Below are positions 1 to 64,000 of a DNA stretch of 64,000 bases, one piece after another; within the stretch, counting starts at the first letter, position 1; each line of letters begins with the position of its first letter. Origin of the DNA: Halothermothrix orenii H 168 (GTDB lineage: Bacteria > Bacillota > Halanaerobiia > Halanaerobiales > Halothermotrichaceae); NCBI RefSeq assembly GCF_000020485.1, contig NC_011899.1, forward strand, positions 869,937 through 933,936, read 5' to 3'. A program made the translations under genes and the position numbers. Under the pieces are notes generated by a model. The model saw nothing but the letters and a program-made list of their open reading frames with translations. It searched no databases and had not been told where the DNA came from.

Positions 1-1
1 A

Positions 2-553
2 AGGGATGAACTTGACTTAATTGAAGATGCTGCTGATTCTGAGTATTTTGCCAGTAAGGTAGAAGATACCGGAGGTGTCTATGTTGTTCCTGCTTTTACA
101 GGACTCGGTGCCCCTTACTGGGATCCCAGGGCCCGGGGGATAATTGTAGGTCTAACCAGGGGAACTAATAAAAATCATCTTATCCGGGCCACTATTGAGT
201 CACTGATTTATCAGAGTAAAGATGTTTTAATGGCAATGGTTGAAGATTCGGGTCTTGATTTAAAGGATATAAAGGTTGATGGAGGTGCTGCTGCTAATAA
301 TCTTTTGTTACAGTTCCTATCAGATATGACCGGATCCCGGGTTGAAAGACCCATTAACACTGAAACGACGGCAGCCGGGGCAGCTTATCTGGCTGGTCTG
401 GCTATTGATTTCTGGACAGACCAGGAGGAAGTACTTAAGATAAGGAAAGTTGACCGGGAGTTTAATCCTGATATGTCAGGGGAAAAAAGAGAGCAATTAT
501 ACAGGGGATGGAAAAAAGCTATTAATGCAGCCCTTAGCTGGAGTAAGACTTAA
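2..553 (+). CDS. glpK: Glycerol kinase, C-terminal part (5' end outside window)
   Basis: Phosphorylates glycerol to glycerol 3-phosphate in the cytoplasm, using ATP. The frame is open from the first bases. The visible 183 residues contain the FGGY-kinase C-terminal domain: a [14 protein letters not shown] stretch near residue 32, then [10 protein letters not shown] and the nucleotide-binding [12 protein letters not shown], and a C-terminal GWKKAI ending. These are characteristic of glycerol kinase rather than xylulokinase. The start and N-terminal half are missing. The gene ends 192 bp before glpA, which has its own promoter and leader terminator, so kinase and dehydrogenase can be regulated separately. 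All downstream genes on this strand to 4505 serve the same pathway. Confidence 0.95.
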
Positions 554-560
554 TTATAAA

Positions 561-589
561 TTGATTTTTAACTGATAATATTATATAAT
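561..589 (+). promoter_or_regulatory. Predicted sigma-A promoter of the glpA operon
   Basis: TTGATT at 561-566 and a consensus TATAAT at 584-589, separated by exactly 17 bp. Transcription would begin near 596 and run through the leader terminator at 645-720 before reaching glpA. Confidence 0.65.
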
Positions 590-644
590 TAATTTAGGTA
601 ATAAAATTAACTACTAAAATAGAATAAAAATGGTGGAGAACAAG

Positions 645-720
645 AGAGAACCATTATTATTGACCTGGGTGAAGTATGCCTTCATTACATAAAGGTCAGT
701 AAGGTGGTTCTCTTTTTTTA
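645..720 (+). terminator. Leader terminator ahead of glpA, probable GlpP antitermination site
   Basis: AGAGAACCA (645-653) pairs perfectly with TGGTTCTCT (705-713). An inner arm ending TTATTGACCT (657-666) pairs with AGGTCAGTAA (693-702), and the stem runs straight into TCTTTTTTTA. This is a strong intrinsic terminator between promoter and start codon, so most transcripts should stop unless antiterminated. In Bacillus, GlpP with glycerol 3-phosphate antiterminates the glpD leader, and a glpP gene ends this very operon. The GlpP link is inference from that arrangement. Confidence 0.75.
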
Positions 721-744
721 TTTAAACAAAAAGGAGGAATATAG

Positions 745-2256
745 ATGAGAGCAGACGTTATTATCATCGGAAGTGGTGTTGTTGGAAGTGCAATTGCCCG
801 GAGACTTGCCAGATATAACCTTGATATTATTCTTCTTGAAAAAGAACATGATGTTGCTATGGGTACAAGTAAAGCTAATTCAGGTATTATACATGCCGGT
901 TATAATGCACCCTATGATAGTCTTAAAGGTAGATTGAATGTCAAATCAAACCCTGAATTTGATAAACTTTGCAGAGATTTAAGGGTTCCCTTTAAACGGA
1001 TTGGTTCCCTGGTAGTTGGCTTTGATGATAAAGACCTGAAAATACTTAAAGAAGAAAAAGAAAATGGAGAGAAGGCCGGAATAAAAGACCTGGAGATAGT
1101 AAAGGGCAAAAGGCTTTTTGAAATTGAACCAAATTTAAATCCAGAAGCCATGTATGCCCTGTATGCTCCGACTGCCGGTATTATTTCTCCACACCAATTT
1201 ACAATTGCCCTTGCTGATAGTGCTGCCCTCAATGGAGTTAAAGTTATGCTTTTGACAGAAGCCCGGAACATAAAAACTGAAAACGGTATGATTACCGGGG
1301 TAGAAACTAACAGAGGTTTTATTGCTGCTAAAGTAGTTATAAACGCTGCTGGTGTATATGCCGGGAATATTGCCAGTTTAGCCGGTGATTCGAGTATTTC
1401 TATAACCCCGAGGAAAGGTGAGTATCACCTTCTCGATAAAGAATGGGGTGATAAAGTCAATCACGTATTGTTCCCTATTCCCAGTACAGTATCAAAAGGA
1501 ATTCTGGTGACACCTACTGTCCACGGTAACCTCTTAATCGGTCCTAATTCTTATAATGTTGAAGACCCTGAAGATGTATCAACTACAACATCTGGACTTG
1601 ACGAGGTTTATAACGGGGCCAGAAGGCTTGTTCCTTCAATAAATCGAAGGGATGTAATTGCTTCTTTTGCTGGATTAAGGGCTGCAGCCTCAGGAGAAGA
1701 TTTTATCATTGGTTCTTCCAGTCACATTAAGGGGCTTATTCATGCTGCTGGTATCCAGTCACCGGGATTAAGCTCAGCTCCAGCAATTGCAGAAAAGGTA
1801 GAGGAAATTTTTAAAGATATAGCTGATGAGTTTTCCCTTGAGATCAGTTATAAGGATGATTTTAAGGAAACTCTTCCGGAATACCCCTGTTTTTCAGAAA
1901 AACTTGAAAAAAGTCATGAACAGGAGTGGAATAATTTGGTTAGGGAAAATCCAGATTTTGGTGAAATAGTTTGCCGATGTGAACGGGTAACAAAGGGTGA
2001 AATAATTGCAGCTATTCACCGTCCGGTACCGGCCTTAAGCCTTGATGCTATTAAACGAAGAACGAGGGCAGGAATGGGAAGATGCCAGGGTGGATTTTGT
2101 GGACACCGGGTTCTGGAAATACTATCAGAAGAGTTAAATATATCTCCCCTGGAGGTAACAAAAAAAGGCGGGGAATCAAAAATATTAATGAGAAAAACAA
2201 AAGATACGGAACATCAATATGAACAAATGGAGGTAGGTGTTGGTGAAAATGTATAA
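745..2256 (+). CDS. glpA: Anaerobic-type glycerol-3-phosphate dehydrogenase, FAD subunit with BFD-like Fe-S tail
   Basis: Oxidises glycerol 3-phosphate to dihydroxyacetone phosphate. Residues 5-24 (VIIIGSGVVGSAIARRLARY) form the FAD dinucleotide fold and the middle is a DAO-type oxidoreductase domain. The C-terminal segment holds a BFD-like [2Fe-2S] cluster motif with Cys410, Cys412, Cys447 and Cys452 (CRC and CQGGFC). Its 503 residues are usual for the Clostridia form. AAAGGAGG lies just upstream of the ATG. The 3' end overlaps the next oxidoreductase, so the two are translationally coupled and probably form one enzyme with the DUF1667 protein. An NAD-linked or quinone-linked acceptor cannot be decided from sequence. 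Confidence 0.9.
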   Translation: MRADVIIIGSGVVGSAIARRLARYNLDIILLEKEHDVAMGTSKANSGIIHAGYNAPYDSLKGRLNVKSNPEFDKLCRDLRVPFKRIGSLVVGFDDKDLKILKEEKENGEKAGIKDLEIVKGKRLFEIEPNLNPEAMYALYAPTAGIISPHQFTIALADSAALNGVKVMLLTEARNIKTENGMITGVETNRGFIAAKVVINAAGVYAGNIASLAGDSSISITPRKGEYHLLDKEWGDKVNHVLFPIPSTVSKGILVTPTVHGNLLIGPNSYNVEDPEDVSTTTSGLDEVYNGARRLVPSINRRDVIASFAGLRAAASGEDFIIGSSSHIKGLIHAAGIQSPGLSSAPAIAEKVEEIFKDIADEFSLEISYKDDFKETLPEYPCFSEKLEKSHEQEWNNLVRENPDFGEIVCRCERVTKGEIIAAIHRPVPALSLDAIKRRTRAGMGRCQGGFCGHRVLEILSEELNISPLEVTKKGGESKILMRKTKDTEHQYEQMEVGVGENV

Positions 2257-3532
2257 CTATGACCTTGTAGTTGTTGGTGGGGGACCGGCTGGACTGGCAG
2301 CAGCCCTGGAGGCATACAAAAATGGTGTAAATAAAGTCTTACTGCTGGAGAGGGATTATTACCTGGGAGGTATACTTCAACAATGTATTCACAATGGATT
2401 TGGCCTTGATTATTTTAAAGAAGAGTTAACAGGTCCAGAATATGCAGAGAGATTTATAGAAAAACTCGGTGATACCAAAATTAAAGTCATGACAGAGACA
2501 ATGGTGGTCCGGGTAACACCTGATAAAAAAATATATGCTCTTAACAAAAAAGAGGGTTTATTTGTTGTCAATGCCAGGGCTATAGTTCTGGCAATGGGAT
2601 GTCGGGAGAGAACCAGAGAAGCAATTAGAATTCCTGGAGATAGGCCAGCAGGAATTTTCACTGCCGGTACAGCCCAGCGTTATATTAATATTGAGGGGTA
2701 TATACCGGGCCGGGAAGTTGTTATTCTTGGTTCAGGGGATATTGGGCTTATTATGGCCCGGAGGTTGACACTGGAAGGGGCCAGGGTCAAAGGTGTTTTT
2801 GAAATAATGCCTTATTCATCAGGACTGGTAAGAAACAAAGTGCAGTGCCTTGATGACTTCAATATACCATTATATTTAAAACATACAGTTATCAGAATTT
2901 ATGGTCGGGATAGAGTAGAAAAAGTTACTGTAGCCAGAGTTGATGAAAAATTCAGGGTTATACCCGGAAGTGAAAAGGATATAAAATGTGACACCTTGCT
3001 TTTATCAGTAGGACTTATCCCTGAAAATGAATTAAGTAAAGAGGCGGGAATCTTACTTGATAATACTACTGGAGGCCCGGTAGTAAACGAAGTAAGGGAA
3101 ACAGATATAGAGGGTATTTTTGCCTGTGGTAATGTTTTGCAGGTTCATGACCTGGTTGATTATGTAACCGAAGAAGGTGAAATTACTGGAAGAGCTGTAT
3201 CCAGTTATCTTAATAAGAAGCGTACTGTCCGTAAGAAACCAATAAAACTAGTTCCGGAAGATAATGTCAGATACATTGTTCCTCACCAGATTGATTATAA
3301 AGATCAAAGTAGAAAAAGAGTTAAACTGTTTATGAGAGTAAAGGAACCGATGGAGAAGGTCAGGGTAAGGTTATTAGACCCCCAGACCGGTAATGAAATT
3401 GTTAGCTATCCTAAACCGATTGTAACTCCAGGAGAAATGGTTACTGTCTATTTACCTGAGGCCCTGATTAAGGAAAATATGGATAAAATAAAAATTTCAA
3501 TTAATAAGGAGGAAGGTGGCGGTCATGACTAG
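2243..3532 (+). CDS. FAD/NAD-dependent pyridine nucleotide-disulfide-type oxidoreductase of the glp operon
   Basis: Probable electron-transfer partner of GlpA, in the place that GlpB holds in enterics. The N-terminal FAD fold is LVVVGGGPAGLAAALEA. A second dinucleotide fold, VVILGSGDIGLIMARRL, sits in the middle and probably binds NAD(P). Near the C-terminal third is the FAD-closing motif GIFACGNVLQVHDLVDYV. No redox CxxC is present, unlike thioredoxin reductase. In-frame starts are GTG 2237, TTG 2240, GTG 2243 and ATG 2249; GGAGG at 2229-2233 is best spaced for GTG 2243. It overlaps glpA by 14 bp and the next gene by 8 bp. The family is known from Clostridia and Thermotogae glp operons. Confidence 0.85.
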   Translation: MKMYNYDLVVVGGGPAGLAAALEAYKNGVNKVLLLERDYYLGGILQQCIHNGFGLDYFKEELTGPEYAERFIEKLGDTKIKVMTETMVVRVTPDKKIYALNKKEGLFVVNARAIVLAMGCRERTREAIRIPGDRPAGIFTAGTAQRYINIEGYIPGREVVILGSGDIGLIMARRLTLEGARVKGVFEIMPYSSGLVRNKVQCLDDFNIPLYLKHTVIRIYGRDRVEKVTVARVDEKFRVIPGSEKDIKCDTLLLSVGLIPENELSKEAGILLDNTTGGPVVNEVRETDIEGIFACGNVLQVHDLVDYVTEEGEITGRAVSSYLNKKRTVRKKPIKLVPEDNVRYIVPHQIDYKDQSRKRVKLFMRVKEPMEKVRVRLLDPQTGNEIVSYPKPIVTPGEMVTVYLPEALIKENMDKIKISINKEEGGGHD

Positions 3533-3920
3533 AAATATAATATGTATAAGATGCCCCAAGGGGTGCCGGATGACTGTTGAGAGTAATGATAAAAAGATTG
3601 GGTCAATTTCAGGTTATGGTTGTCCCAAAGGGCTTGAATATGCAAAAGAAGAGTTTTTAAATCCAACCCGGATTTTGCCGACTACTGTCAGAATTGTTAA
3701 TGGAGAATTACCGCTTGTTCCGGTGAAAACAGCTGATCCAATTCCAAGAGAAATGATCAATGATGCCATGAAAGAGATTAATAAAGTTACAGTAAAAGCT
3801 CCAGTTAAACTGGGTCAGGTAATTATTAAAGATCTTGCCGGGACCGGAGTAAAGCTTGTAGCTACCCGTAGTATTGCCAGAAAGGTGGAAAATGGCCAAA
3901 AAACGGTTGCTACTGCCTAG
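3525..3920 (+). CDS. DUF1667 cysteine-rich protein of the glp operon
   Basis: A 131-residue protein with an N-terminal cysteine motif, CIRCPKGC, followed about 20 residues later by GYGCPKG. That makes four cysteines suited to an Fe-S cluster or metal. The family (DUF1667) occurs almost always with the two oxidoreductases encoded just upstream, so it is probably the small Fe-S subunit of the glycerol-3-phosphate dehydrogenase complex, in place of GlpC. The electron-transfer role is inference. ATG 3525 is preferred to GTG 3516 because GGAGG at 3508-3512 is too close to the latter. It overlaps the preceding stop by 8 bp. The C-terminal half shows no recognised motif. Confidence 0.8.
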   Translation: MTRNIICIRCPKGCRMTVESNDKKIGSISGYGCPKGLEYAKEEFLNPTRILPTTVRIVNGELPLVPVKTADPIPREMINDAMKEINKVTVKAPVKLGQVIIKDLAGTGVKLVATRSIARKVENGQKTVATA

Positions 3921-3935
3921 GAGAGGAAAAAAGAT

Positions 3936-4505
3936 ATGAAACATTTGAAAAAGTATTTCAAAAAACACCCGGTCATTGCCGGTATCAGGGATACCAGTCA
4001 GCTCAATTTTGCTTTATCAAGTGATGTTATAGCCCTTTTTATACTCTGTGGAGATATTTTTATTCTGCCAGAAATTATGGAAAAGGCCAGGGAACGGGAT
4101 AAACTGGTTTTTCTCCACATAGATTTAATCAATGGAATAGGCCGGGATAAAAAAGGCATTAAATATCTTGCTGTTAATAACCTCTGTGATGGAATTGTAA
4201 CCACCAAGAGTAATCTTATAAAGGCGGCCAAAAAAGAGGGTTTAATGGCAATACAACGTCTTTTTTTACTCGATTCAGCTGCCCTGAAGACTGGAGAACA
4301 CCTGCTGGAAATGAATAAACCGGATGCTGTAGAAATACTACCGGGGATTGCTGCCCCATATTTTATTGAACACATTAAGCATCAGCTTCCCTGTCCTATT
4401 ATTGCGGGGGGGTTAATAAGACGAAAAGAAGAAATAGATAATCTTGTCGATAAAGGAGTCCTGGCAGTATCAACAAGTAATAAAAAACTATGGAAGGAAT
4501 ACTAA
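3936..4505 (+). CDS. glpP: Glycerol uptake operon antiterminator
   Basis: RNA-binding antiterminator that, in Bacillus, responds to glycerol 3-phosphate and lets polymerase pass the leader terminator of glp genes. Its 189 residues match the compact TIM-barrel-like GlpP family, with HPVIAGIRD near the start, FLHIDLINGIGRDKKGI in the middle, DAVEILPG, and PIIAGGLI near the end. It is the last gene of the glpA operon, 15 bp after DUF1667, and is followed at once by a terminator. The matching target is the hairpin at 645-720, so the operon probably controls its own elongation. Confidence 0.92.
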   Translation: MKHLKKYFKKHPVIAGIRDTSQLNFALSSDVIALFILCGDIFILPEIMEKARERDKLVFLHIDLINGIGRDKKGIKYLAVNNLCDGIVTTKSNLIKAAKKEGLMAIQRLFLLDSAALKTGEHLLEMNKPDAVEILPGIAAPYFIEHIKHQLPCPIIAGGLIRRKEEIDNLVDKGVLAVSTSNKKLWKEY

Positions 4506-4532
4506 ACGGGGATAAACCCCGTTTTATTTTTT
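4504..4532 (+). terminator. Intrinsic terminator of the glp operon
   Basis: AAACGGGG (4504-4511) and CCCCGTTT (4517-4524) form an 8-bp perfect stem with a 5-nt loop, followed by TATTTTTTG. It overlaps the glpP stop codon. Confidence 0.9.
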
Positions 4533-4538
4533 GTTTTC

Positions 4539-4568
4539 TTGACATAACTAATTTAACATTGTTAAAAT
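4539..4568 (+). promoter_or_regulatory. Predicted promoter of asnS
   Basis: Consensus TTGACA at 4539-4544 and TAAAAT at 4563-4568 with an 18-bp spacer. It lies directly after the glp terminator and leaves a leader of roughly 110 nt before asnS. That is too short for a T-box, and no T-box sequence is visible. Confidence 0.6.
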
Positions 4569-4602
4569 GTTTTATAAAATGATTTGGTTTGGAGAAGGTA
4601 TT

Positions 4603-4622
4603 TATTTCTTTATAAAGAAATA
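4603..4622. repeat. 20-bp perfect palindrome in the asnS leader
   Basis: TATTTCTTTA followed directly by its reverse complement TAAAGAAATA. It lies about 80 bp upstream of the asnS start. It could be an operator or chance in AT-rich DNA; no cognate regulator is visible nearby. Confidence 0.4.
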
Positions 4623-4685
4623 TATAATTTGGATGTACATTTTATTTTATAGGATATACTACATATTGAAGAAAGGGGAGAAGCC

Positions 4686-6077
4686 ATGGATTATTTTGAA
4701 CGTACCAGAATTAAAAACATATTGGAGAAAAATATTGATAACTATAAAGATGTAATTGTACTGGGATGGGTGAGAACCAAGAGAGTTTCTAAAAACATTG
4801 CTTTTCTGGAAATCAATGATGGAAGTACGTTAAAGAACCTGCAAATAGTTATCCTTCAACCAGATAAATTCCCGCTTGACAGTATTAATACCGGAGCCAG
4901 TGTAAAAATTAAAGGTTATCTTGAGGAAGTTAAGGGTAGAGAACAGAGTATTGAAATGAAGGCTGAGGAAATTACATTAATCGGTGAAGCACCTGTTGAT
5001 TATCCCATGCAGAAAAAAAGACATACCTTTGAATTTTTACGGGAAATTGCCCACCTGCGCCCCCGGACCAATACCTTCGGTGTTGTTAATCGTTTCCGCA
5101 GTAAAATGGCATATGCAATCCACAAATTTTTCCAGGATCGTGGCTTTCACTATATCCATTCACCGATAATTACGACCGGTGACGCTGAAGGAGCAGGTGA
5201 GGTTTTTACAGTTACCACCTTTGACCTGCAAAATCCTCCCTTAAGCGAAGGTGGAGAAATTGATTTTAGCCAGGATTTTTTTGGGGAAGAAGCCGGGCTT
5301 ACTGTTAGTGGTCAGCTGGAAGCAGAATTAATGGCAACTGCTCTCGGGGATGTTTATACCTTCGGGCCTACATTCAGGGCAGAGAATTCAAATACTTCCC
5401 GCCATGCCTCAGAATTCTGGATGATTGAGCCTGAAATGGCCTTCTGTGATCTTGAGGAAATGATGGACATTATTGAGGAATTTATTAAGTTTTTATTTAA
5501 ATATGCCCTTGATGAATGTCCTGAGGAGATGGAATTTTTTAATAAATGGATTGACAAAGGTCGAATAGATATTTTAAAAAAAATTATAGACGCTGAATTT
5601 GCCCATATAACTTATACTGAAGCTATAGATATACTGGAAAAATCGGGTGAGGATTTTGAATTTCCGGTAAAATGGGGTATGGATTTACAGTCGGAACACG
5701 AACGGTATTTAACAGAAAAACACTTTAAAAAACCGGTCATGGTGACTGACTACCCCAAGGATATAAAGGCTTTTTACATGAGGGTTAATGATGATGACAA
5801 AACCGTAAGGGCAGTGGACTGTCTGGTACCCCAGGTTGGAGAAATAATCGGTGGTAGTCAGAGGGAAGAACGGTATGATGTCCTGCTCAAGAGGATGAAA
5901 GAACTTGATATGAATATTGAGAAATACCAGTGGTTTCTGGATATTAGAAAGTATGGAACAGTACCCCATTCTGGTTTTGGACTGGGATTTGAGAGGCTAT
6001 TAATGTATATCTCTGGTATGAAGAATATCAGGGATGTTATTCCCTTTCCCAGAACTCCCGGTAATGCCAAATTTTAA
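4686..6077 (+). CDS. asnS: Asparaginyl-tRNA synthetase
   Basis: Charges tRNA-Asn with asparagine. The N-terminal OB-fold anticodon-binding domain (about residues 15-110, [20 protein letters not shown]) is followed by a class II catalytic core. Motif 2 is [15 protein letters not shown] with EPEMAF after it, and motif 3 is [12 protein letters not shown] near the C-terminus. At 463 residues it has the normal length. The motifs separate it from AspRS, which lacks this NTSRH context. GAAAGGGGAG stands before the ATG at 4686. It has its own promoter and terminator, so it is probably monocistronic with some read-through into the next gene. Confidence 0.96.
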
Positions 6078-6084
6078 GATATAT

Positions 6085-6112
6085 GAGAGGGGGGTATCCC
6101 CTCTCCTTTTTT
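6085..6112 (+). terminator. Intrinsic terminator after asnS
   Basis: GAGAGGGG (6085-6092) pairs with CCCCTCTC (6098-6105), followed by CTTTTTT. The ribosome-binding site of the next gene starts right after it, so that gene may depend on read-through. Confidence 0.88.
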
Positions 6113-6125
6113 CAGGAGGTTGGAA

Positions 6126-7982
6126 ATGTTTTATTCAAAGTTTTACAATTTTGTGCTGATAGCTTTAGTAGTTATATTTATTCCTGTAATAGTTGAAGCC
6201 AGGACCATTATAGAAGATTACCAGCTGGTTGTATATGGGGGAGAGCCAGAAGGAGTTATGGCTGCTGTTTCAGCAGCCAGGTCAGGGGTTAAGACTCTGC
6301 TGGTTATGGAAAGGGATAAACCGGGTGGTTTGATGGTATACGGTGGTTTAAATTATCTTGATTTGAATTATTCACCTCATGGAGGTAATTTAAATAAAGG
6401 TCTTTTTCAGGAATGGCACCAGAGAGTTGGTGGTCAGGTAGCTTTTGGAATAGATAAGGCAATATCTGTATTTCAGAATATGCTGGCTTCTGAAAAAAAT
6501 ATTAAGGTTATGAATAATACAGAACTTATAAAAATAAAGAAAGAAAAGGGATATATAAATAGTCTTATATTAAGGGAAAAAGGTAAGTTAATCGAAGTTA
6601 AAGCCAGTTATTTTATAGATTCAAGCCAGGAGGCCCATCTTGCAGTAAGAGCCGGGGCACCCTATTTTGAAAATGGTGCTGATATTGGTTTGCCAGAACG
6701 CCATATGGCTGTGACCCTGGTATTACATATAGGTAATATAAATTATGAAGGACTGGTAAAGGCTGTTAAGGATGGCAAATTTGGACCAGCTCATATTAAT
6801 CATAATCACGCCTGGGGTTTTGTTAGAATCGGGGACATGTATAAACCCCATGATAAAAATATAAAGCTCAGGGGTCTTAACATTGTATTTGAGAAAAATG
6901 ACAAGGGCCAGCTTGAAGCCTATATTAATTCTATGTTGATTTTCGGGGTTGATCCCCTTGATAAAACCTCTTTAAAAGATGCTTATAAAAGGGGAAAAAA
7001 AGAAGCGGCACATGTCCTTGCTTTTTTAAAAAAACAGGTAGATGGTTTTGAAAGGGCTGTCTTGATGGATTTTCCCCAGGAGTTATATATCAGGGAAGGA
7101 AGACATATTTTAGCCAGATACCAGTTAAAGACTGTAGATTTGCTGGAAAATAAAATTTTTGAAGATACAGTGGCTTTAGCATCTTATCCCCTTGATTATC
7201 AGGCTTATACACCTGAATTTGCCGGGTTTGTTCTTTTTAATCCTGTAGTGTATGGTATTCCCATGCGTTCATTAATTCCCAAAAACCTTAAGAATGTTAT
7301 GGTAGTTGGCAGAAGCAGTGGTTATAGTTCTCTGGCAGCTGCTAGTGCCAGGGTTTTACCTACAGGTATGGCCTGTGGTGAGGCAGCAGGTTTAATAACT
7401 TATTATGCACATAAATCAAACTTAACCTATGCTGAAATTACTGACCATAGAGAAATAATTAGAAAAGTTCAAAAATCGTTAGGGATTTATAGAGATATTA
7501 ACTATTATGAAGATTTTGTCGATCACATCATAGAAGATAGTGTTGTCAGACCCTATTTAGAAGAGCTGTTATCCTGGGGGCTTGTTGTAGCCGGATACAG
7601 GAATGATTTTAAATTAACAGAGATAATCAGGGAGAAGCAGTTTGCTTATATTATTATAAAGGGTTTAAGGCAACGACAGGCCCCGAATTTATGTGAATGG
7701 GTTCCAGAAAGTATTATAACACTTTCAACTAACAGTTATTTAACCCGGGATCGGGCTGCCATGTTACTTCTTACAGCATGTGGTGAAAAAGTTCTTAACA
7801 TGGAAGTAGATGAATATTATAATAAGGCCTGCCAGATGGATTTGATTTCCAACAAATTTAGTAAAATGGTTCCTGATAATAGATTATTGACCAGGCGGGA
7901 AGCCTATATGTTGCTGGGGTATTTTTTAAGAAAATTTGATATACCCGAATCTTTAAAAAGATTCAGGGGTGAAATAAAGTGA
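6126..7982 (+). CDS. Exported FAD-dependent oxidoreductase with SLH-like C-terminus
   Basis: A predicted exported flavoprotein of the FAD_oxidored family (PF12831-like). A hydrophobic signal segment (FYNFVLIALVVIFIPVIV) is followed by the dinucleotide fold LVVYGGEPEGVMAAVSAARSG and a GGLMVYGG flavin-contact region. A second conserved patch is GRSSGYSSLAAASARVLPTG, near residue 395. The last 170 residues do not look like the oxidase fold. YLTRDRAAMLLLTACG and LLTRREAYMLLGYFL, spaced about 50 residues apart, resemble S-layer homology repeats that bind cell wall. The substrate is unknown. ATG 6126 follows AGGAGG by 6 nt; a TTG at 6120 has no room for the ribosome-binding site. Its last codons overlap ogt by 4 bp. 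Confidence 0.75.
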   Translation: MFYSKFYNFVLIALVVIFIPVIVEARTIIEDYQLVVYGGEPEGVMAAVSAARSGVKTLLVMERDKPGGLMVYGGLNYLDLNYSPHGGNLNKGLFQEWHQRVGGQVAFGIDKAISVFQNMLASEKNIKVMNNTELIKIKKEKGYINSLILREKGKLIEVKASYFIDSSQEAHLAVRAGAPYFENGADIGLPERHMAVTLVLHIGNINYEGLVKAVKDGKFGPAHINHNHAWGFVRIGDMYKPHDKNIKLRGLNIVFEKNDKGQLEAYINSMLIFGVDPLDKTSLKDAYKRGKKEAAHVLAFLKKQVDGFERAVLMDFPQELYIREGRHILARYQLKTVDLLENKIFEDTVALASYPLDYQAYTPEFAGFVLFNPVVYGIPMRSLIPKNLKNVMVVGRSSGYSSLAAASARVLPTGMACGEAAGLITYYAHKSNLTYAEITDHREIIRKVQKSLGIYRDINYYEDFVDHIIEDSVVRPYLEELLSWGLVVAGYRNDFKLTEIIREKQFAYIIIKGLRQRQAPNLCEWVPESIITLSTNSYLTRDRAAMLLLTACGEKVLNMEVDEYYNKACQMDLISNKFSKMVPDNRLLTRREAYMLLGYFLRKFDIPESLKRFRGEIK

Positions 7983-8494
7983 TAAAAAATTATTATCCTT
8001 CTCCACTGGGTTTAATGGAAATTACATTATCTTTAGATGGTCTGGTAAGCATAACCTTTGTTAAAAATGTAGACAATAAATATAAAAACCTTTATAGTAT
8101 TAACTTTACCTGTAAACAGCTTTATGAACTAAATAAAGAGGTTTATAATCAGTTAAATGAATACTTTACCGGCCAGAGGCGTAATTTTAACCTGCCTCTG
8201 GCCCCGGCAGGGACAGATTTTCAGAAAAAAGTGTGGCAGGAGCTGTTAAATATCCCCTATGGGGAGACATGTTCCTACGGAGATATTGCCAGGGCATTAG
8301 GAAAACCAGGGGCAGCCCGGGCTGTAGGGAGGGCCAATGGAAAAAATCCTCTACCTATAGTAATACCGTGTCATCGGGTTATAGGCAGCAATGGAGAATT
8401 AAAGGGTTATGCCTGTGGCCTCTGGCGAAAAAGGTGGCTTATAGAACACGAGTCTTATTATTCTAAACAGGGACAGTACCGGGGCTTATTATGA
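7979..8494 (+). CDS. ogt: Methylated-DNA--protein-cysteine S-methyltransferase
   Basis: Removes O6-alkyl groups from guanine in DNA by suicide transfer to its own cysteine. The acceptor motif is IPCHRVIGSNG with Cys131, and the winged-helix DNA-binding part PYGETCSYGDIARALG precedes it. RAVGRANGKNPLP is also characteristic. Its 171 residues suit the Ogt form with a short N-terminal domain. It starts with GTG inside the stop of the exported oxidoreductase (GTGA overlap), so the two are translationally coupled although their functions look unrelated. Confidence 0.95.
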   Translation: MIKNYYPSPLGLMEITLSLDGLVSITFVKNVDNKYKNLYSINFTCKQLYELNKEVYNQLNEYFTGQRRNFNLPLAPAGTDFQKKVWQELLNIPYGETCSYGDIARALGKPGAARAVGRANGKNPLPIVIPCHRVIGSNGELKGYACGLWRKRWLIEHESYYSKQGQYRGLL

Positions 8495-8575
8495 CCTATT
8501 AACTCTTATTTTTTAAATTACATTTGAATAAGGATGGTTTTAAATTTGTTTATAAATCATAAAGGAGTGAGGAGT

Positions 8576-10372
8576 ATGGCTAAAGAATTACCCGAAAGAA
8601 ATAAAATTGATGATAAGTATAAATGGGATTTGGAGGATATATATAAAACAGATGAAGAGTGGGAAAAAGATTTTAACAGGGTAAAGGATAAATTAAAGGA
8701 TATTGCTACATTCCAGGGCAAGCTGGTTAATTCCAGTCAGAATCTTTTAGACGGGTTAAATTTAATTATGGAGGTAGAAGAAGTAGCCACCAGGCTTTAT
8801 GCTTATGCCCACATGAGACAGGACGAGGATACCAGAGACCAGTCTTATCAATCTTTATTTAACCGTGCGCAGAGTCTACATAATGAGCTGGCCAGTATTA
8901 CATCCTTCATGGTTCCAGAAATCTTAACCCTGTCCCGGGAGCAAATGAATAAATATCTTGAAGAAAAAGAGGGGTTAAAACTTTACCGGCATTTACTGGA
9001 TAATATCCTGCGTCAAAAAGATCATTACCTTTCTGCAAAAGAAGAAAGGCTAATTGCAATGGCCGGTGAAGTTACCCAGGGTCCCTATAATATTTTTAGT
9101 ATGATGAATAATGCTGATCTTACCTTTCCTATAATTAAAGATGAAAAGGGTGAAGAGGTCAGGGTAACCCATGGCAGGTTCATTGAACTTATGGAAAATA
9201 AAAACAGAAGAGTCCGTAAAGATGCTTTTAAAGCCCTTTACAGTAAATATAATGAATTTATAAATACCTTTGCCAGTACCCTGAATACGGCTGTAAAAAG
9301 CCATATATATTATGCCAGGGTCCGTAAATATAATTCAGCCCTCGAATCTGCCCTTGATGATGATAATGTTCCAGTTGATGTTTATAATAATTTAATTAAA
9401 ACAATAAAAGACAATCTTAAACCTATGTATAAATATATGAAATTAAGAAAAGAGATCCTTGGTGTTGATGAGCTTCATATGTATGATATTTATACTCCAC
9501 TGGTTTCTGATCTTGATATAAAAATTCCTTATGAGGAAGCCAAAGAAATGGTTATTAATGGCCTGAAACCACTGGGGGATGAATACCTAAATATCTTGAA
9601 GGAAGGTTTTAATTCTGGATGGATTGATGTTTATGAAAATAAGGGAAAAAGGTCAGGGGCTTATTCATCTGGATGTTACGGGGTACACCCTTATGTTCTT
9701 TTAAATTATACTGACAACCTTGATAATGTCTTTACGCTGGCCCATGAAATGGGGCATGCTATCCATACATATTATTCAAACAAAAATCAACCTTTTGTGT
9801 ATGCTAATTATAAGATTTTTGTGGCTGAAGTGGCATCTACCCTGAATGAAACATTACTTATCAAGTATCTCCTTGAGAACACACAAGATGAGAAGAAGAA
9901 AAAATATTTAATTAATCACTATCTGGAACAGTTCCGGGGTACTGTATACCGCCAGACTATGTTCGCTGAGTTTGAAAAGATAATTCATGAAAAAGTAGAA
10001 CAGGGACAGCCTTTAACTTCTGGATTATTGAAGGAAATATATAAAAAATTAAATGAGGAATATTACGGACCTGATGTTGTTTCTGATGAGGAGATTGCAC
10101 TGGAATGGGCCCGTATACCTCACTTTTACTACAATTTCTATGTTTATAAATACGCAACTGGTTTTTCGGCAGCAACAGCCCTGGCCAATAAGATTTTAGA
10201 AGAAGGGGATAAGGCAGTTCAAAGATATATCCAGTTCTTAAAAAGTGGTGATTCTGATTATCCATTAAACGTCCTGAAAAAGGCCGGGGTAGATATGTCG
10301 TCACCTGAGCCCATTGAATCAGCCATTTCAACCTTTAAAGAATTTGTTGACAGGTTTGAGAAATTAAGTTAA
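8576..10372 (+). CDS. pepF: Oligoendopeptidase F (M3B metallopeptidase)
   Basis: Cytoplasmic zinc peptidase that cuts short peptides. The M3 zinc site HEMGHAIH begins at His390, with the family sequence NETLLIKYLLE downstream. The helical N-terminal domain and a C-terminal RIPHFYYNFYVYKYATG segment match PepF. It is 598 residues from ATG 8576, which follows AAAGGAG with 8-nt spacing. An upstream ATG at 8534 lacks such a site. Monocistronic, ending 200 bp before the convergent esterase gene. No signal peptide is seen. Confidence 0.95.
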   Translation: MAKELPERNKIDDKYKWDLEDIYKTDEEWEKDFNRVKDKLKDIATFQGKLVNSSQNLLDGLNLIMEVEEVATRLYAYAHMRQDEDTRDQSYQSLFNRAQSLHNELASITSFMVPEILTLSREQMNKYLEEKEGLKLYRHLLDNILRQKDHYLSAKEERLIAMAGEVTQGPYNIFSMMNNADLTFPIIKDEKGEEVRVTHGRFIELMENKNRRVRKDAFKALYSKYNEFINTFASTLNTAVKSHIYYARVRKYNSALESALDDDNVPVDVYNNLIKTIKDNLKPMYKYMKLRKEILGVDELHMYDIYTPLVSDLDIKIPYEEAKEMVINGLKPLGDEYLNILKEGFNSGWIDVYENKGKRSGAYSSGCYGVHPYVLLNYTDNLDNVFTLAHEMGHAIHTYYSNKNQPFVYANYKIFVAEVASTLNETLLIKYLLENTQDEKKKKYLINHYLEQFRGTVYRQTMFAEFEKIIHEKVEQGQPLTSGLLKEIYKKLNEEYYGPDVVSDEEIALEWARIPHFYYNFYVYKYATGFSAATALANKILEEGDKAVQRYIQFLKSGDSDYPLNVLKKAGVDMSSPEPIESAISTFKEFVDRFEKLS

Positions 10373-10467
10373 CAAAAAAGTATCACTTCTCCAGAAGATA
10401 TAATAAAACATAGAAAAAATGTAAGAGGGTTGTTTTAATATTGACCTGTGATTTATTCTTATAGCTC

Positions 10468-10512
10468 CCCCTGACCAGTCCTGACCAGTCAGGTTAATTG
10501 TCTGGTCAGGGG
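10468..10512. terminator. Stem-loop between convergent pepF and esterase genes
   Basis: CCCCTGACCAG (10468-10478) pairs perfectly with CTGGTCAGGGG (10502-10512). Poly-U tracts on either side are weak, so it may act as a bidirectional terminator. The left arm belongs to a tandem direct repeat, CTGACCAGTC twice at 10471-10490. Confidence 0.55.
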
Positions 10513-10571
10513 TATTGTTATTATTGCTTCCTGTTGATTATCTAACAAATCACGAAATTCGATATTATTTC

Positions 10572-11372
10572 TTAAATAGTTTTTAATAAAAAATCTGTAA
10601 CAATTCTGGCACATTTATCTTTTTCTGGTCCATCATTTATTACATGAGGGGAATTTTCCAAAATGACCAGTTTTTTTTGTTTTGACTTTATATTATTTTT
10701 TATGGTATAGGCTGCTTTTAATGGTACAGTATCATCTTTTTTTGATGCAATAATCAGGGTATTACAGGATATCTGGGGGAGTTTTTTACGGGTAAGCCTC
10801 ATTAATTTATGTAATTCTGCCCCCTGGACCGGGAAGGTGTATCCCCAGTAGTGTTCACGGTATAGTTTGTCTTCAGGGGTTAGACCCTCTTCGTCCAGCT
10901 GTAATACTTCAGGATCATTCTTAATTTCTTTCTTAAAAAATTTTATGATATGACTATAGGGTAAAAGAGGGTGGTTAGCGTAAAGAGCTGCTGCAATCAG
11001 AATAAGTTTAGCAGAATGATTAAATCTGGCGGCAGTTAATAAAGCTAACAATCCTCCCATTGAGAGGCCAGCCAGGTGGACATTCTTATAGTCAGCTTTT
11101 AAATTAAGGTAACTATCGTAAATTTTACGGAGCCAGTCCCGGGCCCCACTGGTTAAAAAATCCTGCCGATTAGTGCCATGGCCTGGAAGCCGCGGTATGT
11201 AAACTGTATAACCGGTCTTTTTATTAATCTCTTTTCCCAGATACTCCATTTCAGCGGGTATACCGGTAAAACCATGAATAACAAGAACAGCATCTTCTTT
11301 TGAACCAGAATAAAATCTTTCCCGGGCTATGGGATTAACCTGTGTATCTGGATTTAAATTTAAGTCCTTCAT
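10572..11372 (-). CDS. Carboxylesterase / alpha-beta hydrolase
   Basis: Probable soluble carboxylesterase of the Est30 type. The oxyanion loop is VIHGFTGIPAE, the nucleophile elbow is GLSMGG with Ser104, the acid is in KKDDTVPLKAA, and the base is in SPHVIND near residue 245. PGHGTNRQDF is another family hallmark. At 266 residues it is a little longer than Bacillus Est30. No signal peptide is seen. It reads towards pepF and has its own putative promoter at 11435-11464. Lysophospholipase-like activity is possible; the physiological substrate cannot be told. Confidence 0.85.
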   Translation of the reverse strand: MKDLNLNPDTQVNPIARERFYSGSKEDAVLVIHGFTGIPAEMEYLGKEINKKTGYTVYIPRLPGHGTNRQDFLTSGARDWLRKIYDSYLNLKADYKNVHLAGLSMGGLLALLTAARFNHSAKLILIAAALYANHPLLPYSHIIKFFKKEIKNDPEVLQLDEEGLTPEDKLYREHYWGYTFPVQGAELHKLMRLTRKKLPQISCNTLIIASKKDDTVPLKAAYTIKNNIKSKQKKLVILENSPHVINDGPEKDKCARIVTDFLLKTI

Positions 11373-11723
11373 ATAATCTCCCCCTTTGCTTTTTTATAAA
11401 ACTGATTACTCTTTCTTTTAATATTCTTTATTTAATAAGATAATCCCTTTTATTTACAAGTCAATATTTTAGAGTAAAACTTTTTATTGGATAATTGATT
11501 AAATTAAATATTTAATTAAGATGTCAAATACCAGGAATAAATTATTCAGGTTTATTATTTAAAGGTAGTTGTTAATATCAAAAGATTGTTGTGGGTATAT
11601 ATTGTGTATATATTAAGGTTTCATAAATTAATTTATATAATTTTTAAGTTTAGGTAATATAATAGAGGAGAAAATACTTTTTATAGAGAAGTTTTAATTA
11701 GTAATAAAAAGGAGGGGTTTGGC
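11373..11723. other. 351-bp gene-free spacer between divergent genes
   Basis: Very AT-rich divergent intergenic region. It holds the predicted minus-strand promoter at 11435-11464 (TTGACT, 18-bp spacer, TCTTAT read on the minus strand) for the esterase. The plus-strand half before 11724 contains several TATAAT-like boxes, but no convincing -35/-10 pair could be chosen. No small gene or structured RNA was seen. Confidence 0.5.
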
Positions 11724-13118
11724 GTGAGGTCAGAAGTTAACAGTAAAATAGATAGTTTAAAGGAAGATATTATAAAATCAACCCAGGAATTAGTTAAAAT
11801 CAGAAGTGTTGAGGAAAAGGGACAGGAAGGTAAACCTTTTGGTGAAGGGGTCAGTGATGCCCTGGAAAAAGCCCTGGAGATTGGCAGAAATTTAGGGTTG
11901 AAGACAGGAAACGTAGACGGGTATGCTGGTTTTATAGAAATAGGTTGTGGTAAAGAAATGGTTGGAATCCTTTGCCACCTTGATGTAGTTCCTGAAGGTA
12001 GTGGCTGGACTTACCCTCCCTATGGTGCTGAGATACATAATAATAAAATTTATGGCCGGGGTACTCTAGATAATAAAGGACCGGCTGTTGCCGCCCTATA
12101 TGCCATGAAAGCGGTTAATGATCTCGGTTTTGATTTAAATAAGAGGGTCAGATTGATACTGGGGACAGATGAAGAGAGTGGCTGGGAAGGTTTAAAATAC
12201 TATCTGGAAAAAGAAGAAATACCTGATTCAGCCTTCAGCCCCGATGCTGAGTATCCTGTTATTCTTGGAGAAAAGGGTATACTGAACATAAAAATTAAAT
12301 CCTTATTTAATAATGAAAATAATAGTGGTTTAGTATCTATTAAAGGGGGAAATGCCCCCAATATGGTTCCTGATTATTGTGAAGCAGTATTTGATATTGT
12401 TGTTAACCATGATGAAATTGTTAGTAAACTCAATGAATTTAAAGAGAGGACCGGGTTTAAATTAGAGGTTGAAAAGTCCGGGGAGAGTCTTATAATAAAA
12501 TCTTACGGAAAATCAGCCCATGGTAGCCTGCCAGAAGACGGTCATAATGCTATCTCACAGCTTATGGTGTTTCTTTCAGATATGATATCAACTGATGATG
12601 CTCTGGGCAAATTTATTAAGTTTTATAAGGAGAGAATTGGAATGGAGTATTACGGGGAATCGATCGGTTGCCATTTACGTGATGATGTCTCAGGACCACT
12701 AACCTTTAATGTGGGTATGGTTAATATTAATCAAAATTCTGGAGAAATTATAGTAAACATCCGTTATCCCGTGACTCTCTCCAGAGATAAAGTTTTAAAT
12801 GGTATTAAACAAATAATTGATCAGACTGAGTTTAGACTGGAAGAGATGGAACATATGGAACCGCTATATGTACCCAAGAATGATCCCCTGGTACAGAAAT
12901 TGATGAAGGTGTATCGAGAATTTACCGGGGATGACAGGGACCCAATAACAATAGGTGGGGGAACTTATGCCAGGGCTGTTGAGAAAGCTGTAGCTTTTGG
13001 CCCCATATTCCCGGGACAGCCTGAATTGGCTCATCAAAAGGATGAATATATAGATATTGACGACCTCATAAAGAATGCCAAAATCTATGCCAATGCAATC
13101 ATTGAACTGGCCACATAA
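11724..13118 (+). CDS. pepV: M20 family dipeptidase, PepV-like
   Basis: Zinc dipeptidase, probably cytoplasmic. Metal-ligand motifs of the M20 family are visible: GILCHLDVVPEG (first His), GRGTLDNKGP (bridging Asp) and LGTDEESGWEGL (catalytic Glu pair). A second conserved block is ITIGGGTYARAVEKAVAFGP, and a late His lies in ELAHQKDEYI. The 464 residues agree with PepV. The start is GTG 11724 after AAGGAGGGG. It is followed directly by a strong terminator, so it is a single-gene unit. A related Xaa-His dipeptidase cannot be excluded. Confidence 0.9.
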   Translation: MRSEVNSKIDSLKEDIIKSTQELVKIRSVEEKGQEGKPFGEGVSDALEKALEIGRNLGLKTGNVDGYAGFIEIGCGKEMVGILCHLDVVPEGSGWTYPPYGAEIHNNKIYGRGTLDNKGPAVAALYAMKAVNDLGFDLNKRVRLILGTDEESGWEGLKYYLEKEEIPDSAFSPDAEYPVILGEKGILNIKIKSLFNNENNSGLVSIKGGNAPNMVPDYCEAVFDIVVNHDEIVSKLNEFKERTGFKLEVEKSGESLIIKSYGKSAHGSLPEDGHNAISQLMVFLSDMISTDDALGKFIKFYKERIGMEYYGESIGCHLRDDVSGPLTFNVGMVNINQNSGEIIVNIRYPVTLSRDKVLNGIKQIIDQTEFRLEEMEHMEPLYVPKNDPLVQKLMKVYREFTGDDRDPITIGGGTYARAVEKAVAFGPIFPGQPELAHQKDEYIDIDDLIKNAKIYANAIIELAT

Positions 13119-13126
13119 TCAAAAAA

Positions 13127-13150
13127 AAGGGGCCACCCGTGGTGGCCCTT
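13127..13150 (+). terminator. Intrinsic terminator after pepV
   Basis: GGGCCACC (13130-13137) and GGTGGCCC (13141-13148) with a 3-nt loop, A-run before and TTATT after. Confidence 0.85.
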
Positions 13151-13320
13151 ATTCCATCTTATCAATAGTAAGTATTTACTTAATTGTTGTTAATATAGGG
13201 AAATTACTATATAATATATACAATAAGTCATATGTTGTTTTTCAAGCATAAAAGAGGGTAGAAATCGGTAACAGTGATAAATATAATAATATTTTTTAAA
13301 AAATAGTCAGGGGGTATAAC

Positions 13321-14148
13321 ATGTCCAGGAAACTAATATTGAGTTCATTAATTGTAGTTTTTATAGCTTTAATGCTTACAGGGTGTTTTTATGAATATGC
13401 CGGGACAGTAAGGCACTATACAGTTGATTATGTTCCGGGTGTAACTATTAATCTTGAAAATAAAACAGGTGATATAATAATAAATAACTGGTCCCAGGAT
13501 TATATCCTGGTTGAGGCTAAGATAAAAGCCGGGGCCGAATCAGAGTCAAAGGCCGAGATGGCGGTTGATGCTACTGTAGTAGATATAAAAAAAGAATTTA
13601 ATAATATTTATATAAAACCCGTCTTACCCGATTTTACATATGACAACCGGGTAGTAGTTGATTTTGAAATTAATATTCCTGATAATTTCAATGCCGAACT
13701 TTATACTGCTACCGGTGATATTACAGTTGAGGAATGTAAAGGTGATTTAATTCTGGATACAAGCACCGGAGATATAACAGTCGATGAAGCCCTTGACACC
13801 TTAATGGTGGAGGTCGGTACCGGTGATGTTAACATTGGTTATGCCAGTGGTGAAACAAATGTTGATGTCAGTACCGGTGATATAGATGCCAATTTAAACC
13901 TTGAGGCCGGTACCAATAACAGGGTAACTACTTCTACTGGAGATATTTCATTAATATTAAGGGATCCTTCTACCTACCTGGTCGCCAGTGTTGGTACAGG
14001 TGATTTAAACTTTGATTTAAACGGGGTAGAAATGCAGATAAAAGAAATCAGTGATAATACCTTAGAAGCTATTATTGGCGGTACTGATGCCTCTAATCTT
14101 TATATCCATACAAGTACCGGTAATGTTACCCTGAAATGCAGTCAATAA
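13321..14148 (+). CDS. Lipoprotein with DUF4097 beta-helix repeats
   Basis: A predicted lipoprotein: N-terminal signal ending LMLTGC, whose cysteine would be lipidated. The rest is a repeated beta-strand pattern with S/GTGD or STGN turns spaced about 20 residues apart (STGDITVDE, GTGDVNIGY, STGDIDANL, STGDISLIL, GTGDLNFDL, STGNVTLKC). This is typical of the DUF4097/DUF4098 family, whose members often sit with envelope-stress genes. Its role is unknown. In a diderm the lipid anchor could be in either membrane; residue +2 is Phe rather than Asp. It is preceded by AGGGGG before ATG and stands alone. Confidence 0.8.
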   Translation: MSRKLILSSLIVVFIALMLTGCFYEYAGTVRHYTVDYVPGVTINLENKTGDIIINNWSQDYILVEAKIKAGAESESKAEMAVDATVVDIKKEFNNIYIKPVLPDFTYDNRVVVDFEINIPDNFNAELYTATGDITVEECKGDLILDTSTGDITVDEALDTLMVEVGTGDVNIGYASGETNVDVSTGDIDANLNLEAGTNNRVTTSTGDISLILRDPSTYLVASVGTGDLNFDLNGVEMQIKEISDNTLEAIIGGTDASNLYIHTSTGNVTLKCSQ

Positions 14149-14223
14149 AGGAAAAGAATTATTAAAATAATAATCTACCGGGTGATTAAAAACTTTAAAG
14201 TAGTAAACTTTATAACATGAAGA

Positions 14224-14254
14224 AAAGCCAAACCCATAGTGGGTTTGGCTTTTA
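14224..14254. terminator. Bidirectional terminator between lipoprotein gene and argS
   Basis: AAAGCCAAACCCA (14224-14236) pairs perfectly with TGGGTTTGGCTTT (14240-14252), loop TAG. T-run on the right and A-run on the left suit termination from both convergent genes. Confidence 0.9.
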
Positions 14255-14289
14255 TACTTATAGCCAGAATAACTTATCCTATAATTGGT

Positions 14290-15990
14290 TTACATTTTTT
14301 CAGGTGTTTTGATACCCAGTAGAGAAAGACCGGTTTTAAGAACAGTATTTACGGCATATACCAGGAACAACCTTGCTTCCCTGACTTTTTGGTCATCTAC
14401 AAGAATCTGGTTATCATGGTAGTACTTATTAAAGGCCTTGGCCAGTTCTGTAATATGCCTTGTAATAATAGAGGGTTCATACCTCTCAGAAGCCTTTATG
14501 ATAGTGTCCGGGAATTGTGATATAAGTTTTATAACATTAAAGGCGTCTTCATCTGTTAATAGTGAATAGTCATCGAGTTTTTTAAATTTATAATTGCTCT
14601 TATTCAGGACACTTTTTGTCCTCACATAAGTGTATTGAACATAGGGTCCTGTTTCTCCCTCAAAAGATAGGGTTCGATCCCAGGAGAAGACATAGTCTTT
14701 TATTCTACTATTATAAAGTTCCTGGAAAATTACAGCACCTATCCCTACTATTTTTGCAACCTCTTCTTTGTTTTCAAGATCGGGGTTTTTGTCCTCAATT
14801 GTTTCTTTGGTTTTCTCAATTGCTTTATTTAATACATCCTCCAGGAAGACGACTCGACCTTTTCTGGTAGACATGGTACCGTCTTCCAGACTTACCATAC
14901 CAAAGGGAACATGGATACAATCCCTGGCCCATTCATGGCCCATTAATTCAATAATCTTAAACCACTGGTCAAAATGAAGTTTTTGCTGAGAACCGACAAC
15001 ATAAATGTTTTTATAAAAATTATATGTTTTTTTCCTGTAAATAGCGGCGGCAATATCTCTGGTTATATAGAGGGTTGAGCCATCACTTTTTTCAATCATG
15101 GCCGGTGGCATATTATATTCTTCAAGGTCAACAATTTTAGCCCCCTGTGATTCCTGAAGGAGACCTTTTTCTTCCATCTCCTCAATTACATCAGGCATCA
15201 TGTCAGAATAAAAACTTTCCCCGGCATAAGAATCAAAATCTATACCGAGCATATCATAAACCCGTTTAAATTCTTTAAGGCTCATGTTCCTGATCCATTT
15301 CCATAAATCCATTGCTTCTTCATCTTTATTTTCAAGCCTGTTAAACCAACTTCTGGCTTTTTCTTCAAGTTCAGGATTTTTTTCTGCTTCTTCATGAAAT
15401 TTAATATACAGTTTTAAGAATTCGGGAATGGGGTTTGATTTAATTTTATCTTTATCACCCCATTTATTAAGGGCAACAATTAATTTACCAAACTGGGTTC
15501 CATAATCACCGAGATGGTTAATGGCAATTGCATTATATCCCAGAAAGTTATAAATATTTCTCAGGGCGTGACCGATAACGGTTGTCCTGATATGACCTAT
15601 ATGGAAAGGCTTTGCAATATTAGGAGAGGAAAACTCTACAATAACATTTTTTCCTTTTCCAATATTTCTGGCTCCATAGTATTTACCCTTTTGTAATATT
15701 TCTTCGAGGACAGTTTCAGCAAAAATCTCTTTATTGATAAAGAAATTTACATAAGGGCCGGTGTTTACAACTTTGCTAAAATAACTATTACCTTCAATTT
15801 TACTGGCAATCTCCTCAGCTATAATATTTGGTGCTTTTTTAAATATCCCGGCAAATTTAAAACAGGGGAGAGCATAATCCCCCATTTCCGGTTGAGGAGG
15901 AATTTCAATAAGATGTTCAATCTCTTCAACATTTAAATCATTAATTTCTTGACTGATAAGGTCTACAAGTTTTTCTTTAAAGTCAATCAT
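14290..15990 (-). CDS. argS: Arginyl-tRNA synthetase
   Basis: Class I synthetase charging tRNA-Arg. The N-terminal Add-1 domain leads to the HIGH signature in NIAKPFHIGHIRTT. The KMSKS loop is replaced by STRKGRVV, as in many ArgRS. The C-terminal anticodon domain carries ETGPYVQYTYVR and ends near LLGIKTPEKM. Its 566 residues have the normal length. A ribosome-binding site AAAAAGGAGG lies upstream on the minus strand. A 250-nt leader with a T-box riboswitch controls it, so expression should rise when uncharged tRNA-Arg accumulates. Confidence 0.97.
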   Translation of the reverse strand: MIDFKEKLVDLISQEINDLNVEEIEHLIEIPPQPEMGDYALPCFKFAGIFKKAPNIIAEEIASKIEGNSYFSKVVNTGPYVNFFINKEIFAETVLEEILQKGKYYGARNIGKGKNVIVEFSSPNIAKPFHIGHIRTTVIGHALRNIYNFLGYNAIAINHLGDYGTQFGKLIVALNKWGDKDKIKSNPIPEFLKLYIKFHEEAEKNPELEEKARSWFNRLENKDEEAMDLWKWIRNMSLKEFKRVYDMLGIDFDSYAGESFYSDMMPDVIEEMEEKGLLQESQGAKIVDLEEYNMPPAMIEKSDGSTLYITRDIAAAIYRKKTYNFYKNIYVVGSQQKLHFDQWFKIIELMGHEWARDCIHVPFGMVSLEDGTMSTRKGRVVFLEDVLNKAIEKTKETIEDKNPDLENKEEVAKIVGIGAVIFQELYNSRIKDYVFSWDRTLSFEGETGPYVQYTYVRTKSVLNKSNYKFKKLDDYSLLTDEDAFNVIKLISQFPDTIIKASERYEPSIITRHITELAKAFNKYYHDNQILVDDQKVREARLFLVYAVNTVLKTGLSLLGIKTPEKM

Positions 15991-16074
15991 TCCAGTTACC
16001 TCCTTTTTAAATTAAAGTCGAAATTTACTCCATAGTGAATTAGACTGTTTTAAATAAAGTATTTTACAGAAATA

Positions 16075-16337
16075 AAAAAACCCTCATCTCCTGATAGAGA
16101 CGAGAGTTGTTCCCGTGGTGCCACTCTGCTTGGTATAACTATAAAAATTATACCCGCTTAATCTGTTAACGGTAAGTACCGGTCAACCCTACTTCAGTGG
16201 TTCAGATTGACTTCTCCGGGGTGCGCTTCAGATATATTATGGTTATCAGGCTTCCACCATCCCTGACTCGCTGGTAACCAGTTAATATACCTTACTCTCC
16301 CCTTCATCAAATTTGGACAATATATTTAATTAATTTA
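16075..16337 (-). ncRNA. T-box riboswitch of argS (tRNA-Arg sensing)
   Basis: Read on the minus strand, the leader has the T-box core AGAGTGGCACCACGGG (near 16110-16130), followed by a terminator helix CTCTCGTCTC / GAGATGAGGG and a run of seven T. Stem I occupies about 16150-16315, with the GATGAAGGGGAGAGTA block at its 5' side. In the specifier loop TGAAGCGCACC the codon CGC (16225-16223) is followed by the expected A, giving an arginine specifier. The antiterminator bulge reads TGGC, which would pair with a tRNA ending GCCA, meaning discriminator G73. Helix assignment was by eye. Confidence 0.92.
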
Positions 16338-16343
16338 TAAATA

Positions 16344-16372
16344 AATATACCATATAGGTTTTTTAAAATCAA
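16344..16372 (-). promoter_or_regulatory. Promoter of the argS T-box transcript
   Basis: On the minus strand, TTGATT (16372-16367), 17-bp spacer, TATATT (16349-16344). Start near 16337, immediately before stem I of the T-box. Confidence 0.65.
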
Positions 16373-16419
16373 GGTAACATTACTAAAAAATATACATGAT
16401 TTTATATATTGGTCTATAT

Positions 16420-18024
16420 TCAAGATAATTTAGTTCCTGATGGGGGATAGCTGGCTGTTGGAATATCAATTAAGAGACCATTTGTCTGTTTATTTTCCTT
16501 TAAAAGAGCCTGAAGTTCATTAATATTATTGGCACGTTTTCCTTCAAATCCACAGGCTTTAGCTATTTTAACAAAATCAGGGTTTGTAAGTTCGACTTCT
16601 TCAGGTACTAACCCGGCGGCCTCCATTCTGTTTTTTTCCATTGCCAGAGAGTTATTATTTAAAACAATTATTTTTATGGGTAAATTATATCTAACTGCTG
16701 TCGAGATTTCAGCCAGAACCATAGATAGACCTCCATCACCTATAATTGAGGTTACCTGATTATTTGGTTTATTAATTCTGGCTGCCAGGGCAGAAGGGAG
16801 GCTGAACCCCATAGTTCGCCATGTCCCCGAAATCAGTGTATGGGCACATTTGTTACCAAAATACCGACCAAACCATATAACATTATCTCCAGAATCAAGG
16901 CAAATTATTTCATCAGGTTGAGTATTTTCACTAATTATTCTTATTATAGTCTGGGGCGGAAGAGGCCAGTTTTCCTGGTGTGATTCTTTGGTGATTCTAT
17001 CCATCCAGTTATTTCTTAAATCCTTTATATGGTCTAACCAACCTGTTTCATTTTTTGAATTTATTTTCGATAAAAGTGTCTGTAAGGTGTTTTTGATATC
17101 TCCTATAAGACCAATATCAACTGGATGTGTAGCCCCGATATTTTCTTTTATCAGGTCAAGTTGAATTAGCCGGGGTTTTCTGGGGGTATAATCTTTAGGC
17201 CACCAGGTAGCTCCCACAGTTAATATTAAATCTGCTTCATTGAGGGCCCGGGCTGCTTCATTGCTTCCCGCATGTCCGAGACAGCCGAGTCTAAGGGGAT
17301 GACCAAATTCGATCAACCCACTTACAGGAAGGGTGTTAATCAACGGTGCATTAATTTTCTGGGCCAGCTCTATTAATTCTTGACGGCAGTTTTTAGCACC
17401 TCTACCATAAAGAATAGAAATTTTTTCAGTGTTATTTATACTGGTAGCAGCTCTATCAAGCTGGTTTTCGTCAACTGTTTGTTTATGATTTAAATGTTCA
17501 GGATAAGGCCTGGGGATAGCATTTGTTTCCTGATCCCACAGATCCATAGGAATAACAATGTGACTTACTCCTCCTTTTAAAATTGACATTGTCATGGCTT
17601 TGTAGAAAATATCGATAACTGTGGCCGGATTTATTAAGATACTGGAATAAACGGTCAGGGGCTCAGTGAGTTTTAACTGATCCACATATTGCTTATAGTC
17701 GGTTCCAATATTATAAGTGGGAACCTGTCCAGTTATTAAAAGGAGTGGGACTCGATCACTGTACGCATCAGCAATACCATTAATAATATTGGTAGTGCCA
17801 GGACCACTGTGGGCAATACAGACACCCAGATTTCCGGTTAATTTTGCTTCAGCTGAGGCCATAAAACCTGCGGTAGATTCATGTTTAGTTGTGAAGAGCT
17901 TGACCGGTGACCCCTTTAGCTTTGAAAAAAATTTCAAGATGGTATCACCGGCGTACCCATATATATGCTTTACACCAAAGTTATGGAGTTGTTCAATAAT
18001 AACTTCTGATACTTTCTGACCCAT
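16420..18024 (-). CDS. Thiamine diphosphate-dependent enzyme, acetolactate synthase/pyruvate oxidase-like
   Basis: A three-domain TPP enzyme. The N-terminal PYR domain carries the activating Glu in TTKHESTAGFMASAEA, followed by SGPGTTNIINGIADAY. The central domain is DHS-like (LTVGATWWP). The C-terminal PP domain has IIGDGGLSMVLAEI and LNNNSLAM as the metal/TPP motif. At 534 residues it is in the acetolactate synthase, pyruvate oxidase and sulfopyruvate group. No acetolactate synthase small subunit gene is adjacent, which argues against a simple IlvB role. The substrate cannot be assigned. It lies 80 bp downstream (plus-strand sense) of the argS promoter and faces the same way. Confidence 0.8.
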   Translation of the reverse strand: MGQKVSEVIIEQLHNFGVKHIYGYAGDTILKFFSKLKGSPVKLFTTKHESTAGFMASAEAKLTGNLGVCIAHSGPGTTNIINGIADAYSDRVPLLLITGQVPTYNIGTDYKQYVDQLKLTEPLTVYSSILINPATVIDIFYKAMTMSILKGGVSHIVIPMDLWDQETNAIPRPYPEHLNHKQTVDENQLDRAATSINNTEKISILYGRGAKNCRQELIELAQKINAPLINTLPVSGLIEFGHPLRLGCLGHAGSNEAARALNEADLILTVGATWWPKDYTPRKPRLIQLDLIKENIGATHPVDIGLIGDIKNTLQTLLSKINSKNETGWLDHIKDLRNNWMDRITKESHQENWPLPPQTIIRIISENTQPDEIICLDSGDNVIWFGRYFGNKCAHTLISGTWRTMGFSLPSALAARINKPNNQVTSIIGDGGLSMVLAEISTAVRYNLPIKIIVLNNNSLAMEKNRMEAAGLVPEEVELTNPDFVKIAKACGFEGKRANNINELQALLKENKQTNGLLIDIPTASYPPSGTKLS

Positions 18025-18214
18025 ATACTATTCCCTCCATTAGTATAATTATTTACTGTTTTTATTATAATCCAAAGAACTTAAATTAATACCGGGTAGT
18101 TTTAAGGAATCTTTTATTAAAATAATTAAAAGGAATTAAAACAATTAAACTATTTTTTCTATAAAATACCAGGTAAAAGAATATATAAGACTAATAATAT
18201 AATAAAATAAATAT

Positions 18215-18560
18215 TTAAATAACGTTGAAAAAGAAAGAATTAGTCCTCCAAAATAATAGGCAAGGTCTGAAGGCGTTTAATAGATGACCTACTCCTGGAA
18301 ATACACCTGCCGATATCTGTAATAAAGCTATGGTACTTAATAACTACTTATTTGCTATATTATTTTGATGGAACATTTTATTACTATCCTTATTTATTAC
18401 TCAGGATAGATGGCCCCGGGAATACCTGAATTAGCCCAGGAAAGTCAACCGGCGTTAGATTGAACGATGCCATAGTTGAGGCAAAGAGGGGGGCTGCTGC
18501 TCCAAATCCGGCTACAAAAAGGTCACCTGGATTTTCAAACCAACTTGATGGCAAAAAATC
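18215..18560 (-). pseudogene. Eroded remnant of an unrecognised membrane-like gene
   Basis: The 690-bp stretch 18025-18716 has no intact gene. On the minus strand two coding-like pieces, separated by stops, can be read. One near 18560-18390 contains SSWFENPGDLFVAG, FGAAAPLFASTMASFNLTPV and FPGLIQVFPGP; another near 18340-18215 contains ALLQISAGVFPGVGHLLNAF. The composition is hydrophobic with Gly/Pro turns, as in a transporter. No family was recognised. The pieces have no start codon with a ribosome-binding site, which fits decay of a former gene. The flanks (18025-18200 and 18570-18716) show nothing beyond AT-rich promoter-like sequence. Confidence 0.4.
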
Positions 18561-18725
18561 AATTATTCATGAACAGGTGGTACTGTTATTATATTATAGA
18601 AGTATAAATTAATTAACGGTGCTGGGGGGAGGAAATTTACTTTTTAAATAGAAGTAAATATTAATATTGTTTATTTTAATTTATATATTACATAAATTAA
18701 AATGTTGTAATAGGGAGTGATGGAT

Positions 18726-21476
18726 TTGGGTTATAGAAAATGCTTATTTTTTTTAGTTATTTTGTTGATTATGGTAACTTCACCGGTCCTGGCTGGTAAA
18801 TGGTATACAATGAAAACTGACCATTTTATAATTAATTTTCAAAAAGATAATGCTATGGCCGCTTATAAAGTTTCCAGAATTGCTGAAGATGTTCATGATA
18901 AATTGATTAGATTTATGGAATATGAACCGGTAACAAAGACATATATAAACATTTTTGATGATGCCGATATGGCCAATGGTAGTGCTGATGTTATCTGTTT
19001 TAACAGAATTAATGTGTATCTTAGAAAGCCAGATATTTATTCAGGAATGGTAGGTTACAGTGAAAGCTGGTTGCGTCTTGTAATTACACATGAATATACC
19101 CATATTCTGCATCTTGATATGAATGAAGGGGCCTCCAGGTTTTACCGACATATATTGGGGAAAATACCTATATTAACTACTCCCAATATACTTCAACCCT
19201 GGTGGCTTATTGAAGGTTATACCACATATACTGAAACAAAATTTACAAACGGGGGGCGGGGTAAAGGTGATATTTATTCAATGTATATAAGGACTGCTGC
19301 CCTTCAAGATAAATTATATTCGGTTGACAAAGTAAGCGGGAAATATGACCTTTCTTCCTGGCCTACCGGAGGAATACCGGTTTACATATATGGTTTATCC
19401 ATTTGCAGGTATATTGCTAAAGAATATGGAGAGGACAAGCTCGTTGAAATAAGCCATAAGTTCTGCGAAGAACCCCAGGAAGGAATTAATAAGGTTATTG
19501 AAAAGGTATTGGGAATAGAGGTAGATGAATTATACAAATCATGGAAGTTTGAACAGAAGAGAAAAGCTATAGAATTAAATGAGAGAATTGAAACAGAAGG
19601 CAGGACTGAGATAACGAGGTTAACTGAGCATGGTTATTTTACTTTAAATCCTTCGGTTTCACCTGATGGTAAAAAAGTAGCCTATTATCATTATTATAAT
19701 AAATTTTCGGCGATTAGAATATTAACTGAAGATGGAAGAGATTATCAGCTGGTTCCAGCAATATCATCATCAGATGGAAATATAACATGGTCACCGGATG
19801 GAAAAAAACTTGTTTACGCTAAACAGGATGTATATAAAAAAGTATATAATTATTATGATTTATATATGTATGATTTTACCACTGACCGGGAGATAAGGTT
19901 GACCCGTGGTGAGAGAGCATATGCTCCGGTTTTTAAAGATAATAATACAATTATATATTTAACCCAGGATAAAGGTATAACCAGTATTAAAAAAATAGAT
20001 TTAAAAACCCGGCAGACTTCAACCATATTAAAGGGAAATAGTAGCTTTTCATTTTCATCTCTTGATATTTCCCCTGATGGAAATAAAGCTGTGTTGAGTG
20101 TTATGTATAACAGCAAGAAAGATCTTTATTTATATTCTTTTGAAGATAAGGTATTAAAACCATTGATAGATGATAACCATATCGAGGTCTTTCCGGTATG
20201 GTCACCGGATGGAAAATATGTTGTCTTTAGTTCAGATAGAAATGGTAGATTCAATTTATATGCCCTGGATATGGTTACAAAAAATCTTTATCGCATAACT
20301 AATTTATTTACCGGGGCCTTCAAGCCCAGCTTTAGAAATAAAGATGAAATTGTATTTGTCGGATATTCATTAGATGGATATGACCTTTATTCAGTAAGGC
20401 TTGACAGGGTGGAATGGAAAAGAGTTGGTAAGTTGAATTTTGTAAATAGAAGACGTATTATAAAGATTAAAGAGGAAGAAGATTCTCCTGATTACTGGTT
20501 TGAAAAGCTTAAAACTAGTTATCGGGTCAGGGAATATAGTCCTTTTCCATCATTATATCCCAAATATATAATGCCTAATTTCAGTTTGATATACACTTCT
20601 GAGGGAACCAGCCTTGATACAGGTTTTACTACTTATGGTAAGGATGCTCTTGAAAAACATAGCTATTCCATGAGTTTTAACTATCACAATAAATCTCCTG
20701 AGCCGTCCTTTGATTTCCAGTATAGTTATCAGCCTGGAACTTTTCTATTATCACTGACCACCAATCAGAGTTTAATAAAAGATGGAGACTGGGTACGGGA
20801 GCGTAATGTAGATATTATGCTGGGTTATCCGTTAATAAATAAGTCTTTTTACTACCACCTGTTATTATTAAATTCAGTTTATCATGATGAATATTGTTAT
20901 GACAATAAAGATGTTGATAGTTATACTCTTTATGGCACAGGTTGGCGATATGGAGGGATTACCGGTAGTGGTCCAGTCCAGAATAGCCTATACTGGGGTA
21001 TAGATAGTTACTGGAAAAAAGATAATATAGAAGAATATAAAGTAGAAATGTCTGCAGATAATTATCTGGAATTAAATAAAAAAACTACCCTGGCCGGACG
21101 TTTAATTATCGGTTATAACAAAATTGATGATTTTTCCCTGGGTCAGGGAAACCTGGTAAGAGCCTTCAGGGAAGAACCATTGAAGGGTTCTAAACTGGCA
21201 ATCTTTAATTTAGAACTGAGAAAGGAATTGATTAACATTGAAAGTGGTCCAGGGGTTTATCCTGTATTCTATGATGACCTCAATGGTACCCTCTTCTATG
21301 ATTTTGGCTTAACAGGAGATAATGAATATGATGTTATACCTGTTGTTGGAGGAGAACTGGGGCTTGAAATTTCCCAGCTTTATGGATTAATGAATCTGGA
21401 ACTAGTTCTGGGGTTTGGCCATGACCTGGAATACGAATCCAGCAATTTATATATAAGAATTGGAAAATATTTTTAA
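18726..21476 (+). CDS. Exported HExxH metallopeptidase / beta-propeller / outer-membrane barrel protein
   Basis: A large protein with three apparent regions (numbering from GTG 18717). A signal peptide ends near VLAG (residue 27). A gluzincin-like peptidase domain follows with HEYTH at 125-129 and WLIEGYTTYTE, whose Glu166 is a plausible third zinc ligand. From about 300 to 600 there are TolB/PD40 propeller blades (SVSPDGKKVAYY, TWSPDGKKLVYA, DISPDGNKAVLS, VWSPDGKYVVFSSD). The last 300 residues alternate polar and aromatic strands and end LYIRIGKYF, the terminal Phe expected of an outer-membrane barrel. TTG 18726 is best spaced from AGGGAG (18712-18717). The substrate is unknown; the three-region reading is inference from motifs. 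Confidence 0.75.
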   Translation: MGYRKCLFFLVILLIMVTSPVLAGKWYTMKTDHFIINFQKDNAMAAYKVSRIAEDVHDKLIRFMEYEPVTKTYINIFDDADMANGSADVICFNRINVYLRKPDIYSGMVGYSESWLRLVITHEYTHILHLDMNEGASRFYRHILGKIPILTTPNILQPWWLIEGYTTYTETKFTNGGRGKGDIYSMYIRTAALQDKLYSVDKVSGKYDLSSWPTGGIPVYIYGLSICRYIAKEYGEDKLVEISHKFCEEPQEGINKVIEKVLGIEVDELYKSWKFEQKRKAIELNERIETEGRTEITRLTEHGYFTLNPSVSPDGKKVAYYHYYNKFSAIRILTEDGRDYQLVPAISSSDGNITWSPDGKKLVYAKQDVYKKVYNYYDLYMYDFTTDREIRLTRGERAYAPVFKDNNTIIYLTQDKGITSIKKIDLKTRQTSTILKGNSSFSFSSLDISPDGNKAVLSVMYNSKKDLYLYSFEDKVLKPLIDDNHIEVFPVWSPDGKYVVFSSDRNGRFNLYALDMVTKNLYRITNLFTGAFKPSFRNKDEIVFVGYSLDGYDLYSVRLDRVEWKRVGKLNFVNRRRIIKIKEEEDSPDYWFEKLKTSYRVREYSPFPSLYPKYIMPNFSLIYTSEGTSLDTGFTTYGKDALEKHSYSMSFNYHNKSPEPSFDFQYSYQPGTFLLSLTTNQSLIKDGDWVRERNVDIMLGYPLINKSFYYHLLLLNSVYHDEYCYDNKDVDSYTLYGTGWRYGGITGSGPVQNSLYWGIDSYWKKDNIEEYKVEMSADNYLELNKKTTLAGRLIIGYNKIDDFSLGQGNLVRAFREEPLKGSKLAIFNLELRKELINIESGPGVYPVFYDDLNGTLFYDFGLTGDNEYDVIPVVGGELGLEISQLYGLMNLELVLGFGHDLEYESSNLYIRIGKYF

Positions 21477-21491
21477 CAGGTGGTTTTATTT

Positions 21492-21941
21492 ATGAGAATA
21501 TTGGTTGATGGTGATTCCTGTCCTGTCATCAAAGAAGTTCAGGAAGTAGCCCGGAAGTTTGGTATTGACCTATTTATATATACAGATATTTATCATGATA
21601 TTTACCTAAATTATGGTAAAATGATCAGGGTTGACTGCCAGAATCAGTCAACTGATAATACCCTTTTTAATGATTGCAGACCAGATGATATTGTAGTGAC
21701 AGGTGATTATGGTCTGGCAGCCATGGTTATGGGTAAAAATGCTGTGGTTATTAATTTCAATGGGAAGGTATTTTCCAGCAGAGATATAGATGTTCTATTA
21801 ATGAGACGCCATATTCATTCAAAGATAAGGAGGGGTGGGGGAAGACACCCCACCCCTAAAAAAAGATCCAGAGAACATAATTTACATTTTAAAAAATCAC
21901 TGACCAGACTTATAAATAAAAAAATGGGTATAATTTATTAA
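21492..21941 (+). CDS. UPF0178/DUF188 family protein (YaiI/YqxD-like)
   Basis: About 149 residues with the family signature MRILVDGDSCPVIKEVQEVA at the N-terminus, then DNTLFNDCRPDDIVVTGDYGLAA in the middle and a basic tail RRGGGRHPTPKKRS. The family is a PIN-like fold with conserved acidic residues, and its function is not established. ATG 21492 is preferred to GTG 21480 because AACAGGTGG sits between them. It starts 15 bp after the peptidase-barrel gene and may share its transcript. Codons for the RGGGRHPTP stretch form a 10-bp GC-rich hairpin (21831-21857). Confidence 0.88.
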   Translation: MRILVDGDSCPVIKEVQEVARKFGIDLFIYTDIYHDIYLNYGKMIRVDCQNQSTDNTLFNDCRPDDIVVTGDYGLAAMVMGKNAVVINFNGKVFSSRDIDVLLMRRHIHSKIRRGGGRHPTPKKRSREHNLHFKKSLTRLINKKMGIIY

Positions 21942-22020
21942 TAATTATTTGATAACTTTGATGATAACTACAAATACAAAAGATATTATGGTAATTATAA
22001 AAAAACAGGAGGTATAGTAA

Positions 22021-22581
22021 ATGAAGGAATCAATTGTTGTTGTCAGTGATACCCACGGGAGTTTAACCGCCTGGAAAAAAGCCGAGGGTTTAATGAGCCG
22101 GAGTAAACTTGTAATTCATGCGGGGGATGTATTATACCATGGGGCCAGAAATCCCCTGCCAGACGGTTATAATACCACTGGTTTGATAGAAGAGATAAAT
22201 AAATTTAAGGGAAGTTTAATGATGGTAAAAGGGAATGTGGATTCCCTTGTTGATGAGTGGGTTTTGCCTTATCCTTTACCAGAATATGTTCTTGTGGAAA
22301 TAAATGGATTAAGACTGGTGGTCTACCATGGGTATCAACATAATAATGAAAAGGATAGAATTAAATTTGCCAGGAGATTTAAAGCAGATATTCTTATTTA
22401 TGGACATACTCATATTCCTGAAATTAAAAACAGAGAAGATATTATTCTGTTAAATCCAGGGAGTATGTCTTTACCCAAACAAAAACCTGCTATTCCCTCA
22501 GTAGCTGTTATTAAAGATAATTCAATAGAAATAATTGATCTGGATAGCCTGGAAATAGTTAAAGAGATGACTTTAAAATAA
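22021..22581 (+). CDS. yfcE: YfcE/MJ0936-type metallophosphoesterase
   Basis: Calcineurin-like phosphodiesterase using two metal ions. All signature blocks are present in order: VVSDTHGS (Asp and His), VIHAGDVLYHG, VKGNVDS, VYHGYQ, YGHTHIPE and LLNPGSMSLP. At 186 residues it is close to E. coli YfcE, whose cellular substrate is unknown. AACAGGAGG lies before ATG 22021. Its last 9 bp overlap the end of the convergent DUF92 gene. Confidence 0.92.
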   Translation: MKESIVVVSDTHGSLTAWKKAEGLMSRSKLVIHAGDVLYHGARNPLPDGYNTTGLIEEINKFKGSLMMVKGNVDSLVDEWVLPYPLPEYVLVEINGLRLVVYHGYQHNNEKDRIKFARRFKADILIYGHTHIPEIKNREDIILLNPGSMSLPKQKPAIPSVAVIKDNSIEIIDLDSLEIVKEMTLK

Positions 22582-23418
22582 ATAAAGACCCAGGGTCAGG
22601 GATACTAAAGCCCCTGACACAGAACTTATCAAATTAACAAGGTCATTATTTAACCAGGTAAAACCACGGATAAGTCTAGTTTTTTGTCCACAATAATGAA
22701 TAAGCCTTTCTGTTTCTTTTTCACAGCAGGGACAATAATATATTCCCTGATATGTGGCCCCGAGGAGACTATCTGTTAAAGAACCAGCCAGTCCCCCTGA
22801 TATGGAAATTAATATATACATAAAATTTTTATTTATAAAGCCCTTTAATAAAGAAATAGAACAAAAGGCAATAAAACCAATAAAAAAACCTCCAGCCAGT
22901 GATGAGGTCAGTCCTAGCCATGTAACTCCACCTGAAGTTCCCCGGGCTACCTTTTTAAAGCTGGTTATCAACCGGGGAGGTGTTTTCGATAGAACACCAA
23001 GTTCTGTTGCCCATGTGTCTGCATTGACAGTAGCTATTACCCCTAAATAAGCATAAAATAATGTTGTGGCTGGATAATGATTTAAAACTTTAAGACAGGC
23101 CAGGATTATACCAATACCCCCATTGGCCAGGGTTTGTCCCAGATCCCTTTGGCCGGTTTTTTGAAACTCCCTGGCTATAGTCTTTTTTTGTCTTATTTTA
23201 AAGTGTGATAAAAGGCTTGAAGAAACAAAAAAGGCCCCTAACAATATAAACCAGGTAAAACCACCACAACCAAAAATTATAGTTCCAACCAGTATTGCTC
23301 CCATGATTCCACTCTTTGATAGGGAGTTTTTTTTATAGGCAATGAGTGCAAAAACCAGGCTCAATAATAAACCCAGTCCTAATTTAACCCAGAATACCTC
23401 AAAATTATTATTAACCAT
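22573..23418 (-). CDS. DUF92 family integral membrane protein
   Basis: A 281-residue polytopic protein of the DUF92/TIGR00297 family, recognised by TVNADTWATELGVLSKTPPRLI and GTSGGVTWLGLTSSLAGG. About seven hydrophobic helices can be counted. A short soluble loop carries CPCCEKETERLIHYCG, a possible metal-binding Cys cluster. Eukaryotic relatives (VTE6) are phytyl-phosphate kinases, so a prenyl-phosphate kinase role is conceivable; the bacterial function is unknown. GGAGGTACAG stands before its ATG on the minus strand. It is convergent with yfcE. Confidence 0.85.
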   Translation of the reverse strand: MVNNNFEVFWVKLGLGLLLSLVFALIAYKKNSLSKSGIMGAILVGTIIFGCGGFTWFILLGAFFVSSSLLSHFKIRQKKTIAREFQKTGQRDLGQTLANGGIGIILACLKVLNHYPATTLFYAYLGVIATVNADTWATELGVLSKTPPRLITSFKKVARGTSGGVTWLGLTSSLAGGFFIGFIAFCSISLLKGFINKNFMYILISISGGLAGSLTDSLLGATYQGIYYCPCCEKETERLIHYCGQKTRLIRGFTWLNNDLVNLISSVSGALVSLTLGLYLF

Positions 23419-23751
23419 CTGTACCTCCTTTGCATTTATTTGTAAAGTTTATTATATGATAATTATTCCACACTGTCTCCTTGTTATTTTTGTTTTTAAA
23501 TCTTTTGCCTTTCTGGTATAATATTCATATAACACATTAAAGTAATTATGATGTTTAAACTGTAATTTGTAATATTGTCTTGTGGTCATTATCGTCAATA
23601 CTTATATAACCAGGGTATATTTGCTATTACATCTTTAAATTTCAGGCTAAAACATTATTACAAAGGGATAGAAGGTAACTTTAATATAAGGGTAAATCAT
23701 TTAATATAAGAAATCATAAAATATAGGTTTAAGTAACGGAGGTAGTCTTAA
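23419..23751. other. 333-bp divergent spacer
   Basis: AT-rich region between divergent genes. The clearest signal is TGGTATAAT (23514-23522), an extended -10 box on the plus strand for the SpmA/SpmB-like pair, without a good -35. Nothing else coding or structured was recognised. Confidence 0.45.
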
Positions 23752-24165
23752 TTGAAACAGGTAGTTAAATCAGGATTTTTAAAAGCCCGGGATGTGTTTA
23801 TTGATCTAATAAAAATAATTATTCCAGTATATGTTTTGGTTACATTTTTAAAATATACAGGTTTTATTGATTTGGTGGCAGGTATATTTAGTCCGATGAT
23901 GCAGGTAGTGGGACTACCAGGGGAAGCAGTTGTTGCTCTTCTTACTGCATATCTTCTTAATATTTATGGTGGAATTGCTGTAATATCTGGCCTGGAATTA
24001 GGACCCAGGGAAATAACTATTCTGGGAACGATGATAGGTATTGCCCATAGTCTTATAATTGAATCAGCTATTTTTAAAAAACTAAAGATAAACCTATTTT
24101 TGATTAATGTTTTAAGATTAAGTCTCTCTTTATTAAGTGGGGTTATATTAAACATTATACTTTAA
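23752..24165 (+). CDS. Nucleoside-recognition (Gate) domain membrane protein, SpmB-like
   Basis: A 137-residue membrane protein with three or four hydrophobic segments and the Gate-domain pattern PMMQVVGLPGEAVVALLTAY followed by NIYGGIAVISG. Spore maturation proteins SpmA and SpmB and nucleoside transporters share this domain. The substrate and process are not known. TTG 23752 follows GGAGGT by 8 nt. It sits 45 bp before a second Gate protein, and the two probably form a heteromeric unit. They are shorter than true SpmA/SpmB, so the sporulation link is only a possibility. Confidence 0.75.
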   Translation: MKQVVKSGFLKARDVFIDLIKIIIPVYVLVTFLKYTGFIDLVAGIFSPMMQVVGLPGEAVVALLTAYLLNIYGGIAVISGLELGPREITILGTMIGIAHSLIIESAIFKKLKINLFLINVLRLSLSLLSGVILNIIL

Positions 24166-24210
24166 AAAATAGTCTAAATATAAATGAGATACAAAATCAG
24201 GGGGATAGTT

Positions 24211-24669
24211 ATGGACTGGAATGGATTTATAAACGAAGCAGTTACCGGTAGTGTCGATATGGTTATAAAAATAGTAATGATAATCTTTCCCCTTTTTATT
24301 GGAATTGAAATAATAGAAGAAGCCGGTATTATTAAAAAGATATCTAAAGTATTTAAAAGCACTTTAAAACATTTTGAGCTTCCAGAGACTGCCAGTTTAC
24401 CGATTATTGTCGGTCAGTCTTTTGGGTTGTTGTATGGAGCCGGGTTAATATTAAGGTATGTTGATGATAATAATTTTACCTATAAGGAAGTTACCACCAT
24501 TTCTGTTTTATTTGCTGTCTGTCATGCTGTCTTTGAGGATACCTTATTATTTGTAGCTATTGGTGGTAATGGATTTATTATACTTGGAATGAGAATCTTA
24601 CTGGCTCTTGGTGTTACCTATTTATATGGAAAAATAAAAAAGCAAACAAAACAGGTTTATTATATTTAA
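24211..24669 (+). CDS. Second Gate-domain membrane protein, SpmA-like partner
   Basis: Starts MDWNGFINEAVTGSVDMVIK at ATG 24211, after an AGGGGGAT site; an in-frame ATG at 24184 has none. Its 152 residues contain several membrane helices and the Gate pattern ELPETASLPIIVGQSFGLLYG. A second conserved patch is FAVCHAVFEDTLLFVAIGGN. It is paired with the preceding gene in one short operon that ends at the terminator 24673-24700. Transport of a small molecule or proton-linked function is plausible but unproven. Confidence 0.75.
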   Translation: MDWNGFINEAVTGSVDMVIKIVMIIFPLFIGIEIIEEAGIIKKISKVFKSTLKHFELPETASLPIIVGQSFGLLYGAGLILRYVDDNNFTYKEVTTISVLFAVCHAVFEDTLLFVAIGGNGFIILGMRILLALGVTYLYGKIKKQTKQVYYI

Positions 24670-24672
24670 TTT

Positions 24673-24700
24673 AAAACAGATTAAATTAACTGTTTTTTTA
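24673..24700 (+). terminator. Terminator after the Gate-domain pair
   Basis: AAAACAG (24673-24679) and CTGTTTT (24690-24696) with a T-run of seven. It overlaps the last codons of the convergent pseudouridine synthase. Confidence 0.65.
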
Positions 24701-25613
24701 GTTTCTCCATGTCTACTGGGAGGGGAGCCTTAAAAGTTACTTCTTTGTGTTTAAAAGGTAGACAGCAGGTAACTTTATAAGAATGGAGTGCTGGACGTTT
24801 TATCAGGATGTCTTCACCCCCGTAAAGGGTATCACCCAATAGAGGGTGTCCCAGATGGCTTAAATGGACTCTAATTTGATGAGTCCTTCCTGTTTCCAGT
24901 TTGACTCTTATAAGACTTATCAGCCCACCGGGTTTTACAACCTTTATATGGGTTACAGCCCTTTTTCCCAGAGTATGGTCTACCTTTCGTTTAATTAAAC
25001 TGTCTCTAGTTTTTCCGATAGGGGCATTAATGCTTTCTTTTTTAAATTCCACATTACCATGTACAAAGGCAAGATACTCCCTGTGTATGTTGTTATTCTG
25101 AAATTGATGGGTTATATAATTATGGGCATACTGGTTTTTTGCTATTAAGAGTAGTCCAGTAGTATTTCTATCAAGTCGGTGAATGGGACGAACCAGGTTA
25201 TAGTTGCCCTGGTTACGCATGTGGTATAGGACACCATTTACAATGGTATTGGATTTTTCTACGGGAGTAGGATGGACCAACATATTAGCTGGTTTGTTTA
25301 TTACTAATAAATGTCTATCTTCATAAATTATATCCAGGTCTAGAGGAGCAGGATCATAATAGGTTTTTTCTTTAAAGTTTAAGTTGAATTCAATTAAGTC
25401 ACCTGAATTTAATTTAACTTCGGTAAATTTAACATATCTACAATTAAGACGTATCCGGTATTCTCTCCCCATTTTTCTTATAAACTTACGGGACATTTTC
25501 AATCTGTTTTTTAAGAAAGTATAAAGGGTTACACCTGCTTCTTCATCTGAGATACGGTAGCTTGTTATTTCTTCTTTATTTTTAAAATGGTCAATGTCTG
25601 GTTTTAAACGCAT
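24681..25613 (-). CDS. RluA/RluD-family rRNA or tRNA pseudouridine synthase
   Basis: Converts uridine to pseudouridine in structured RNA. The first 90 residues form an S4-like RNA-binding domain (YTFLKNRLKMSRKFIRKM). The catalytic Asp lies in RPIHRLDRNTTGLLLIAKN, and later motifs are GRTHQIRVHLSHLGHPLLGD and KEVTFKAPLP. At 310 residues it is typical for RluD or YlyB-like proteins; the exact RNA target cannot be fixed. AGGGTGG lies upstream of ATG. Divergent from the Nudix gene. Confidence 0.92.
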   Translation of the reverse strand: MRLKPDIDHFKNKEEITSYRISDEEAGVTLYTFLKNRLKMSRKFIRKMGREYRIRLNCRYVKFTEVKLNSGDLIEFNLNFKEKTYYDPAPLDLDIIYEDRHLLVINKPANMLVHPTPVEKSNTIVNGVLYHMRNQGNYNLVRPIHRLDRNTTGLLLIAKNQYAHNYITHQFQNNNIHREYLAFVHGNVEFKKESINAPIGKTRDSLIKRKVDHTLGKRAVTHIKVVKPGGLISLIRVKLETGRTHQIRVHLSHLGHPLLGDTLYGGEDILIKRPALHSYKVTCCLPFKHKEVTFKAPLPVDMEKLKKQLI

Positions 25614-25748
25614 GTTTTAACCACCCTGATTATGTTTTTAAAAAAATTATTTAAATAACTTTAGGAAGGCAAATGACAAGATAGCTTTATTTATTAATTA
25701 TAACATAACCTGCTGGTATAAGGTCAATAAATTTTAAAGGAGAGTTTT

Positions 25749-26213
25749 ATGATGTCAAGGATAAGAAATTCTGCAAAAGCAATTATTATAAAAAATAACA
25801 AACTTTTATGTACCAAAAACAAAGACCAATTTGGTGTTTTTTATTTGCTACCGGGTGGCGGACAGAAGTCCTTTGAAACAATTGAGGAGGCTTTATTACG
25901 TGAATGTAAGGAAGAAATATCAGCTGATATAATAATAGGTGACCTTGTTTTTGTCAGGGAATATATAGGGAAAAATCATGAATTTGCTGAATGGGATTCA
26001 GATGTTCATCAAATAGAATATATGTTTGAGTGCAAATTAAAATCAGATACAGACATTAAAACTGGTAGTACTCCGGATATTTACCAGATTGGTGTAAAGT
26101 GGTTAGATTTAAATAACCTGGGTGGCTACAGGATTTATCCCAGTATTTTAAAAGATATTATAAAATGTGATGGTACTCTCAGTGGTAGGGTTTACCTGGG
26201 GGATGTAAATTAA
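25749..26213 (+). CDS. Nudix hydrolase
   Basis: Hydrolyses a nucleoside diphosphate linked to another moiety. The Nudix box begins GGGQKSFETIEEALLREC and continues KEEISADI, giving the full GX5EX7REXXEE pattern at about residues 37-60. The protein has 154 residues, with a C-terminal SILKDIIKCDG helix. Two consecutive ATG codons (25749, 25752) follow AAAGGAGAG. The substrate is unknown; the wider family includes ADP-ribose, ADP-glucose and dNTP hydrolases. It may be co-transcribed with the VanZ-like gene 31 bp downstream. Confidence 0.92.
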   Translation: MMSRIRNSAKAIIIKNNKLLCTKNKDQFGVFYLLPGGGQKSFETIEEALLRECKEEISADIIIGDLVFVREYIGKNHEFAEWDSDVHQIEYMFECKLKSDTDIKTGSTPDIYQIGVKWLDLNNLGGYRIYPSILKDIIKCDGTLSGRVYLGDVN

Positions 26214-26243
26214 AGATATGAGAAAGGAGAAGTAAAAAATCCA

Positions 26244-26693
26244 ATGTCTAATAAAACAGAATTAAAGCAAACTATATATAGAGTAACAATGGTAACAGTT
26301 TTTTTGGTTTATTTGATATACTTATTTTATCTTGTATTTTTTAGTCACCAGTATGGTAGAGATACTTATCATGGAACCAGTAACTTAATTCCCTTCCGGA
26401 CAATTTATAATTATTTAAGGGCACCCTGTCACCCCAGGGTAGTTTTTATAAATATAGTTGGAAATATTGTAGCCTTTTTACCAATGGGTTTTTTTCTTCC
26501 TCTTATTTTTAAAAAAATGAGGAAAGCCACCAGACTATTAATAAGTGTTACCCTGGTTACTACAATAATAGAAACAGGACAATTAATATCAGGGGTAGGG
26601 GCTTTTGATATAGATGATATCATATTAAATATTATTGGTGGTTTTGCTGGTTTTTTAATGTATAGGTTTTATAACTATTTAACCACAAATTAG
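26244..26693 (+). CDS. VanZ-like membrane protein
   Basis: A 149-residue protein with four predicted membrane segments. The VanZ pattern is present: NLIPFRTIYNY early, NIVGNIVAFLPMGFFLPL in the middle, and DIDDIILNIIGGFAGF near the end. VanZ gives low-level teicoplanin resistance in enterococci, but most chromosomal family members have no assigned role. It has a short 15-bp gap to the next gene, an exported barrel-like protein. Confidence 0.85.
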   Translation: MSNKTELKQTIYRVTMVTVFLVYLIYLFYLVFFSHQYGRDTYHGTSNLIPFRTIYNYLRAPCHPRVVFINIVGNIVAFLPMGFFLPLIFKKMRKATRLLISVTLVTTIIETGQLISGVGAFDIDDIILNIIGGFAGFLMYRFYNYLTTN

Positions 26694-26707
26694 GGGGAGA
26701 CTTGACC

Positions 26708-27244
26708 ATGAAAAAAATTTTAATTTTGTTTGTTTTGGTAACTACAATGGTGTTGTTTATTAGTTCTGAATCAACTTATGCCGGTGATAATACTAAATAT
26801 GGGTTTAAATTTTCTCTGGAGACCATTTCCAGATCGGGAAATATTGAGGGTGGTAGTTATGTATATGTTAATCCAATTATCAGTATTAATAGATTGTTAT
26901 CTTTTAATTTAAGGGTATCCACCAATATTGCACCTGATTTTGCAACTGATACTATCGTTACTTTAAGCCCCCAGTTTAATTTCACTTATGAAGGAATGGA
27001 TGAAAATGGTTCAATGCAGCATTATTTAGCACCAGGGGTCTTACTCAATTTTGAAAATGGAGAGTTAGACAAATACTATGGAGTCAAGTACTGTATTTTG
27101 TCTGGTGGAAGGCCTATAAAAGAATATCCCGATACATCCTTTTATACCCTGATTGATTTTATACCAGTAAGTTATTATTATAATCCTTCAACAGGTGAGG
27201 AATTATTTAAGATAGAATTTATGTCTTTAGGTTATCTGTTTTAA
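26708..27244 (+). CDS. Small exported beta-barrel-like protein
   Basis: Starts MKKILILFVLVTTMVLF with a signal peptide ending near STYAG. The mature part of about 155 residues consists of alternating polar/nonpolar strands (FKFSLETISRSG, YVYVNPIISI, FNLRVSTNIAP, IVTLSPQFNFTYE) and ends FMSLGYLF. The C-terminal Phe and strand pattern suggest a small eight-stranded outer-membrane barrel. No named family was recognised. ATG 26708 follows GGGGGAG; ATG 26702 is an alternative. It is the last gene of the nudix-vanZ run. Confidence 0.6.
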   Translation: MKKILILFVLVTTMVLFISSESTYAGDNTKYGFKFSLETISRSGNIEGGSYVYVNPIISINRLLSFNLRVSTNIAPDFATDTIVTLSPQFNFTYEGMDENGSMQHYLAPGVLLNFENGELDKYYGVKYCILSGGRPIKEYPDTSFYTLIDFIPVSYYYNPSTGEELFKIEFMSLGYLF

Positions 27245-27279
27245 TCAAAGTACGGAGGGTATAGAGTGTGTAGATGTAA

Positions 27280-27609
27280 AGTGGAGAAAATGAATATTTA
27301 GGTAAATTTCTTTTAAAAAAGATAAAGTACATAATTGGCCAGGGAAGACAGGAGGCAGCAGTATACTTTAGATACCTGAAGCAAGAAGTTTCTTCTGAAC
27401 TTCTTACGACTAATAACTTTATGAGATCCCATACTGAAACGTTTAGACCAAAACGTGGCATGAAATCAATTTGCATTCACCCTGGATTTATTATCAGAAC
27501 ACAAACGACTTCATTAATGATTGGAGAGTATAATTATAACAGGATCACAGTCTGGTTTACTGCTGCCCTTAACCCCTGGGATAACTTGAGTATAAATATT
27601 AAAAAATAA
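27280..27609 (+). pseudogene. Open frame without usable start, probable gene remnant
   Basis: A 109-codon open frame with no ATG/GTG/TTG start near its beginning; the first ATG is at 27421 without a ribosome-binding site. It reads FLLKKIKYIIGQGRQEAAVY, then RPKRGMKSICIHPGFIIRT and ITVWFTAALNPWDNLSIN before the stop. No family was recognised. It looks like the C-terminal part of a lost gene. It belongs to a roughly 500-bp intergenic stretch (27245-27754); the rest of it shows only AT-rich sequence and the 18-bp duplication at its end. Confidence 0.35.
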
Positions 27610-27738
27610 GGTAAAACCTGGATACAAAAACCGCTAACTGAGATGAAATATTTTTTAATCTTGAGGAAGAATACATTTAAAGAAACAAAAATGTATTTTA
27701 TAAATGGTTTCCAGGTTCTCTTCTTTTTTCTTAATATT

Positions 27739-27774
27739 ATCTTGTGAATTTACGTCATCTTGTGAATTTACGTC
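27739..27774. repeat. 18-bp tandem duplication spanning a stop codon
   Basis: ATCTTGTGAATTTACGTC occurs twice in direct succession (27739-27756, 27757-27774). On the minus strand each copy encodes RKFTR and then a stop, so the ECF protein ends in the upstream copy and a silent second ending follows. Confidence 0.9.
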
Positions 27775-28261
27775 CAATTAATAATGTCAACAGGGTGGCA
27801 ACAATGGCTTCTGGTATACCGTGGATGACAGCAATTGACAAAGCACCCTCAAAGGGTATGTATCCCCTGATAACTCCCATTCCGAGAACCAGTATGGTAT
27901 TGGTAGCAGTGCCTACAATTCCTGCTGATATTAATCCCAGGTTCTTATTTTTCTTTTTGAATACAGCATAGACTAGATAAGAAGTAATTCCAATAAACAA
28001 CCTTGGAATTATGGAAACTAAAGGGTCAGCAAAGAGGGGGCTTGATGCCTGCATAAAACTAAATAATCCAAAAATTAACCCTATCAATAAACCAACCAGA
28101 GGTCCTTCCAGGACCCCACCCAGGATTGTAGGAACATGCATAATGGTTACATTCCCTGCCATGGTAGGCACCGGTATTAACCCCAATCCTGATATTCCCA
28201 GTACTATTGAAATAGCTCCTAACATCCCCGCGACAACAATTTTACGATTAGTTAATTTCAT
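27755..28261 (-). CDS. ECF transporter substrate-binding (S) component
   Basis: A 168-residue membrane protein with five or six helices of the ECF S-component family (PF12822-like). Hallmarks are TIMHVPTILGGVLEGPLVG, GLIFGLFSFMQASSP and DPLVSIIPRLFIGI. It would bind a vitamin or cofactor precursor and dock to shared EcfT/EcfA subunits encoded elsewhere. Pantothenate is one candidate for this subgroup (memory, not proven). GGGAGGGATT lies before ATG on the minus strand. No riboswitch was recognised in the leader (28262-28400), so the substrate cannot be deduced from control elements. Confidence 0.82.
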   Translation of the reverse strand: MKLTNRKIVVAGMLGAISIVLGISGLGLIPVPTMAGNVTIMHVPTILGGVLEGPLVGLLIGLIFGLFSFMQASSPLFADPLVSIIPRLFIGITSYLVYAVFKKKNKNLGLISAGIVGTATNTILVLGMGVIRGYIPFEGALSIAVIHGIPEAIVATLLTLLIGRKFTR

Positions 28262-28401
28262 TTAAATCCCTCCCGGTCATTTTTTGATCCAGGGGAATGC
28301 TGTATTAAACTAATTCTACATTTAATATTAAATTCCTAGTTGGGAGTTAAATTTTTAAATATTTAATTGATTCAGTAAATAGACAGAAAGGTGATAAATA
28401 A

Positions 28402-29055
28402 TTGAGTCCAGGTTATTATTCTAACGTATACTGGCATTTTACCGGCAGCCCTAGGAATATAGACTGGAGCAAAGTTAAAAATCCCTCTGATATACTCTTG
28501 AATGACAGCCCAAAAACAGAAGAAGAATCTCTTTCTGTGTTAAGGGAAATACTTAATACAAAAATGCTTAAAGCAACAACCAGAGAAAAAATTACTGATA
28601 ATCTTTATACCAGAAAATATTGTAGTGTTTGTGATATCCCCCTTAAGGACCTTTATTATCATTCCGAATACTATGGAAAAGTAGCTATTGGTTTTAAAGG
28701 AAAAGCTGTGCAAAAAAAATTTAATCCTGTTTTATACCTTGATTATAAAAAGTTAAAACAGCTAAGGAATTATTTAAAAGATTTAAATTACACTAAACTA
28801 CAGACAGGCTCTGCATTATCCTTTGATTTATTAAAGGACTATATAAAAATAACCAGTTTTGACAAAAATCCAAATAAAACATTTTATAAAGAACGTGAAT
28901 GGAGGTGTATAGGAAATTTTTTGTTTAAGATGGCGGAAATATCTGCTATAATTGTAGGTAAAGAATCAGTATCAAAAGCAAGAAAATATCTAAATGAGAA
29001 TAAGTATGGGGATAGCATACCAATAATTACCTGGGAACTTATAGGAGATTCATAA
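28402..29055 (+). CDS. AbiGi/DUF2971-like protein, possible phage-defence gene
   Basis: A 217-residue soluble protein. YYHSEYYGKVAIGFKGKAV, NPVLYLDY and FYKEREWRCIG are spaced as in the AbiGi (abortive infection) and DUF2971 families, where a similar H-S-x-x-YG...GF block and a C-terminal EREWR are conserved. A KYCSVCDIPL motif supplies two cysteines. The start is TTG 28402 after AAAGGTG. AbiGi normally works with AbiGii, but no such partner is visible: the next gene encodes a membrane protein. It may therefore be an orphan or act alone. Family assignment is from memory of motifs. Confidence 0.5.
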   Translation: MSPGYYSNVYWHFTGSPRNIDWSKVKNPSDILLNDSPKTEEESLSVLREILNTKMLKATTREKITDNLYTRKYCSVCDIPLKDLYYHSEYYGKVAIGFKGKAVQKKFNPVLYLDYKKLKQLRNYLKDLNYTKLQTGSALSFDLLKDYIKITSFDKNPNKTFYKEREWRCIGNFLFKMAEISAIIVGKESVSKARKYLNENKYGDSIPIITWELIGDS

Positions 29056-29073
29056 ATTACAGGGGGTGGTATA

Positions 29074-29871
29074 ATGAACTGGTTAAATAGGCTTGAAAGG
29101 AAATTTGGACATTTAGCTATAAAAAATTTAATGAGCTATATAGTGTTATTAAATGGAATTGTTTTTGTCATGACTTATCTTGACCCGACGGGTACTTTTG
29201 TCAGTCGACTCTATTTAGATCCCCATCTGGTCCTTAAGGGGGAGGTCTGGAGGCTTTTTACTTTTATTTTTATCCCCCCAACTTTTTCTATGATATTTGT
29301 CATTTTTATTCTATATTTTTACTATATGATTGGGTTTGGCCTGGAGAGACAATGGGGTTCTTTTAAATTTAATTTGTACTATCTACTGGCTATTATAGGA
29401 ACTATCGTAGCTGCATTTGTCAGCGGGCAGAGGGTTACTGCAGTTTACATAAACCTATCTTTGTTTCTGGCCTTTGCCAGAATTTATCCTGATTATGAAA
29501 TATTACTGTTTATGATATTGCCGGTAAAAGTAAAGTATTTAGCCTGGTTTAACTGGATCGTCTTTGGTTACACAATAATAGTTCAGCCGTTACCAGCCAA
29601 ACTGGCTGCCATTGTATCTTTAATAAATTATTTTATTTTTTTTGGAAAAAGCCTTATGCTTGATATTAGAAGAAAGAGTAAGGGTTATTATAAACGTAAA
29701 AAGTTTCAGAGAAAAGTAAACAAAGATTATACTATCCATAAATGTACTGTTTGTGGTATTACAGAAAAAGATGATCCCAGGATGGAGTTTAGATATTGTA
29801 CTAAGTGTGAAGGTGATTATGAATACTGTATGAAACATTTGAAAAATCATGAACATATTAAAAAAGAATAA
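29074..29871 (+). CDS. Rhomboid-like membrane protein with C-terminal Cys cluster
   Basis: A 265-residue protein with about six membrane helices at residues 20-200. The layout resembles rhomboid (YLDPHLVLKGEVWRLFTFIF, then helices with IGFGLERQWGSFKFNLYYLL), but the catalytic GxSG and His are not visible, so it is probably an inactive pseudoprotease. The soluble tail contains KCTVCGITEKDD and YCTKCEGDYEYC plus two His, suitable for zinc. GGGGGTGG precedes ATG. It lies 18 bp after the AbiGi-like gene and is likely co-transcribed. The function is unknown. Confidence 0.7.
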   Translation: MNWLNRLERKFGHLAIKNLMSYIVLLNGIVFVMTYLDPTGTFVSRLYLDPHLVLKGEVWRLFTFIFIPPTFSMIFVIFILYFYYMIGFGLERQWGSFKFNLYYLLAIIGTIVAAFVSGQRVTAVYINLSLFLAFARIYPDYEILLFMILPVKVKYLAWFNWIVFGYTIIVQPLPAKLAAIVSLINYFIFFGKSLMLDIRRKSKGYYKRKKFQRKVNKDYTIHKCTVCGITEKDDPRMEFRYCTKCEGDYEYCMKHLKNHEHIKKE

Positions 29872-29932
29872 TAAATACTGGTATGATTGTTTTTTAAACT
29901 TAAAGTAAAAGAATGTTATATAAACAAAAGTA

Positions 29933-29955
29933 GTGAGGCAGAAAAATTGCCTCAC
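29933..29955 (-). terminator. Stem-loop after the first small membrane-protein gene
   Basis: GTGAGGCA (29933-29940) and TGCCTCAC (29948-29955), with CTACTTTTGTTT following on the minus strand. The same GTGAGGCA core recurs at 30191-30226. Confidence 0.55.
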
Positions 29956-30029
29956 CAATATGTTGAATTATCTTGACATATCATTATAGGTATACGGTAT
30001 ATAAAAATCATGATTAAAGATAAAATAAA

Positions 30030-30137
30030 CTAATATTTACCATTCATAACACTGAGAAGAAGTAAAATCAGGATTAAAAACAGGATAAAAGCCAGATTGT
30101 CATCTTCAATACCTAAAGATTTAAGATAATCTCCCAT
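30030..30137 (-). CDS. Small single-helix membrane protein, YjcZ-like (35 aa)
   Basis: A 35-residue gene: MGDYLKSLGIEDDN, then one hydrophobic helix (LAFILFLILILLLL), then SVMNGKY. GAAAGGAG lies 9 nt before ATG on the minus strand and a stem-loop follows the gene. It is paralogous to the gene at 30479-30586: same GDYLK head, same helix, same VMNG tail. Small Gly/hydrophobic proteins of the YjcZ type are associated with sporulation in Bacillus; that link is inference. The acidic EDDN before the helix suggests the N-terminus stays outside the lipid. Confidence 0.75.
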   Translation of the reverse strand: MGDYLKSLGIEDDNLAFILFLILILLLLSVMNGKY

Positions 30138-30190
30138 TTATAAAAACTCCTTTCTATTAGTATTAACATTTTATATGATTAAACTTTTTA

Positions 30191-30226
30191 ATGATAGTGA
30201 GGCAGGGGGGACTGCCTCACTATCAT
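30191..30226 (-). terminator. Stem-loop after the second small membrane-protein gene
   Basis: ATGATAGTGAGGCA (30191-30204) pairs perfectly over 14 bp with TGCCTCACTATCAT (30213-30226); minus-strand sequence after it is TTAAAAAGTTT. Confidence 0.65.
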
Positions 30227-30240
30227 GTTATGGTGAATAA

Positions 30241-30321
30241 TTAATAGCCAGTTCCGAGCAACAGGAGAATTAAGATAAGGAAAATAATAGCTACTTCACT
30301 GCCACCGTATCCACCACTCAT
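30241..30321 (-). CDS. YjcZ-family small membrane protein (26 aa)
   Basis: A 26-residue gene: MSGGYGGSEVAIIFLILILL followed by LLGTGY. A Gly-Tyr-Gly head and single hydrophobic helix are the classic YjcZ/YczI pattern. AAGGAGGTG precedes the ATG on the minus strand at good spacing, and a 14-bp stem-loop follows the gene, so it is very likely translated. It lies between two longer paralogues on the same strand. Confidence 0.78.
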   Translation of the reverse strand: MSGGYGGSEVAIIFLILILLLLGTGY

Positions 30322-30478
30322 GAAAAGCACCTCCTTATCACGATGGTAATATATGATATGAATAATTACTTGAAAATGTTATAACATTGTATTATAAAAT
30401 AATTTATCCAAATTAATAAAAGAAAAAACATTTTAGATTATTACTAACGTTAAGGGGGGAATTAGTTTTTAAATTTAT

Positions 30479-30586
30479 TTAGTAATAACCGTTCATGACG
30501 CCGAGAAGGAGTAAAATTAAGATTAAAAACAGAATAAAGGCTAAATTTTCATCACCGCCACCTAAAGCTTTAAGATAATCACCCAC
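30479..30586 (-). CDS. Small single-helix membrane protein, YjcZ-like (35 aa)
   Basis: A 35-residue gene starting with GTG: MGDYLKALGGGDEN, the same helix LAFILFLILILLLL, then GVMNGYY. AAAGGAGGTG lies upstream on the minus strand. It is a close paralogue of the gene at 30030-30137, and both DNA copies still align, which suggests a recent duplication. The spacer to the next small gene (30322-30478) and the spacer 30587-30833 show no further gene; they contain AT-rich promoter-like sequence. Confidence 0.75.
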   Translation of the reverse strand: MGDYLKALGGGDENLAFILFLILILLLLGVMNGYY

Positions 30587-30833
30587 TAATAACACCTCCT
30601 TTATCAGCAGTTATAAATATTACTTATTAGTCTTTGTGCAAACTAAAACTGCTGTTTTAGTTATAAGTATTATATGCAAATAATTTTTATAATGTTATTT
30701 TGAAAAATACACCTTCATATAAATGGTATATAAATGATTTAAAAATATATGTTACGTTGAAGAGAAGTCAGGGCTCAGGTGAGATTATATGGGAATAAGA
30801 TAAGATTAATACAAACATAGAGGAGGTAAAAAA

Positions 30834-31709
30834 ATGGTTAAATATAATAAAGAAAATTTAGTACAGGTTGCTGTCAAGGGGGAGATATCTCCTGCTGTTT
30901 TAGGCAGTGGATATAAGGTTAAGCATGATGGTGAACCCTTTATCCTTCCAGGGGTAGGGGGGATTACCTATAATGTAAAAATTGGTGATCGGGTAATGTC
31001 CTGGGCAGGTGATCATGTTGAACCTGGGGTAAGCATTAAAATTAATAATAAAGAACCAAAAGGGGCAAATAATGCTCTCAATATCTTATCTTGTATTGGT
31101 AACAAAGCCAAAGTGGTTAGTGGCGATGCTAAAGGTGCTGAGGGGTATGTAACCGGAAAACATGGGGGAATTGAACATGTGCTGGTATATTTTCCTGATG
31201 AAGTGCTTCATAAGTTGACTATTGGTGACAAAATTCAGATTAAGGCCTGGGGTCAGGGGTTAACCATAAATGATCTACCGGACATAAAAGTAATGAATCT
31301 TTCTCCAGAATTATTTGAAAAAATGCCTCTTGATATTAAAGAGGGGCGCTTACAGGTTCCAGTTGTTGCTACTATTCCTCCTTATTTAATGGGATCAGGC
31401 CTTGGAAGTTATACTGCTTCCCGGGGAGATTATGACTTAACAACTGCAGATATTGATGTACTTAAAGAGTATGGACTTGATAAATTGAGGTTTGGTGATA
31501 TTGTAGCTTTGAAGGATACTGATAATAGATATGGGCGTTGTTACAGACAGGGGGCAATAAGCATAGGTGTAGTTGTCCATAGTAATTGTCTTAAAGCAGG
31601 TCACGGACCGGGAATAACAACTATTTTTACAGCAGTGAGTGATATGATAAAACCTGTTATTGATACAAAGGCAAACATAGCCAATTATCTGAATATAAGA
31701 AGCCTATAA
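30834..31709 (+). CDS. DUF4438 family protein
   Basis: A 291-residue soluble protein of the DUF4438 family, known from Thermotoga and Clostridia. Recognisable stretches are PFILPGVGGITYNVKIGD, SWAGDHVEPGVSI, AKGAEGYVTGKHGGIEHVLV and VVHSNCLKAGHGPGITTIFT. Several conserved Asp/His/Glu residues could bind metal. The function is unknown. AGAGGAGG stands before ATG 30834. It is not clearly linked to either neighbour. Confidence 0.8.
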   Translation: MVKYNKENLVQVAVKGEISPAVLGSGYKVKHDGEPFILPGVGGITYNVKIGDRVMSWAGDHVEPGVSIKINNKEPKGANNALNILSCIGNKAKVVSGDAKGAEGYVTGKHGGIEHVLVYFPDEVLHKLTIGDKIQIKAWGQGLTINDLPDIKVMNLSPELFEKMPLDIKEGRLQVPVVATIPPYLMGSGLGSYTASRGDYDLTTADIDVLKEYGLDKLRFGDIVALKDTDNRYGRCYRQGAISIGVVVHSNCLKAGHGPGITTIFTAVSDMIKPVIDTKANIANYLNIRSL

Positions 31710-31769
31710 CCTGAAATTAAAACCTTATAGGATCGGTTTAATGTTTAAATTTAAAGGGGAGAAAAAATA

Positions 31770-32228
31770 ATGTTGTTTATTTTTATGGGAGCCAGTTGTA
31801 CTGGAAAGACCTCAGTTGCTAATGAACTTAATAAAACAATACAGGGGGATATTTATACTGGAAAAGATTATTTGAGATTTTCAAGAAATAGTGATGAAGC
31901 CTGGGGGAAATTCAAGGAGAAACTGATTGATGTATCTACAAAAGATATAGACACTTCAATAATTTATGTAACAAATGAGATAGACCATGTTAATGAATTA
32001 AGTTTAATTAAAGATGCTATATTTATTAAATTTACTGCTGATTTAGAAACAATTAAGACAAGGTTTTCACAGAGAATGAATGGAAATTTGCCGGATCCGG
32101 TAGCTAAAATGTTGGAAAGACAGTCAAATGATTGGAAAAAAGTAGAAGTAGATTTTTGTCTTGATACTTCATCAGGAGTTACAGTTAAGGAAAGTGTTAA
32201 TATGATCAGGGATAGATTTAGAATATAG
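31770..32228 (+). CDS. Small P-loop kinase-like protein
   Basis: A 152-residue P-loop protein: Walker A is FMGASCTGKTSVANEL at residues 5-20. A likely nucleoside-kinase fold follows, with KFTADLETIKTRFSQRM as a possible LID-type Arg segment and VDFCLDTSSGVTVKESV near the end. It resembles shikimate or gluconate kinase-like ATPases in size, but no substrate motif was recognised. AAAGGGGAG precedes ATG. The next gene is 110 bp away behind an inverted repeat. Confidence 0.65.
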   Translation: MLFIFMGASCTGKTSVANELNKTIQGDIYTGKDYLRFSRNSDEAWGKFKEKLIDVSTKDIDTSIIYVTNEIDHVNELSLIKDAIFIKFTADLETIKTRFSQRMNGNLPDPVAKMLERQSNDWKKVEVDFCLDTSSGVTVKESVNMIRDRFRI

Positions 32229-32252
32229 GTTTAAAGTTTTCAGGGTTAAAAG

Positions 32253-32309
32253 CCCGGGGTATACAGGTATTAATGCTTTTTACTTATCCTGGTTCTGTAT
32301 ATCTCCGGG
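32253..32309. repeat. Inverted repeat in the leader of the LiaF-like gene
   Basis: CCCGGGGTATACAG (32253-32266) faces CTGTATATCTCCGGG (32295-32309), pairing about 12 of 14 bases around a 28-nt loop. No T-run follows. It could be a weak terminator or an operator for the liaF-like gene. Confidence 0.4.
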
Positions 32310-32338
32310 TATTATACTTATACATGGAGGTTATTTAA

Positions 32339-32998
32339 ATGAATATCAAAAAGATTTTTGGTCTTATTCTGGTTGTAATCGGTATCGTTTCTTTATTGAA
32401 TACAGCAGGGGTAACTGATATTGATGTAGGTGAAATTATCGGGACCTACTGGCCTTTAATATTAATTTTTACCGGTCTTTTTAATATAATAACCGGCCCC
32501 GCTCCCCATAAAGGAGATTACTTTTTATTAGTAATTGGTTTACTGGTGCAGTTAAAGATATTAGATATCCTGAACTTAAATATTCTAGGTCCTCTTTTTA
32601 TTATTTTCATTGGATTCATGATATTATCACCAGGCAAGTTAATGACAAAGAAAGATTCAAAAGATACTATAAATGCTCTAGCAGTGTTTTCAGGTTCTGA
32701 TATTAAAAATGTATCTCAAAACTTCAAAGGCGGTTCAGCAGTTGCTATGTTTGGTGGTTTGAATATTGATTTGCGGGGGGCTAACATTGATGAGAATCAG
32801 GAAGTAGTCCTTGATCTCTTTGCGGCCTTTGGTGGTATTGATATCCTTGTTCCCCGGGAATGGAATGTAATTGTTAAGGGAGTACCGTTGTTTGGTGGCT
32901 TAAGTAATGAAACCCGGACTGATACTGATTCTGATTTACCTGTTCTTAAAGTAAAAGGTGTTGTAATGTTCGGAGGAATTGAAGTTTCAAATCAGTAA
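32339..32998 (+). CDS. LiaF-like membrane protein (envelope stress)
   Basis: A 219-residue protein with an N-terminal four-helix LiaI/LiaF-like region (KIFGLILVVIGIVSLLN, IIGTYWPLILIFTGLFN) and a soluble beta-rich LiaF C-terminal domain (AVAMFGGLNIDLRGAN, LFAAFGGIDILVPREWN, VVMFGGIEVSNQ). In Bacillus LiaF restrains the LiaRS two-component system; no liaR/liaS gene is near, so control here is unknown. The repeated FGG turn is a family hallmark. It is followed by a terminator. Confidence 0.85.
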   Translation: MNIKKIFGLILVVIGIVSLLNTAGVTDIDVGEIIGTYWPLILIFTGLFNIITGPAPHKGDYFLLVIGLLVQLKILDILNLNILGPLFIIFIGFMILSPGKLMTKKDSKDTINALAVFSGSDIKNVSQNFKGGSAVAMFGGLNIDLRGANIDENQEVVLDLFAAFGGIDILVPREWNVIVKGVPLFGGLSNETRTDTDSDLPVLKVKGVVMFGGIEVSNQ

Positions 32999-33073
32999 AT
33001 TATTATTAATAAAATAGTATAAATAGGGTTAATTTTAGATTAATTTTGATTATAATTTAAAATTATGCGAAAA

Positions 33074-33098
33074 GGGCCAGGTTAAACCTGGTCCTTGT
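33074..33098 (+). terminator. Terminator after the LiaF-like gene
   Basis: GGGCCAGGTT (33074-33083) and AACCTGGTCC (33085-33094) with one G-T pair, then TTGTT. Confidence 0.75.
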
Positions 33099-33121
33099 TA
33101 AATTCCTGGAGAAAGATACAT

Positions 33122-33150
33122 TTGCTAAACGAACACATGTATGCTAAAAT
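33122..33150 (+). promoter_or_regulatory. Promoter with LexA (SOS) box ahead of the YolD-like gene
   Basis: TTGCTA (33122-33127) and TAAAAT (33145-33150) are spaced 17 bp. Inside the spacer, CGAACACATGTATG (33130-33143) matches 12 of 14 positions of the Bacillus LexA box CGAACRNRYGTTYC (consensus from memory). The repressor would cover the core promoter. YolD-like genes are SOS genes in Bacillus, which supports the reading. Confidence 0.6.
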
Positions 33151-33211
33151 TAGACTAAGATATATTAAGATATATATAGATAAATTACTAAAAACTTCAG
33201 GAGGTTTTTTT

Positions 33212-33538
33212 ATGATAAAAGACCGGGGAAATATTAAATGGTCATCATTGATGCTGGTAGAACACCGTGAAAAACTTAAGCAGCTAATTAAAGGAGAAAA
33301 AGAAGTATTAAAACCTGAACTGGATGAGCATATACTTGATGAAATGAATAAAATTCTTGGAAAGGCCCTGGAAAAAAAACTTGCTGTAAGCTTAGAATAT
33401 TATAAAAACAGGAACCTTTATAAGGTTAGCGGTTATATAGAAGAATATAATTTACAATCAAAAGAGCTTTTAGTATGTTCGGGGCTAAATAAAAGGTATC
33501 TTTCCCTGGATAATATAATAAGTATAAAGATAAAATAA
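33212..33538 (+). CDS. YolD-like family protein
   Basis: A 108-residue protein with the YolD signature DRGNIKWSSLMLVEHREKLK at the N-terminus, a middle helix and a beta-rich C-terminus (YYKNRNLYKVSGYIEEYN, RYLSLDNIISIKIK). In Bacillus YolD-like proteins pair with Y-family DNA polymerases and are induced by DNA damage. No polymerase gene adjoins it here, so the partner, if any, lies elsewhere. ATG 33212 follows TCAGGAGG; an upstream open frame from 33095 would run through the promoter and is rejected. It has its own probable SOS-controlled promoter. Confidence 0.8.
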   Translation: MIKDRGNIKWSSLMLVEHREKLKQLIKGEKEVLKPELDEHILDEMNKILGKALEKKLAVSLEYYKNRNLYKVSGYIEEYNLQSKELLVCSGLNKRYLSLDNIISIKIK

Positions 33539-33711
33539 CTATAATTTTTATCCTATATAGCAGGGATATACTAATGAATCTATAATGTATATATATAAAA
33601 TACATAAGAAATTAAACAACATAAAATATATTACACCGAAGCATACATGGGGTTAATTTATTATCATTTGTAAATACACTAAAATTATTTGAAGAGAAAG
33701 GGTCTATAACA

Positions 33712-35043
33712 GTGAGATATAAAGAACAGGTAAAGTCATTAGTTGATATTTTTAAGTCTGGGGAAAAATCTCCTAATAATTTTAAATTAGGTCTTGAGTT
33801 AGAGCATTTTATCCTTAATAAAGACGACCTTACCGCTGTATCCTATTATGAAGATAAAGGGGTAGAGGATATATTAAAAGAGCTGGTCAGGGTAAACTGG
33901 GAACCAGAATATGAGGGAGCTTACCTTATAAAACTTATAAAGGACAAAATGACTATTACTCTGGAACCGGGGGGGCAGCTGGAATTAAGCCTTGCCCCCG
34001 TGAGCACTATTAAAGAAATTGATTTACTTTATCAATCTTTTCTTGATGATATTTTCCCTATTTTACTTAAATGGGATAAAGTTATTGTTAATTTAGGCTA
34101 CCATCCCGAAAGTGGGATTAAGAATATTCCCCTGTTACCAAAAAACCGTTATAAATATATGTATGAGTATTTTAAAAATCGGGGAAGGTATGCCCATAAT
34201 ATGATGAAGGGAACAGCCTCAATCCAGGTAAGTCTGGATTATCAAGATGAGGATGATTATAGAAAGAAAATTATTTCTTCTTATTATTTGTCCCCAATAA
34301 TCTATTGTATTTTTGACAATGGACCCTTTTTTGAAGGGAAATTATGGGATGATCCGGCAAGCATCAGGTCGATAATCTGGGATAACTGTGATAATGACAG
34401 GTGTGGTCTAATAAAAGGTATTTTTAAAGATGAATTTGGATATAAAGACTATGCATCCTATATTTTAAACTGTCCTCCAATAATTATAAAAAAAGATGGT
34501 AATCTTGTTTTTACAGGTGACACCAGCGCCCGGGAACTATTAAGTTCATTTATTTCATCTAAAATTTCTAAAGAAGAATTAATGCATTTATTAACAATGG
34601 TCTTTCCTGACGTGCGCACCAAAAAATATCTCGAAATAAGAATAGGAGATTCTTTACCATACCCGTATTTTTTGGGCTTCGTTGCCCTGTGGAAGGGTTT
34701 ATTATATAATAAAGAAAACCTGGATTATCTTTACAGTAAAGCAGGGCAGGTTGATAAAGGCATCTATTTTGAGTATAAAAACAGGATTCAAAGACATGGC
34801 TATAAAGCTTTCATTGACGGGGAGTCGGTAATCTCCAGGTTCAGGAAACTTAAGGGGATGGCTTCCATTGGTTTAACCTCAAGTGAGAGGAAGTATCTTG
34901 ATTCCCTGGATTATATTATTGAAAATGGACCTACCCCTAAAGAAATTACATATCATAATTTGAAAATAGGTAAAAAAGAAGCTTTACAATGGTGTATGGT
35001 TCCGGGAAAGGATGATTTTGTTGCAAGCACTGGATTTATTTAA
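33712..35043 (+). CDS. Glutamate-cysteine ligase (GCS2 family)
   Basis: Probable ATP-dependent ligase joining glutamate to cysteine or a related amine. FKLGLELEHFILN near residue 25 and TLEPGGQLELSLAPV near residue 85 are the GCS2/EgtA-type active-site strands. GTASIQVSLDYQ and KYLEIRIGDSLPYPYF supply further acid and Arg residues. At 443 residues it is about the plant/EgtA-type length. The start is GTG 33712. Its stop codon overlaps an ATP-grasp ligase gene, so the two are translationally coupled and probably make a gamma-glutamyl thiol or peptide. The second substrate is not certain. Confidence 0.82.
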   Translation: MRYKEQVKSLVDIFKSGEKSPNNFKLGLELEHFILNKDDLTAVSYYEDKGVEDILKELVRVNWEPEYEGAYLIKLIKDKMTITLEPGGQLELSLAPVSTIKEIDLLYQSFLDDIFPILLKWDKVIVNLGYHPESGIKNIPLLPKNRYKYMYEYFKNRGRYAHNMMKGTASIQVSLDYQDEDDYRKKIISSYYLSPIIYCIFDNGPFFEGKLWDDPASIRSIIWDNCDNDRCGLIKGIFKDEFGYKDYASYILNCPPIIIKKDGNLVFTGDTSARELLSSFISSKISKEELMHLLTMVFPDVRTKKYLEIRIGDSLPYPYFLGFVALWKGLLYNKENLDYLYSKAGQVDKGIYFEYKNRIQRHGYKAFIDGESVISRFRKLKGMASIGLTSSERKYLDSLDYIIENGPTPKEITYHNLKIGKKEALQWCMVPGKDDFVASTGFI

Positions 35044-36346
35044 TAAATATAAAAAGATCATAACTTCAAATTCTAAAGAATATTACAGGGACTTCTTAAG
35101 GGCTAAAAAAAAGGTGGAAAAGTCTACTGCATGGTATCATGGTCAACCGGTCGATTTTTTGTACCAGCCAATGTTTTTAACAGAAGATGATGTATCAAGA
35201 CTTAATTATTTGACATCAACATTAACCCGTATTTTAAACAAAGTCATTTTTCATTATAAAAATGATCCTGTATTCAGAAAACAATTTGGATTTCCACCCC
35301 TTATGGAAGAAATGATAATGATCGATCCGGGGTATAAAATTCCCTTTCCAGTAGCCAGGTTTGACATTTTTTACAGGTACGATGGAGGTCACAGTAAATT
35401 TTGCGAATTAAATGCAGATGGTTCATCTGCCATGAATGAGGCACAGGTTATACAAAAAATTATAAAAGAATCCCGGGGTTTTTCTTATTTTAAAAAAAGT
35501 TATGAAATTGAGGACTACGAACTTTTTTATTCATTAATAGATTCTATCCTCGATAATTTTAAAGAATATTGTAAGGATACTAATAAACACCCCAATGTAG
35601 CTATCGTTGACTTCGAGGGAGAAGGAACCATAAATGAATTTCTGGAATTTAAAAAAAGATTTATAAAACTGGGTTATAAAACCATAATATGTGATCCCCG
35701 TCAGTTAGAATACAGGGATGGAGCCCTTTATTTTGGAAATTTCAAAGTAGACCTTATTTATAGACGGGCTACCACCGGGCGACTTATTGAAGAAGCAGAT
35801 GATATTCAACCCCTTTTACAGGCTTATCGTGATAGAAATGTGTGTATAGTTGGTGGACTTGTCTCTCAGGTAATACATAATAAGGTTATTTTTTCTATTT
35901 TACATAATAAATCTTTAGTTGATTTTTTGAAAGATGATGAGCTAAACTTTATACAAAAACACATTCCCTTTACCAGGAAAGTTAATAAACAAGATAACAA
36001 ACTGGTGAAGGAAATAATAAATAACAGGGATAAATATGTTTTAAAACCCTTTGATCTCGCTGCTTCCAGAGGTGTCTATGTTGGAAGGGATTTTTCAAGG
36101 GAAGAATGGGAAGAATTAGTTAATAATATAGAGGATGATTATCTGGTTCAGGAATTTATTGATATTCCCAGAATTGAGATGTTAACTATAGATAAGGATA
36201 ATATATATTTTGAGAATTATGGATACCTGATTGGCTGTTTTTTATATAACCAGAATTTGAGTGGTTTTTATACGAGAGCCGGTCGTAAAAATATTATTGG
36301 TTCTATTGTTGAGTCCTTTACAGTTCCCAATTTTGTTGTGAGATAA
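35021..36346 (+). CDS. ATP-grasp ligase, glutathionylspermidine synthase-like
   Basis: A roughly 441-residue ligase of the ATP-grasp fold. FCELNADGSSAMNEAQVI in the middle, ANVAIVDFEGEG-like strands (here HPNVAIVDFEGEG), DLIYRRATTGRL, KYVLKPFDLAASRGVYVG (ATP lysine region) and DYLVQEFID can be seen. The order resembles the glutathionylspermidine synthetase C-domain rather than GshB. It overlaps the upstream ligase: AAAGGA at 35007-35012 suits TTG 35021 (or 35018) better than ATG 35012. The substrate is inferred to be the gamma-glutamyl product of its neighbour plus an amine or amino acid. Confidence 0.7.
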   Translation: MQALDLFNKYKKIITSNSKEYYRDFLRAKKKVEKSTAWYHGQPVDFLYQPMFLTEDDVSRLNYLTSTLTRILNKVIFHYKNDPVFRKQFGFPPLMEEMIMIDPGYKIPFPVARFDIFYRYDGGHSKFCELNADGSSAMNEAQVIQKIIKESRGFSYFKKSYEIEDYELFYSLIDSILDNFKEYCKDTNKHPNVAIVDFEGEGTINEFLEFKKRFIKLGYKTIICDPRQLEYRDGALYFGNFKVDLIYRRATTGRLIEEADDIQPLLQAYRDRNVCIVGGLVSQVIHNKVIFSILHNKSLVDFLKDDELNFIQKHIPFTRKVNKQDNKLVKEIINNRDKYVLKPFDLAASRGVYVGRDFSREEWEELVNNIEDDYLVQEFIDIPRIEMLTIDKDNIYFENYGYLIGCFLYNQNLSGFYTRAGRKNIIGSIVESFTVPNFVVR

Positions 36347-36386
36347 CAATATTTGGTTAATTGCTGGCCAAGGGGGTAAATTTCTT

Positions 36387-36674
36387 ATGAACCAAACTAA
36401 ACCTGTTAAAAAACATGTATATATATCTGGAAGAGTTCAGGGTGTTGGTTTTCGTTCTTTTTTAAAAAGTAACGCTGCCAGAATCGGCATTAATGGGTGG
36501 GTAAAAAACCTACCGGACGGACGGGTTGAAGCAGTTTTTGCAGGTGAAAAAGAAAAAGTAGCCCGTATTTTACAACTTGCTAAAGAAGGACCTGCCTGGG
36601 CCAGGGTTGATAATATTGAAGAAGAGGACCAGCCATATAAGAATGATTATAACGGCTTTAAAATTAAATTTTAA
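36387..36674 (+). CDS. acyP: Acylphosphatase
   Basis: Hydrolyses acyl phosphates such as acetyl or carbamoyl phosphate. A 95-residue protein with the family signature VYISGRVQGVGFRSFLKSNA (the Arg that binds phosphate) and GWVKNLPDGRVEAVFAG (the Asn for catalysis). AAGGGGG stands before ATG. It follows the ligase gene by 40 bp and could share its transcript. The following 95 bp to the transposon boundary contain no gene. Confidence 0.95.
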   Translation: MNQTKPVKKHVYISGRVQGVGFRSFLKSNAARIGINGWVKNLPDGRVEAVFAGEKEKVARILQLAKEGPAWARVDNIEEEDQPYKNDYNGFKIKF

Positions 36675-36759
36675 TAGTAAAAAAATAGTGGATGTTACGT
36701 AAAATTTATATTTTACGAAAAAAACATAATATTAACTTTAATTATGAGAAATATTTATT

Positions 36760-36769
36760 ATAATAACTT
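36760..36769 (+). repeat. Left 10-bp direct repeat of the putative composite transposon
   Basis: ATAATAACTT lies directly before the left end of ISLre2 copy A. The identical 10 bp follow the right end of ISLre2 element B at 55360-55369. It would be the target duplication of one 18.6-kb insertion. Confidence 0.7.
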
Positions 36770-36822
36770 GAACGTGTAAAATTTAAGTAGGAAAAGAAGG
36801 AAAACAAGGTATAGATAAAGAA

Positions 36823-36867
36823 ATAGAGACCTCAAACAAACCCGACCAAAGGAGTTGAGGTCTCTAT
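36823..36867 (+). promoter_or_regulatory. Stem-loop enclosing the transposase ribosome-binding site
   Basis: ATAGAGACCTCAA (36823-36835) pairs perfectly over 13 bp with TTGAGGTCTCTAT (36855-36867). The loop contains AAAGGAG (36848-36854), and the ATG at 36866 starts in the stem. The same arrangement, with changed bases, precedes the element B transposase (52337-52376), so the structure appears conserved and may limit translation from outside transcripts. Confidence 0.65.
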
Positions 36868-38245
36868 GGTAAATATTTTACTACAAAACATAACAGATAT
36901 CAATACCTTGGAGAAGGCAGCACTGGAACTTGCAAGGCAGATAATGGAGAAGGTAATAGAAAAGCTTGAAGAAGAGCTATTTAAAAATAAAGATAAAAAT
37001 TTAGAAGTAGTAAGATTTTTAGAAAGAACGATATCGACTAAAGTTGGAAACATCAAGCTTAGAAGGCGACTATATAAAGACCAAAAAACAGGAAAAAGCG
37101 TCATTTTACTGGACAAAAAACTGGGGTTAAAAAAGAAAAAAAGAGTAAGTGGAGAATACCTAAAACTGCTGGTAATACTGGCAAGTAAGATGAGCTACAG
37201 GCAAGTGGAGGAAGTACTGGCTGAAGCCGGTTTTCCCCATTTAAGCCATACAACTATCTTTAATGAAGTCAGGGATTTTGGAAAAAGGGAGTCAGAGAGA
37301 CTCAAACATGAAAAAGAGGAAGTATTCACTGGAGGTAAGATTTTAAAAGGAGAGGAAAAAGAAATACCACTACTATTCATTGAAGCTGACGGGATAATGG
37401 TTGGTAGTCAGGAAGAAGGAGGAAAGAAGCTGGAAATCAAACTGGGATTAATCCATGAGGGCTGGGAATACACTAGTCCAGCAAAAAAACGGAAGAGATT
37501 GAAGGAGCCACAAATAGTAGCAGGAGTCTATGGAAAAGCAGATGACTTTTATGAAGAATTAATCCATCAAATAAGCAAAAAATATAATCTTGAAAACACT
37601 TTAGTAGTATTAAACGGGGACGGTGCCAGCTGGATACAAAAGACCAGTAAGGAATACTTTGAAAATATAATAGTACAACTGGATAGGTATCATATAAAAA
37701 GAGATATAGGATTATACTTTGGAAGAGAAGTTGCAGATGATTTATGCAGGGTATTAGCAGAAGGAAGAAAGCAGGTATTTCTGGACACATTGGAATCGTT
37801 AATATGTATGGGAGAAACAGCTGAAAACCGAGAAAAGAGGAGGAAAATAATAAAGCATTTTAAAAAGTATGAAGAGCACTTATTAGATTACAGATATCGA
37901 ATACCAACAGAATTAAGGAATAAAGAATTACATGGGATGGGAGCAGCTGAGGGCTATGTGGATAAGAATGTGGCTCGCAGGATGAAGAACCAGGGAATGA
38001 ATTGGAGCAAAAAAGGTGCTGAGGCAATGGCTAGAATTTTAATGTTAAAACATAACAAGGAATTAAAAGAAAGACTTGGAGATCAGTATTACACAATAAA
38101 AAACCCGGTAAGGAAAATAAAATATATGTTTAAGAAAGTGGACAGGGATTGGAGTAAGTGGTTACAGGCAAAAATACCTGCAATAAATGGTCCAGATAGC
38201 GGTAAAGATTGGGTAAAAGCAATAAGAGGACTGGCAACTATTTAG
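36866..38245 (+). CDS. ISLre2-family transposase (UPF0236), copy A
   Basis: A 459-residue transposase of the ISLre2/UPF0236 type. Candidate catalytic acids lie in LLFIEADGIMV, LVVLNGDGASWIQKT with VQLDRYHIKRD, and GAAEGYVDKNVARRMKNQG. It is intact and differs from the copy C protein at about ten residues out of 459 (for example HTTIF against HTSIF). AAAGGAG lies in the loop of a hairpin just before ATG. Confidence 0.93.
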   Translation: MVNILLQNITDINTLEKAALELARQIMEKVIEKLEEELFKNKDKNLEVVRFLERTISTKVGNIKLRRRLYKDQKTGKSVILLDKKLGLKKKKRVSGEYLKLLVILASKMSYRQVEEVLAEAGFPHLSHTTIFNEVRDFGKRESERLKHEKEEVFTGGKILKGEEKEIPLLFIEADGIMVGSQEEGGKKLEIKLGLIHEGWEYTSPAKKRKRLKEPQIVAGVYGKADDFYEELIHQISKKYNLENTLVVLNGDGASWIQKTSKEYFENIIVQLDRYHIKRDIGLYFGREVADDLCRVLAEGRKQVFLDTLESLICMGETAENREKRRKIIKHFKKYEEHLLDYRYRIPTELRNKELHGMGAAEGYVDKNVARRMKNQGMNWSKKGAEAMARILMLKHNKELKERLGDQYYTIKNPVRKIKYMFKKVDRDWSKWLQAKIPAINGPDSGKDWVKAIRGLATI

Positions 38246-38321
38246 AATAAATATTTATGGGTTGTTTGAGGTGAAATATTCTTCCTACCTTTTCTTGACA
38301 CGTACTGAGCAGAATATCCTT

Positions 38322-38350
38322 TTGACAACAGGTAAAGAATCTGTTATAAT
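38322..38350 (+). promoter_or_regulatory. Perfect sigma-A promoter of the tetR-RND operon
   Basis: TTGACA (38322-38327), 17-bp spacer, TATAAT (38345-38350): consensus in all three respects. Transcription would start at about 38357, inside the operator. It begins only 17 bp inside the right end of IS copy A. Confidence 0.85.
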
Positions 38351-38356
38351 ACTGTA

Positions 38357-38374
38357 TGAATGAGTAGTCATTCA
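38357..38374. promoter_or_regulatory. TetR/FadR-type operator 1
   Basis: TGAATGA-GTAG-TCATTCA, a perfect 7-4-7 palindrome placed at the transcription start. It closely matches the Bacillus FadR box TGAATGAMTARTCATTCA (from memory). Repression of the consensus promoter is expected. Confidence 0.75.
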
Positions 38375-38426
38375 GTTTCCAAGGAATTTTATTAGATTTA
38401 TTTAGATTGGTATAGGGGGATCTATT

Positions 38427-38999
38427 ATGAAAATACGGGAAAATAAGAAAGAATTAATCAGAGAGGCAGCAATAAAAGTTATATCAAAATTTGGTTTTTA
38501 TAATACTACAACTGCCAGTATTGCAGAAGAAGCTGGTGTAGCAGTAGGAACAATTTATAATTATTTCACTAATAAAGAGGAGATATTGGAATACATATTT
38601 GCTGTTGAATTTGAAAAAAGAATGAGTTATCTAAAAGAGATTGCACAAGAAGATAGGTCTATATATGAAAAGATAGAATTATTTCTGGAAAAGCATTTTA
38701 TGGAGGTAAAAGAAAACCCCAGTCTGGGCAAGATTCTGGTCCGGGAAAAAGATTTTTCCCGAAAAAAGGGCAATATTGCTATTAATGAATATTTAAATAA
38801 ATTACCACTACTTATTGAGGAGATCTTAAATAAAAGTATAGAAAAGAAAGCCATTGAGCCCTGTAATACATATTTAATCTCAACAGCTTTATTTGGAGCT
38901 ATTCAGGGAATTGTAGAAAGGGCTGTTGGGGAGGAAGATTTTAATTTGTTTGATCAGGCTGCAGCAGAACTTGTAAAAATATTGAAAGAAGGAATATAA
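38427..38999 (+). CDS. TetR-family repressor, FadR-like
   Basis: A 190-residue regulator. Residues 10-55 form the TetR DNA-binding domain: AAIKVISKFGFYNTTTASIA, then EEAGVAVGTIYNYFTNKEEIL. The C-terminal helical ligand domain is variable, and ALFGAIQGIVERAV resembles FadR/YsiA-type repressors that answer to long acyl-CoA. It lies between two identical-architecture operators, so it is probably autoregulated and controls the export genes downstream. The ligand is inference: the downstream RND, LolA and barrel genes suggest a lipid-like molecule. Confidence 0.9.
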   Translation: MKIRENKKELIREAAIKVISKFGFYNTTTASIAEEAGVAVGTIYNYFTNKEEILEYIFAVEFEKRMSYLKEIAQEDRSIYEKIELFLEKHFMEVKENPSLGKILVREKDFSRKKGNIAINEYLNKLPLLIEEILNKSIEKKAIEPCNTYLISTALFGAIQGIVERAVGEEDFNLFDQAAAELVKILKEGI

Positions 39000-39015
39000 A
39001 AATTTCAAGCAGGAC

Positions 39016-39033
39016 TGAATGATCATTCATTCA
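39016..39033. promoter_or_regulatory. TetR/FadR-type operator 2
   Basis: TGAATGA-TCAT-TCATTCA, the same 7-4-7 architecture as operator 1, in the 56-bp gap between tetR and the RND gene. It could repress an internal promoter or act as roadblock. Confidence 0.7.
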
Positions 39034-39055
39034 TAAAAAGATAGGAGGGATTATT

Positions 39056-41350
39056 TTGCGAAAACTTGTTGATTTTACGACCAGGTATCCAATACCAATT
39101 ATAGTTATTTTAGTTTTACTAACAGTATTTTTCGGCTTTAATGCTCTGAATGTGACCATGACAACAAATATTAAGGATTTTTTCCCTGCTAGTGATCCCC
39201 GTGTACAGACATATGACAGGGTAGAAGAAACATTTGGTGGAGCTGAGTATATTATGGTTGCACTTAGTTCTGATGATATTTTTACAGAAGAAACCCTTAA
39301 GAAAATAAAAGAGATGACAAGGAGACTGGAAGAAATTGATGGTGTAGCTTCTGTGCAAAGTCTAACTTCTGTTGCAGATATCAAAGGTAATGATTTTGGA
39401 CTGGAAATCTCTGATCTAATTCCAGAGATTCCGGAAAATGAAGATGAAATGAAAGTATTAAAAGAGAAGGTGCTTTCAGATGATATGTATTCTGGATTTA
39501 TTGTCTCTGAAGATGGGAAAGCTGCCTTGAATATAATTGAAGTAGAAGTAGATGCAGATTCAGTAGCAGTTGCTGAAAAAGTATCTCAGGTAGTAGAGGA
39601 ATATAAAGGGCCAGAGAAAATATATATAACCGGTACCCCTGTTCTTAACAATGTACTGGCAGAATCTATGAAAGCAGATCTTTATAAACTCTTACCACTT
39701 GTTTTATTTATTATTGCCTTAATTCTATTTTTAGTTTTTAGGGATTTTAAAGGGGTTATCCTGCCTTTTTCAACTGTTGTGATCAGTGTGATCTGGACTT
39801 TAGGCTTAATGGGATTACTTGATAAACAGCTTTCCCCTTTAAATGCAGTAATGCCTGTTATTTTAATCAGTCTGGGTAATGCTTATGGTATATATATATT
39901 AAATCGCCACCGGGAGGAATTGGGATTAGGAAAAAAATCTTTATCTGCAGTGAAAGGTGCAGTAGTCTCAGTAGGTACGGCAGTATTGATGGCTGGTGGT
40001 ACAACTGTAGCTGGTTTTGCTTCAAATATCTTCAGTGATATTACACTGATGAAAGATTTTGGTATCTTTACTTCCTTTGGGGTTGCTTCAGCTCTTCTGG
40101 TTTCTCTGACAATGATTCCAGCAGTTTTAACTTTACTTAAGGAAAAGGTTTCTGAAGTTAAAGATATTTCCAGAAAAAAAGTTTCAGAAAAGAAAAATAA
40201 TAATGGAGTGCTTGCTAAAATAGCTAATTTCTTAGCAGATACAGGAATTGAACATCCAGTAAAAATTTTAACTGTTACTTTAGTAATTATTCTTCTTTCA
40301 ATCTGGGGATTAACTGGCCTTAAAACAGATAGTAATTTTTTTAATTTCTTTGCCCGGGATTCCCAACCTCGTATTGCATATGAGATGGTGAAAGATAAAT
40401 TTACCGGTTCTGAAAGTGTAGAGATAATTATTGAAGGTGATCTGCAGAATCCAGAAGTTCTACAAGCTATGAAGAAATTCCAGGATGCCCTGAAAGAAAC
40501 CGGTCTTGTAGGGCAGCCCACTTCTCTGGTCAATATTATTATGAGAACAAACCGGGCTATGCATGAAGGGGATGAAAACTATTATAGTATACCTGATAAT
40601 TCAAACCTGATAGCCCAATATTTATTGTTGTTAGAGATGAATGATAGTAGTTATCTCTCCCGTTTTACTACTGCAGAATACGATAAGGGCCGGATTCAGG
40701 CTTTAGTTAGAGATACTTCTTCTCAGGGAATTGAAGATTTAATGAATTATATTGAGGAGTATTCTGGAAAATATTTTGCTCCCCTGGGATTGGAGACTAC
40801 CACTACAGGTATCATTGTTTTAATTGATGCTCTGGCAGAGATGATTATTAGTGGTCAGATTAAAGGTCTTGTTTTCTCTCTTGTTGCTGTATTTGTTATT
40901 GTTTTATTTCTCCTTAAATCATGGCAGGGAAGTCTTCTTTCGGTTTTTCTGATTGCTATAGTAACCCTAATTAATTTTGGTACTATGGGTTGGAGTGGAA
41001 TAGCTCTGGATATAGTAACAGTTTTAATTAGTAGTATTGGAGTTGGTGTAGGAATAGATTATTCTATTCACATCTATTCCAGGTATTTAGAAGAAAAGAA
41101 GAAAGGTTTTTCAGTAGAGGAGGCTTTAAAAACCTCTGTAAGAACTACCGGTATTTCAATTATAGTTAATGCTGGAGCTGTTATAAGTGGTTTTGTAATT
41201 TTGACGATTTCCTCTTTTCCACCTTTCCGTTATTTTGGAATGTTGGTAAGTTTGATTATGTTGGTAGCATCTTCCGGAGCCATGCTCTGGATACCAGCAA
41301 TGATTATTTTTGCTGATAGATTTAAAACTAAAATAAAACTAAAAAATTAA
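39056..41350 (+). CDS. RND-family exporter (MMPL/HAE-3 type)
   Basis: An inner-membrane proton-driven exporter of 764 residues. It has two repeats, each with a first helix, a large extracytoplasmic loop and a bundle of helices: ITVFFGFNAL-type start (LLTVFFGFNALNVTMTTNIKD), and around residues 210-350 and 600-760 the helices with SLGNAYGIYILNRH and GVGVGIDYSIHIYSRY, where acidic residues in the membrane suit proton relay. TTG 39056 follows ATAGGAGGG. HAE-3 proteins often move hydrophobic compounds such as lipids or hopanoids. The adjacent LolA-like and barrel genes point to transfer across the periplasm to the outer membrane. Confidence 0.9.
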   Translation: MRKLVDFTTRYPIPIIVILVLLTVFFGFNALNVTMTTNIKDFFPASDPRVQTYDRVEETFGGAEYIMVALSSDDIFTEETLKKIKEMTRRLEEIDGVASVQSLTSVADIKGNDFGLEISDLIPEIPENEDEMKVLKEKVLSDDMYSGFIVSEDGKAALNIIEVEVDADSVAVAEKVSQVVEEYKGPEKIYITGTPVLNNVLAESMKADLYKLLPLVLFIIALILFLVFRDFKGVILPFSTVVISVIWTLGLMGLLDKQLSPLNAVMPVILISLGNAYGIYILNRHREELGLGKKSLSAVKGAVVSVGTAVLMAGGTTVAGFASNIFSDITLMKDFGIFTSFGVASALLVSLTMIPAVLTLLKEKVSEVKDISRKKVSEKKNNNGVLAKIANFLADTGIEHPVKILTVTLVIILLSIWGLTGLKTDSNFFNFFARDSQPRIAYEMVKDKFTGSESVEIIIEGDLQNPEVLQAMKKFQDALKETGLVGQPTSLVNIIMRTNRAMHEGDENYYSIPDNSNLIAQYLLLLEMNDSSYLSRFTTAEYDKGRIQALVRDTSSQGIEDLMNYIEEYSGKYFAPLGLETTTTGIIVLIDALAEMIISGQIKGLVFSLVAVFVIVLFLLKSWQGSLLSVFLIAIVTLINFGTMGWSGIALDIVTVLISSIGVGVGIDYSIHIYSRYLEEKKKGFSVEEALKTSVRTTGISIIVNAGAVISGFVILTISSFPPFRYFGMLVSLIMLVASSGAMLWIPAMIIFADRFKTKIKLKN

Positions 41351-41369
41351 AGAAAGGATGATCTTTATT

Positions 41370-42158
41370 ATGTTCAAAAAATTAACTGGAGGATTATTAG
41401 TTTTAAGTTTTCTGGTGCTTTTTCTTGGTATGGGGGCAGTGGAGGTGCTGGCTTTGACCGGGGAAGAAATTCTTGGAAATCTGGATGAGACTATGAAGGC
41501 AGATAATAAGATTATGGAACAGGAAATGATTCTCTATACTGGTTCTGGTAGTGAAAGAAATAGGGAGGTCAGAGTCTGGAATAAAATAGGTGAAGATGGA
41601 AGTGAAAAGATGTTGTTGAAGTTTACTGCTCCAGCTAATATTGCTGGTACTTCATTTCTAATTGTAGATGACGATATGTGGCTTTATATGCCGGCTCTGG
41701 GAAAGGTTAGAAGAATAGCCGGTTCAGCTAAACAGGGAAATTTTATGGGTAGTGATCTAACTTATGAAGATATGGAAGCACTGGGTAGTACTGGTTTTAA
41801 GAATGATTATATTGCAAAAGTGACAGCAGAAGAAGAAGGGAATAATGGAAGAGTATATCAGCTTGAGCTGATTCCCAGAGAAGGAGCTGGAGTTGCCTAT
41901 AGCATGCTGGAACTCATTGTTGATGGCAGTAAGTGGCTGCCTCTGGAAATCAAATATTATAACCAGTCGGGAGAACTGGAAAAAGTACTTACAACCTCTG
42001 GACATGAAAAAATTGAAGGGCGCTGGACAGCTACCAGAATGGAGATGGAGAATGTTATTGAAGGAAGTCGAACTGTACTGAAAGTAAAAAAAGTAAGCTT
42101 TAATGAAGAGATAGATAACCATATTTTTACCACTAGATATCTTGAGAGGGGGCTATAA
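41370..42158 (+). CDS. Outer-membrane lipoprotein-sorting (LolA-like) protein
   Basis: A 262-residue exported protein. A signal peptide (LLVLSFLVLFLGMGAVEVLA) is followed by a LolA/LppX-like half-barrel: NREVRVWNKIGEDGSEKMLL, LKFTAPANIAGTSFLIVDDD, MWLYMPALGKVRRIAGS and MGSDLTYEDM. The DLTYEDM pattern is typical of the family that accompanies RND exporters (PF17131-like). It probably carries a hydrophobic ligand through the periplasm. ATG 41370 is preferred over 41358, which is too close to AAAGGA. It is 19 bp after the RND gene and 3 bp before the barrel gene. Confidence 0.85.
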   Translation: MFKKLTGGLLVLSFLVLFLGMGAVEVLALTGEEILGNLDETMKADNKIMEQEMILYTGSGSERNREVRVWNKIGEDGSEKMLLKFTAPANIAGTSFLIVDDDMWLYMPALGKVRRIAGSAKQGNFMGSDLTYEDMEALGSTGFKNDYIAKVTAEEEGNNGRVYQLELIPREGAGVAYSMLELIVDGSKWLPLEIKYYNQSGELEKVLTTSGHEKIEGRWTATRMEMENVIEGSRTVLKVKKVSFNEEIDNHIFTTRYLERGL

Positions 42159-42161
42159 AAG

Positions 42162-43325
42162 ATGAGAAACTTAAAGATAATTGGTATTCTTTCATTGGTA
42201 CTGGTAATAACAATTTCTGGAGGTGTTCTGGCTTCTGATCTGCTAGAAGGAGAGTTTAGGCTAATTTCCAGTTATTTTGAGTATTATGATGAAAGGCATC
42301 CAGGACTGACAGCAGAACTTGATCTGATCTTTAAGAAGGCAAGTTGGTCAGATGAATTTTTATTTGAAATTAATGCTGAAGGTGATCTTAAGAATGATGG
42401 TTTTAATTGCAAACTAGGTGAAGTATATTATAAGTATTATGGTGAAAATTTTGATCTGGCTGTAGGTAGGCAGCTCTTAAGTTGGGGTACAGCAACTGAG
42501 TTCAATCCTACTGATAATATAAATCCTGTAATAGAAATGGGATTTTTCGCTGATAAAGAACCTATACCAATGGTTCAGGGAAAGTACTATCTGGATAATA
42601 ATTATACTCTGGAAGGAGTTATTATTCCTTATCATATAGCAACAATAGATGGTATTGAAATGGATGATACTCACATAAAGGCAGATCCTGTTCCTGATAA
42701 AATGGAAAACAGCGAATATGCAGTACGATTGAGTGCTAAAGGAATTAATGGTTTTGATTATTCCCTGAGTTTTATGCATGGGTTTGAGGATTATCCTACA
42801 ATTGGTATAAAAGAGACCCCATTTGGACCTTTACCAGACCCTGCTAATATTTATTATAGAGAATATAATATCCTTGGTGCTGATTTTGCTTCCAGTTATG
42901 AAGGTATAGGTTTCTGGGGTGAAGCTGCTTATTATATGCCAGATGAAGGTGAAGATTATTATAGTACTGTTCTTGGAGCTGATTATAAATTTGAGAATGG
43001 TCTATATCTATTAGGCCAGGCTATCTACCGTAAGGATCAAATGCTCCAGAAAAATACCCTACTACAGGGAGCAGTAGAAAAATCACTGGCACAGATTCAT
43101 ACAATGAGAACAGGTCTAGTTTATAATCTGGATACAGAAGGTATTATGTTACAGCCAGAACTTGAACTTTCTTTATCTGATACAGTGACCCTTAATATAA
43201 ATTATAGATATATAGATGGTGAGCTAATGACAGGTGGTATACCTGATAATATTCCTGGCAATATTTTAATGGGTAGCAATCTAATGGAAAACAGTTTTCA
43301 AGCAAAACTCGTTTATGCATTTTAA
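42162..43325 (+). CDS. DUF1302-like outer-membrane beta-barrel
   Basis: A 387-residue exported protein: signal peptide ending GGVLASD, then strand-rich sequence with EVYYKYYGENFDLAVGRQLL and SWGTATEFNPTDNINP, close to the DUF1302 barrel pattern. It ends FQAKLVYAF with a C-terminal Phe. It would be the outer-membrane exit or receiver for the RND/LolA pathway. It is the last gene of the operon; a hairpin at 43396-43434 follows. Confidence 0.78.
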   Translation: MRNLKIIGILSLVLVITISGGVLASDLLEGEFRLISSYFEYYDERHPGLTAELDLIFKKASWSDEFLFEINAEGDLKNDGFNCKLGEVYYKYYGENFDLAVGRQLLSWGTATEFNPTDNINPVIEMGFFADKEPIPMVQGKYYLDNNYTLEGVIIPYHIATIDGIEMDDTHIKADPVPDKMENSEYAVRLSAKGINGFDYSLSFMHGFEDYPTIGIKETPFGPLPDPANIYYREYNILGADFASSYEGIGFWGEAAYYMPDEGEDYYSTVLGADYKFENGLYLLGQAIYRKDQMLQKNTLLQGAVEKSLAQIHTMRTGLVYNLDTEGIMLQPELELSLSDTVTLNINYRYIDGELMTGGIPDNIPGNILMGSNLMENSFQAKLVYAF

Positions 43326-43395
43326 AAGATAATTGGATGAACAAAAAGATTTGTTTTAACATTTTGTTTTCGTACCAAAATAGCATGAAAAAAAG

Positions 43396-43436
43396 GAAAG
43401 AAAGAGAGTTTTTTCAAAAAAATCTCTTTCTTTCTT
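43396..43436. terminator. Stem-loop after the RND operon
   Basis: GAAAGAAAGAGA (43396-43407) pairs perfectly with TCTCTTTCTTTC (43423-43434). Only TTGATT follows, so its efficiency is uncertain. Confidence 0.6.
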
Positions 43437-43508
43437 GATTATTTGTGATATATATCATAGCAACAGTTAAGAAAAAGGGATAATATATTAATTAAGGTGG
43501 GGATAATT

Positions 43509-44153
43509 ATGGCTAGTACAATGAAAATCAATAAAGATAAGTTGAGAATTGTTACTGAGGTTTTATTTCTTATATTATTCTTCTTTCTCTTTAGAAACAA
43601 TAGTCTACAGAGGTGGATTATTTTCTTTGGAGCAGGAATAATAATTTCAGTATTTACTGGTAGATTTTATTGTGCCTGGGCTTGCCCTATTGGTACTATG
43701 ATGAGGCCGATTAGTTGGCTTTATAAGAAGTTACAGATAAAGAGATTAAAGCCACCATCTTTTATGAAAAAAAGTTGGATAAAATGGGGTTTACTAATGC
43801 TGTTTATAGTAGTAATGATTGGAACTAAGGTCTTGAAGATTAAGTTTAATTTACTCTTATATCTAACTTTACTTGGAGTACTTATATCATTACTATTTGA
43901 AGAAGAACTTTGGCATAAATATATTTGTCCATATGGTACTTTGTTTTCTGTATTTACCCGGCCAGCTAAATATGGTTTAAAAATAATAGAAGAGAAATGT
44001 ATTTCCTGTGGCAAATGTGAGAAGGTCTGCTTAAATAATAGTATAAGCATATTGGCAAATAAAAAGAGAAAGATAAGTAATAAAGACTGTTTACTCTGTT
44101 TTAAATGTCAGGAAGTCTGTTCTGTAGAGGCAATATCCTTTGCTAAAGTATAA
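43509..44153 (+). CDS. Membrane-anchored 4Fe-4S ferredoxin, NapH/CcoG-like
   Basis: A 214-residue protein with three or four membrane helices, cysteine motifs CAWACPIG and CPYG in the membrane part, and two C-terminal [4Fe-4S] motifs, CISCGKCEKVC and CLLCFKCQEVC. The NapH/RnfC-like layout suggests electron transfer across or along the membrane. The partner is unknown; the adjacent cupin gives no clue. ATG 43509 follows AAGGTGGGG. It starts a separate unit after the RND operon. Confidence 0.85.
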   Translation: MASTMKINKDKLRIVTEVLFLILFFFLFRNNSLQRWIIFFGAGIIISVFTGRFYCAWACPIGTMMRPISWLYKKLQIKRLKPPSFMKKSWIKWGLLMLFIVVMIGTKVLKIKFNLLLYLTLLGVLISLLFEEELWHKYICPYGTLFSVFTRPAKYGLKIIEEKCISCGKCEKVCLNNSISILANKKRKISNKDCLLCFKCQEVCSVEAISFAKV

Positions 44154-44282
44154 AAAAAGTTTGTTAGAAATTTTCACCGGGAATTATAGATCCCTATATC
44201 AACACTTTTCTAACACTTAATAAAAGTCTTTAATTAAAGAAATAATACTTATACTAATTAATTTATGAAAGGGGTTTTAAAA

Positions 44283-44600
44283 ATGGATATTATTAAAATG
44301 AAGGAGATTGAAGGAAGTAAAAACAAAAGAGGTGTAGTGGCAAAACAAATACTTAAACATGATAATGCTCAGGTGATGAATCTTGTGCTGGAACCGGGGA
44401 ATGTAGTTCCTGAACATTCAGTACCTGTTGATGTTTTTTTCTATATTGTTGAAGGAAAAGGGACATTGAAGATTGGGGATGAGGAAGCAGTAGTTGAAGC
44501 AACAGATATTATAACAGTTCAACCAAATACAAAGATGTCCCTGGTGGCAGATCAGGGAGAGAACTTTGTTGTACTTAATGTGAAGACTCCTAGTTTATAA
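44283..44600 (+). CDS. Cupin-domain protein
   Basis: A 105-residue single cupin. Motif 1 region VLEPGNVVPEHSVPVDVFFYIVEG has one histidine in the usual place (EHS) but Val and Phe elsewhere, so a complete metal site is not obvious. Motif 2 is DIITVQPNTKMSL. It may be a small binding or isomerase-type protein; the function is unknown. ATG 44283 follows GAAAGGGG. Confidence 0.85.
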   Translation: MDIIKMKEIEGSKNKRGVVAKQILKHDNAQVMNLVLEPGNVVPEHSVPVDVFFYIVEGKGTLKIGDEEAVVEATDIITVQPNTKMSLVADQGENFVVLNVKTPSL

Positions 44601-44651
44601 TTAGGGTATATTAAATTAATAAAATATAAAAATGGAATTATTATTTACATT

Positions 44652-44700
44652 ATAAGGTCTTACCAAAGTAAAATTGGGAGACCTTATTTTATTTGTTCTT
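44652..44700 (+). terminator. Terminator after the cupin gene
   Basis: ATAAGGTCT (44652-44660) pairs perfectly with AGACCTTAT (44679-44687), followed by TTTATTTGTTCTTT. The remaining stretch to 44900 shows no intact gene. Confidence 0.82.
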
Positions 44701-44900
44701 TAGCGTCTGGTTAAGATTGACAATTTACTAATTCCATCAATTTATCAAAGGATTTTAAAGTTTGTTGTTGAATATTAAAAATAATAACATCATCTTCTTT
44801 ACTTGGATACTATAACATTAGATAAAGAAGAGGGCTGAAGCTTTTATACATCTAAAAGGCCTTATATTCTGAATTCTCCTAAATAAAAATAGCAAAATAA

Positions 44901-45388
44901 TTGATCGAAGAGTCAAGAGGTTTTCCAGGAAAGGCTATGGTAGTATCTGTAGATAGATTTACTGCTATAAAAATGTATGATAAGGTCCAGTATTATTGGG
45001 AAGAAAAGCTTAAAATACTATATATAGAAAGGTCAAATGCTAGATCTGGTATAGAAAAGAATAAAATAAATAAGAAAAACTACATGAAAAGTATAGAAAT
45101 GGCAGTAGTAATAAGCGGTGATGGAGATGATGAAGAAAAATTTATAAATTGGAGAAACTTCTCCAGGATAATAAGACTAGAATTAATTTTTCAGAAAGAT
45201 ATAAGGCTATAATTGATAGATATAATTCCGGTAACACAACTAACGAAAACTATTATGAAGACTTAACTAACTTTGTAGATGATTTAAAAGAAGAAGAGGA
45301 AAGGCATATAAGGGAAGGACTAACAGAAGAATTAGAAATATATGATTTACTAAAGAAGGATATTTTTACAGGAAATATCCTGGGCTAA
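44901..45388 (+). pseudogene. Wrecked type I restriction subunit hsdR (internal and C-terminal fragments)
   Basis: Two frames joined by a deletion. The first (44901-45180) reads GFPGKAMVVSVDRFTAIKMYD and MAVVIS...EEKFINW, the helicase-proximal part of HsdR. The second (frame of 45149-45388) reads INFSERYKAIIDRYNSG and EEEERHIREGLTEELEIYDLL, the extreme C-terminus. The several hundred residues normally between them are missing and the reading frame shifts. The N-terminal nuclease half is absent. No hsdM or hsdS lies near. The identification rests on these recognisable stretches. Confidence 0.8.
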
Positions 45389-45630
45389 TTAAAAGATTGG
45401 AAAACCGTTATTTGCATTATAATAAGAACCTTGACTATATTGCTGAATTAGAAGAGAAGAAAAAGGTATTTGTAATCAGGCCAGTTAAAAAGATAGAGAT
45501 TAGCAGGTTAGAGAGGAATAGAGAGAAGATTAAAGCCCTTTATAAACAGGGGTATTCAGAGACCATTAGGCAGTATAATAATTTAATGAACTGGATTAAT
45601 AGTATTTCAGAGGTCCAGGTTTCACAGTAA
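45385..45630 (+). pseudogene. C-terminal remnant of a patatin-like phospholipase gene
   Basis: About 80 codons reading RYLHYNKNLDYIAELEEKKK, VFVIRPVKKIEISRLERN and IKALYKQGY. This is the tail that follows the catalytic domain in bacterial patatin-like proteins (the KVFVIRP...SRLE...LY..GY pattern). The Ser-Asp catalytic domain is missing. It begins within the end of the hsdR remnant, in another frame, so both genes were cut and joined. Confidence 0.6.
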
Positions 45631-45718
45631 TAAGATTCTTTTATCTATAAATATTAAAAGTAGCAGAAGTAATGGGAAGTAACGAGATAGACAGGGATTT
45701 TTATAAAAAGAAGGTGAA

Positions 45719-47233
45719 ATGATGACGAAAGTCTTTTTGACAGGGTCAACAGGTACAATGGGGCAAGCCACATTAAAGGCGTTACTTAAAGCAGATTCTT
45801 TTGAAATAATTGTACTGGTAAGGGATACAAAGAAAGATAGGAAGATTATAAAACCATATATAAAGGAAAAAAACTTGCAGGTCTATTATGGTGATCTAAC
45901 CAACTATAATGATGTATTAAAGTGTATGGTAGGAGCAGATATAGTCCTGCATTGTGCTGCACTTGTATCACCAGCTGCAGATTACTGTCCAGAAGCAGCC
46001 ATGAATATCAATTATGGATCTACAATTAATATAATTAAAGCTATAAAAGCACAACCAGATTGGGAAGAAATCAGACTAGTATATATTGGAACTGTTGCAA
46101 AAACAGGAGATAGGATGCCACCTATCCACTGGGGAAGGGTTGGTGATCCAATAAAACCCAGTATACATGATTACTATGCTGTTTCAAAGGTGGCAGCAGA
46201 AAGGGCTGTAATAGAGTCAGGATTAAAATACTGGGTTTCATTGAGACAGACAGGTATAATAAGTGAAAAAATGACGGAAATTAAAGCTCCCATTATCTTT
46301 CACAATTGTTTAGATAATGTTTTAGAATATATTACAGAAAAAGATTCTGGAGTACTGATGAGAAATTGCTGTAATGATCTACCAGATGATTTCTGGAGAC
46401 ATATCTATAATATTGGTGGTGGTCCTGGCTGTCGAATGAGCAGTTACGAAATGTTTAAAGGTTTGTTTGAGTCTTTAGGAATAAATAATCTGGAGAATGT
46501 AATTAGTTCAAAATGGTTTGCAATTAGAAATTTTCATGGACAATATTATCTGGATAGTGATAAATTAAACGATTATTTAAATTTTAGAAGCCAGAATAAA
46601 CAATATTTTTATAAACTTTATTTAAAAAAGTTGAGATTGTTTCTTCCCATAGCCAGAACCCTCACCAGAGTACCTGGTGGTGAAAAACTAATCGGGAAAA
46701 TTATTAAAAAACAGTTTAAAAAACTGCTACTTGATGAAAGAGGTACATTGAACTGGATAGTGAATGATAAGAAGGAATTTATTGAGCCTTTCTTTATATC
46801 CATAGAAAAGTGGGATGAAATTCCTCTTTTATATAAATTTAAACATTTTACAGATTGGGATAAAGCTATCTGGATTGACCATGGCTATGATGAAAGCAAA
46901 AAGGAATCAGAGTTGTCCATTGAAGATCTTGAAGGTGCAGCTGAATTTAGGGGAGGCCGATTATTATCAAATAGTATGGAAAAAGGTGATTGGCAAACGA
47001 AGCTGGAGTGGAAATGTGCTTTTGGCCATAAGTTTACGGCCAGTCCCAGATTGATTCTGGAGGGAGGGCACTGGTGTCCTGTATGTGAACGAAAAAGCTG
47101 GAACTACCACGAAATCGCAAAAAGAAGCCCGTTTTTTGCCCAGGTCTGGTATTCTTTACATGATAGAGATGAGCCACTCAGGGAGTATCCCAAAAAGGTC
47201 AGTGAACTGGATGTTTTCCCTGCCTCTCTTTAG
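45719..47233 (+). CDS. NAD-dependent epimerase/SDR with C-terminal zinc-ribbon-like tail
   Basis: A 504-residue protein. The extended SDR fold starts VFLTGSTGTMGQATLKALLK, with DIVLHCAALVSPA and the catalytic IHDYYAVSKVAAER (Tyr and Lys). After about residue 400 comes a different module: LEWKCAFGHKFTASPRLILE followed by GGHWCPVCE, with Cys/His pairs suited to zinc. Such a tail is rare on SDR proteins. The substrate is unknown. GAAGGTGAAATG precedes it. It stands alone between the hsdR/patatin remnants and the rib operon. Confidence 0.75.
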   Translation: MMTKVFLTGSTGTMGQATLKALLKADSFEIIVLVRDTKKDRKIIKPYIKEKNLQVYYGDLTNYNDVLKCMVGADIVLHCAALVSPAADYCPEAAMNINYGSTINIIKAIKAQPDWEEIRLVYIGTVAKTGDRMPPIHWGRVGDPIKPSIHDYYAVSKVAAERAVIESGLKYWVSLRQTGIISEKMTEIKAPIIFHNCLDNVLEYITEKDSGVLMRNCCNDLPDDFWRHIYNIGGGPGCRMSSYEMFKGLFESLGINNLENVISSKWFAIRNFHGQYYLDSDKLNDYLNFRSQNKQYFYKLYLKKLRLFLPIARTLTRVPGGEKLIGKIIKKQFKKLLLDERGTLNWIVNDKKEFIEPFFISIEKWDEIPLLYKFKHFTDWDKAIWIDHGYDESKKESELSIEDLEGAAEFRGGRLLSNSMEKGDWQTKLEWKCAFGHKFTASPRLILEGGHWCPVCERKSWNYHEIAKRSPFFAQVWYSLHDRDEPLREYPKKVSELDVFPASL

Positions 47234-47393
47234 TTTCTTGATTGAGTTTATTAATAATAGAAATCACCTAAATTTAAAATAAAGAAAACCCCTTTCTATA
47301 GCTGGAATAATAAGGACCACAGTTTAATAGATATGTTATAGAAAAGAAGAAGGAAAGGGGTATAGATATAACTGGAGAAATAATATAAACATA

Positions 47394-47424
47394 GCCTTCC
47401 ATGAAATTGGAAGGCCTTTTTATT
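47394..47424 (+). terminator. Terminator between the SDR gene and the rib operon
   Basis: GCCTTCCA (47394-47401) pairs perfectly with TGGAAGGC (47408-47415), followed by CTTTTTATT. The spacer 47234-47472 also has ACCCCTTTC near 47288 facing GAAAGGGGT near 47353. The FMN riboswitch consensus was looked for and not found. Confidence 0.8.
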
Positions 47425-47472
47425 GATTGGGAATTTTAAAGTAATATCTATTTATGCTCAGGAGGGGATGTG

Positions 47473-48585
47473 GTGAGAATACATGCAGATACCCACCATT
47501 CTTATATGCAGAAAGTCCTCGAACTGGCGAGAAAGGGAGAGGGGTATACAGCCCCCAATCCGCTGGTAGGAGCAATTATAGTCAGGGAGGGGGAGATAGT
47601 CGGCCAGGGCTTCCATCAGTATTATGGCGGCCCTCATGCGGAAATACTGGCCCTGGAGGAAGCAGGAGAAAGGGCCAGGGGGGCCACCTTATATGTGAAC
47701 CTGGAACCCTGCTGCCACTATGGTAAAACACCCCCCTGTACAAAAAAGATTATAGATTCAGGGGTAAAAAGGGTTCTGGCAGCAATGTTTGATCCCAATC
47801 CCCTCGTTGCAGGCAAAGGGGTAAAGGAATTGCAGGAAAATGGCATAGAGGTTGAAGTGGGGCTTCTGAGAAAAGAGGCAGAAAGACTGAATGAAGTTTA
47901 TATAAGATATATTAGTTCAGACCGGCCTTTTGTATATTTAAAATCAGCCCTTACCCTGGACGGTTTTATTGCAACAGTAACGGGCGACTCCAGATGGATC
48001 AGTAATGAAAAGGCCCGCCTCTTTGCCCATACCTTAAGACATAAGGTAGATGCCGTCCTGGTGGGGATAGGGACAATATTAAAGGATGATTCTGCCCTCA
48101 CTACCCGGCTTCCCGATGGCAGGGGAGAGGATAGCATAAGGATTATACTGGATCCTGAGCTGAGTATTCCGCCTGATGCCAGGGTTATCAATCAAAAATC
48201 TAGGAAAAGGACGATCCTAGTTTGTGGAGAGGATTATGACAACAAAAAGTATCAGGGGCTTCTCAGGAAAGAGAATCTTGAAATCCTGTCTGTACAATTG
48301 AATGAAGAAGGGAAAATACCCTTAAAAGCATTACTGAGGATACTCCATAAGCAGGGTATCAGCAGTATTCTGGTGGAAGGCGGGGGAAGGGTTAATTACT
48401 CCTTTTTAAAGGAAGGCCTGGTTGATAAAGTTTATTTTTTTATCGCACCTATAATACTAGGTGGCGATGATGGCATAAGGGTATTTAGTGGCGAGGGTGT
48501 AGCTGATATTGAAAAAGCATGGAAATTAAGGGATGTCCAATATAATTTTTTTGATGATAATATTTTAATCTCAGCCTATTTATAG
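47473..48585 (+). CDS. ribD: Bifunctional riboflavin deaminase/reductase
   Basis: Second and third steps of riboflavin synthesis: deamination of the pyrimidine and NADPH-dependent reduction of its ribosyl group. The N-terminal deaminase domain has TAPNPLVGAIIV, PHAEILALEEAG and the zinc site EPCCHYGKTPPC. The reductase domain starts near residue 145 (YLKSALTLDGFIAT) and has VEGGGRVNYSFLKEGLV. It has about 371 residues. GTG 47473 follows GGAGGGG (47461-47467); GTG 47470 is too close. First gene of ribDEBAH; base composition looks richer in G and C than the flanks. Confidence 0.94.
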   Translation: MRIHADTHHSYMQKVLELARKGEGYTAPNPLVGAIIVREGEIVGQGFHQYYGGPHAEILALEEAGERARGATLYVNLEPCCHYGKTPPCTKKIIDSGVKRVLAAMFDPNPLVAGKGVKELQENGIEVEVGLLRKEAERLNEVYIRYISSDRPFVYLKSALTLDGFIATVTGDSRWISNEKARLFAHTLRHKVDAVLVGIGTILKDDSALTTRLPDGRGEDSIRIILDPELSIPPDARVINQKSRKRTILVCGEDYDNKKYQGLLRKENLEILSVQLNEEGKIPLKALLRILHKQGISSILVEGGGRVNYSFLKEGLVDKVYFFIAPIILGGDDGIRVFSGEGVADIEKAWKLRDVQYNFFDDNILISAYL

Positions 48586-48598
48586 GGAGGTAATGTGT

Positions 48599-49261
48599 TT
48601 GTTCACCGGAATCGTCCAGGAAATCGGGGTACTCAGAGAAGTAGTCCGGACAGGAGGTACTTATCTTTTTTCCATTACTGCCCGGAGGGTTTTGCAGGAC
48701 ATTAAGAAGGGAGATAGCATAGCCGTTAATGGGGTCTGCCTGACTGTAATAGATTTTAACGGAAATAGCTTTAATGCTGAACTTATGCCGGAAACATTAA
48801 AGGCCAGTAATCTGGGTGATTTAAAGCCCGGTGCATTACTGAATCTGGAGCAGGCAGTGAGGGCAAAGGATTTTCTCGGAGGCCATATAGTGACCGGCCA
48901 TGTTGATGGGATTGGAGTAGTTAAAAGTATCAGGAAAAATAGAAATGCTTATTTAGTGGAAATTGGGATCAAAAAGGACCTGACCAGATATCTGGTGGAG
49001 AAAGGGTCCATAGCAGTAAACGGAGTCAGCCTGACCATAATGGAACTTTATTCTGATTCTTTCCTCATCTCCCTGACCAGGGAAACCTGGAATTCTACTA
49101 ATTTACATTGTGTAAAGACAGGGGATAGTTTGAATATAGAAACTGATTTGCTTGGCAAATATGTCTACAAAATCCTGAAAAATTATTTCGGGAATAAAGA
49201 GTTTGTACCCCATCATACAACTATAAACAGGGAATTTTTGATTGAAAATGGTTTTATCTGA
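48599..49261 (+). CDS. ribE: Riboflavin synthase alpha chain
   Basis: Makes riboflavin from two lumazine molecules. Two lumazine-binding barrels are visible as a repeat: [14 protein letters not shown] and [12 protein letters not shown] in the first, [11 protein letters not shown] and [12 protein letters not shown] in the second. It has about 220 residues. TTG 48599 gives the usual MFTGIV start and suits GGGAGG; ATG 48593 is only 2 nt from that site. It begins 13 bp after ribD. Confidence 0.94.
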
Positions 49262-49275
49262 AGGGGGTTTTAAGG

Positions 49276-50490
49276 GTGGATAAGATTGAGGGAGCCCTGG
49301 AAGAGCTTAAAGAGGGGAAAATGGTCATAGTAGTTGATGATGAAGACAGGGAGAATGAAGGGGACCTGGTAATGGTTGCGGAAAAAGTAAGCCTACAGGC
49401 TGTCAACTTTATGATAAAAGAGGCCAGGGGCCTGGTCTGTGTTCCCATGGAGGAAGAGAGGTTGAAAAGGCTTTCAATCCCTCCCATGGTCACCTTTAAT
49501 AATGATTTGAATGAAACAGCCTTTACTGTTTCGGTGGATCATAGAGAAACTACCACCGGTATTTCTGCCCATGAGAGGGCCCTTACGATTAAAAAATTGA
49601 TAGATCCCGCCAGCACAGCTGAGGATTTCAGGAGGCCGGGCCATGTTTTTCCCCTTGCCGGGAAAAAGGGAGGGGTATTAAAAAGGCCAGGCCATACCGA
49701 AGCTGCCATTGACCTGGCCAGACTGGCCGGCTGCCATGGGGCAGGAGTCATCTGTGAGATAATTAATGATGATGGAACCATGGCCAGACTGGCAGATTTA
49801 GAGAGATTTGCCCATCACCATTGTTTAAAAATCATCAGTATAAGGGATTTGATTAAATACAGGATGAAAAAAGAAAAACTGGTCAAGAGGGTTGCTGAAG
49901 CCATGCTACCGACAGTTTTCGGTTCATTCAAGATTATTGCCTATTTAGATGTTATAGATGAGAGGGAACACCTTGCACTCATTAAAGGTGATATACGGGG
50001 GAGAGAAAAGATTCTCGTAAGGGTGCATTCTGAATGCCTGACAGGGGATGTCCTTTCCTCTCTCCGCTGTGATTGTGGGGAACAGTTGGCCCGTTCTTTA
50101 AAGATGATTGAAAGGGCTGGAGCAGGTGTCCTTTTATATATGCGCCAGGAGGGCAGGGGGATAGGGCTCAGTAACAAGATTAAAGCCTATGCCCTGCAGG
50201 AACAGGGGCTGGATACAGTTGAGGCCAATGAGGTGCTGGGTTATCCGGCTGATATGAGGGATTATGGCATGGCTGCCCAGATTCTGAAGGATTTAGGTTT
50301 GAATTCAATAAGGCTGATAACAAATAATCCAGAAAAAATAAGAGGGCTTGAGGAGTATGGCCTTTCTGTAATAGAACGGATTCCTATAATAATAAAAGCA
50401 AATGAGAAAAACAGGTTCTACCTGGAGGTAAAACAAAAGAGGATGGGACATTTGTTGAATATAATCTGTTCATTAACCTTATTACCTTAA
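49276..50490 (+). CDS. ribBA: Bifunctional DHBP synthase / GTP cyclohydrolase II
   Basis: Supplies both precursors of lumazine. RibB half: [20 protein letters not shown], the [14 protein letters not shown] loop and [13 protein letters not shown], about residues 1-200. RibA half: [20 protein letters not shown] with the zinc cysteines, [20 protein letters not shown] and [10 protein letters not shown]. At 404 residues it is the full fused form. GTG 49276 follows AAGGGGG. It lies 14 bp after ribE. Confidence 0.95.
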
Positions 50491-50564
50491 TGTTCTTATA
50501 TAATTATCTTACTTTCTTAAATTTGTTAATATCCTGATTTTTTATAGAAAGGAGTTAATTATTT

Positions 50565-51035
50565 ATGAGAAATGTTATTGAAGGCCAATTGATTGGTAAT
50601 GGTATAAGGGCAGGGATAATAGTCAGCCGCTTTAATGATTTTATAACTGAAAAACTATTGGAGGGTGCTCTTGATGGTTTGAGAAGGCATGGTGTTAAAG
50701 AGGAAGATATAAGCATTATAAGGGTTCCCGGTTCCTTTGAAATACCCCTTATTGCTTCAAAAGCAGCCAGGTCAGGCAGATATGATGGCATAATCTGCCT
50801 GGGTGTAGTAATAAGGGGTGAAACACCCCATTTTGAATATGTCTCTGCAGAGGTATCTAAAGGCATAGCCAAGGTTGCCCTTGATACGGGGGTGCCTGTA
50901 ATATTTGCTGTCCTGACTACTGATAACATAGAACAGGCCATCGCCCGGGCTGGTACCAAACATGGCAATAAGGGTTTTGATGCTGCCCTGTCCCTGATAG
51001 AGATGGTTAACTTGATGAAGGCAATGTCTGTTTAA
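50565..51035 (+). CDS. ribH: 6,7-dimethyl-8-ribityllumazine synthase
   Basis: Condenses the RibD and RibB products to lumazine and assembles as icosahedral or smaller shells. 156 residues with [46 protein letters not shown] (catalytic His) and [27 protein letters not shown] lies before ATG, 74 bp after ribBA. It is the last gene of the operon. No terminator was identified in the following AT-rich stretch. Confidence 0.96.
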
Positions 51036-51247
51036 GAGTGTTTACATAACAAGACATTTAATGCAGATACTTAGCAATAAATGCCATTAATTGCTTGAAA
51101 GGCATGTTGTATTCTGGTATAATTAACTAAAAAATAATAAATATGTAAGAAAATTTGCTAATTTATTGGAAGGTATGTATGTTTAAAAAATTCCTTTTAT
51201 CTGCAAATAAGTTTTTGGGTTTTATTTGAATATCATAATAGTTATTT

Positions 51248-51508
51248 TAATTCCATTTACTCTAATATTTATGTAGTTGATATGGAGCAGATGATGGACA
51301 GACATGGGGAATTGGGAGTGAATTGGGATGAGTTAAAGGTATAATGTTTAAAAAATATTTTAAGTTAATTTACACAGTACTTTATACGATATCTTTCGTA
51401 TCACATTTTATACATAAATTAACCAGAATTGATTTGTTTTCTGTTATTAGTTTATTCGGTTTTTGGTTGGCAATGTTTTTATATATTATATTTCTTCCGG
51501 TGAGATAA
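51248..51508 (+). pseudogene. Remnants of an ABC-2 transporter operon
   Basis: Between ribH and the ATPase fragment (51036-51462) no intact gene is present. A piece ending at 51344 reads YVVDMEQMMDRHGELGVNWD and then stops. Its TAATG overlaps a second piece (51344-51508), MFKKYFKLIYTVLYTISFVS onward, a 54-codon permease-like N-terminus that stops in the ATPase sequence. Coupled starts of this kind are usual in ABC-2 operons. Both pieces look like leftovers of a deletion. Confidence 0.45.
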
Positions 51509-52251
51509 AGGTCAACGGCCTGGTGCCATATGAAAATAGAAAAGAAAACTCAATGCATATGGGAGTGGTTTTTGGCCAGAGATCACAATTATACTGGGAT
51601 ATTCCTGTTGAGGAAACTTTTGAACTTTTTAAGAAGATGTACAGGATTGATGAGAAACGTTTTAAGGAAAATGTTGAATTCTATGTAGACTTATTGGAAA
51701 TGGGTGATTTTATAAGGAAACCTGTCCGGACATTAAGCCTTGGCCAGAAGATGAGGGCGAACTTGACAGTGGCCTTGCTCCATGACCCTGATGTTCTTTA
51801 TCTGGATGAACCTACCATTGGCCTCGATGTTGTGGTGAAGAGTAAAATAAGAAAGTTTATTAAAGCGATAAATAAGGAAAAGGGAACCACTGTTATCCTT
51901 ACGACCCATGATATGAATGATATTGAAAATATATGTGACCGGATTATCTTGATAGACCAGGGGCAGATCTTATATGACGGCAGGCTTGCTGATTTCAAGG
52001 AAAACTATGGGAAACAGTATACAATGATGGTTCAGTTTTCTGATAATAATATAGAAATAAAAGATTCCAGGTTTAATATACTAAAAGAAGATGGGCAGTT
52101 CAAATGGTTATCTTTTTTGAAAGAGGATATAACCGTTGCTGAAGCAGTTAATTATTTAAGCAGAAATTATAATATAATCGATCTGAGTATCAAAGAACCT
52201 GATATTGAGGATATTGTCAGAAGGATATATGAGAATAAAATAGCCTTATAA
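51489..52251 (+). pseudogene. ABC transporter ATPase lacking its Walker A region
   Basis: The frame from 51489 reads SSGEIKVNGLVPYENRKE, VVFGQRSQLYWDIPVEETF, TLSLGQKMRANLTVALLHDP (signature), LYLDEPTIGLDVV (Walker B) and LTTHDMNDIENICD (switch His). These are normal for a DrrA-type ABC-2 ATPase. The N-terminal 45 residues with Walker A are missing; instead the frame opens at TTG 51463 into permease-derived sequence. The protein could not bind ATP normally. A deletion joined a permease start to the ATPase. Confidence 0.75.
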
Positions 52252-52336
52252 TACTAAAAAAATAGGGATACTTACAAAAACAAGGGATAGTGTAAAATTT
52301 AAGTAGGAAGCAGGAAAAGGAGGTATAAATATAGAA

Positions 52337-52376
52337 ATAGAGACCCAAACACCCGGTAAAGGAGTTGAGTCTCTAT
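52337..52376 (+). promoter_or_regulatory. Stem-loop around the element B transposase start
   Basis: ATAGAGAC (52337-52344) pairs with GTCTCTAT (52369-52376), with CAA/TTG continuing the stem inward; AAAGGAG is in the loop and ATG 52377 follows. The equivalent structure in copy A is at 36823-36867. Confidence 0.6.
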
Positions 52377-52419
52377 ATGAATATTATACTTGAAAATATT
52401 AATAATCTCAATACCTTAG

Positions 52420-52428
52420 AAGAAACTG
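52420..52428 (+). repeat. Target-site duplication, left of IS copy C
   Basis: AAGAAACTG, repeated exactly at 53965-53973 on the other side of copy C. Nine bp is the size I recall for ISLre2-family insertions. Confidence 0.9.
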
Positions 52429-53964
52429 GTACGTGTCAAGAAAAGGTAGGAAGGATATTTCACCTCAAACAACCCATAAATATTTATTCTAAATAGTTGC
52501 CAGTCCTCTTATTGCTTTTACCCAATCTTTACCGCTATCTGGACCATTTATTGCAGGTATTTTTGCCTGTAACCACTTACTCCAATCCCTGTCCGCTTTC
52601 TTAAACATATATTTTATTTTCCTTACCGGGTTTTTTATTGTGTAATACTGATCTCCAAGTCTTTCTTTTAATTCCTTGTTATGTTTTAACATTAAAATTC
52701 TAGCCATTGCCTCAGCACCTTTTTTGCTCCAACTCATTCCCTGGTTTTTCATCCTGCGAGCCACATTCTTATCCACATAGCCCTCAGCTGCCCCCATCCC
52801 ATGTAATTCTTCATCCCTTAATTCTGTTGGTATCCGATATCTGTAATCTAATAAGTGCTCTTCATACTTTTGGAAATGCTTTATTATTTTCCTCCTCTTT
52901 TCTCGGTTTTCAGCTGTTTCTCCCATACATATTAACGATTCCAATGTGTCCAGAAATACCTGCTTTCTTCCTTCTGCTAATACCCTGCATAAATCATCTG
53001 CAACTTCTCGTCCAAAGTATAATCCTACATCTCTTTTTATATGATACCTATCCAGTTGTACTATTATATTTTCAAAGTATTCCTTACTGGTCTTTTGTAT
53101 CCAGCTGGCACCGTCCCCGTTTAATACTACTAAAGTGTTTTCAAGATTATATTTTTTGCTTATTTGATGGATTAATTCTTCATAAAAGTCATCTGCTTTT
53201 TCATAGACTCCTGCTACTATTTGTGGCTCCTTCAATCTCTTCCGTTTTTTTGCTGGACTAGTATATTCCCAGCCCTCATGGATTAATCCCAGTTTGATTT
53301 CCAGCTTCTTTCCTCCTTCTTCCTGACTACTAACCATTATCCCGTCAGCTTCAATGAACAGTAATGGTATTTCTTTTTCCTCTCCTTTTAAAATCTTACC
53401 TCCTGTGAATACTTCCTCTTTTTCATGTTTGAGTCTCTCTGACTCCCTTTTTCCAAAATCCCTGACTTCATTAAAGATGCTTGTATGGCTTAAATGGGGA
53501 AAACCGGCTTCAGCCAGTACTTCCTCCACTTGCCTGTAGCTCATCTTACTTGCCAGTATTACCAGCAGTTTTAGGTATTCTCCACTTACTCTTTTTTTCT
53601 TTTTTAACCCCAGTTTTTTGTCCAGTAAAATGACGCTTTTTCCTGTTTTTTGGTCTTTATATAGTCGCCTTCTAAGCTTGATGTTTCCAACTTTAGTCGA
53701 TATCGTTCTTTCTAAAAATCTTACTACTTCTAAATTTTTATCTTTATTTTTAAATAGCTCTTCTTCAAGCTTTTCTATTGCCTTCTCCATTATCTGCCTT
53801 GCAAGTTCCAGTGCTGCCTTCTCCAAGGTATTGATATCTGTTATGTTTTGTAGTAAAATATTTACCATAGAGACCTCAACTCCTTTGGTCGGGTTTGTTT
53901 GAGGTCTCTATTTCTTTATCTATACCTTGTTTTCCTTCTTTTCCTACTTAAATTTTACACGTTC
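52429..53964 (-). mobile_element. ISLre2-family insertion sequence, copy C (nested)
   Basis: A 1536-bp element in reverse orientation, nearly identical to copy A, inserted in the transposase gene of element B. It is flanked by the perfect 9-bp duplication AAGAAACTG, so it arrived by ordinary transposition after element B was in place. Confidence 0.93.
52489..53868 (-). CDS. ISLre2-family transposase, copy C
   Basis: An intact 459-residue transposase, differing from copy A at about ten residues (KAIEK for KVIEK, MVSSQ for MVGSQ, YEKADD for YGKADD, GMSWSKKG for GMNWSKKG). The same candidate acids lie in LLFIEADGIMV and VVLNGDGASWIQKT. The hairpin around its ribosome-binding site is the copy A one in reverse. 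A long plus-strand open frame opposite its middle (52707-53261) is a shadow of this gene. Confidence 0.93.
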   Translation of the reverse strand: MVNILLQNITDINTLEKAALELARQIMEKAIEKLEEELFKNKDKNLEVVRFLERTISTKVGNIKLRRRLYKDQKTGKSVILLDKKLGLKKKKRVSGEYLKLLVILASKMSYRQVEEVLAEAGFPHLSHTSIFNEVRDFGKRESERLKHEKEEVFTGGKILKGEEKEIPLLFIEADGIMVSSQEEGGKKLEIKLGLIHEGWEYTSPAKKRKRLKEPQIVAGVYEKADDFYEELIHQISKKYNLENTLVVLNGDGASWIQKTSKEYFENIIVQLDRYHIKRDVGLYFGREVADDLCRVLAEGRKQVFLDTLESLICMGETAENREKRRKIIKHFQKYEEHLLDYRYRIPTELRDEELHGMGAAEGYVDKNVARRMKNQGMSWSKKGAEAMARILMLKHNKELKERLGDQYYTIKNPVRKIKYMFKKADRDWSKWLQAKIPAINGPDSGKDWVKAIRGLATI

Positions 53965-53973
53965 AAGAAACTG
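53965..53973 (+). repeat. Target-site duplication, right of IS copy C
   Basis: AAGAAACTG, the partner of 52420-52428. Confidence 0.9.
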
Positions 53974-55359
53974 TTTCGAAACTTGCGTTAATAATTATGG
54001 AAAAATTTATAAAAGAACTTGAAGAAGAACTATTTAGGACTAAGCCAAAAGATTTAGAAGTTGTAGGTTTCAGAAAAAAGAACATTGCTACAAAATTAGG
54101 AGAAATAAAGATAAAAAGAAGGCTATATAAGAAGAAAAACAGTAAGAATGACTATATATTTCTTTTAGATGATAAATTAAATATACGTAAAGGAAGAAGA
54201 GTTAGTGGAGAATACCTGAAATTACTGGTTAGCCTTTCAAGTATGCTATCATTTAGACAGGTAGAAGAAGTAATTGAAGAAGCAGGTTTTCCATCACTAA
54301 GTCATGCTACCATCCATAAAGAGGTAAGAGAGTTTGGGGAACGAGAATCAAAAAGAATAGAATACGAAAGAGAGAAGGTTTTTACTGAAGGAAAATTACA
54401 GGTAGGTGGGAAAAAAGAGAAGGATCTTTTATTCATAGAAGCAGATGGAATAATGGTCAGCAGTCAAGAAGATAAAGAAAGAATGGAAATTAAAGTTGGG
54501 GTAGTACATGAAGGTTGGAACTACGAAACTCCAGCGAAAAGCAGAAGAAGATTAAAAAATCCTAAGGTAGTAATGGGAATGTATAAAGATGCTGATTCTT
54601 TCTGGGAAGAATTTAGTAGTGAGATAAGTAAAGAATATGATTTAACCAATACCCAGGTTGTTTTAAATGGTGATGGAGCTTCATGGATTCAAGAAACAGC
54701 AAAAGACTATTTTCCTGGCTTAATAGTACAACTGGATCGTTTTCATATAAAGAAGGATGTAAGCAGACATTTTGGATATGAAATAGCTGAAGGGTTATAT
54801 AAGGTTTTACAAGAAGGAGAAGTCCAGGCATTTTTAGACACTTTAGAATCACTAATATGGGAAGCAAAGACAAAAGAAAAACAAAAACAGCAGCATAAAC
54901 TAGTTAAGCATTACCAAAAGTATAAAGAACACTTACTAGACTACCGTTATAGACTTCCTGAGAAATTAAAGCAAAAAAAGAAGTTATATGGTATGGGAGT
55001 AGTTGAGGGTTATGTAGATAAAAATATAGCAAGAAGGATGAAGAATCAGGGGATGAGTTGGAGTAAAAAAGGTGCTGAGGCAATGGCTAAAATATTAATG
55101 TTAAAACATAATAAGAAATTAAAAGAACGGCTTAATGATGAGTATTATAAAATTAAGAGTCCGATCAAAGTCTTAAAGTACCGCAAAAGGAAATATACAG
55201 GGAATTGCAGTAACTGGTTACAGGCAAAGATGCCAGTACTATACGGAGTTGATAGTGGTAAAGACTGGGTAAAAGCGATAAAGCAACTGGTCACTGTTTG
55301 AATTGATTTGTATAAATATTGGGTTTCTATTTATTTACCTACTAATGCTTGACACAAAC

Positions 55360-55369
55360 ATAATAACTT
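55360..55369 (+). repeat. Right 10-bp direct repeat of the putative composite transposon
   Basis: ATAATAACTT directly after the right end of element B, identical to 36760-36769. With the 18.6 kb removed, the acylphosphatase gene would lie next to the methyltransferase gene below. Confidence 0.7.
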
Positions 55370-55467
55370 TAAATAATTGATTTAATAGTATATGAAAGTT
55401 ATAATAAAAATAATAAACATTAGACTTAAACTATATTTAAATAAAGGAGTGTAGAGGGAATATTATT

Positions 55468-56607
55468 ATGGAAGAAATTGAATTAATAGCAACATCAACA
55501 TTTGGTCTGGAGAGTATAGTAAAAAAAGAGGTAAAAGACCTCGGTTATCATATTATAAATGTCCAGAATGGTAAAATTGTTTTTAAGGGAGATTTAAAAG
55601 CTATATGTCGTGCTAATATCTGGTTGAGGTGTGCGGAAAGGGTTCAACTAAAGGTGGGCGAGTTTAAGGCGATAACCTTTGATGACTTATATGAAAAAAC
55701 TTATTCCTTTCCCTGGGATAAGTGGCTTCCAGAACATGCTGCCTTTCCAGTCAGTGGTAAGTCAGTAAAATCAAAGCTTCACAGTGTCCCTGCCTGTCAG
55801 TCCATTGTTAAAAAAGCTATTGTTGATAAGCTTAAAACCCGATACCATTGTTCCTGGTTTGAGGAAGATGGTCCTGTTTTTCCAATACAGGTTGCAATAC
55901 ATAAAGATATAGCTACCCTGACAATTGATACAAGTGGAGATGGCTTACATAAAAGGGGGTACCGGGAACTTGTTACCAAAGCTCCCTTACAGGAAACTAT
56001 AGCTGCAGCAATGATTTATTTGAGTAAATGGAATGAAGACCGAATTCTTATAGACCCTTTCTGTGGTTCAGGGACAATCCCCATTGAAACGGCCATGATT
56101 GGAAAAAATATTGCCCCTGGACTAAACAGGGAATTTGTTTCTGAAAAATGGCCTTGTATAGGACAAAAGTTATGGAAAGAAGCCCGTGAGGAAGCAAGGG
56201 ATCTGATTAAAGATGAGTTTAACCCAAGGTTGATTATGGGAACAGATAGAGATGAAAATGTTATCGGTATAGCAAGACACCATTCCCGGAAGGCCGGTGT
56301 TGCTGATTATATACATTTTCAACAGAGGGATTTTTCCGACTTTTCAACAAGCAGAAAATACGGTTATATAATTACTAATCCTCCTTATGGAGAGAGACTA
56401 AGCGAAAGAAGCTCAGTGGAAAAACTTTATAGAGAGATGGGACGAAAGCTTAAGCCCCTCGACACCTGGTCATTTTATATTTTGACTTCCCATAGCAGGT
56501 TTGAAAATTTTTTTGGAAAAAGGGCCAGTAAGAGACGGAAACTATATAATGGTGGTATAGAGTGTCAATATTATCAGTATTACGGTCCCTGGCCCCCCAG
56601 GACATAA
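55468..56607 (+). CDS. THUMP-domain RNA N2-guanine methyltransferase, RlmL-type
   Basis: Probable 23S rRNA guanine N2 methyltransferase (YpsC/RlmL N-terminal half type). The N-terminal ferredoxin-like and THUMP domains (ATSTFGLESIVKKEVKDLG, AFPVSGKSVKSKLHSVPACQ) lead to an SAM-binding domain with ILIDPFCGSGTIPIETAMIG, MGTDRDENVI and the catalytic IITNPPYGERL. Its 379 residues match the single-domain Firmicutes form. ATG 55468 is preceded by AGTGTAGAGGGA. Confidence 0.93.
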   Translation: MEEIELIATSTFGLESIVKKEVKDLGYHIINVQNGKIVFKGDLKAICRANIWLRCAERVQLKVGEFKAITFDDLYEKTYSFPWDKWLPEHAAFPVSGKSVKSKLHSVPACQSIVKKAIVDKLKTRYHCSWFEEDGPVFPIQVAIHKDIATLTIDTSGDGLHKRGYRELVTKAPLQETIAAAMIYLSKWNEDRILIDPFCGSGTIPIETAMIGKNIAPGLNREFVSEKWPCIGQKLWKEAREEARDLIKDEFNPRLIMGTDRDENVIGIARHHSRKAGVADYIHFQQRDFSDFSTSRKYGYIITNPPYGERLSERSSVEKLYREMGRKLKPLDTWSFYILTSHSRFENFFGKRASKRRKLYNGGIECQYYQYYGPWPPRT

Positions 56608-56636
56608 TTTCTTATCAAGGGAATGGAGGAATTTAA

Positions 56637-58622
56637 ATGGAGGAGTTTTTACCTGAAAGCTGTCGGGAGCAGGCCTGTATGTTCAGAAACGAATGGCTTG
56701 TTACCAATGGACTTGGTTCTTTTGCCAGTTCGACTGAATCTGGAGCCAATACCAGACGTTATCATGGACTATTGATAGCTTCGTTTAATCCACCGGTAGA
56801 AAGAAGATTAATGGTAAGCAAAGTCGATGATACTCTCGTAATAGATAATACCAGGGTTAACCTGGCATCAAATTTAAAAAATAAAGAACTTGAGGACTCC
56901 GGTTATAAATTTTTATTATCTTTTAGATATAAACCATATCCTGTCTATGTTTATTCCTATAAAAGCTTTCTTATTAAAAAATCAATATTTATGGTTCCCG
57001 GGAAAAATATTACGGTAGTTCATTATCATATTCTTGATGGAGATTTTCCGGCCCTGCTGGAACTAACTCCAGTGTTAAACTCAAGGGACTTTCACGGGGA
57101 AACTATATTAAGTCGACCTGAACAGGACCAGAAGACCAGGGGCAAATCTTATAAAATTAATAGTTATGATAAAAATTTTAAAAGTATATCCTTCGATTTA
57201 AATAATTACCCCCTTTATATGTTATGGGATAAAGGTTATTTTAAAATTAAAGAATCATTTTATAAAAATATGTATTATCCCTTTGAAGCTTACCGGGGTC
57301 TGGGGGATAGGGAAGATCATTATCTACCTGGAAAATTAATTGTAGATTTAGAAGAAACCTGTCAATTTACAATTGTATTTTCAACAGAGAGGGTAGAGAA
57401 AATTAACTATAAGAAGTGGAAAAACCAGTATATGGATAAACAACAGTCTTTATTACAGAATTACCCCAAAAAAAGAAATACGTTTATAGATCAGTTAATT
57501 AAAAGTGCCGATCATTTTATAGCTTACCGGAGGTCAACCGGCAAGAAAACTATACTTGCTGGCTTTCCCTGGTTTACAGACTGGGGCCGGGATACAATGA
57601 TTTCCCTTCCAGGATTAACCCTGGCTACCGGTAGATATAAAGAAGCCCGGGAAATACTGACTACCTTTGCATTAAATATTAAAAGAGGCCTGTTACCCAA
57701 TGTCTTTGATGATTATTCTGGAGAAGCAGCCCAATACAATACAGTAGATGCTGCCCTATGGTTTTTTTATGCTATTTATAAATATTATAAATATACCCGG
57801 GATAAGGATTTTATAAAGAAAATAATTCCGGGGCTTAAAGAAATAATCGAATACCATATTCAAGGCACTGATTATGATATTAAAGTGGATAACGAAGATG
57901 GCTTGCTCTGTGCCGGGAATCCATCCACTCAGCTAACCTGGATGGATGTTAAAGTAGAGGACTGGGTTGTAACCCCACGCCATGGCAAAGCTGTGGAAAT
58001 AAATGCCCTGTGGTATAATGCCTTAAAGATATATAATTATCTAAGTAGTATTCTTAACAGGGAACCTGAATTTATGGATATTATAGATAAAATTGAAGTA
58101 AATTATGAGAAAAAATTCTGGTATAACAAAGGCAAATATCTTTATGATGTTATTGATGGTAACAGAAAAGATAAGAGTCTAAGACCAAATCAAATATTTT
58201 CAGTTAGTTTACCTTTTTCACTTTTGCCAGATAATAAAGAAAAGATGGTGGTTAAAAAGGTTATGGAAGAGCTCTATGTACCCCTGGGGTTAAGGAGTTT
58301 GAATCCATCTCATTCCGAATATAAAGGTAAGTATTCAGGCAAGCGCCTGGAGCGTGATGGGGCTTACCATCAGGGGACTGTCTGGGGTTGGTTGATAGGA
58401 CCCTTTTTTGAAGCATACCTTAAGGTAAACAAATTTTCACCACAGGCTAAAAAAAATGTCCAGGAAATGATGAAACCCTTTTATGATCATATAAAAGAAT
58501 ATGGACTGGGCAGTATTTCTGAAATTTTTGATGGAAATTACCCTCATATACCCAGGGGTTGTTTTGCCCAGGCCTGGTCTGTTGCCGAGATTTTAAGAAT
58601 TTATACAGAATATCTAATATAG
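56637..58622 (+). CDS. Glycogen debranching enzyme (amylo-alpha-1,6-glucosidase family)
   Basis: Removes alpha-1,6-linked branches or side glucose from glycogen. A GDE_N domain opens NEWLVTNGLGSFASS and TRRYHGLLIASF. The C-terminal alpha/alpha barrel (GDE_C) contains FPWFTDWGRDTMISLPG and VDAALWFFYAIYKYY, with catalytic acids expected in ERDGAYHQGTVWGWLIG. It has 661 residues. It works with the alpha-glucan phosphorylase encoded on the other strand at 59556-61193. GGAGG stands before ATG. It starts 29 bp after the methyltransferase gene. Confidence 0.9.
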   Translation: MEEFLPESCREQACMFRNEWLVTNGLGSFASSTESGANTRRYHGLLIASFNPPVERRLMVSKVDDTLVIDNTRVNLASNLKNKELEDSGYKFLLSFRYKPYPVYVYSYKSFLIKKSIFMVPGKNITVVHYHILDGDFPALLELTPVLNSRDFHGETILSRPEQDQKTRGKSYKINSYDKNFKSISFDLNNYPLYMLWDKGYFKIKESFYKNMYYPFEAYRGLGDREDHYLPGKLIVDLEETCQFTIVFSTERVEKINYKKWKNQYMDKQQSLLQNYPKKRNTFIDQLIKSADHFIAYRRSTGKKTILAGFPWFTDWGRDTMISLPGLTLATGRYKEAREILTTFALNIKRGLLPNVFDDYSGEAAQYNTVDAALWFFYAIYKYYKYTRDKDFIKKIIPGLKEIIEYHIQGTDYDIKVDNEDGLLCAGNPSTQLTWMDVKVEDWVVTPRHGKAVEINALWYNALKIYNYLSSILNREPEFMDIIDKIEVNYEKKFWYNKGKYLYDVIDGNRKDKSLRPNQIFSVSLPFSLLPDNKEKMVVKKVMEELYVPLGLRSLNPSHSEYKGKYSGKRLERDGAYHQGTVWGWLIGPFFEAYLKVNKFSPQAKKNVQEMMKPFYDHIKEYGLGSISEIFDGNYPHIPRGCFAQAWSVAEILRIYTEYLI

Positions 58623-58635
58623 GGAGGAATACATA

Positions 58636-59559
58636 ATGCCTAATAAATATTTGCCCGTTATTTCCGGAATAACATTCTCGACAATTTTTGGGTTTTCTTT
58701 TATGTTTACAAAAGAAGCCCTGGATATAATTTCCCCCTTTCAACTGCTTGGATACAGGTTTGCAACTGCCGCCCTGGTTTTAACCCTTTTATATGTGACA
58801 GGATTGATAAAAATAAATCTAAAAGGAAAAAAACTGGGACTATTATTCACTCTGGCGTTGATTCAGCCTGTCTTATATTTTGTCTTTGAAACCCTGGGAA
58901 TTCATTTGACTACATCATCGGAAGCGGGATTAATGATTTCTTTGATTCCCGTTGTTGTTGCCATTTTAGCCTCAATTTTTCTAAAGGAAAAACCTAACCG
59001 GGTTCAGTTATTTTTTATTATCCTTTCAGTGGTCGGGGTGGCTTTTATCATGGTAATGAAGGGGGCACTGTCAGTAGAAAAGAATTATTTTGGCATTTTC
59101 CTTTTACTGGGTGCTGTTTCCATGGCAGGTATATATAATATATTATCAAGGAAATTATCCTTAAATTTTAAACCGGTGGAAATAACATTTGTTATGATGT
59201 GGTTCGGTGCTATTTTTTTTAATATTATCAGTTTCTGGCAAATCAGGGGTAACTGGAAAATCTATTTTGGGATAATACTCAGACCACATGTATTAACGTC
59301 AGTCATGTATCTTGGTATATTATCTTCTGTTGTAGCTTTTTTCCTGGTTAATTTTACCCTTTCCCGGATCCAGTCATTTCAATCAGCTGTCTTTTCCAAT
59401 TTGACAACCGTTATTTCCGTTATGGCCGGGATAATTTTTAGAAATGAACCTTTTTACTGGTTTCAGATAATAGGAGCTGTTATGATTATAACTGGGGTTT
59501 GGGGTACCAACTATTATGGTAGAAATTTAAAAAAGAAGGCCGAGGAGCTGCCCGCTTAA
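58636..59559 (+). CDS. DMT superfamily transporter (EamA)
   Basis: A ten-helix inner-membrane permease of 307 residues with two EamA repeats. The first begins GITFSTIFGFSFMFTKEALD and includes LGIHLTTSSEAGLMISLIPV; the second includes FMLLGAVSMAGIYNIL-like sequence (here LLLGAVSMAGIYNILSRKL) and LSSVVAFFLVNFTLSRI. Substrates of such exporters are usually amino acids, nucleotides or drugs; none can be chosen. GGGAGG precedes ATG. It overlaps the convergent phosphorylase gene by 4 bp. Confidence 0.88.
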   Translation: MPNKYLPVISGITFSTIFGFSFMFTKEALDIISPFQLLGYRFATAALVLTLLYVTGLIKINLKGKKLGLLFTLALIQPVLYFVFETLGIHLTTSSEAGLMISLIPVVVAILASIFLKEKPNRVQLFFIILSVVGVAFIMVMKGALSVEKNYFGIFLLLGAVSMAGIYNILSRKLSLNFKPVEITFVMMWFGAIFFNIISFWQIRGNWKIYFGIILRPHVLTSVMYLGILSSVVAFFLVNFTLSRIQSFQSAVFSNLTTVISVMAGIIFRNEPFYWFQIIGAVMIITGVWGTNYYGRNLKKKAEELPA

Positions 59560-59584
59560 ATCAGGGCAGGCTCGGCTTTTTTAT
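59539..59584. terminator. Bidirectional terminator at the transporter/phosphorylase junction
   Basis: GCCGAG (59539) and CTGCCC (59548) pair with GGGCAG (59564) and CTCGGC (59571), followed by TTTTTTATT on the plus strand; on the minus strand TTCTTTTTTAAA follows. It lies inside both 3' ends. Confidence 0.78.
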
Positions 59585-61193
59585 TATACATAAGGTTGTA
59601 ATAATCTTCTAACATTCGTGCTGCTGAAAACTTACGGTGTGACATGGCAATACTGGCTTTCATCATTTCTTCCCATCTATCCCTGTCATTATAGTAAATA
59701 GGGATAACTTCTTCCCTTAATATTTTGTAAAGGGCCTTAAGGTCTTTTTCATCTTCTTCAAGTTTTTCATCCAGGCTCTCAAAGACTTCATCAATAATCC
59801 AGCCACTGATACCATGTTCTGGCCCTTCAGCAACCCAGCCATCAAGGACACTGAGATTAAGAACACCGTTTATTGCTGCCTTCATACCGGAAGTACCACT
59901 GGCTTCGAGAGGGCGTCTGGGGTTATTTAACCAGACATCACAGCCCTGAACCAGATATTTGGTTATTTTCATACCGTAATTTTCTAAAAATACTACATTA
60001 TCTTTGTACTTTTGATCCATTTTGACCAGGGTAGCGACAATATCTTTACCGTAATGGTCATTGGGGTGGGCTTTACCGGAGAAAACAAGCTGCATTTTAC
60101 CAGATGTTAATAGATCATCAATTTTGTCTGTATCTCTGAATATTAGTTCACTTCTTTTATAGGGGGCAGCCCGACGGGCAAAGCCGACGATAAGGTTATC
60201 TGGGTTCATCCTGGCATCTGTTTTTTCCGCAATGAAATTAACCAGTTTCTTTTTATACTTCATATGAACATCCCACAGGTTTTTATTTTGCTCAAAGGCT
60301 TCTTTAATTTCAGGGTTTTGCCATGTTTTAACATGAACTCCATTGGTGATAGAGATAATAGGGGCTTTTTTATCAAGATGCTGCCACATTCGCCTGGCCG
60401 TTTCTCCATGGAGTTTGGAAACACCATTTGCAACATATGACATATGTAAACAGGCGGCTGTCATATTAAAGGGATCGCCACCGATTTGCCATAATTGTTC
60501 TCTTGTTAGTCCATTGTTAGCTCCCATACTTTCAATTAAATCCAGGTGGTGCTGTTCATTACCGGCTGAAACAGGTGTATGGGTAGTAAAAACAATTTCC
60601 TTTCTGGTCTCTTCCAGGGCATTTTCGAAATCCATATTGTTGTTATTCATTTTTTCCCTTATTAATTCAAAACCAGCAAAGGCTGCATGACCTTCATTGA
60701 AATGGTATTTATCGACTTCAATATTTAGGGCCCTTAAAGCACGGACACCACCTATTCCCAGAACAATTTCCTGGGCTATTCTTTTTCGGTCATCACCACC
60801 ATATAATCTGTCATTAATCCAGCCAAATTCACTATCAGGATGGCCGGCATCAAGCAAGTACAGGGGGGCATTTTCAAACTGATTAGTTTTATAGATTTTA
60901 CAGTTTACGTCTTTTCCTTCAATCTGGACAGTAACAGTAATCCCTGTATCTTCTATATAATCAAAGCTATATGTTGGATACGTATCATGGGGATAACCAT
61001 CTTTACCAATAAGCTGGGTTGTATAATCCTGCCACCAGAGCATACCTATACCGATAATCGGGGCCTTTTTGTCATGGGCAGCTTTCAAATAATCCCCGGC
61101 TAAAACCCCCAGACCCCCGGCATAAAGGGGTAATTTTTGATCAAGACCATATTCCATACAAAAATAAGCTATTTTTTCTTTGTTTTCAGCCAT
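59556..61193 (-). CDS. glgP: Alpha-glucan phosphorylase
   Basis: Phosphorolyses alpha-1,4-glucan to glucose 1-phosphate, with pyridoxal phosphate. IAYFCMEYGLDQKLPLYAGG starts the domain; NFNEGHAAF-like HFNEGHAAFAGFEL carries active-site residues, and the PLP site is EASGTSGMKAAINGVLNL. At 545 residues it belongs to the short, archaeal/Thermotoga-type form, which lacks the long regulatory N-terminus of GlgP proper. GAGGACATT stands upstream on the minus strand. With the debranching enzyme it supports storage glucan breakdown. Confidence 0.93.
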   Translation of the reverse strand: MAENKEKIAYFCMEYGLDQKLPLYAGGLGVLAGDYLKAAHDKKAPIIGIGMLWWQDYTTQLIGKDGYPHDTYPTYSFDYIEDTGITVTVQIEGKDVNCKIYKTNQFENAPLYLLDAGHPDSEFGWINDRLYGGDDRKRIAQEIVLGIGGVRALRALNIEVDKYHFNEGHAAFAGFELIREKMNNNNMDFENALEETRKEIVFTTHTPVSAGNEQHHLDLIESMGANNGLTREQLWQIGGDPFNMTAACLHMSYVANGVSKLHGETARRMWQHLDKKAPIISITNGVHVKTWQNPEIKEAFEQNKNLWDVHMKYKKKLVNFIAEKTDARMNPDNLIVGFARRAAPYKRSELIFRDTDKIDDLLTSGKMQLVFSGKAHPNDHYGKDIVATLVKMDQKYKDNVVFLENYGMKITKYLVQGCDVWLNNPRRPLEASGTSGMKAAINGVLNLSVLDGWVAEGPEHGISGWIIDEVFESLDEKLEEDEKDLKALYKILREEVIPIYYNDRDRWEEMMKASIAMSHRKFSAARMLEDYYNLMYNKKAEPALI

Positions 61194-61321
61194 TAATGTC
61201 CTCCTTTTTAGTGTTCTTTTATATTGTGGAATAGTAGAACTTATTTTATTCTTAATTTAACTGTAATTTTGATATATATTTATTAATAAGCAGGGTTTTC
61301 CCTTTAAAAATAAAAGGACAA

Positions 61322-61330
61322 TGGTATAAT
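61322..61330 (+). promoter_or_regulatory. Extended -10 box upstream of dapB
   Basis: TGGTATAAT with a TG one base before TATAAT. No good -35 is present. About 90 bp before the dapB start. Confidence 0.45.
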
Positions 61331-61418
61331 ATTAATAAATATATATTCCTAAATGATGAATATCTATTAGTTTATACTATTTTAAGATTAGTTATGTATA
61401 CAGGAAAGGGTGATTACA

Positions 61419-62210
61419 GTGAAAAGGGTTTTAGTTAACGGAGCCATGGGCAAGATGGGTCAGGAAGTAGTAAAGACTGTAGTTGAAGAAACTGAAGATT
61501 TATTGGTCGGTGCCTGTGATATGAAAGGCATTGGAGAAAATATTATGGATCTGTTAGGTTTGAAGGGGGACAGAGTGACAATATACGGTGATCTTACAGA
61601 AGCGATCCAGAAAACAAATCCAGATGTAATAATAGACTTTACGATACCTGAAGTTGTGATGAACAATATAAAGACAGGTCTTTCCCATAAAGTACATATG
61701 ATTGTAGGCACTACCGGAATTACTGAGGTTGATTTAAAGGAAATTAAGGACCTGGCTGAAGCAAATAATGTAAATGCATTAATCGTACCCAACTTTGCAA
61801 TAGGGGCGGTTTTGATGATGGAGTTTTCAAGAGAAGCGGCCAGGTATTTTAAGGATGTTGAGATAATTGAATTACATCATAATCAGAAGATTGATGCTCC
61901 TTCAGGTACTTCTATAAAAACTGCTGAATTAATTAATAGAAACATGAATAACTGTGAAAACAATGGAATTAATGAAATTGAAAGAATCAAGGGGGCCCGG
62001 GGAGGAAATAAAAATGGAGTAAATATTCACAGTGTAAGATTACCCGGCCTTGTGGCCCATCAGGAAGTTATCTTCGGTGGAGAAGGCCAGACCTTAACCA
62101 TAAGACATGATTCATATAGTAGAAAATCATTTATGCCAGGGGTAAAGCTTGCCCTCAAGAAAATAACTGATATTAATGGTCTGGTATATGGACTTGAAAA
62201 AATACTGTAA
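61419..62210 (+). CDS. dapB: 4-hydroxy-tetrahydrodipicolinate reductase
   Basis: Reduces the dihydrodipicolinate precursor in diaminopimelate/lysine synthesis. The NAD(P) fold is VNGAMGKMGQEVVKTVVEE; then DFTIPEVVMNNI, GTTGITEVDL and the active-site ELHHNQKIDAPSGTSIKTAE. It has about 263 residues. GTG 61419 follows AGGAAAGGG with 8-nt spacing; GTG 61410 overlaps that site. It is upstream of the dipicolinate synthase genes, which share its substrate pool. Confidence 0.95.
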   Translation: MKRVLVNGAMGKMGQEVVKTVVEETEDLLVGACDMKGIGENIMDLLGLKGDRVTIYGDLTEAIQKTNPDVIIDFTIPEVVMNNIKTGLSHKVHMIVGTTGITEVDLKEIKDLAEANNVNALIVPNFAIGAVLMMEFSREAARYFKDVEIIELHHNQKIDAPSGTSIKTAELINRNMNNCENNGINEIERIKGARGGNKNGVNIHSVRLPGLVAHQEVIFGGEGQTLTIRHDSYSRKSFMPGVKLALKKITDINGLVYGLEKIL

Positions 62211-62227
62211 TTTAATTATTTTTGATG

Positions 62228-62250
62228 AAAGGCCGTAACAGGCCTTTTTA
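62228..62250 (+). terminator. Terminator after dapB
   Basis: AAAGGCC (62228-62234) pairs with GGCCTTT (62241-62247), followed by TTATTTTTAT. It lies within the upstream extension of the dpaA frame and argues against a start there. Confidence 0.78.
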
Positions 62251-62326
62251 TTTTTATATCTGCACTTTCCACAGGGTACATACATATATTAATACTGTAT
62301 ATAATTTTAAAAAGGGGGTAGGTGTT

Positions 62327-63190
62327 CTGAAAACAATAGCTATTGTTGGTGGAGATGCTAGAGAATGGGTCTTGATGAAGGAACTGGCTAAACTGGGATA
62401 TAAGTTAAAGATACTGGCTACCCCAGAAGCAAAAACACATAATAATATAGAATATTACAGTTCCCTTAATAAGGTTATAAAAAATACAGATGTTGTAATT
62501 GCACCCATGTCAAGTACAGATGAAGAAGGTTACTTAAAAGCGACATTTATTGACAGGAAAATAAAACTGGATGACCGCTTTTTTGATTTACTTAAACCTG
62601 GTAGTTTATTTATTATCGGTATTGCCCGTCCTTACCAGAAAAAATTATTAAAAGAAAGGAAAGTAAATTATGTTGAACTGGCTGATTTAGATGAGGTTGC
62701 TATTTTGAATGCTGTACCTACTGCCGAAGGGGCTTTAAAAATTGCGATAGAAGAAACTCCGGTTACTATTTTTGAGAGTAATTGCCTTGTATTTGGATTG
62801 GGAAGGGTAGGTATATCTGTTGCCTGGAGGCTTAAGGCCCTGGGAGCCAGTTGCTATGGTGTTACCAGAAATAAAGCTGCTGTAGCCAGGGCCAGGGACC
62901 TGGGTATTAAAATGTTAAGCTATGATAACCTTACCAACTACCTGGAAAAAATGGATTTATTAATAAATACAGTACCTGCTCAGGTAATCACCCGGGAATA
63001 TATAGAGTTACTGCAAAAAGAAGCTGTCATAATTGATCTGGCTTCCCCACCGGGTGGTACTGATTTTAACAGTGCTGACGAATTGGGTATTAAAGCAATT
63101 TTAGCACCTGGTCTCCCTGGTAAAGTCGCTCCAGTAACATCCGGGCAAATATTGAGTGAGGTTATACCTGACATTATTAAGGGAAATTAG
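62327..63190 (+). CDS. dpaA: Dipicolinate synthase subunit A
   Basis: Part of the enzyme that makes dipicolinic acid for spores, an oxidoreductase with an NAD(P) fold. IAIVGGDAREWVLMKELAKL starts the protein; VFGLGRVGISVAWRLKALGA is the second dinucleotide fold, and IDLASPPGGTDF and LPGKVAPVTSGQILSEVI are family hallmarks. About 287 residues. The frame is open from 62222, but the dapB terminator lies there. AAAGGGGG at 62311-62318 points to CTG 62327, an uncommon start. It is followed 29 bp later by dpaB. Confidence 0.9.
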   Translation: MKTIAIVGGDAREWVLMKELAKLGYKLKILATPEAKTHNNIEYYSSLNKVIKNTDVVIAPMSSTDEEGYLKATFIDRKIKLDDRFFDLLKPGSLFIIGIARPYQKKLLKERKVNYVELADLDEVAILNAVPTAEGALKIAIEETPVTIFESNCLVFGLGRVGISVAWRLKALGASCYGVTRNKAAVARARDLGIKMLSYDNLTNYLEKMDLLINTVPAQVITREYIELLQKEAVIIDLASPPGGTDFNSADELGIKAILAPGLPGKVAPVTSGQILSEVIPDIIKGN

Positions 63191-63219
63191 TATTACGGGA
63201 ACTGGAGGAGGTGTCAGAT

Positions 63220-63813
63220 TTGAATTTATCCGGTAAAAAGATAGGTTTCGGGATTACCGGTTCCCATTGTACACTGGATCGTGTTATGCCGGTTTTAGAA
63301 GAGGTTGTTGAGTCCGGGGCTGATGTTACACCGATTATATCAGAAGCCATCCTTAACCGTGATACTAAGTTTGGTCCTGCTGATAAGTGGTTAAAAAAGA
63401 TACTGGATATAACCCAGAAGCCATTGATAAAGTCGGTTGTTGAAGCTGAACCGATCGGACCGGGAAAAATGCTTGATCTATTGATTATAGCCCCCTGTAC
63501 AGGTAATACAATGGCCAAACTGGCCAATGGTATTATTGATGAAACAGTAGTTATGGCAGCCAAGGCCCAGTTAAGGAACGACAGGCCCGTGCTTTTAGCT
63601 ATTGCAACCAATGACGGGTTGGGGATGAATGCTAAAAACCTTGGAATATTACTAAATACGAAAAATATATTCTTTGTTCCCTTTGGGCAGGATAACCCTG
63701 ATTCAAAAAAGAATTCACTTGTAGCCAGATTTGATCTTGTTACCAGGGCAGCAGAATTTGCCCTGGAGAAAAAACAAATTCAACCTGTTTTAATAGAATA
63801 CCGGGGAATTTAG
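63220..63813 (+). CDS. dpaB: Dipicolinate synthase subunit B
   Basis: Flavoprotein-fold subunit of dipicolinate synthase (SpoVFB). KKIGFGITGSHCTLDRVMPV begins it; LLIIAPCTGNTMAKLANGI resembles the flavodoxin-like flavin decarboxylase fold, and LAIATNDGLGMNAKNLG and FVPFGQDNP are typical of DpaB. About 197 residues. TTG 63220 after GGAGGAGG is preferred over GTG 63211. With dpaA it turns the dapA product into dipicolinate. Confidence 0.93.
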   Translation: MNLSGKKIGFGITGSHCTLDRVMPVLEEVVESGADVTPIISEAILNRDTKFGPADKWLKKILDITQKPLIKSVVEAEPIGPGKMLDLLIIAPCTGNTMAKLANGIIDETVVMAAKAQLRNDRPVLLAIATNDGLGMNAKNLGILLNTKNIFFVPFGQDNPDSKKNSLVARFDLVTRAAEFALEKKQIQPVLIEYRGI

Positions 63814-63814
63814 T

Positions 63815-63842
63815 TTGCTTTTATGAATAATTATGGTAAAAT
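63815..63842 (+). promoter_or_regulatory. Predicted promoter of asd
   Basis: TTGCTT (63815-63820), 16-bp spacer with TG just before, TAAAAT (63837-63842). It would let asd be transcribed apart from the dipicolinate genes. Confidence 0.5.
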
Positions 63843-63876
63843 GAATATAGTTATATTTGAACTGGAGGGGAGTAAT

Positions 63877-64000
63877 TTGAGTAGTTATAATATTGCAGTT
63901 GTTGGAGCAACTGGTGCTGTTGGAAGAGAAATGGTTAAGGTACTGGAGCAACGTAATTTTCCGGTAAATAAGTTAAAACTTCTGGCAACCGAACGGTCAG
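63877..64000 (+). CDS. asd: Aspartate-semialdehyde dehydrogenase, N-terminal part (3' end outside window)
   Basis: The first 41 residues are visible: [20 protein letters not shown] is the NADP-binding fold typical of Asd, followed by [16 protein letters not shown]. The enzyme reduces aspartyl phosphate to the semialdehyde, the step before dihydrodipicolinate synthase. TTG 63877 follows GGAGGGG. It continues the lysine/dipicolinate cluster. Confidence 0.92.

Follow-up and report, generated by a model that had tools for sequence, protein, structure and literature searches.

Two overlapping genes of Halothermothrix orenii H 168, located in a 64,000-nucleotide stretch of its genome (the window, to which all H. 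orenii coordinates refer), encode a GCS2-family homolog of plant-type glutamate-cysteine ligase (GCL) and a circularly permuted ATP-grasp ligase, and they probably form a two-step ligase module with which this salt-loving, obligate anaerobe synthesizes glutathione, the second enzyme not being orthologous to bacterial GshB. The module is real, widespread and coupled, and its families, folds, conserved catalytic residues, tight partnership and fusions are documented below. In the predicted order of steps, the GCS2 enzyme would use ATP to link glutamate, through its gamma-carboxylate, with the cysteine amine, yielding gamma-Glu-Cys, whereupon the ATP-grasp enzyme would phosphorylate the cysteinyl carboxylate of this dipeptide and transfer it to a third residue, presumably glycine, yielding glutathione.

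The locus and its first enzyme

The H. orenii genome, a single contig of 2,578,146 bases, contains exactly one GCS2 gene, which overlaps the gene of the ATP-grasp enzyme by 32 nt, counted from the annotated ATG (Table 1); a GCS2-type ligase overlapping an ATP-grasp enzyme is what the original prediction had described here. Judged by eye, the Shine-Dalgarno-like GGGAAAGGA makes TTG 35018 or 35021 a likelier start for the second gene than ATG 35012, and it also suggests translational coupling of the two genes; whichever of these starts applies, it falls within the GCL gene.

Table 1. Features of the ligase locus in the window
Feature	Position	Strand	Remarks
Shine-Dalgarno-like GAGAAAGGG	33694..33702	+	5' of the GCL GTG start; sequence reading
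GCS2-family plant-type GCL gene	33712..35043	+	443 aa; GTG start at 33712; ORF and family match
Shine-Dalgarno-like GGGAAAGGA	35004..35012	+	within the GCL gene, at its 3' end; sequence reading
Circularly permuted ATP-grasp ligase gene	35012..36346	+	444 aa; ORF and fold model
Acylphosphatase gene	36387..36674	+	PF00708, 1.3e-27; 40 nt 3' of the ATP-grasp gene

The acylphosphatase gene is probably co-transcribed with the ligase pair and recurs as a neighbor in part of the order Halanaerobiales (loci L037, L038, L048, L052, L054, L103 and L105); no role in the pathway is claimed for it. Just 3' of it lies a UPF0236-family gene (PF06782, 36866-38245), possibly a transposase, and an ORF of equal length (459 aa) on the opposite strand, at 52489-53868, may be a second UPF0236 copy.

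The first protein matches PF04107 (GCS2) with 104 bits (1.2e-29), well above the gathering cut-off of 21, and NCBIfam TIGR01436 with 252 bits against a cut-off of 463, so that it is regarded as a relative of plant-type GCL rather than as a formal equivalog. Comparison with PDB sequences aligned its residues 9-412 with the plant GCL structures 9ufc, 6gmo and 2gwc (1.5e-50 to 9e-49). The Foldseek search with the AlphaFold2 model (pLDDT 93.1) gave a TM-score of 0.89-0.90 to plant GCL (2gwc), which is closer than YbdK (0.61) and E. coli GshA (about 0.5). The protein is thus a predicted GCL, expected from its family and modeled fold to convert glutamate, cysteine and ATP into gamma-Glu-Cys.

Family, fold and active site of the second enzyme

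The ATP-grasp protein narrowly passes the cut-off of PF03738 (GSP_synth; 35.2 bits, cut-off 29.3), and PF14403 (CP_ATPgrasp_2) scores as high and passes as narrowly (36.5 bits, cut-off 32). It yielded zero matches to NCBIfam models, and some of its relatives score still lower against Pfam; thus, judging from these profile comparisons, it represents a family for which neither Pfam nor NCBIfam has a dedicated model. The sequence alone gave no convincing match among PDB sequences, and no glutathione synthetase (GS) chain was retrieved from the PDB either by phmmer with the single protein (E<=1) or with the family profile (E<=10), whose best match was Cp1B (9cjn, 1.3e-6).

The AlphaFold2 model (pLDDT 91.7) was placed by Foldseek nearest to human GS (8fbz, 2.5e-17), soybean homoglutathione synthetase (3kal) and glutathionylspermidine synthetase, GspS (2io8), with further matches to yeast GS (1m0w), YgiC, YjfC, trypanothione synthetase (TryS) and Cp1B. 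GS of the eukaryotic type and homoglutathione synthetase are the closest structures and GspS follows closely, but all these E-values lie within a few orders of magnitude, and so the fold alone cannot tell GS from GspS. Remote homology to GspS, YgiC and YjfC was detected also at the profile level (hhalign 95%, E 3e-8). The ligase is a circularly permuted member of the GS/GspS/YgiC/Cp1B superfamily and forms a separate bacterial family. The original view that the enzyme resembles GspS more than GshB is refined here: the protein is related to GspS, has no match to PF02955 (the GshB ATP domain) and resembles in its fold the GS of animals and plants rather than the usual bacterial enzyme, but the closest structures belong to GS and homoglutathione synthetase and the Tyr-x-Arg element is GS-like.

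Across 112 relatives, residues R116, D118, E132, N134, D136, S139, Y250, R251 and R252 are invariant and K291, K345 and R422 nearly so. The paper on the T. brucei GS structure lists the contacts of glutathione, Mg and ATP with their human and yeast equivalents (PMC2845819). Alignment of motifs equates R116, S139, R252 (with the orienting Y250) and R422 with human GS R125, S151, R267 (of the Y-x-R element) and R450, and D118, E132, K291 and K345 with human D127, E144, K305 and K364; the mapping covers 8 of 12 contact positions, each at least 99% conserved in the 112 relatives, and it is based on motifs, not on superposition, the profile alignment being loose around the YRR loop. An invariant glycine (Gly137) takes the place of human S149, conservation does not extend to Y270, and the motif alignment yields no counterpart of E214/N216. 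For the positions of human D127 and E144, the trypanosome paper gives the yeast and trypanosome numbers.

At the position of YRR, E. coli GspS, YgiC and YjfC exhibit K-x4-E (WKTWAWE, FKLYPWE and FKLYPLE, respectively). In GS, the Tyr-x-Arg element forms a salt bridge with the gamma-glutamyl carboxylate (PMC2845819). The motif comparison thus suggests that this family has retained a pocket of the GS type, which takes up a dipeptide donor by its gamma-glutamyl carboxylate, and it favors gamma-Glu-Cys bound in the GS register over the glutathione donor of GspS. YRR occurs also in 3n6x, a protein of the CP_ATPgrasp_1 type whose function is not known, and hence is not unique to GS. The R-x-D, E-x-N-x-D, K and R anchors are common to the family and to GspS, YgiC and YjfC, and the R-D-E-N set corresponds to R139/D141/E163/N165 of Cp1B, found necessary by mutagenesis (PMC12568646). 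As GspS has R422 and K291 as well, these residues do not separate glycine from an amine acceptor; the acceptor cannot be read from the sequence.

The polyamine side of this superfamily was considered in the original prediction, according to which the pair could also make a glutathione-polyamine conjugate; the ATP-grasp enzyme would then be a GspS-type synthetase that uses a polyamine. The PF03738 and hhalign matches and the conserved GspS motif E-x-N-x-D-x2-S agree with such a role, which is nevertheless very unlikely: GspS takes glutathione as its donor, and as PF02955 has no match in the H. orenii genome there is no other visible glutathione source to feed it; neither spermidine synthase (PF01564) nor, above the cut-off, carboxynorspermidine decarboxylase (nspC) was recognized in the genome; the protein carries no amidase domain; and the GS-type Y-x-R stands in place of K-x4-E. 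Spermidine uptake or other routes might still supply a polyamine. Of the other products envisaged originally, glutathione is the more probable and an as yet unrecognized gamma-glutamyl compound the less probable one. As to family assignments, membership in GspS was rejected on the YRR motif and the evidence on polyamine synthesis, canonical GshB on the lack of PF02955 in the protein and the genome, and GshF on the lack of a GshF model match for either protein, as well as for the fusions described below, and on the separation of the genes in the window.

Partnership, distribution and genomic neighborhood

A survey of genomic neighbors, suggested together with the original prediction, confirmed the coupling of the two ligases. 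The two genes lie on the same strand within 400 nt in 105 of 144 loci (partly picked via one of the two genes, and including duplicates), within 50 nt in 103 and overlapping in 62, an arrangement that is not due to chance. Among 101 related genomes, the ATP-grasp ligase is present in 31 and GCL in 41; both occur in 30, GCL only in 11, the ATP-grasp ligase only in 1 and neither in 59 (Fisher p 2e-15, uncorrected for phylogeny). The single genome in which no GCL accompanies the ATP-grasp gene (G001:C159, L047) is a draft 95% complete, and an assembly gap may be responsible. GCL was found in all 14 genomes that were searched again, most of them chosen because the ATP-grasp gene stands alone in its locus. 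Pairwise distances among the GCL proteins correlate with those among their ATP-grasp partners at r 0.87 over 97 loci (maximum of 0.16 in 500 permutations), which is supportive but not independent evidence, as both proteins also track species history. In addition, the two ligases are fused in single ORFs of 869 aa in a Haloplasmataceae metagenome-assembled genome (MAG; L111) and of 864 aa in a member of Clostridia (L154); these fusions are independent, as they come from distant clades and have different nearest relatives.

A pattern scan of species genomes revealed 428 candidate stretches with relatives of the ATP-grasp ligase, some of them in MAGs that may be mis-binned; the best 80 of the 428 represent Halanaerobiia, Tissierellia, Alkaliphilus, Natronincola, Anaerovirgula, Desulforamulus, Cloacimonadota and others. 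The ligase recurs also in Desulfotomaculum, and it mostly adjoins GCL, usually overlapping it or lying within 50 nt. Among 391 evenly drawn clostridial genomes, the pair or a fusion is present in at least 25. With these counts and the 31 of 101 related genomes that have the ligase, the pair is not isolated among Clostridia-like anaerobes, in which the original prediction called such thiols not routine. Genomes of family f3 (the Halanaerobium group, a name inferred from synteny and number) have a conserved GCL and no ATP-grasp ligase, and a profile search found no diverged version of the latter in Halanaerobium; several Clostridia likewise possess GCL only. A lineage with the same GCL beside a canonical GshB would represent gene displacement and fix the product; none was recognized by eye in about 40 clostridial GCL regions, whose neighbors were partly scanned with Pfam. 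Some GCL matches (in G010, G035, G015, G428, G464 and G265) were reported with one in-frame stop codon; in some cases this may be just the gene's own stop, reached where the alignment ends, and in others it may indicate pseudogenes or sequence errors.

Cp1B and comparable biosynthetic ligases belong to this superfamily, and one could imagine the pair as tailoring a natural product or peptide, with no role in making a thiol cofactor. This is extremely improbable, for the genes around the pair are mostly housekeeping ones and not biosynthetic clusters, and the pair is mostly single-copy and co-varies across orders.

In several lineages glyoxalase genes are part of the neighborhood. Of the 13 genomes of families f8 and f11 that bear the pair, 10 have a glyoxalase I gene (GloA) at most 2.4 kb from it, and two genomes of the Desulforamulus/Desulfotomaculum type (L121, L126) have one beside it; all 3 neighbors tested against the lactoylglutathione lyase model NF050074 score above its cut-off. 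A GloB-like gene (hydroxyacylglutathione-hydrolase-like, glyoxalase II) was found at L042, L099, L108 and L117, and an incomplete one at L041, these genes scoring under the cut-off of the hydroxyacylglutathione hydrolase model. This neighborhood supports the use of the thiol product as a glyoxalase cofactor; as thiols other than glutathione serve glyoxalases elsewhere, it does not prove glycine. Stand-alone ATP-grasp genes of Tissierellia (L074, L084 and L096) lie near CcdA-like and ResA/TlpA-like thiol-redox genes.

There is some chance that the pair makes a different gamma-Glu-Cys-X thiol, with beta-alanine, serine, alanine, another amino acid or an amine as X. The ATP-grasp ligase is as close to homoglutathione synthetase, to Cp1B with its varied amino acids and to YgiC as it is to GS, three GS contact positions differ in its family, and the H. 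orenii genome contains neither a close GloA ortholog nor gamma-glutamyltranspeptidase (GGT), the latter being uninformative as a glutathione marker. However, the glyoxalase I and II-like neighbors match models of the lactoylglutathione type, and glycine is the simplest acceptor. In a bolder and slightly more doubtful version, many anaerobic Bacillota and other anaerobes would rely on such an undescribed gamma-Glu-Cys-X, with X other than glycine, as the cofactor of their glyoxalases and their principal low-molecular-weight thiol.

The presence of glyoxalase tracks GCL (p 1e-4) better than the ATP-grasp ligase (p 0.13, not significant), and co-occurrence with GloA was accordingly discarded as a test of the latter. 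Genomes of the Halanaerobium group with GCL alone still have GloA, and gamma-Glu-Cys alone may serve the glyoxalase there, which would resemble the situation in haloarchaea, where gamma-Glu-Cys is used as a thiol (PMC7278568). Could gamma-Glu-Cys itself then be the thiol throughout, with the ATP-grasp enzyme separately modifying it or another molecule? The GCL-only Halanaerobium group and Clostridia are in line with this, but we consider it unlikely, as the ATP-grasp gene is hardly ever present without GCL, overlaps the GCL gene, varies in step with it and has been fused to it. Glutathione, made by the two enzymes in succession, remains the preferred product.

Significance and comparison with known systems

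No published description of the pair was found in the open literature searched, although an earlier one may exist, and the H. orenii genome paper does not mention glutathione. Published surveys use the E. coli or Synechocystis genes to identify orthologs of gshA and gshB, and in one such survey gshA-B turned up only in Cyanobacteria, Proteobacteria, Eukarya and a single actinobacterium (PMC6282198). Should glutathione be the product of the module, many strict anaerobes have been counted as lacking it on account of a second enzyme from a different family; the lactoylglutathione-type glyoxalases of such anaerobes would be explained, and the second step of the synthesis would prove to have been solved in evolution in one more way. 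If the product is not glutathione, it would be a new cellular thiol.

Other gamma-glutamyl ligases were encountered as well. In Clostridia, diverged GCS2 genes with no ATP-grasp partner (L158 3184-3957, L159 4238-4996, L160 6303-7067 and L161 6217-6990) are followed by an overlapping gene of a class-II glutamine amidotransferase-like protein (PF13230) that bears a distant similarity to EgtC, a gamma-glutamyl hydrolase; this suggests a different gamma-glutamyl pathway, perhaps one in which the glutamyl group is removed. At L164 an 887-aa ORF (1775-4438) apparently comprises two ligase domains in tandem: a match to the GshA part of GshF (NF002688, 273 bits) lies in its C-terminal half and a weak one to plant GCL in its N-terminal half, and an EgtC-like amidotransferase gene of the same kind adjoins it (4441-5325).

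Among the known systems, plant-type GCL (2gwc, 6gmo, 9ufc; TIGR01436) shares with the first enzyme the fold, a near-full-length alignment and the GCS2 motifs, the identity being about 28% and the score lying under the TIGR01436 cut-off. The second enzyme has the circularly permuted ATP-grasp fold of the eukaryotic-type GS and homoglutathione synthetases (2hgs/8fbz, 1m0w, 3kal and the trypanosomal 2wyo) and, by motif, their R125, S151, Y-x-R267, R450 and Mg and ATP ligands, but it is bacterial, only 11-16% identical to them, carries Gly for S149 and does not keep Y270. Cp1B (9cjn), an ATP-grasp enzyme of the fungal E-64 pathway whose substrates are trans-epoxysuccinate and hydrophobic amino acids (PMC12568646), exhibits the same catalytic R/D/E/N set but, unlike the H. 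orenii ligase, has no GCL partner. The peptide-spermidine ligases GspS, YgiC and YjfC are remote homologs with the R-x-D and E-x-N-x-D motifs in common, from which the H. orenii ligase differs by the lack of an amidase domain, by YRR instead of K-x4-E, by its GCL partner and by a genome in which polyamine synthesis was not found. Finally, the bifunctional GshA-GshB enzyme GshF, whose halves we take to belong to families other than GCS2 and circularly permuted ATP-grasp, as the absence of GshF model matches supports, couples a GCL with an ATP-grasp ligase by the same logic as this pair and its fusions.
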